Made by a program: the position numbers and the translations under genes. A DNA stretch of 16,305 nt, taken from positions 1 to 16,305 of the forward strand of contig CAKQON010000036.1 of NCBI GenBank assembly GCA_934255515.1, read 5' to 3'. This DNA comes from an uncultured Sutterella sp. (GTDB taxonomy: Bacteria; Pseudomonadota; Gammaproteobacteria; Burkholderiales; Burkholderiaceae_F). Each line of letters opens with the position of its first letter. Position 1 is the first letter of the stretch. Positions 1 through 16,305 of this stretch are shown here, in pieces. The notes under the pieces were generated by a model. That model worked only from the letters and a program-made list of their open reading frames with translations, was not told where the DNA came from and did no database searches.

Positions 1-7
1 GACGCAT
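1..7 (-). CDS. Start of a gene that leaves the window (partial)
   Basis: On the minus strand a near-perfect Shine-Dalgarno sequence, AAGGAGG (plus positions 12-18), lies four bases before an ATG at 7-5. Only two codons are visible, so nothing can be said about the product. It would be read in the same direction as rlmB, beyond the rlmB terminator hairpin. The call rests only on the strength and spacing of the ribosome binding site. Confidence 0.45.
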
Positions 8-57
8 TTAGCCTCCTTGCGGAAAAAGCCGCCCAGAGCGTCGTTCCAGTGCGGCAA

Positions 58-98
58 GGACAGTAAAGGCCGCGATTCTACATGAAGAATTCGCGGCC
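58..98 (-). terminator. Probable terminator of the rnr-rlmB unit
   Basis: An eight-base perfect stem, GGCCGCGA at 68-75 with TCGCGGCC at 91-98, continues inward by four more pairs after a one-base bulge. Read on the minus strand it lies about 49 bases past the rlmB stop and is followed by TTTACTG. The U-tract is short, so termination may be partial. On the plus strand the downstream T-run is about 20 bases away, too far to be canonical. Confidence 0.5.
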
Positions 99-146
99 TG
101 CACGGAATTTTCAGATTTTTTTATGATTCTCCGTCGGAAACCCGGA

Positions 147-1001
147 TCAGAGCCGGTCTTCAGCCTTTCCCGGAGTCACAATCCCGGCGGCAATGCGCTG
201 CCTCAGGGACTCGAAGAGGCAGATGCCGGAAGCGACGGAAACATTGAGGCTCTCGACGCTTCCCACCATTGGGATGGCGGCGAGTTCGTCGCAGCGGCGG
301 CGCGTCAGCTGCCTCAGCCCCTCGCCTTCGGCGCCGAGCACCCAGGCAAAGGCCTTCGCCTGATCAATGTCGTAGATGCTCTTGTCCGTTTCGCCAGCGG
401 TCCCCACCACCGTGACGCCGTTGTCGCGAAGCTCCATGATGGCGGAGGCGAGGTTCGTCACCTGCACCACGGGTACGGTTTCGGCCGCCCCTGCGGCGGC
501 CTTGGCCGCAGCCGGCGTCATGCGCGCCGACCGGTCGCGCGGGACGATCACGGCCTGCACGCCCGCAGCGTCGGCTGCGCGCAGACAGGCGCCGAAGTTT
601 CTCGGATCCGTCACGCCGTCGAGAATCAGAAGGAGCGTCTTCGGGCTGATGTCGTCGAGAAGGTCCGCAAAATCGAGCGTATTCTCACGCTCCTTCGCGA
701 GCGCGCAGATGCCCTGATGGGGCACGTCGGGCGAGAGCCCCGTGAGGCGCCTTGCATCGGCATTCATCACGCGCACGCCCGCCGCAAAGAGCTTTTCCCG
801 CATCTCGCGCATGCGCTTGTCGCGGCGCTCGGGATCGACATAGACGAGTTCGATCGATGCGGGATCGAGCTGCAGACGAGCCGCAACCGCGTGAAAGCCC
901 GCGAGAACAACCGTCCCCGCCTGAAGCTTCTCGCCTTCCGAGCCGCTCTTCGCGCGATTGGCGCGGTTGTCGTTTCTGCCTTCCTGCCTCATTGGCGTCA
1001 C
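147..1001 (-). CDS. rlmB: 23S rRNA (guanosine-2'-O)-methyltransferase RlmB, SpoU/TrmH family
   Basis: A SPOUT-fold RNA methyltransferase that 2'-O-methylates a guanosine (G2251 in E. coli) in the peptidyl-transferase region of 23S rRNA, using S-adenosylmethionine. The three SpoU motifs are visible: LDGVTDPRNFGACLRAA (motif 1, with the catalytic-type Asn/Arg), VLGAEGEGL (motif 2) and the knot motif IPMVGSVESLNVSVASG near the C-terminus. An N-terminal substrate-binding domain starts around LAGFHAVAARL. The protein is 284 residues against about 243 in E. coli; the extra length is a polar N-terminal tail. The start is uncertain: the long form uses GTG at 1001, while ATG at 992 has AGGG about eight bases upstream and is equally plausible. 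It lies 71 bases downstream of rnr, the same order as in many proteobacteria, and is probably co-transcribed with it. Confidence 0.92.
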   Translation of the reverse strand: MTPMRQEGRNDNRANRAKSGSEGEKLQAGTVVLAGFHAVAARLQLDPASIELVYVDPERRDKRMREMREKLFAAGVRVMNADARRLTGLSPDVPHQGICALAKERENTLDFADLLDDISPKTLLLILDGVTDPRNFGACLRAADAAGVQAVIVPRDRSARMTPAAAKAAAGAAETVPVVQVTNLASAIMELRDNGVTVVGTAGETDKSIYDIDQAKAFAWVLGAEGEGLRQLTRRRCDELAAIPMVGSVESLNVSVASGICLFESLRQRIAAGIVTPGKAEDRL

Positions 1002-1072
1002 CCTATTCTCAAATCCAAAAAGCCGAGTTCAAGACTCTTCAAAAGCCGCGCATTCTAGCCGAAGCGCGCCCG

Positions 1073-3493
1073 TCAATACGGGAGATCATCGTCGTCATCG
1101 TCATCATCGAAGTCGATGTCGTCCGGGAAGAAGCCGAAGCCGTCGCAATTGAATCGCCGGCGGCCTCTTGATCCGCGCTTTCCGCCCTTCACTGTGTGTC
1201 GGGAATAGCTTGAAAGGAGCGAGAAGTTGATCCTCCGCTCCTCAAGTTCGACCGTATCGAGCCGGACGGAGAGTCTGTCTCCGAGGCGCACCTCCGTCAT
1301 CTCGTCGTAGGAAGTCATCTTCTTTGCATTCTCGTCGTACTCGTAGTAGCCCCAGCCGAGCTGCGAAATATGGATGAAGCCCTCGATCGGCATCGCTTCG
1401 AGCGTGATGAAGACGCCCGCAGGGCACATGCCGGTGACGACGGCATCAAACTTGCGGCCGACCTTCGAGCGGAGGAACTCGCACTTCAAGTACTTCATCA
1501 CGTCGCGCGTTGCATCGTCGGCGCGGCGTTCGGCCGAGGAGCAGATGATGCCGAGCCGCGACCAGACGCGCTTTCTCGCTTCCGTGCGGCTTAAGGGCTT
1601 CGCAGGGGCCGCCGCCTTTTCGTCCGGACGGGCGCCGAGCTTTCTCGCGTGATAGCCGCTCATCACCTCCGCATCGTCGAATTCCACCACGGGCACGTAG
1701 GCGCGGTGCGCAAGAATTCCCTTGATCGTGCGGTGAAGAAGCAGATCCGGATAGCGGCGGATCGGCGACGTGAAGTGCGCGTAGGCGTCGAACTGGAGAC
1801 CGAAGTGTCCGATGTTGTCGGGTTGGTAGCAGGCGCGCTGCATGGTTCTCAGAATCGCCGACTGGATATAGGGACGGTCCTTCGTCTCCTCGATCACTTT
1901 CGAGAGCGCGTGCGCAAGCTCCTCGCGCTCGTTTGAGGACTTGAAGGCGATGCCGAAGGACGCGAGGAGACTTTTGAGTTCCTGGAGCTTCTTCGGATCA
2001 GGCTTGTCGTGAACGCGAAAGAGCGTGAGCTGCTTCTTTTCGAGGACGAACTTCGCCGCGGAGACGTTCGCAACGAGCATCGCCTCTTCAATCATGCGGT
2101 GCGCGTCATTGTGTTCGCGCACGCTGAAGCTCTCAATCTGCCCCTTGCTGTTAAAGACCGCCTGCGATTCCTCGGTCTCGAAGTCGAGCGCACCGCGCGC
2201 GATGCGTGCAGCCTTGAGCGCCTTGAAGAGCGCATGAAGGCGCTCGATTTCAGGGAGCCGCTCGCCGATCGCTTCAAGGCCCGCGGGCTCGTTCCGGAGA
2301 GCGGACCAGACAACGTTGTAGGTCAGACGCGCGTGCGAATGAATCACGCCCGGATAGAACTGATACGCCGTCGTGCGGCCTTCCGGGCTCACGATGGCGT
2401 CGCAGACCATCACGAGGCGGTCGACGCCGGGGTTGAGGGAGCAGAGGCCGTTTGAAAGCTTCTCAGGGAGCATCGGCACGACGGATGCCGGGAAGTAGAC
2501 CGAGGTCGCACGAATCTGCGCATCGCGGTCGAGCGACGTGCCGGGCTTCACGTAGCGGCTCACGTCCGCAATCGCAACCAGAAGACGCCAGCCTCCGTCA
2601 GGAAGGTCGGCGCAGTAAACCGCATCGTCGAAGTCGCGGGCATCCTCGCCGTCGATCGTGACGAAGGGAAGGTCCGTCAGGTCGACGCGGTTCTGGAGGC
2701 TCCGCTTATCCACCGCATCAGGGAGCTTCTTTGCTTCCTCAAGCGTCTCGGGACTGAATTCAATGGGAACGCCGAACTGGGCCGAGGCAATCGCCATTTC
2801 TCCCAACGGATCGTTCATGGCGCCCACGACCTTGACGAAGCGGGCGTTGAGTTCCACCCGCTCCTCATAGTTAACGGCTTCGCCGGGCGTCTCGGAATCC
2901 GGGAGAAGCTCTACCTCAACGGCATCCTTCTTCAGATTGACGCCCGGCGGAATTTCGCTTGCGGGCACGGCGAATTCGAGGGGTGCGAAAGCGGACACGG
3001 CCTTGAAGTAGACGTATTCGCCGCTCTTCGCAAGGAACTGGCACACCCAGCGCTTCTGCGGGCGGCGAATGAATTTCGAAAGGCGCCAGCCGGAAATGCT
3101 CCGCCTCAGTTCAAACACGTCGCCCGGAATGTAGTTGGGGCGATAGATCGGGAGCTCGATCTCCTCGCCCGCATCGCACTGCGGCATCACCGTCATTTTG
3201 TCGAGCGTGCGCGCACCCTGAACCACACCTGTCGTCGTTTCCGCCTCAGGATTGAGGAACCAGTTTTTCTCGTCCCCCTTTTCAAAGCCTTCTTCATTGA
3301 GACGAACAATCAGTGCGTTGGCGTCCTCGCTCGCGAATCCAAGTTCGCGCTTCAACTTCTTCTTCGCCTGCGTGTAGCTCACGTCCTCCTTAAGGCCGGC
3401 AAGGAACGCCTTCGCCTTCTGGACGTCTTCAGCCGTCACTTCCGGGAGCGGCGCCGGAATCTGAGCTTTGGTACGGGACTTTTTCTTCGACAT
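1073..3493 (-). CDS. rnr: Ribonuclease R (3'-5' exoribonuclease)
   Basis: A processive hydrolytic 3'-5' exoribonuclease that degrades structured RNA and takes part in rRNA quality control and trans-translation. The 806-residue product matches the family length (about 813 in E. coli). An N-terminal winged-helix and cold-shock/OB region is followed by the RNB catalytic domain with the metal-binding signature TIDGEDARDFDDAVYC. Family markers such as YFPASVVPMLPEKLSNGLCSL and FTSPIRRYPDLLLHR follow, then a C-terminal S1 domain (GVFITLEAMPIEGFIHIS). The ATG at 3493 is chosen because it begins MSKKKSRTK, a typical basic N-terminus; the frame is open farther upstream, but that part overlaps the preceding gene and looks non-coding. 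No strong ribosome binding site precedes it (GAGAAG only). Odd point: the basic tail (KGGKRGSRGRRR) is followed by an acidic end with eight consecutive aspartates. Confidence 0.95.
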   Translation of the reverse strand: MSKKKSRTKAQIPAPLPEVTAEDVQKAKAFLAGLKEDVSYTQAKKKLKRELGFASEDANALIVRLNEEGFEKGDEKNWFLNPEAETTTGVVQGARTLDKMTVMPQCDAGEEIELPIYRPNYIPGDVFELRRSISGWRLSKFIRRPQKRWVCQFLAKSGEYVYFKAVSAFAPLEFAVPASEIPPGVNLKKDAVEVELLPDSETPGEAVNYEERVELNARFVKVVGAMNDPLGEMAIASAQFGVPIEFSPETLEEAKKLPDAVDKRSLQNRVDLTDLPFVTIDGEDARDFDDAVYCADLPDGGWRLLVAIADVSRYVKPGTSLDRDAQIRATSVYFPASVVPMLPEKLSNGLCSLNPGVDRLVMVCDAIVSPEGRTTAYQFYPGVIHSHARLTYNVVWSALRNEPAGLEAIGERLPEIERLHALFKALKAARIARGALDFETEESQAVFNSKGQIESFSVREHNDAHRMIEEAMLVANVSAAKFVLEKKQLTLFRVHDKPDPKKLQELKSLLASFGIAFKSSNEREELAHALSKVIEETKDRPYIQSAILRTMQRACYQPDNIGHFGLQFDAYAHFTSPIRRYPDLLLHRTIKGILAHRAYVPVVEFDDAEVMSGYHARKLGARPDEKAAAPAKPLSRTEARKRVWSRLGIICSSAERRADDATRDVMKYLKCEFLRSKVGRKFDAVVTGMCPAGVFITLEAMPIEGFIHISQLGWGYYEYDENAKKMTSYDEMTEVRLGDRLSVRLDTVELEERRINFSLLSSYSRHTVKGGKRGSRGRRRFNCDGFGFFPDDIDFDDDDDDDDLPY

Positions 3494-3511
3494 GGGGAAT
3501 GGCTTCTCAAC

Positions 3512-3562
3512 AAAAAAACATGCGTCTTGAGCGATTACCAATCTAACAGCTTGTTCGCATGT
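3512..3562 (-). terminator. Possible terminator or attenuator between the AlbA_2 gene and rnr
   Basis: On the minus strand, arms ACATGCG (plus 3556-3562) and CGCATGT (plus 3518-3524) enclose a 31-base loop that itself contains a small GATT/AATC hairpin. The second arm runs straight into a seven-T tract (plus 3512-3518). This resembles a rho-independent terminator for the regulator gene ending at 3591. The large loop lowers confidence. It ends about 19 bases before the rnr start, so it could also modulate readthrough into rnr. Confidence 0.4.
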
Positions 3563-3590
3563 GCGGCAGGTCTGAAAACGAAATCTTCGT

Positions 3591-4928
3591 CTAGAGAAGT
3601 ACGCGGTAGCGGGTCGAGGGGCCGTTTCCGTCCGCCGCGACAAGTCCCCGTTCAATAAGGCGGCGCAGAAGATTGACTGTCCCTGCCTGAGAGAGGCCGA
3701 CCGCTTCCTGCACCTTGCGCCGCGCAACGCCCGGATGCTGCCTGAGGAACTCCACTGCAAGCGCCTCGACCTTTGAAAGCCTCTGCGGCGAGCGCTGAGA
3801 GAGCACATCGTAATCCTGGGGTTTCCTGAAGCGACTCTTGGCAAGAGACGGTGCTTCTGAAGCTTTTCCAACTTCGAGCACGACAATGACGCCTCCAGGA
3901 AAGGCGCGGAATTCAAAACCGCCGCCCCGCTTCTGAAGCGCATCCTTTATTCTGCCGACGCCTCCGCCGAGTCCTCTCGCAAGACCGACCGAACGGAGCG
4001 CTTCGAGTAGCCCCGGGTTTCTCACGCGCGAGAGTCCGCCCGTAGCATCTTCCGGAGTCATCCCCTGCGGAAGCCCGCCCGGTGAAACAATTTCAAGCCG
4101 GTCGGCATGGAGCTTTACCAGAATCTCCGCATCGTGAAGCGCATAGTCGCGGTGAAGAAGCGCATTGACGAGAGACTCCTGAAGAAGATTGAGGCCGAAT
4201 CTGCCGCCGCCCCGTTCCTCAAGCCAGGCAAGCGCGGAAAAGAGTTCCGTGAGGAGTCCGCCCGAAAAGCGCACATCCTCGAGGGGCTCAAAAGGATCTT
4301 CGCCAAACCGCACGCAACGGAGCGAAAACCCGTTTTCGTCGGAAAACACTTCCGCCGTCCTCGACCAGGCGCCGTCCGGAGTGAGAAAGCTTTTCGAATT
4401 ACGAAGCGTCTCGGCGCCGAGCAGCCCTTTTTCAAGGCAGAGCCGGTTGAGCGAAGCAAAGTGCGGGCTGGGATTGAGGGAGGCATGAGCGTCCCAGCAC
4501 GGTCCATGGCCGCGCTTCATGGCTTCAATGATCGAAGGCTTGGCCTCTGCCGTTCTTCCGTAGCGGCGAATCCAGACCCCGCGAGGCACGGCGCCCTCGC
4601 GCACAAGCGCATAAGGGCGATCCGGGGCAGCAAGGACATCGGCAACGATGAGAACGCCGCCGTCAGCATCATTCCCAACTTCAAGCCTCACGAAGGAAGA
4701 AAGATCGGGAAAGGCTTCCTCCCGCACGAGGCGCTTCAGTTCCCTGAGCGCTCCCCCGGGATTCTCCGGCGGCACGCACGTTCCGTCCCGGCGCAGGCCG
4801 ATCAGAAGGCGTCCGCCATCCGTATTGGCAAAGGCAATGATGGTCTTCAGCGCCTCTTCGGAAACTTCATCGGCATACTCTAGATGAAGGTCGGGATCGG
4901 CGCCCGCACGTACCGGCTGATTCAGCAT
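3591..4928 (-). CDS. AlbA_2/Schlafen-type DNA-binding regulator with RecG-C-like ATPase domain and C-terminal winged helix
   Basis: A putative transcriptional regulator of the family often mis-named 'ATP-dependent DNA helicase RecG-related'. The N-terminal third (about 15-130) has the AlbA_2 pattern: IIAFANTDGGRLLIGL and, later, WIRRYGRTAEA. The middle (about 245-345) has a HATPase_c_4-like segment with LLQESLVNALLHRDY, LEIVSPGGLPQGMT and RNPGLLEALRSVGL. The end (about 380-445) is a winged-helix domain (VARRKVQEAVGLSQAGTVNLLRRLIERGLV). No helicase motifs are present, so it is not a helicase. The ATG at 4928 has a strong AGGAGGG about six bases upstream. Its target is unknown; family members are frequently autoregulatory. 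Adjacency to moeA is noted, but nothing in the sequence ties it to the respiratory operon. Confidence 0.85.
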   Translation of the reverse strand: MLNQPVRAGADPDLHLEYADEVSEEALKTIIAFANTDGGRLLIGLRRDGTCVPPENPGGALRELKRLVREEAFPDLSSFVRLEVGNDADGGVLIVADVLAAPDRPYALVREGAVPRGVWIRRYGRTAEAKPSIIEAMKRGHGPCWDAHASLNPSPHFASLNRLCLEKGLLGAETLRNSKSFLTPDGAWSRTAEVFSDENGFSLRCVRFGEDPFEPLEDVRFSGGLLTELFSALAWLEERGGGRFGLNLLQESLVNALLHRDYALHDAEILVKLHADRLEIVSPGGLPQGMTPEDATGGLSRVRNPGLLEALRSVGLARGLGGGVGRIKDALQKRGGGFEFRAFPGGVIVVLEVGKASEAPSLAKSRFRKPQDYDVLSQRSPQRLSKVEALAVEFLRQHPGVARRKVQEAVGLSQAGTVNLLRRLIERGLVAADGNGPSTRYRVLL

Positions 4929-5075
4929 GAAGACCCTCCTGGGGTGTTATCTAATACTTTCAGACTAGCAGATAAACTCTTTCGAAGGAACTCCTTAAGG
5001 GGGATCCGGCAATTTTGCGGGAAATACGATTGAGGCAAACACCTATCCCGAACATCATCCTGCTCGTACTTTCCA
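4929..5075. other. Intergenic region between moeA and the AlbA_2 regulator gene
   Basis: These 147 bases separate the moeA stop from the regulator start, both on the minus strand. They hold an inverted repeat close to the regulator start (listed separately). No clear terminator for moeA was seen. The region is more AT-rich near the regulator, as expected for a promoter. Confidence 0.5.
4947..4975 (-). promoter_or_regulatory. Inverted repeat upstream of the AlbA_2 regulator, candidate operator
   Basis: TTATCT (4947-4952) and AGATAA (4970-4975) form a perfect six-base inverted repeat with 17 bases between, located 19-47 bases upstream of the regulator start codon. The position fits an operator for autoregulation. 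Evidence is the symmetry and position only; AT-rich repeats of this length also arise by chance. Confidence 0.25.
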
Positions 5076-6308
5076 TCAATTGAAGAAGCGCTCCACGATC
5101 ACCTGTTCGCCGGCGCGCAGCATCTGATTCCGGAGGTGAATGACGCCTCCCGCCTCGCGAAAGAGTCTCGAGCAGCCAGTTCCTTTTTCCACCGGAAGCG
5201 CCGTAAGCCCCGCGGAGCCCCGCACGAGCGAAACGCAGAGTTCTCCCGTCTGGGGCTCCGGGATGTCGCCCCCAAAAAGGGCGCTGATGCGCTGAGGCTC
5301 CCAGGCATCAGCATGGAAGCGCCTCCAGATGACGGGAAGCGCCACGCGTTGGGCAATCATCATGGCGCCCAGCGGATTCCCGGGAAGGCCGAGCAACGGC
5401 ACGCCGTCAATTTCTCCGGATATGAAGGGAGGAACGCCTCCGGCGCAGCTTCTTTCTTCAAAAATCCTGCCGCCCGCGAGGAGAATTGCGCGCCTCGTGA
5501 GATCGCGCTGCCCCCCCCCGGTGCCGCCGATCGTGAAGATGAAGCCGCAGCGGTGGGCAAGCTCTGAGAGTTTCGCGGCAATGGCGTTTTCGTCGTCGGG
5601 AGCTGCCGCCGCATGAATATGACGGATCCCGGCCGTCATCAGGAGAGATCTCAGATAAGCCGCATTGCTCGAAACCCGGAGCGGACCGGCTTCGCCGCGG
5701 CAGTATAGGTCCTTCAGTTCGCTTCCCGTCGAAAGAATTCCTGCTGCAGGCGGCGCATAGACCTTCACGCGGTCGACTCCTGCCTCGAGGAGGAGCGCAA
5801 GTTCAGAGGCACCCACGAAGCTTCCCGCTTCAATGAGCGCATCCCCCGCCCGCCATTCACTCCCGCGCCGCAATACGTGGCGGCCGGGTTCAACAGCTCT
5901 CCGGGCGACTTCCGCATCATCGGGGCTTTCCGCAGGGATAACCGCATCCGCCCCCCGGGGAATCATGCCCCCCGTATTCACCCAGAGGGCTTCGCCCGCT
6001 CTGAGAGGCTCCGGCGTTCTGCCGTTTTCAACGCTCCCGGACTTCGCCCGGCGGCAGCGGTCGCCCGAAAAAACAGCCCAGCCGTCCCTGAGCGCCGTGT
6101 CGTAGTCGGGAGAATCCGTCTCCGCGAGGATGTCTTCAGCAAGCGTTGCGCCGAAGCTGTCGCAGAGCCGCACAAAGCTCGGCTCCGGAGCGCTCCAGGC
6201 GCCGGGCAGTTCATAGGGCCGCAGAAGGAAATGCTTCATTTCTATTGACCAGGGCCTTTGCGCGTCCCTGGGTGTAGTTGTGTCGTTCCCGCCGCCCTCT
6301 CCCGGCAT
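5076..6308 (-). CDS. moeA: MoeA-type molybdopterin molybdenumtransferase, divergent active site
   Basis: MoeA inserts molybdate (or tungstate) into MPT-AMP to complete the molybdenum cofactor in the cytoplasm. At 410 residues it has the family length (411 in E. coli). Visible landmarks are LRDGWAV around 73-79 (family DGYA), NTGGMIPRGADAVIPAE at 111-127, ILSTGSEL at 191-198, the MPT-binding-type GGTGGGQRD at 261-269 with the conserved Asp 269, and GLPGNP at 307-312. The lysine-containing segment of E. coli MoeA (pattern K-P-G-K-P) aligns here with CAGGVPPF, so both lysines are absent. The start is uncertain: ATG 6308 has GAGA nearby, but family homology begins near MKHFLLRPYEL, whose ATG is at 6239. 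Divergent from the Mo/W enzyme operon, so probably its dedicated cofactor supplier (inference). Nine consecutive Gs encode Gly 264-266. Confidence 0.88.
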   Translation of the reverse strand: MPGEGGGNDTTTPRDAQRPWSIEMKHFLLRPYELPGAWSAPEPSFVRLCDSFGATLAEDILAETDSPDYDTALRDGWAVFSGDRCRRAKSGSVENGRTPEPLRAGEALWVNTGGMIPRGADAVIPAESPDDAEVARRAVEPGRHVLRRGSEWRAGDALIEAGSFVGASELALLLEAGVDRVKVYAPPAAGILSTGSELKDLYCRGEAGPLRVSSNAAYLRSLLMTAGIRHIHAAAAPDDENAIAAKLSELAHRCGFIFTIGGTGGGQRDLTRRAILLAGGRIFEERSCAGGVPPFISGEIDGVPLLGLPGNPLGAMMIAQRVALPVIWRRFHADAWEPQRISALFGGDIPEPQTGELCVSLVRGSAGLTALPVEKGTGCSRLFREAGGVIHLRNQMLRAGEQVIVERFFN

Positions 6309-6323
6309 TCATTATTCTCATTT

Positions 6324-6352
6324 TGAATAACGAAACTAGCAGAAAAAGGCAA
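6324..6352 (-). promoter_or_regulatory. Possible sigma-70 promoter of moeA
   Basis: On the minus strand TTGCCT (plus 6347-6352) and TATTCA (plus 6324-6329) are separated by exactly 17 bases. The -10 match is poor (three of six). If used, transcription would start close to ATG 6308 and favour the downstream ATG at 6239 as translation start. Confidence 0.22.
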
Positions 6353-6395
6353 CGTTATGTAGAAAAATAATGAACGACCGGAAGACATTACAAGC

Positions 6396-6420
6396 CTTCC
6401 GTTCCGGACCCGGATGGAAG
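6396..6420. repeat. Imperfect dyad in the divergent region
   Basis: CTTCC at 6396-6400 pairs with GGAAG at 6416-6420, and further pairs (two of them G-T) extend the stem to about nine with a seven-base loop. There is no T-run after it in either direction. It lies between the two divergent genes, so it may be an operator or a leader hairpin of either transcript. Confidence 0.25.
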
Positions 6421-6427
6421 CATAACA

Positions 6428-6450
6428 GGTTCACACGAATGTTGTGGACC
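6428..6450. promoter_or_regulatory. Near-perfect 8+8 inverted repeat, candidate operator
   Basis: GGTTCACA (6428-6435) and TGTGGACC (6443-6450) are inverted copies with one mismatch and a seven-base spacer. The 23-base footprint is typical for a dimeric regulator. It lies immediately upstream of the AT-rich block. The factor is unknown. Confidence 0.3.
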
Positions 6451-6521
6451 GATGATCAAACACAAAATTTTCTTATTTTTTATTTACTTTATATTTATTA
6501 AATAACTTGAATACATAGACT

Positions 6522-6535
6522 CTGAATAGCATCAA
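6522..6535 (+). promoter_or_regulatory. FNR-like binding site upstream of the ydhY-like operon
   Basis: CTGAATAGCATCAA fits the FNR consensus TTGAT-N4-ATCAA with a perfect right half (ATCAA) and three of five in the left half. An anaerobically induced respiratory operon is the expected setting, and the E. coli ydhY operon is known to be FNR-activated. The match is imperfect and could be coincidental. Confidence 0.4.
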
Positions 6536-6546
6536 TGAGAGTGCAA

Positions 6547-6560
6547 TACCCCTAAGGGTC
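6547..6560 (+). promoter_or_regulatory. TACCC-type palindrome, candidate response-regulator site 1
   Basis: TACCCCTAAGGGTC contains ACCC and GGGT arms around CTAA. Its left part, TACCCCT, also fits the NarL-type heptamer TACYNMT. LuxR-family helix-turn-helix regulators such as the one encoded at 13720-14334 bind short dyads of this kind. Its centre lies 25 bases from that of the FNR-like site. Assignment to the local regulator is inference. Confidence 0.4.
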
Positions 6561-6585
6561 TTTTTTTAGCTGACGGAAATCAAAC

Positions 6586-6597
6586 TACCTAACGGTA
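6586..6597 (+). promoter_or_regulatory. TACC-N4-GGTA palindrome, candidate response-regulator site 2, near a possible promoter
   Basis: TACCTAACGGTA is a perfect dyad with four-base arms, 38 bases (centre to centre) downstream of the similar TACCC palindrome. A weak -10-like GATAAAT lies at 6607-6613. With it, this dyad would overlap the -35 position, the usual place for an activator of a promoter lacking a good -35 box. No other convincing sigma-70 pair was seen. Confidence 0.35.
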
Positions 6598-6752
6598 TCG
6601 TAATGAGATAAATAGGCAGCTCTTGAGCGCAGGCCGCCAAAATGAACCAAAAGGCCGCGCGAAGGGAAGACCCCAAACCGATCAGCCCGATGCCCGGCAG
6701 AAAAGTCGCGATCGTTCCGGACCCAAATGAACGAACGCCTGCATTTCACGCC

Positions 6753-6769
6753 GCCCGACGGGCTTTCTT
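6753..6769 (+). terminator. Weak attenuator-like hairpin in the operon leader
   Basis: GCCC-GAC-GGGC (6753-6763) is followed by TTTCTT. The stem is only four to five pairs, so it is a weak candidate for premature termination in the long leader. It may be chance in GC-rich sequence. Confidence 0.15.
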
Positions 6770-6973
6770 AACGGACAGACGCTCTGCTCAGCCGCCCTGC
6801 CTCGGAAGGACGCGCGGGGCTGAAGCGCCGTCCGGAGAAAGAACCACCGGCCTCAGGAACCTTCCTTTCCGCACGCCCCGATTCCCCCGACGCCCAGGAA
6901 GCAGACCCACAAGCAGGCCGGCGAGGCTTCTCCACCACTGCCGGATCCTCAAAGATCATTCCAGGAGACATTC

Positions 6974-7678
6974 ATGGATATCAACGACATTCTCGAGAAG
7001 CTGTCGCTGCCGCACGACTTCACGCGCAGAGGGTTTCTCAAGGCGGCATCGGCCGCAGCGGCAGTCGCCCTCATGACCGAAGCCAGGGCCAAGCCCGGCG
7101 TGCGCCCGTACGTCATTCTTGAGACCGCCAAGGGCCTCATCATTGCCGACCCGAATCTCTGCGTCGCCTGCCACCGGTGCGAACTTGCCTGCACGGAATT
7201 CAACGACGGCAAGGCCGACCCGAGGCTTGCCCGCATCAAGATGACGCGCAACGTCATGTTCGGACCGGCCGGAACCAATCACCTCCCGTCGCCCTTCGGC
7301 GTCTGGGGCAACGGCCTTGTCGTCCAGGACACCTGCCGCCAGTGCCCCCACCCGGTCCCCTGCGCCAATGCATGCCCGCAGGGCGCCATCCGCGTGGACG
7401 AGAAGACGGGCGCCCGCGTCGTCGTGAAGGAGCTCTGCATCGGCTGCCACCTCTGCGAAAAGGCCTGCCCGTGGGACATGATGAGCTTCGACGTTGAGGA
7501 GCAGAAAGCTTCGAAATGCTTCCTCTGCCACGGCGACCCGAAGTGCGTCAAGGCCTGCCCCGCGCTCGCCATCCGCTACATCCCCTGGATGGACCGCTCG
7601 CACGAGGAATCGCGCCGCGCGCCGCACGGCTACCTCCCGGCGGAGAACGCCGCCGAATGCAGCATCTGCCACCGCTAA
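6974..7678 (+). CDS. ydhY: YdhY-like Tat-exported ferredoxin with four [4Fe-4S] clusters
   Basis: Electron-transfer subunit of the NrfC/DmsB ferredoxin class, expected to wire the Mo/W enzyme to the respiratory chain in the periplasm. The N-terminus carries a twin-arginine signal, TRRGFLK at 17-23, then an Ala-rich stretch and a likely cleavage after ARA (39). Sixteen cluster cysteines follow in four groups: 63/66/69/73, 121/124/130/134, 155/158/161/165 and 182/185/191/195. The length (234) is close to E. coli YdhY (208), and order and context (next to ydhV) support the name. A strong AGGAGA five bases before the ATG fixes the start. First gene of the operon; 21 bases separate it from ydhV. 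Odd: the last residues are CSICHR, an extra CxxCH not seen in E. coli YdhY. Confidence 0.88.
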   Translation: MDINDILEKLSLPHDFTRRGFLKAASAAAAVALMTEARAKPGVRPYVILETAKGLIIADPNLCVACHRCELACTEFNDGKADPRLARIKMTRNVMFGPAGTNHLPSPFGVWGNGLVVQDTCRQCPHPVPCANACPQGAIRVDEKTGARVVVKELCIGCHLCEKACPWDMMSFDVEEQKASKCFLCHGDPKCVKACPALAIRYIPWMDRSHEESRRAPHGYLPAENAAECSICHR

Positions 7679-7699
7679 TCAGAAAGAAGTATTTCGAAA

Positions 7700-9811
7700 A
7701 TGACTGATACGAAAAAGAGATACGGCTACACAGGACAGGGCCTGCGCATCAACCTGACGACTGGAAAAGTCTCGGTCGAACCCACCTTCCCGCGCTTTGA
7801 CGGACTGATCGGCGGCACGGCCTTCGGCTACAAGGTCATGTGGGACGAAGTGCCCCCGGAAACGAGCTGCTACGACCCCGCCAACAAGCTCGTCATCGCC
7901 CCGGGTCCGCTTTCGGGCACAGGCGCCATCTGCTCGGGCCGCACCGCAATCACAACCCTCTGGCCCACCTCGTGGCCTCAGTCGCTCATTGCCTCCGCTC
8001 ACGTGGGCGGCGAACTCGCGCACAAGCTCAAGTACGCCGGCTGGGACTTCGTGATCATCGAAGGGGAATCCGCCAAACCGGTCTACATCTACATTGAAAA
8101 CGAGAAGGTTGAACTTCGCGACGCGTCGAAGATCTGGGGCCAGGGCACCTTCCGCTCCTACGCGATGCTCGCCCAGGAAACGAGCTGCGAAGCGAGCATC
8201 GGCACGATCGGGCCGGCCGGCGAAAACGGCGTTCCCATGTCGAACCTCATGGTCGACCGCAGCCACTCCGCGGGTTCGATCGGCAGCGTTCTCGGCAAGA
8301 AGAAGGTGAAGGCGATCGTCGTTCGCGGCAATCAGGCGATTCACATCCACGCGAAGCCCGACGAATGGGAAGCGCTCATCGACAGCCACCGCGCCATTCT
8401 GGGCGCTCACACGCAGACCGTGGTCTCGCGCGTTCCGTCGCCGCTCTTTGAGTATTCGAGCCCGTCCTCCCGCTGGTCCGGCCTTCCGGGACGCGTCTGG
8501 GGTGCGGCGAACCCGCCCGTCACAATTTCGGGCGACATCCGCGACGTGAACCACATCGCCTACCGCACCTGCTCGGCAGAGTTCTACTTAGGGCCCTCGC
8601 TCTGGAACTATCACGTGCGGACGACGGGCTGCTACGCCTGCCCGATCCGCTGCTATTCGATCATCCGAGACGAAGGCACGGCCGCCAAGTACCGCATCAA
8701 CGCCATCACGGAACAGACCTGCATGGCGCTCTACGGCCGCTGGTTCTTCCCGAGCCTCATCAGCGACCTCGACAAGCCCGTTTCCCGCGAGGCCTGCCTC
8801 GTCGGTTCGCAGACAATGGACGACCTCGGCCTCTGGTGCAACTACGGCCAGCTTCACCGCGACTTCGTGCACTTCCTCAAGATGGGCTACTGGAAGAAGG
8901 TTCTTCCGCCCGATGAATACAAGACCATCGCCTGGGAGAAGTTCGATAATCCCGATCCTTCGGTGCTCCAGGACATTCTTCCGCGCATTGCCTACCGCAG
9001 GGGCGAATTCGGCCGCTGGCTCGGCGAGACGACGCCGAAGCTTCTCGAACACTTCGGCTTCACGGAAGCCGAATGGCAGAAGGGCCAGCCCGACGTGACG
9101 CTTTACTGGGCGCACGGCCATCCGAAGCATCACTCGAACGAGGACGACGGCCAGATCGGCTGCGTTCTCAATTCCCTCTACAACCGCGATCCGATGAGCC
9201 ACGGCCACATCAACTTCACGCGCTGCGGCCTGCCGATTGAGGTGCAGAAGAGAATCGGCGAGAAGTTCTGGGGAAGCCCCGACTGCGTCGACGCGATCGG
9301 CGACTACAAGCCCACGAACATCTGGAAGATGAAGCGCCTCCAGTGGGTCGTGGCGAGAAAGGAGCTCCACGACATGCTCGGCATCTGCTCCTGGACGGCG
9401 CCCTGGGAAGTCTCGCCCTTGCGCGAAAAAGGCTACATCGGCGACATCGAAATGGAAAGCAAGGTCTTCCGCGCCGTCACGGGCATCAGCATGACCCAGG
9501 ACGAGCTCGACCATGCGGGCCTGCGCGCCTTCATCCTGCAGCGCGCTTACACGATGCTGCAGATGAAGACGAAAACGCCGAGAAAGGATCACGATCAGTA
9601 TCCCGACTGGATCTTCTACGACAAGAAGGGCAAAGCCCCCTTCACGAAGGGCACGATCCGGATGGAGAAGGCCGATATTGAAAAGAGCTTTGAACTCTTC
9701 TACGAACTCATGGAATTCAATGTCGAAACCGGTGCTCCGACCGAAAAGTGCCTGAAGGACTACCAGCTCGACTACGTCGTCCCGGTGCTCAGGCAGGCGG
9801 GCCTCATCTGA
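7700..9811 (+). CDS. ydhV: YdhV-like oxidoreductase, aldehyde:ferredoxin oxidoreductase (AOR) family, Mo/W-bis-MPT enzyme
   Basis: Catalytic subunit. AOR-family enzymes interconvert aldehydes and carboxylic acids using a tungsten or molybdenum bis-pterin and one [4Fe-4S] cluster; E. coli YdhV binds a bis-MPT molybdenum cofactor and its substrate is unknown. The 703 residues match YdhV (700). The N-domain starts GQGLRINLTTGKVSVE. Cluster ligands are C311, C314 and C318 (CYACPIRC) plus distal C563 in DMLGIC, which corresponds to the second AOR DxxGxC motif; the first is DLGLWC (375-380). Long blocks such as GLWCNYGQLHRDF and YNRDPMSHGHINF closely resemble E. coli YdhV. No signal peptide is visible, although all its likely partners are exported or in the membrane, so it may travel with the Tat-targeted YdhY-like protein (inference). 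Confidence 0.93.
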   Translation: MTDTKKRYGYTGQGLRINLTTGKVSVEPTFPRFDGLIGGTAFGYKVMWDEVPPETSCYDPANKLVIAPGPLSGTGAICSGRTAITTLWPTSWPQSLIASAHVGGELAHKLKYAGWDFVIIEGESAKPVYIYIENEKVELRDASKIWGQGTFRSYAMLAQETSCEASIGTIGPAGENGVPMSNLMVDRSHSAGSIGSVLGKKKVKAIVVRGNQAIHIHAKPDEWEALIDSHRAILGAHTQTVVSRVPSPLFEYSSPSSRWSGLPGRVWGAANPPVTISGDIRDVNHIAYRTCSAEFYLGPSLWNYHVRTTGCYACPIRCYSIIRDEGTAAKYRINAITEQTCMALYGRWFFPSLISDLDKPVSREACLVGSQTMDDLGLWCNYGQLHRDFVHFLKMGYWKKVLPPDEYKTIAWEKFDNPDPSVLQDILPRIAYRRGEFGRWLGETTPKLLEHFGFTEAEWQKGQPDVTLYWAHGHPKHHSNEDDGQIGCVLNSLYNRDPMSHGHINFTRCGLPIEVQKRIGEKFWGSPDCVDAIGDYKPTNIWKMKRLQWVVARKELHDMLGICSWTAPWEVSPLREKGYIGDIEMESKVFRAVTGISMTQDELDHAGLRAFILQRAYTMLQMKTKTPRKDHDQYPDWIFYDKKGKAPFTKGTIRMEKADIEKSFELFYELMEFNVETGAPTEKCLKDYQLDYVVPVLRQAGLI

Positions 9812-9826
9812 CGTCTGAGGGAAGTG

Positions 9827-10717
9827 ATGCAAATGGAAGACCAGGAGAAAGTGACGGATCCACGTGCCGAAGCGAAGCGCCTTTCGCGCCTCAAGGCCGA
9901 CGAGCTCATCCTGATTGATCTCGTGACGGAAAAGAGCCGCAAGGTGGAGCTGATGCCCCGCGACGAGCTATGCGAAGCCTTTAAGGCAAAGGCGGCGCTC
10001 GCCCCTGAACCGGAGGTTGACGAGCTCCTCGCCGATGCCGAAAAGCAGATGGACCGGACCTACAACCGTGCTCCGGGAACCGTCTCCTTCGTGCCGCCCA
10101 GGACGCGCTCGAAGGAAGAGCGCGAGAAGAACCGCGAGCTCGTACCCACGCTGCGCGACCAGCGCGAGGCTTTCACGCGCCGCGAGCTCCTTCGAAGTCT
10201 CATTGCCGGGGACCTTCATCACGCTGAGGCGGTTGCCGCCGAGGCTGAAAAGGAAGCCGCGCGGCAGGCGCCCGCAGAGCCCCGCGACATCACGGACGAG
10301 TATTTCAATGAAGTGCTCGACGCCGTTCTTGCCGATGACTGCGGCGTCGCGAAGCTCATCGCCTGGGACGAGAAGGAGTACTACCACTATCGTCCGCTTC
10401 TCTCCGTTTCCTACGCCCGCATCCTTTCGGCCAAGAACAACCCCGTCGAACAGCTCTGCGACCGGGTGCGCGAATGCTCGCGCATCTATCCGCGCCCGGT
10501 TCTTCTCGGAGCCTTTCAGGACGAGCCCTTCAACTTCACGCCTGAAGCGCTCCAGGAAATCCTCCAGAAGCTCCCCGAAGATCCGAAGACTAACGACATC
10601 AAGTTCACTCAATCCTCGCTCGGGACCGTGTACCTCTATTCGAACCGGTACCTCGACGACGATTACGCGGATTTTCTGGTGGAACACATCGATGTCGACC
10701 TCGTAATGAGTCCCTGA
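9827..10717 (+). CDS. ydhW: YdhW-position protein with two internal repeats, unknown function
   Basis: A 296-residue cytoplasmic-looking protein (no signal peptide, no membrane segment) in the place occupied by ydhW (about 215 residues) in E. coli. Residues about 154-200 and 236-285 look like two copies of one unit: (I/F)T...E(V/I)L, then (V/I)K(L/F), YxY and YAxxL. Between the N-terminal part and the repeats lies a highly charged, Glu/Ala-rich helical stretch. Six cysteines are scattered without CxxC motifs, so no cluster or heme is expected. The start is ATG 9827, with GAGG six bases upstream; a GTG one codon earlier and an ATG at 9833 are alternatives. Co-transcribed between the catalytic subunit and the cytochrome. 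A role as assembly or proofreading chaperone for the cofactor enzyme is a guess from position and cytoplasmic location. Confidence 0.75.
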   Translation: MQMEDQEKVTDPRAEAKRLSRLKADELILIDLVTEKSRKVELMPRDELCEAFKAKAALAPEPEVDELLADAEKQMDRTYNRAPGTVSFVPPRTRSKEEREKNRELVPTLRDQREAFTRRELLRSLIAGDLHHAEAVAAEAEKEAARQAPAEPRDITDEYFNEVLDAVLADDCGVAKLIAWDEKEYYHYRPLLSVSYARILSAKNNPVEQLCDRVRECSRIYPRPVLLGAFQDEPFNFTPEALQEILQKLPEDPKTNDIKFTQSSLGTVYLYSNRYLDDDYADFLVEHIDVDLVMSP

Positions 10718-10725
10718 GGGGACTC
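10708..10725 (+). other. Hairpin enclosing the ydhW stop codon
   Basis: GAGTCCC (10708-10714) and GGGACTC (10719-10725) form a perfect seven-pair GC-rich stem whose four-base loop TGAG contains the stop codon TGA. No U-run follows, so it is not a terminator. It probably shapes mRNA stability or translation coupling between this gene and the cytochrome gene 46 bases downstream. Confidence 0.5.
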
Positions 10726-10770
10726 CGGGCCTGTCTGAAAGAAGTTCCGAATACGCAAAGGATTTTGAAA

Positions 10771-11850
10771 ATGACCAAGAACTCAAATCACCTCGCCGCG
10801 GGAAGAGGCTTCATGCTGATGCTCCTCGCCGGCGCCGTCGGCTCGGCCCTTGCAGCCGAAGCCCCGGCGGATCCCTACCCGCCCGTCAAGTTCGACCTTC
10901 CCGCTCACGAAGCGTTCGTGAAGGACCTCAACCTCGATCCCGCCCGTCATCAGGGCCCGCAGATTGTTGAGGAGCAGAAGAAGGCACTCACGCAAATCTT
11001 CAACGAAAAGACCGAGCAGAATTCGCTCTCGAAGCACTACGAAAAGGGCCACACCTGCACTACCTGCCATGATCAGCAGAGAATCGGCCGCCCCGACTGG
11101 ATGACTTCCGTCACTGCACCCGAGATGAAGCAGAAGTGCGGCGACTGCCACGACGTGCAGAAGAAGGTCTTCTCGAAGACCGACACGCATAAGAAGATTG
11201 ACTGCGTCGCCTGCCACATGCCCAACATGCCGAGCCCGGAGGAATTCCAGGGTCCTGACGGCGTGAAGGAGTTCTACAACGCCGTGCGCCGCTCGCACCT
11301 CTACAAGATCAATGTCGATCCGAGCGCTCAGACCTACGTGAGAAATCTCGACGCGAAGGAAGGCGAACGCCTCTGGACCTATGCGCTCGACAAAAAGGGA
11401 CATGCGTATGTCGACATTGTCTGGTCCTGCGGCCGCGCCACGCCGGGCGACTACACGCTCTCGGGCGACGCTCAGGGGTGCCACAGCCCTGCGACGAGCA
11501 CGCTTGACGAGGGACTGCGCTATGCCGACCAGTCGGCGATCTATGCGGAAATCCTCAAGTGGCAGACCCCTGTCAAGGAAGGATTCGAAAAGATCGGCGC
11601 AGGGCTCGAGCGCTTGAAGCAGCTCCTTGAAGTGACGGCTCTGAAGCCTGCCGACCAGACCGAAGTCCGCCTCATGCTCGACAAGGCCGAGGAAATCTAC
11701 GACCAGGTGAAGGAAGACGGCTCCTGGGGCGCGCATGCGCCGCGCTACCTGAAGGACCGCGTCCTCACAGGCGTGGGCTACATCGAAAAGGCTCAGGCCA
11801 TCATCGACAAGGGTGGCTACCAGTCCGCCTCTGAGAAGAAGAACCGCTGA
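10771..11850 (+). CDS. Secreted multiheme cytochrome c (three CxxCH motifs plus a CX16CH)
   Basis: A periplasmic electron-transfer protein of 359 residues. The ATG at 10771 (AAAGGA eight bases upstream) gives a Sec signal peptide ending at about ALAA (residue 29). Heme motifs are CTTCH at 96-100, CGDCH at 123-127 and CVACH at 145-149. A fourth pair, C220 and C237-H238, is spaced CX16CH and could be a non-canonical heme site. Several histidines (for example H46, H60, H89, H140, H176, H322) could be distal ligands. The C-terminal half is alpha-helical and ends GAHAPRYLKDRVLTGVGYIEKA, reminiscent of the C-terminal helices of NrfA-class multiheme proteins. E. coli ydhYVWXUT has no such gene: it is inserted between the W and X positions and probably shuttles electrons between the Fe-S proteins and NrfD. 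I do not recognise a named family. Confidence 0.85.
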   Translation: MTKNSNHLAAGRGFMLMLLAGAVGSALAAEAPADPYPPVKFDLPAHEAFVKDLNLDPARHQGPQIVEEQKKALTQIFNEKTEQNSLSKHYEKGHTCTTCHDQQRIGRPDWMTSVTAPEMKQKCGDCHDVQKKVFSKTDTHKKIDCVACHMPNMPSPEEFQGPDGVKEFYNAVRRSHLYKINVDPSAQTYVRNLDAKEGERLWTYALDKKGHAYVDIVWSCGRATPGDYTLSGDAQGCHSPATSTLDEGLRYADQSAIYAEILKWQTPVKEGFEKIGAGLERLKQLLEVTALKPADQTEVRLMLDKAEEIYDQVKEDGSWGAHAPRYLKDRVLTGVGYIEKAQAIIDKGGYQSASEKKNR

Positions 11851-11893
11851 CACCTTCGGCGCCTCTCTCGACCCTGAAACCCCAAAACTCTCT

Positions 11894-11961
11894 GATCCGC
11901 TCCTGCGCTTCCCCGGACCGATTTCCCTATTAGGAATCGGCTGGAGAGCGCGGTACGGATC
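11894..11961 (+). other. Long imperfect stem-loop between the cytochrome gene and the ydhX-like gene
   Basis: Three nested arms can pair: GATCCG (11894-11899) with CGGATC (11956-11961), GCGCT (11905-11909) with AGCGC (11947-11951), and CCGATTTCC (11918-11926) with GGAATCGG (11933-11940). Internal loops of four to five bases separate the outer two stems. The structure ends three bases before the AGGAGA ribosome binding site of the next gene. The gap of 127 bases is by far the longest in the operon. It could be a processing or stability element, or control translation of the downstream pair. Confidence 0.5.
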
Positions 11962-11977
11962 AGCAGGAGAAAAAGCT

Positions 11978-12637
<660 letters not shown>

Positions 12638-12639
12638 CC

Positions 12640-13617
12640 ATGGACGGCGTACTTGATTTTTCAATCGGCCTCACGGAAGGCGTTGCCTGGCCCTGGCCGA
12701 TTGCGGTCTACCTTTTCCTTGCCGGCATCTCGGGCGGCGCTCTCGGCGTCATTCTTTCGATGACAAAGCTGCGGGGAACCTCGCGCGAAGATTCGCCGCT
12801 GCTCAAGTCGGCGGCGCTCATCGCTCTCGCGACGATTCTCCTCGGCATGGTCTGCCTCGTCCTCGACCTCACCGACCCGCTCTTCTTCTGGAGAATTCTC
12901 GTCTTCTACAACCCGACCTCCGTGATGAGCGTGGGCGTGATGATGCTCCTCTGCTACATCCCGCTCACGGCGGTGCTCACCGTCATCGTCCTCAGGAAAG
13001 AATTCAATCGGGTGCTCAGCTTCCTCCATATGCCGAAGCTCGGCGCCTTTGTTGAAAAGCTCGGCGAAATTTTCAACCGTGCAAGAACACCTATCACCTG
13101 GATCGTGCTCTTTCTTGCCTTCGGCATCTGCGCCTATACCGGGTTCCTGATTTCGGCGCTCATCCGCTATCCCCTCATCAACACGGCTGTCCTCCCGGCG
13201 CTCTTCGTCGCCTCAGGCGTTTCCGCGGGCACTGCTGCCGCCAAGCTCGTTGCCGTTGCCTTCTTCGGCGAAAAGATGAGTTCGGAAAACGTACACCTTC
13301 TGCACAAGGCTGAGTATCCAATGATGGCGATTGAAGCGAGTTGCATCTTCATGATCGGCATGGCGATGATTTTTGGCTTTGCGGGTGCTCAGGCCGCTGC
13401 CGCAGCGTTCATCTCGGGCGTCTGGGCGGTTGTCTTCTGGGCGGGCGCCGTCGGCGTCGGCTTCGGGATTCCGCTCGTTCTCGGAATCGCCGTGAAGGGA
13501 CACTCCCCGGTCGTCTTCTGGACTACGGGCTTCTGCGCCGTGGCCGGCATGATGTGCCTGCGCCTCTTCATCCTTTACGCCGGGCAGTTGAATTCCCTCA
13601 TGCTCACAACAATCTAA
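12640..13617 (+). CDS. NrfD/PsrC-type quinone-interacting membrane protein
   Basis: Integral inner-membrane subunit of 325 residues with about eight hydrophobic helices (about 18-41, 56-76, 96-118, 152-174, 182-208, 226-249, 255-283, 290-313). Family hallmarks include WPIAVYLFLAGISGGA near the start and the charged or polar residues in early helices associated with quinone binding. NrfD/PsrC proteins exchange electrons between the quinone pool and a periplasmic ferredoxin subunit; here that partner is the lipoprotein encoded immediately upstream (two-base gap). It replaces the cytochrome-b-like YdhU of the E. coli operon. Last gene of the operon, followed by the terminator at 13674. Direction of electron flow cannot be read from sequence. 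Confidence 0.9.
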   Translation: MDGVLDFSIGLTEGVAWPWPIAVYLFLAGISGGALGVILSMTKLRGTSREDSPLLKSAALIALATILLGMVCLVLDLTDPLFFWRILVFYNPTSVMSVGVMMLLCYIPLTAVLTVIVLRKEFNRVLSFLHMPKLGAFVEKLGEIFNRARTPITWIVLFLAFGICAYTGFLISALIRYPLINTAVLPALFVASGVSAGTAAAKLVAVAFFGEKMSSENVHLLHKAEYPMMAIEASCIFMIGMAMIFGFAGAQAAAAAFISGVWAVVFWAGAVGVGFGIPLVLGIAVKGHSPVVFWTTGFCAVAGMMCLRLFILYAGQLNSLMLTTI

Positions 13618-13639
13618 AGGTCTCTTCTCATGTCCGAAG

Positions 13640-13666
13640 GCATTCCGACAACCAGGACCGGAATGC
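13640..13666 (+). other. Hairpin between the NrfD-type gene and the terminator
   Basis: GCATTCCG (13640-13647) and CGGAATGC (13659-13666) form a perfect eight-pair stem with an 11-base loop, 22 bases past the stop codon of the NrfD-type gene. There is no T-run of its own. Together with the hairpin at 13674 it makes a tandem 3' structure, likely protecting the transcript end. Confidence 0.45.
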
Positions 13667-13673
13667 GCCTTGA

Positions 13674-13713
13674 AGAGGAACAGGCGCTGAGCAGCACCTG
13701 TTCCTCTCTTTTT
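13674..13713 (+). terminator. Strong intrinsic terminator of the ydhY-like operon
   Basis: AGAGGAACAGG (13674-13684) and CCTGTTCCTCT (13697-13707) form a perfect 11-pair stem; inside it GCTG/CAGC can extend the stem after one mismatch. It is followed by CTTTTT. On the minus strand the flank is not U-rich, so it is best as a terminator for the plus-strand operon. It lies between the convergent operon and response-regulator genes. Confidence 0.8.
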
Positions 13714-13719
13714 ATGTCT

Positions 13720-14334
13720 TCAGCTCCCGAGCGCGCCGGCAGCAATGAGTTTTTCCGTCAATTCCTTAGCACTGTGGGTGCCGAGCTTGCGCATTGCGCC
13801 GGCGCGATGAAATTCCACCGTCCGGACGGCGAGCTCCAGGCGTTCTGCAATCTGTCGGTTGGTGAGCTTCTGCCCGGCGAGAAGCGCAACCTCGCGCTCG
13901 CGATCGGAGAGTGCCGCGAAGGCTTCCCGCGCCTCCCGGGCATCTGTCGTTTGAACCTCTGCAGAGCCTTTCCGGGAAAGGGCCTTGTCGACCGCCGTGA
14001 GAAGCTTCTCGGCCCGAACGGGCTTGGTGAGAAAGGTGACGGCGCCGCTGTCGATCGCATCGACCGCCATTTCGATGTCGCCGTGAGCGGAAAGAAAAAT
14101 GACGGGAAGATCAACCTCGCGCTCCTTCAAAACGCGCTGCAGCACGAGGCCGCTCATCTTTCCCATCCGTACGTCGAGAACAGCGCAGCCGGGATCGCTC
14201 AGAAAATCTCCTGCGAGGAAATCCTCAGCACTAAAGAAATGCCTCACGCTGTAGCCCTCGCTTTCAAGAACAAACTGCAGCGCGTCGTGCATGTGGGGAT
14301 CGTCGTCCACGATTCTGATGACGGGGTCGGTCAC
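13720..14334 (-). CDS. TtrR-like FixJ/NarL-type response regulator
   Basis: A 204-residue transcription factor. The receiver domain (1-120) has the acidic pocket D10-D12, phosphoacceptor D54 (AVLDVRMG) and the conserved K104 (LTKPV). A LuxR-type helix-turn-helix follows (about 143-188): LSDREREVALLA, LTNRQIAERL, AVRTVEFHR. The start is GTG at 14334, with GGAGGA five bases upstream. It begins 15 bases after the stop of the kinase gene, so kinase and regulator are one unit. Being next to the operon end and convergent with it, it is the natural candidate to control the promoter near 6600, where two TACC palindromes lie (inference). The TtrR label describes the class, not tetrathionate specificity: no tetrathionate reductase is encoded here. 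Confidence 0.9.
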   Translation of the reverse strand: MTDPVIRIVDDDPHMHDALQFVLESEGYSVRHFFSAEDFLAGDFLSDPGCAVLDVRMGKMSGLVLQRVLKEREVDLPVIFLSAHGDIEMAVDAIDSGAVTFLTKPVRAEKLLTAVDKALSRKGSAEVQTTDAREAREAFAALSDREREVALLAGQKLTNRQIAERLELAVRTVEFHRAGAMRKLGTHSAKELTEKLIAAGALGS

Positions 14335-14349
14335 ACTTCTCCTCCTTTC

Positions 14350-16134
14350 TTACTGCTTCTCGACGCGTTCCCCGGGAAGGAGAGGGAACGTTACGGTTAC
14401 TGCCAGACCGGTAAATATGCCGCCCGGTCCGCGGCTGAAGGCAATGCTGCCTCCATGGTTTTCTATGAGTCCCGAGGCAATCGAGAGCCCGAGACCAAGG
14501 CCGTGGGCCTTTTCGCTCGAAGCCGGGAAGCCGAGGCGGGAAAGTTCTTCGTCTGTCGGAGGAGTGCCGCTGTCCATCACGCGAATCACCACGCGATCAT
14601 TCTCGACTGCGCCTGTAAAGGACACGGCGGGCGCCTTCGCCCCCTGAACGGCCTCTCGGGCATTCTTCAGAAGATTGACGAGCGCAACCTCAAGCTCGAA
14701 TTCGTTCCCTTCCAGAGCGGCGTCCGGATCCGGCGCGGAGAAGACCAGCGGAATGTCAAGCGCGGAATAGGTGCGCCAGAGATGCACGCAGTGCTGCATC
14801 AGCTTCTCAACGCTCAGGTGCTTTCTTTCTTCGCCGCGCCCCTTTGCATAGGCGCGCACCCGTTCGACGATTTCGCTCGCCCGGTGCGTTTCATCGGACA
14901 CCTTGTCGCAGATGCCGGCCATTTTCTCCGGATCGAACTTCCCGCGGCGGAACTGCCGAGCGAGGCCTTCGGCATAGAGCGAAGCGCAGGCGAGGGGCTG
15001 GCGCAGCTCATGCGCGAAAAGATTGGCGAGCTGCACCATCGTCGATTCGTAATGCATGGTCTGAAGCGCCTCGGCCTGCTTCATCTCCTTTTCCATGAGC
15101 TCGCGCACTTTTTCTCCGCGGCGCCTCGCGACAACCTCGGAGCGCCAGCTGTGGAAAATAAGGCCGAGAATCAGCATGAGCGTAAGGAGCACCCAAGAGA
15201 GATTGCGCTCCACGAGCTTCATGATGGAGCCTTGACCGAGTCCTTCCCAGGGGCCGACCTCAAGCGTCTGCAAGAGCCTGTCGACCGTGAGAAAGTTGGC
15301 GGGAACAGCCCATTTAGGGCCGCCCTCATCGGGCTCCATGGAAAAGAGTGCGAGCGCGAGGCGCCGGGCCAGTTCGGGCGCAATGTGCTCCGTCACGGCG
15401 AGCGTGAAGCCCGGAAAGAGGTCCGTCGAATGCGCGCAGGCAAGACTGCTTTCGCGCCGGTCAAGGACCCTGAGAAGGCCGATCTTTTCCGGGTGGCGTT
15501 TGAGGAAGGCTTCATAGGCACAGAGCCTCAGAAAGCCTGCATCGGCCTCCCCGTCGATCACAAGTTCCGCAATCCGGTCGGTCGACCGGGAGTCGCCCGT
15601 GAAGATCACTTTTCCGAAAAAGGAACGGGGCTCCTCGACGCCGAATTTGGCGATCTCGCCGAGAACAATCTGCCAGCCCGAGAATCCGAGCGGGTTATTG
15701 GCAGCGACGATTCGCGACCGCAGGTCTCCAAGCGTCTGGAGCTCAAAGCGGTCCGAACGAACCACGACTGCAGTGCCTTCGGCGCGGTTTGGATCCGCCC
15801 CCGGATGCGCCACGATGGTGGCAATTGGCTGAATGTTGTGGTGAGCAAGACGCCGGATATGACCCGAAGTGCCGAGCACCAGATCCGTCTTTTGGGAGAC
15901 GGCTTCCCGCTCAAACTCCTCGAACGTGCAGAACTTGAGATCGATGCCGCGCGTTTTGAGAAGAGGTCCGAGCGCCTTCCTCACCGCCCTCACGATCCGG
16001 ATATTGTCCTCAGGATTCGCAAACACCATGACGGCGATCCGTACGGGAGCCATTTTCTCTTGCGGAGCTCCCTCTGCCGCAAAAGCAAATATTGCGGCAA
16101 AAAAGAGGACTGCCGGTCTAAAGGATATCGCCAT
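14350..16134 (-). CDS. TtrS-like sensor histidine kinase with PhnD-type periplasmic ligand domain
   Basis: A membrane sensor of 594 residues. After a signal or anchor segment (about 1-22) comes a periplasmic phosphate/phosphonate-binding-protein-like domain (about 29-295), with VRIAVMVFANPEDNIR, GFSGWQ and GEADAGFLR typical of TtrS-type receptors. A transmembrane helix (about 312-330) and a coiled coil follow. The kinase core shows H375 in FAHELRQPLA, the N-box NLLKNAREAV (487-496), G1 VMDSGTPP and G2 GLGLGLSIA. The ligand is unknown; TtrS itself senses tetrathionate, but this gene sits with an AOR-type enzyme instead. The ATG at 16134 has no recognisable ribosome binding site (upstream bases are pyrimidine-rich), and a stop codon lies 13 codons before it. 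The gene precedes and is probably co-transcribed with the response regulator. Confidence 0.9.
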   Translation of the reverse strand: MAISFRPAVLFFAAIFAFAAEGAPQEKMAPVRIAVMVFANPEDNIRIVRAVRKALGPLLKTRGIDLKFCTFEEFEREAVSQKTDLVLGTSGHIRRLAHHNIQPIATIVAHPGADPNRAEGTAVVVRSDRFELQTLGDLRSRIVAANNPLGFSGWQIVLGEIAKFGVEEPRSFFGKVIFTGDSRSTDRIAELVIDGEADAGFLRLCAYEAFLKRHPEKIGLLRVLDRRESSLACAHSTDLFPGFTLAVTEHIAPELARRLALALFSMEPDEGGPKWAVPANFLTVDRLLQTLEVGPWEGLGQGSIMKLVERNLSWVLLTLMLILGLIFHSWRSEVVARRRGEKVRELMEKEMKQAEALQTMHYESTMVQLANLFAHELRQPLACASLYAEGLARQFRRGKFDPEKMAGICDKVSDETHRASEIVERVRAYAKGRGEERKHLSVEKLMQHCVHLWRTYSALDIPLVFSAPDPDAALEGNEFELEVALVNLLKNAREAVQGAKAPAVSFTGAVENDRVVIRVMDSGTPPTDEELSRLGFPASSEKAHGLGLGLSIASGLIENHGGSIAFSRGPGGIFTGLAVTVTFPLLPGERVEKQ

Positions 16135-16234
16135 GGAGAGAAGGAAGAGAATGGGGCTTGTTTTTGGGGAGATCTATGGGTGCTCTGAGCAAATCGAAAG
16201 ATATTAACAAAGCAACGACTTAGTTGGGTTCTAT

Positions 16235-16258
16235 AGGCGGCTCGGGGTCAGGCCGCCT
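16235..16258. repeat. Hairpin upstream of the sensor kinase gene
   Basis: AGGCGGC (16235-16241) and GCCGCCT (16252-16258) form a perfect seven-pair stem with a ten-base loop, about 100 bases upstream of the kinase start. No T-run follows on either strand. It could be the remnant of a terminator from a neighbouring gene, or part of the kinase leader. Confidence 0.3.
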
Positions 16259-16277
16259 GTGCATAGAGGGTACTCTC

Positions 16278-16298
16278 ATTCGTAAAACAGGCACGAAT
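16278..16298. promoter_or_regulatory. Inverted repeat at the right edge, candidate operator
   Basis: ATTCGT (16278-16283) and ACGAAT (16293-16298) are perfect inverted copies nine bases apart, giving a 21-base footprint. It is upstream of the kinase gene and may belong to its promoter or to a gene beyond the window. Nothing else in 16189-16305 looks coding. Confidence 0.25.
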
Positions 16299-16305
16299 AG
16301 GTGTC

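Follow-up and report, generated by a model that had tools for sequence, protein, structure and literature searches.

How might a YdhV-type enzyme of the AOR family be wired into respiration in an uncultured Sutterella sp., where its operon also carries genes for a cytochrome c and an NrfD protein? The sequence-only reading of the window (the whole stretch of DNA analysed, 16,305 nucleotides) took this locus for a ydhYVWX-type operon rebuilt with a multiheme cytochrome c, an NrfC-like ferredoxin and NrfD. The ORF list of the window confirmed the six-gene order at 6974–13617, with all six ORFs tightly spaced on the + strand. For the cytochrome, the list gives a TTG start at 10765, and the ATG at 10771 is a better start; for the NrfC-like protein it gives 11813, and we preferred the GTG at 11978, which has AGGAGA ahead of it. 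The window is Sutterella-like, with 91–100% identity to L001 (Sutterella seckii) over the nine genes compared. The operon and its neighbours are as follows.

6974..7678, + strand: YdhY/WorS-like Fe-S subunit (Tat signal RRGFLK, four 4Fe-4S Cys sets, C-terminal CxxCH tail)
7700..9811, + strand: YdhV/WorL, AOR-family bis-pterin catalytic subunit of the YdhV clade (PRK09849, AFOR_N, AFOR_C)
9824..10717, + strand: YdhW-like protein (PRK09947, 89.9 bits, cut-off 203; 69 relatives)
10771..11850, + strand: tetraheme cytochrome c, C-terminal half of the MccA/SirA octaheme sulfite reductase (match to MccA 4rkm, fold match)
11978..12637, + strand: MccC/SirC-like 4x[4Fe-4S] protein (RR signal, possible lipobox GGCS by eye, identities, tree)
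12640..13617, + strand: MccD/SirD-like NrfD-family membrane quinol dehydrogenase (PF03916, 209.8 bits; identities, tree)
5076..6308, − strand: MoeA-like pterin metal insertase, divergent neighbour (profile matches, relatives' loci)
13720..14334, − strand: TtrR/FixJ-like response regulator, convergent (NF040749, 161.7 bits, cut-off 290)
14350..16134, − strand: TtrS-like sensor kinase with a periplasmic PhnD-type binding domain, convergent (PF12974, HATPase_c; NF040750, 146.3 bits, cut-off 750)

The cytochrome matched residues 415–700 of MccA (4rkm) with an E value of 1.5e-58, and its fold also matched MccA (E 4.6e-20). The multiheme cytochrome c of the sequence-only reading is thus present, and its identity can be sharpened to a tetraheme C-terminal half of MccA; the MccA/MccCD origin had been missed. 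The protein carries the heme motifs CTTCH, CGDCH, CVACH and CX16CH and, as judged by eye, a Sec-type signal peptide. All four heme sites of the C-terminal half are retained in 13/13 half proteins, including the C and CH columns of the eighth-heme CX15CH-type motif, whose spacing is CX16CH in the window and L001–L003 and X15 in the other half proteins (in L005 an extra Cys inside the motif caused the motif search to skip it). Four more His are conserved in 65/65 full MccA and 13/13 half proteins, which together with the heme sites is enough for four bis-His hemes. By contrast, the N-terminal catalytic half with its four CXXCH motifs is present in all 65 full MccA proteins and in none of the 13 half proteins, a non-heme CxxC that is invariant in 65/65 full proteins is deleted in 13/13 half proteins, and Cys478 of MccA is substituted in 13/13. 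We take the conserved non-heme Cys of MccA to be, probably, copper ligands. The half-cytochromes form one clade (support 100/100). The operon therefore shares with MccACD/SirACD the C-terminal four hemes, the CX15-type motif and the downstream NrfC- and NrfD-like partners, but the window cytochrome is without the catalytic N-half, CxxC and Cys478. With the heme sites kept and these three features gone, the half-cytochrome would be an electron-transfer remnant of the octaheme sulfite reductase, catalysis having presumably moved from the MccA N-half to YdhV.

Relatives of the cytochrome in named genomes were evaluated in the best 80 of 103 stretches, which comprise 79 distinct loci. Among these, a half-size cytochrome ORF occurs in 12/79 loci, and YdhV adjoins it in 12/12; the other 67 are of full-size, cut or frameshifted MccA type, and none has YdhV within the stretch (0/67). 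The complete six-gene order was found in 10 of the 12 half-cytochrome loci; L005 begins within its contig and is without YdhY, and L008 has neither YdhW nor room for it and is cut off ahead of NrfC. A second set of 61 genomes around the nearest relative, overlapping with the first, contained 12 YdhV places spread over 8 genomes. The cytochrome is present at 11 of these, after YdhW at 10 and directly after YdhV at one (L102), and the remaining place (L090) is cut by a contig end. A full-MccA search of 21 Sutterellaceae-type genomes gave 11 half-type matches in 8 genomes, 8/8 of them YdhV-positive. Two paralogous operon types, the second being that of L012, L014 and L015, carry the half-cytochrome beside ydhV. 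On this linkage, in the best 80 of 103 stretches and at the 12 YdhV places, an ordinary or chance gene cluster was rejected.

A check of the apparent exceptions led us to reject the possibility that half-size ORFs are broken or cut MccA genes. G010:C32 and G002:C31 have full-type residues and ORFs that stop at contig ends; L060 and L040 also have full-type residues, and the missing N-terminal part of L060 was found upstream in another frame. None of these four represents a half-cytochrome that lacks ydhV. Of 369 genomes in a class sample, G001 alone reached a YdhV-like score (813 bits); five more scored 207–212 bits, like generic AORs, and blastn with the window YdhV gene gave no match in E. 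coli genomes. In line with the sequence-only reading, these searches support a recurrent, distinct YdhV system in Sutterellaceae that has neither YdhU nor YdhT and in which a cytochrome c, an NrfC-like protein (here MccC-like) and NrfD are encoded after YdhW. The opposite pattern, with the cytochrome elsewhere beside another enzyme or ydhV without it, was looked for and fails, because the half-cytochrome was found only beside ydhV and every checkable Sutterellaceae ydhV has it.

The NrfC-like protein shares 56–63% identity with its counterparts in the MccA loci of Sutterellaceae and Shewanella and 38–43% with those in Leminorella and Edwardsiella. NrfD is 54–60% identical to MccA-linked NrfD (69% for one fragment) and 35–40% identical, over 65–68% of its length, to NrfD of 13 plasmid-collection records. 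In trees, both proteins group with the Sutterellaceae/Shewanella MccA loci, apart from NrfA-linked proteins, with support of 90/92 and 86/96, which is below the tool's strict mark and refers to 29-row groups of selected rows with two NrfA-linked outgroup rows. The NrfC-like and NrfD genes named from the sequence are thus present but are better identified as MccC- and MccD-like. Neither NrfC nor NrfD is monophyletic among the ydhV-linked proteins (2 and 4 changes), and the NrfC-like rows of Leminorella and Edwardsiella lie beyond the MccC group; the trees therefore do not show that the arm as a whole moved in one step. MccACD is described as a quinol:sulfite complex (PMC8076601, PMC6976685), and the proposed quinone link through NrfD is probable.

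YdhV matched PRK09849 over its whole length at 812.7 bits, below the curated cut-off of 868, with the runner-up family at 25.6 bits; it shares 39–40% identity with YdhV of E. coli and of Cetobacterium, and no signal peptide was seen by eye. Its Cys341 falls opposite Cys336 of the E. coli protein (counted with the second in-frame Met of the annotated L080 ORF as residue 1), and this column holds Cys in 13/13 clade rows and Ser or Thr in 5/5 generic AORs. According to a review, the YdhV-clade Cys is a metal ligand that is otherwise found only in benzoyl-CoA reductase BamB (PMC12096430); this equivalence is the review's, BamB Cys322 not being placed opposite Cys341 in our alignments, one of which had the BamB part cut. 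The Class V enzyme CsWOR41 was inactive on 46 aldehydes, and no Class V WOR has a known activity (PMC13328260). Given the metal-ligand Cys and this inactivity, the aldehyde/acid-type reaction of the sequence-only reading is not supported (PMC12096430, PMC13328260). For YdhW, an AlphaFold2 model (pLDDT 82.5) and a structure comparison weakly suggest winged-helix-like parts.

Class V WORs (clade 41) share with the window a YdhV-clade WorL, a Tat-signal WorS and extra subunits (PMC13328260). YdhY and four further genes amount to a Tat-signal WorS with at least one extra subunit, which fits Class V. In the same 2026 paper, Sutterella and Parasutterella are named among Class V WORs, Desulfovibrio and Syntrophobacter are among the holders, and cytochrome subunits are mentioned generally; its main text, in the parts concerned, states no half-MccA cytochrome, MccCD-like NrfCD or WorS CxxCH tail (PMC13328260). 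The locus is thus not wholly new, and the half-MccA wiring and the CxxCH tail extend Class V WORs in which Sutterella was already named.

E. coli ydhYVWXUT (L080) has the same ydhY, ydhV, ydhW order followed by an NrfC-family protein, and the Cys336 position is conserved. However, the window is without YdhU (cytochrome b) and YdhT, its YdhV is 39% identical, and unlike E. coli it has a CxxCH tail on YdhY and an MccCD-type quinol arm with a tetraheme cytochrome. Leminorella (L127) has an E. coli-type set including YdhU and YdhT. In Shewanella ydhYVW loci (L128–L136), the YdhYVW core adjoins a multiheme cytochrome gene in 7/9, but the gene for this cytochrome, with 11 CxxCH, runs divergently (a search with the L129 protein placed it in the OmcA/MtrC/UndA family), the YdhY tail is found in 0/5 examined, and the L128–L136 stretches contain no half-MccA. 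Class II benzoyl-CoA reductase BamB is a cytoplasmic multi-subunit complex, and a profile scan of the window proteins named no Bam partner subunits. BamB and YdhV have in common the AOR family and, by the review, a Cys metal ligand (PMC12096430), as they would reductive chemistry.

The sequence-only reading also missed the C-terminus of YdhY, which ends in CSICHR-stop, a CxxCH that is a candidate heme c site. The tail is present in 12/12 Sutterellaceae rows versus 0/9 E. coli-, Cetobacterium- and Shewanella-type rows, is invariant across the 30 rows of alignment A3, and occurs in 114/120 YdhY relatives (the closest among the matches listed). It lies 32–33 residues past the last Fe-S motif in 108/116 measured relatives, and tailed relatives extend to taxa far from Sutterella. 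None outside Sutterellaceae was found in viral_contigs, only G001 among 398 Pseudomonadota genomes had one, none was found in 50 genomes of Mucispirillum's phylum (a search without a positive control), and the plasmid search gave at best Cetobacterium, E. coli and Proteus forms. The Tat signal of YdhY at its N-terminus scored 19.8 bits with PF10518 (TAT_signal), below the cut-off of 22.7. Tat-exported proteins are not commonly known to carry heme c. We tentatively propose, as a plausible reading that falls a little short of probable, that YdhY is a Tat-exported four-[4Fe-4S] protein that gains a covalent heme c on its C-terminal tail after export, and that this candidate heme plugs a multiheme cytochrome, here derived from half a sulfite reductase, into a Cys-ligated Mo/W pterin reductase. 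If true, this would be a heme-to-Fe-S-to-pterin respiratory chain, and many YdhY-like proteins from sulfate reducers and other bacteria would share the plug; no such build was found by title, abstract or passages in the open-licence literature.

We judge it somewhat unlikely that the tail CxxCH carries no heme but binds zinc or aids Fe-S or subunit contacts, with the tetraheme cytochrome passing its electrons directly to a [4Fe-4S] cluster. In favour of this reading, Tat substrates are folded before they leave the cytoplasm, and the attachment of heme c takes place on the outside; only 52/116 relatives have a His between the last cluster and the tail; and two further CxxCH strings in YdhY (residues 63–67 and 155–159) lie within ferredoxin motifs and are no heme sites, so the string by itself is no proof of heme. 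Yet CxxCH is the canonical heme c motif, its invariance in A3, near-fixed spacing and retention in distant relatives favour a heme, and a free C-terminal tail could meet a heme lyase after export. A second CcmF-like protein (ORFs of 550 aa or more) was found in 19/19 genomes that have MccA or the half protein and in 0/2 that have neither, among 21 chosen Sutterellaceae-type genomes, 20 of which have an NrfA-like gene, including both with one CcmF. The second CcmF-like protein of G001 is of a type unlike that of mcc clusters, so its role as a dedicated heme lyase is only suggestive.

From the gene order, the linkage, the homologies, the heme and Cys residues and the single half-cytochrome clade, we infer that the operon fairly probably encodes a periplasmic, membrane-anchored, menaquinol-dependent respiratory reductase assembled from two known modules. 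Menaquinol would be oxidized at the MccD-like NrfD-family protein, and the MccC-like 4x[4Fe-4S] protein would relay the electrons to the tetraheme cytochrome. From there they would reach YdhY, probably via the covalent heme on its tail, and its four [4Fe-4S] clusters would conduct them to the bis-pterin site of YdhV, with a putative Cys-ligated Mo/W. The catalytic subunit itself shows no signal peptide and would be co-exported with Tat-exported YdhY; its substrate would be an electron acceptor, probably other than an ordinary aldehyde. The same complex could run in reverse, YdhV oxidizing a periplasmic substrate and the cytochrome and MccCD-like proteins feeding menaquinone, as in Qrc, an NrfD-family complex that reduces quinone (PMC8076601). 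Characterized AOR/WOR clades besides YdhV and BamB do oxidize aldehydes, as the review describes (PMC12096430); nevertheless, the arm resembles that of a quinol-oxidizing reductase, and together with the inactivity of CsWOR41 (PMC13328260) this leads us to regard the reverse direction as unlikely. The E. coli operon is FNR-activated (PMC3688515), which fits a terminal reductase without excluding oxidation. Quite improbable is that the half-cytochrome and MccCD-like proteins make up a small reductase of their own, or a redox sink, that is only co-regulated with ydhYVW: one operon need not mean one complex, and for E. coli Ydh and CsWOR41 the L subunit has been purified by itself (PMC13328260), but the linkage (12/12 versus 0/67 in the best 80 of 103 stretches) holds in two paralogous operon types, the locus would without this arm be missing YdhX/YdhU-type partners, and the cytochrome lacks the catalytic half and non-heme Cys.

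The neighbours of the proposed reductase are partly conserved. The MoeA-like divergent gene is also found in L001–L004, L006, L007 and L009, and L012, L014 and L015, the loci of the second operon type, showed no such gene. The TtrR/FixJ-like regulator and TtrS-like kinase occupy the same place in L001 and L002, and the kinase is a candidate substrate sensor. FNR-like sites are no commoner in the window than by chance (5 observed, 3.92 expected) and are patchy among relatives.

E. coli and many gut bacteria carry enzymes of the YdhV type, and none of the Class V WORs has been assigned an activity (PMC13328260). For one YdhV form, our analysis gives a likely wiring, from menaquinol through an MccCD-like arm, a tetraheme cytochrome and a heme-tailed Fe-S protein to a pterin, and this wiring points to a periplasmic acceptor. 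These results suggest that the gut Sutterella-type operon is an unexplored route of anaerobic respiration, and it is apparently a clear natural case in which half an enzyme has been reused as wiring for another.

All six genes that the sequence-only reading had placed at 6974-13617 were present in that order on the + strand, and family searches named each of them. The genes, in operon order, are as follows.

Genes of the operon (6974-13617), as assigned by family searches
YdhY, + strand: Fe-S protein with a twin-arginine signal
YdhV, + strand: AOR-family enzyme assigned to the YdhV family (812.7 bits against a curated cut-off of 868)
YdhW, + strand: YdhW-family protein
Cytochrome, likely start ATG 10771, + strand: small multiheme cytochrome
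NrfC-like, likely start GTG 11978, + strand: NrfC-type Fe-S protein
NrfD, + strand: NrfD-family membrane protein

Upstream of the operon is a divergent MoeA gene. A TtrSR-like two-component system (13720-16134) lies downstream, convergent to the operon, and both the TtrR-like and TtrS-like proteins score under their curated cut-offs. This system occupies the same place in L001 (Sutterella seckii, the nearest named genome) and locus L002; a TtrR-like gene is found upstream instead in locus L006. The TtrS-like sensor carries a periplasmic binding domain and could detect the substrate of the operon. Elsewhere in the window, a Schlafen/AlbA_2-type ORF (3591-4928, - strand) adjoins and overlaps the RNase R ORF (1073-3943), so the RNase R start as given is probably too far upstream.

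Compared with solved proteins, the cytochrome gave one good sequence match, the Wolinella octaheme sulfite reductase MccA (E = 1.5e-58), aligned over MccA residues 415-700. Its predicted model (pLDDT 76.9) likewise matched MccA (E = 4.6e-20) far better than the related octaheme nitrite reductases and NrfA (1.8e-03 or worse). In an alignment of 78 sequences, comprising 65 full-size MccA-type proteins and 13 half-size proteins (the window and 12 loci), the half proteins retain three CXXCH and the long CX15-16CH of the C-terminal half, and another four histidines are conserved in all 78, which is enough for four bis-His hemes. All 13 lack the four N-terminal CXXCH motifs of full MccA; a CxxC invariant in 65/65 full proteins is absent, Cys478 (L011 numbering) is replaced by Pro, Ala, Gly or Lys, and His425 is lost. 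Given these losses and the retained heme sites, the sequence of the half-cytochrome suggests an electron carrier that has no sulfite site. The MccA copper ligands, taken to be Cys399 and Cys495 in Wolinella, are probably among the cysteine positions lost.

The half-cytochrome was tightly linked to ydhV. A scan of named genomes gave 103 stretches encoding a relative of the cytochrome, and the best 80 of these, corresponding to 79 loci, were examined. Twelve loci encode the half-size form, and YdhV adjoins it in every one, so that the recurrence expected of a distinct respiratory system was borne out. YdhY is present in 11 of the 12 (L005 begins within its contig), as are YdhW (L008 has no space for it) and NrfC with NrfD (L008 is cut). 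No YdhV was found in the examined stretch of the other 67 loci, which carry full-size, cut or frameshifted MccA-type genes; among these 79 loci the half-cytochrome was seen only beside ydhV. Apparent half-cytochromes without ydhV were, on inspection, cut or frameshifted full MccA genes. Among 61 genomes around the nearest relative, YdhV genes occur at 12 places in 8 genomes, leaving out eight weaker matches (≤141 bits; generic AORs or less); this set overlaps the 12-locus set. The half-cytochrome is downstream at 11 of these places, 10 after YdhW and one (L102) directly after YdhV, and the twelfth place ends with its contig. A full-MccA query against 21 genomes returned 11 half-type matches in the same eight genomes. 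In L008 and L102, about 180 bases separate YdhV from the half-cytochrome in one operon, indicating that YdhW is dispensable in some members. Turicimonas and Parasutterella excrementihominis contain two operon types, with and without a divergent moeA. In L004, an uncultured canine Sutterella MAG, YdhV contains two TAG codons and NrfD and MoeA are each two ORFs, reflecting a decayed operon or assembly errors.

A tree of the C-terminal half, built from 34 of the 78 aligned sequences (the 13 half proteins and 21 of the 65 full ones), placed the half proteins in one clade (100/100), which the full MccA of Sutterellaceae adjoin with weaker support (84/89 and 78/72). Neither the NrfC nor the NrfD proteins of the ydhV operons make up one clade; both group with their counterparts from MccA loci of Sutterellaceae and Shewanella and are separated from two NrfA-linked rows (90/92 and 86/96), and NrfC-like rows of Leminorella and Edwardsiella loci fall outside the MccA-locus group. 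Full MccA is also kept in seven of the genomes with half-type cytochromes (G003, G007, G009, G016, G017, G024 and G036); the full-MccA search of Sutterella genome G001 found the half type alone.

YdhY ends with CxxCH plus one residue in 12/12 Sutterellaceae rows, whereas this tail is missing in 9/9 rows from E. coli, Proteus, Leminorella, Cetobacterium and Shewanella. Among the best 120 of 1115 YdhY relatives (E of 1e-30 or better), 114 have CxxCH within the last 40 residues, and the other six are short or have dissimilar ends. Besides Sutterella, the named sources among these 120 include Syntrophobacter, Fundidesulfovibrio, Solidesulfovibrio, Desulfovibrio and a Chitinophagales MAG; P0164-P0242 are CxxCH-tailed YdhY-like Fe-S proteins from sulfate reducers and metagenomes. 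The last Fe-S motif lies 32 or 33 residues before the tail CxxCH in 108 of 116 rows measured under a looser rule, which admits two rows more than the 114. C229, C232 and H233 are invariant in a 30-row alignment whose rows were picked from tail-bearing ones, and no such tail occurs in the NrfC-like proteins of the loci (0/76). The plain reading is that the tail is a candidate covalent heme c site. Alternatively, it may have a zinc or structural role: the string also occurs twice within the ferredoxin motifs of the window YdhY and is therefore no proof of heme by itself, nor is there a conserved distal ligand.

Cys341 of the window YdhV stands opposite E. coli YdhV Cys336 in the alignment (numbering begins at the second in-frame Met in the annotated ORF), is conserved in 13/13 clade rows and is replaced by Ser or Thr in five generic AORs. 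Excerpts of PMC12096430 describe a Cys ligand common to YdhV and the benzoyl-CoA reductase BamB and absent in other AOR/WOR members; in our alignments with part of BamB, its Cys was not opposite Cys341. According to the text available of PMC13328260, the L subunit of a Cetobacterium Class V enzyme was inactive on 46 aldehydes. Because of this inactivity and the ligand described as shared with BamB, the window YdhV substrate is probably not an ordinary aldehyde; the distinct system beside ydhV is supported by its linkage, and the aldehyde/acid-type reaction proposed for it is not supported.

The CX15CH-type heme of SirA/MccA requires a dedicated lyase, as stated in part of PMC6976685. Across 21 genomes, a second CcmF-like protein was present in 19/19 that encode MccA or the half form, and in 0/2 that encode neither. 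That of G001 and its like (L175, on G001:C280, and L176) does not fall on the branch of the SirE-type lyases from mcc clusters, and small neighbouring genes at these Sutterella loci resemble maturation genes.

MccACD is a quinol:sulfite oxidoreductase with MccD as the NrfD-like membrane subunit (PMC8076601 and PMC6976685, in excerpt); the window carries this arm without its sulfite site, adjoining YdhYV. We regard this chimeric build, a YdhYV core with an Mcc-type arm, as very likely. Electrons would pass from menaquinol to the MccD-like protein, then to the MccC-like protein and the tetraheme cytochrome, from there to the putative YdhY tail heme and clusters, and finally through the YdhV metal to an acceptor; this whole mechanism we hold with moderate confidence. 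It is possible that the same chain runs in the opposite direction. The E. coli ydhYVWXUT operon is FNR-activated and stands near frdABCD in a table of PMC3688515, as seen in extract, and this activation fits an anaerobic reductase.

The operon represents a variant form of the Class V WORs. The presence of such enzymes in Sutterellaceae, and of cytochrome subunits in some members of the class, is already in print (PMC13328260, in the portion available); the half-MccA origin, MccCD-like arm, single clade and CxxCH tail were not found in the literature searched. Overall, the sequence-only reading was right in its observation, and its interpretation was partly supported. Outside Sutterellaceae, 10 of 35 MccA genomes (9/31 Shewanella and the one Leminorella) have YdhV elsewhere. 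Here the partners differ: the Leminorella locus carries the E. coli set, and the nine Shewanella loci have ydhYV, mostly with a recognisable short YdhW, and in seven (L128-L132, L135 and L136) a divergent 11-CxxCH cytochrome. One of the other two is at a contig end, and one lacks this cytochrome. The L129 cytochrome, the one searched, is a UndA/OmcA-like member of the OmcA/MtrC/UndA family with a lipobox, and YdhV of these loci may be in contact with a cell-surface electron chain. With a half-MccA arm, the E. coli set and the 11-CxxCH cytochrome as its companions, the YdhYV core has been paired with electron partners that vary from one lineage to another.
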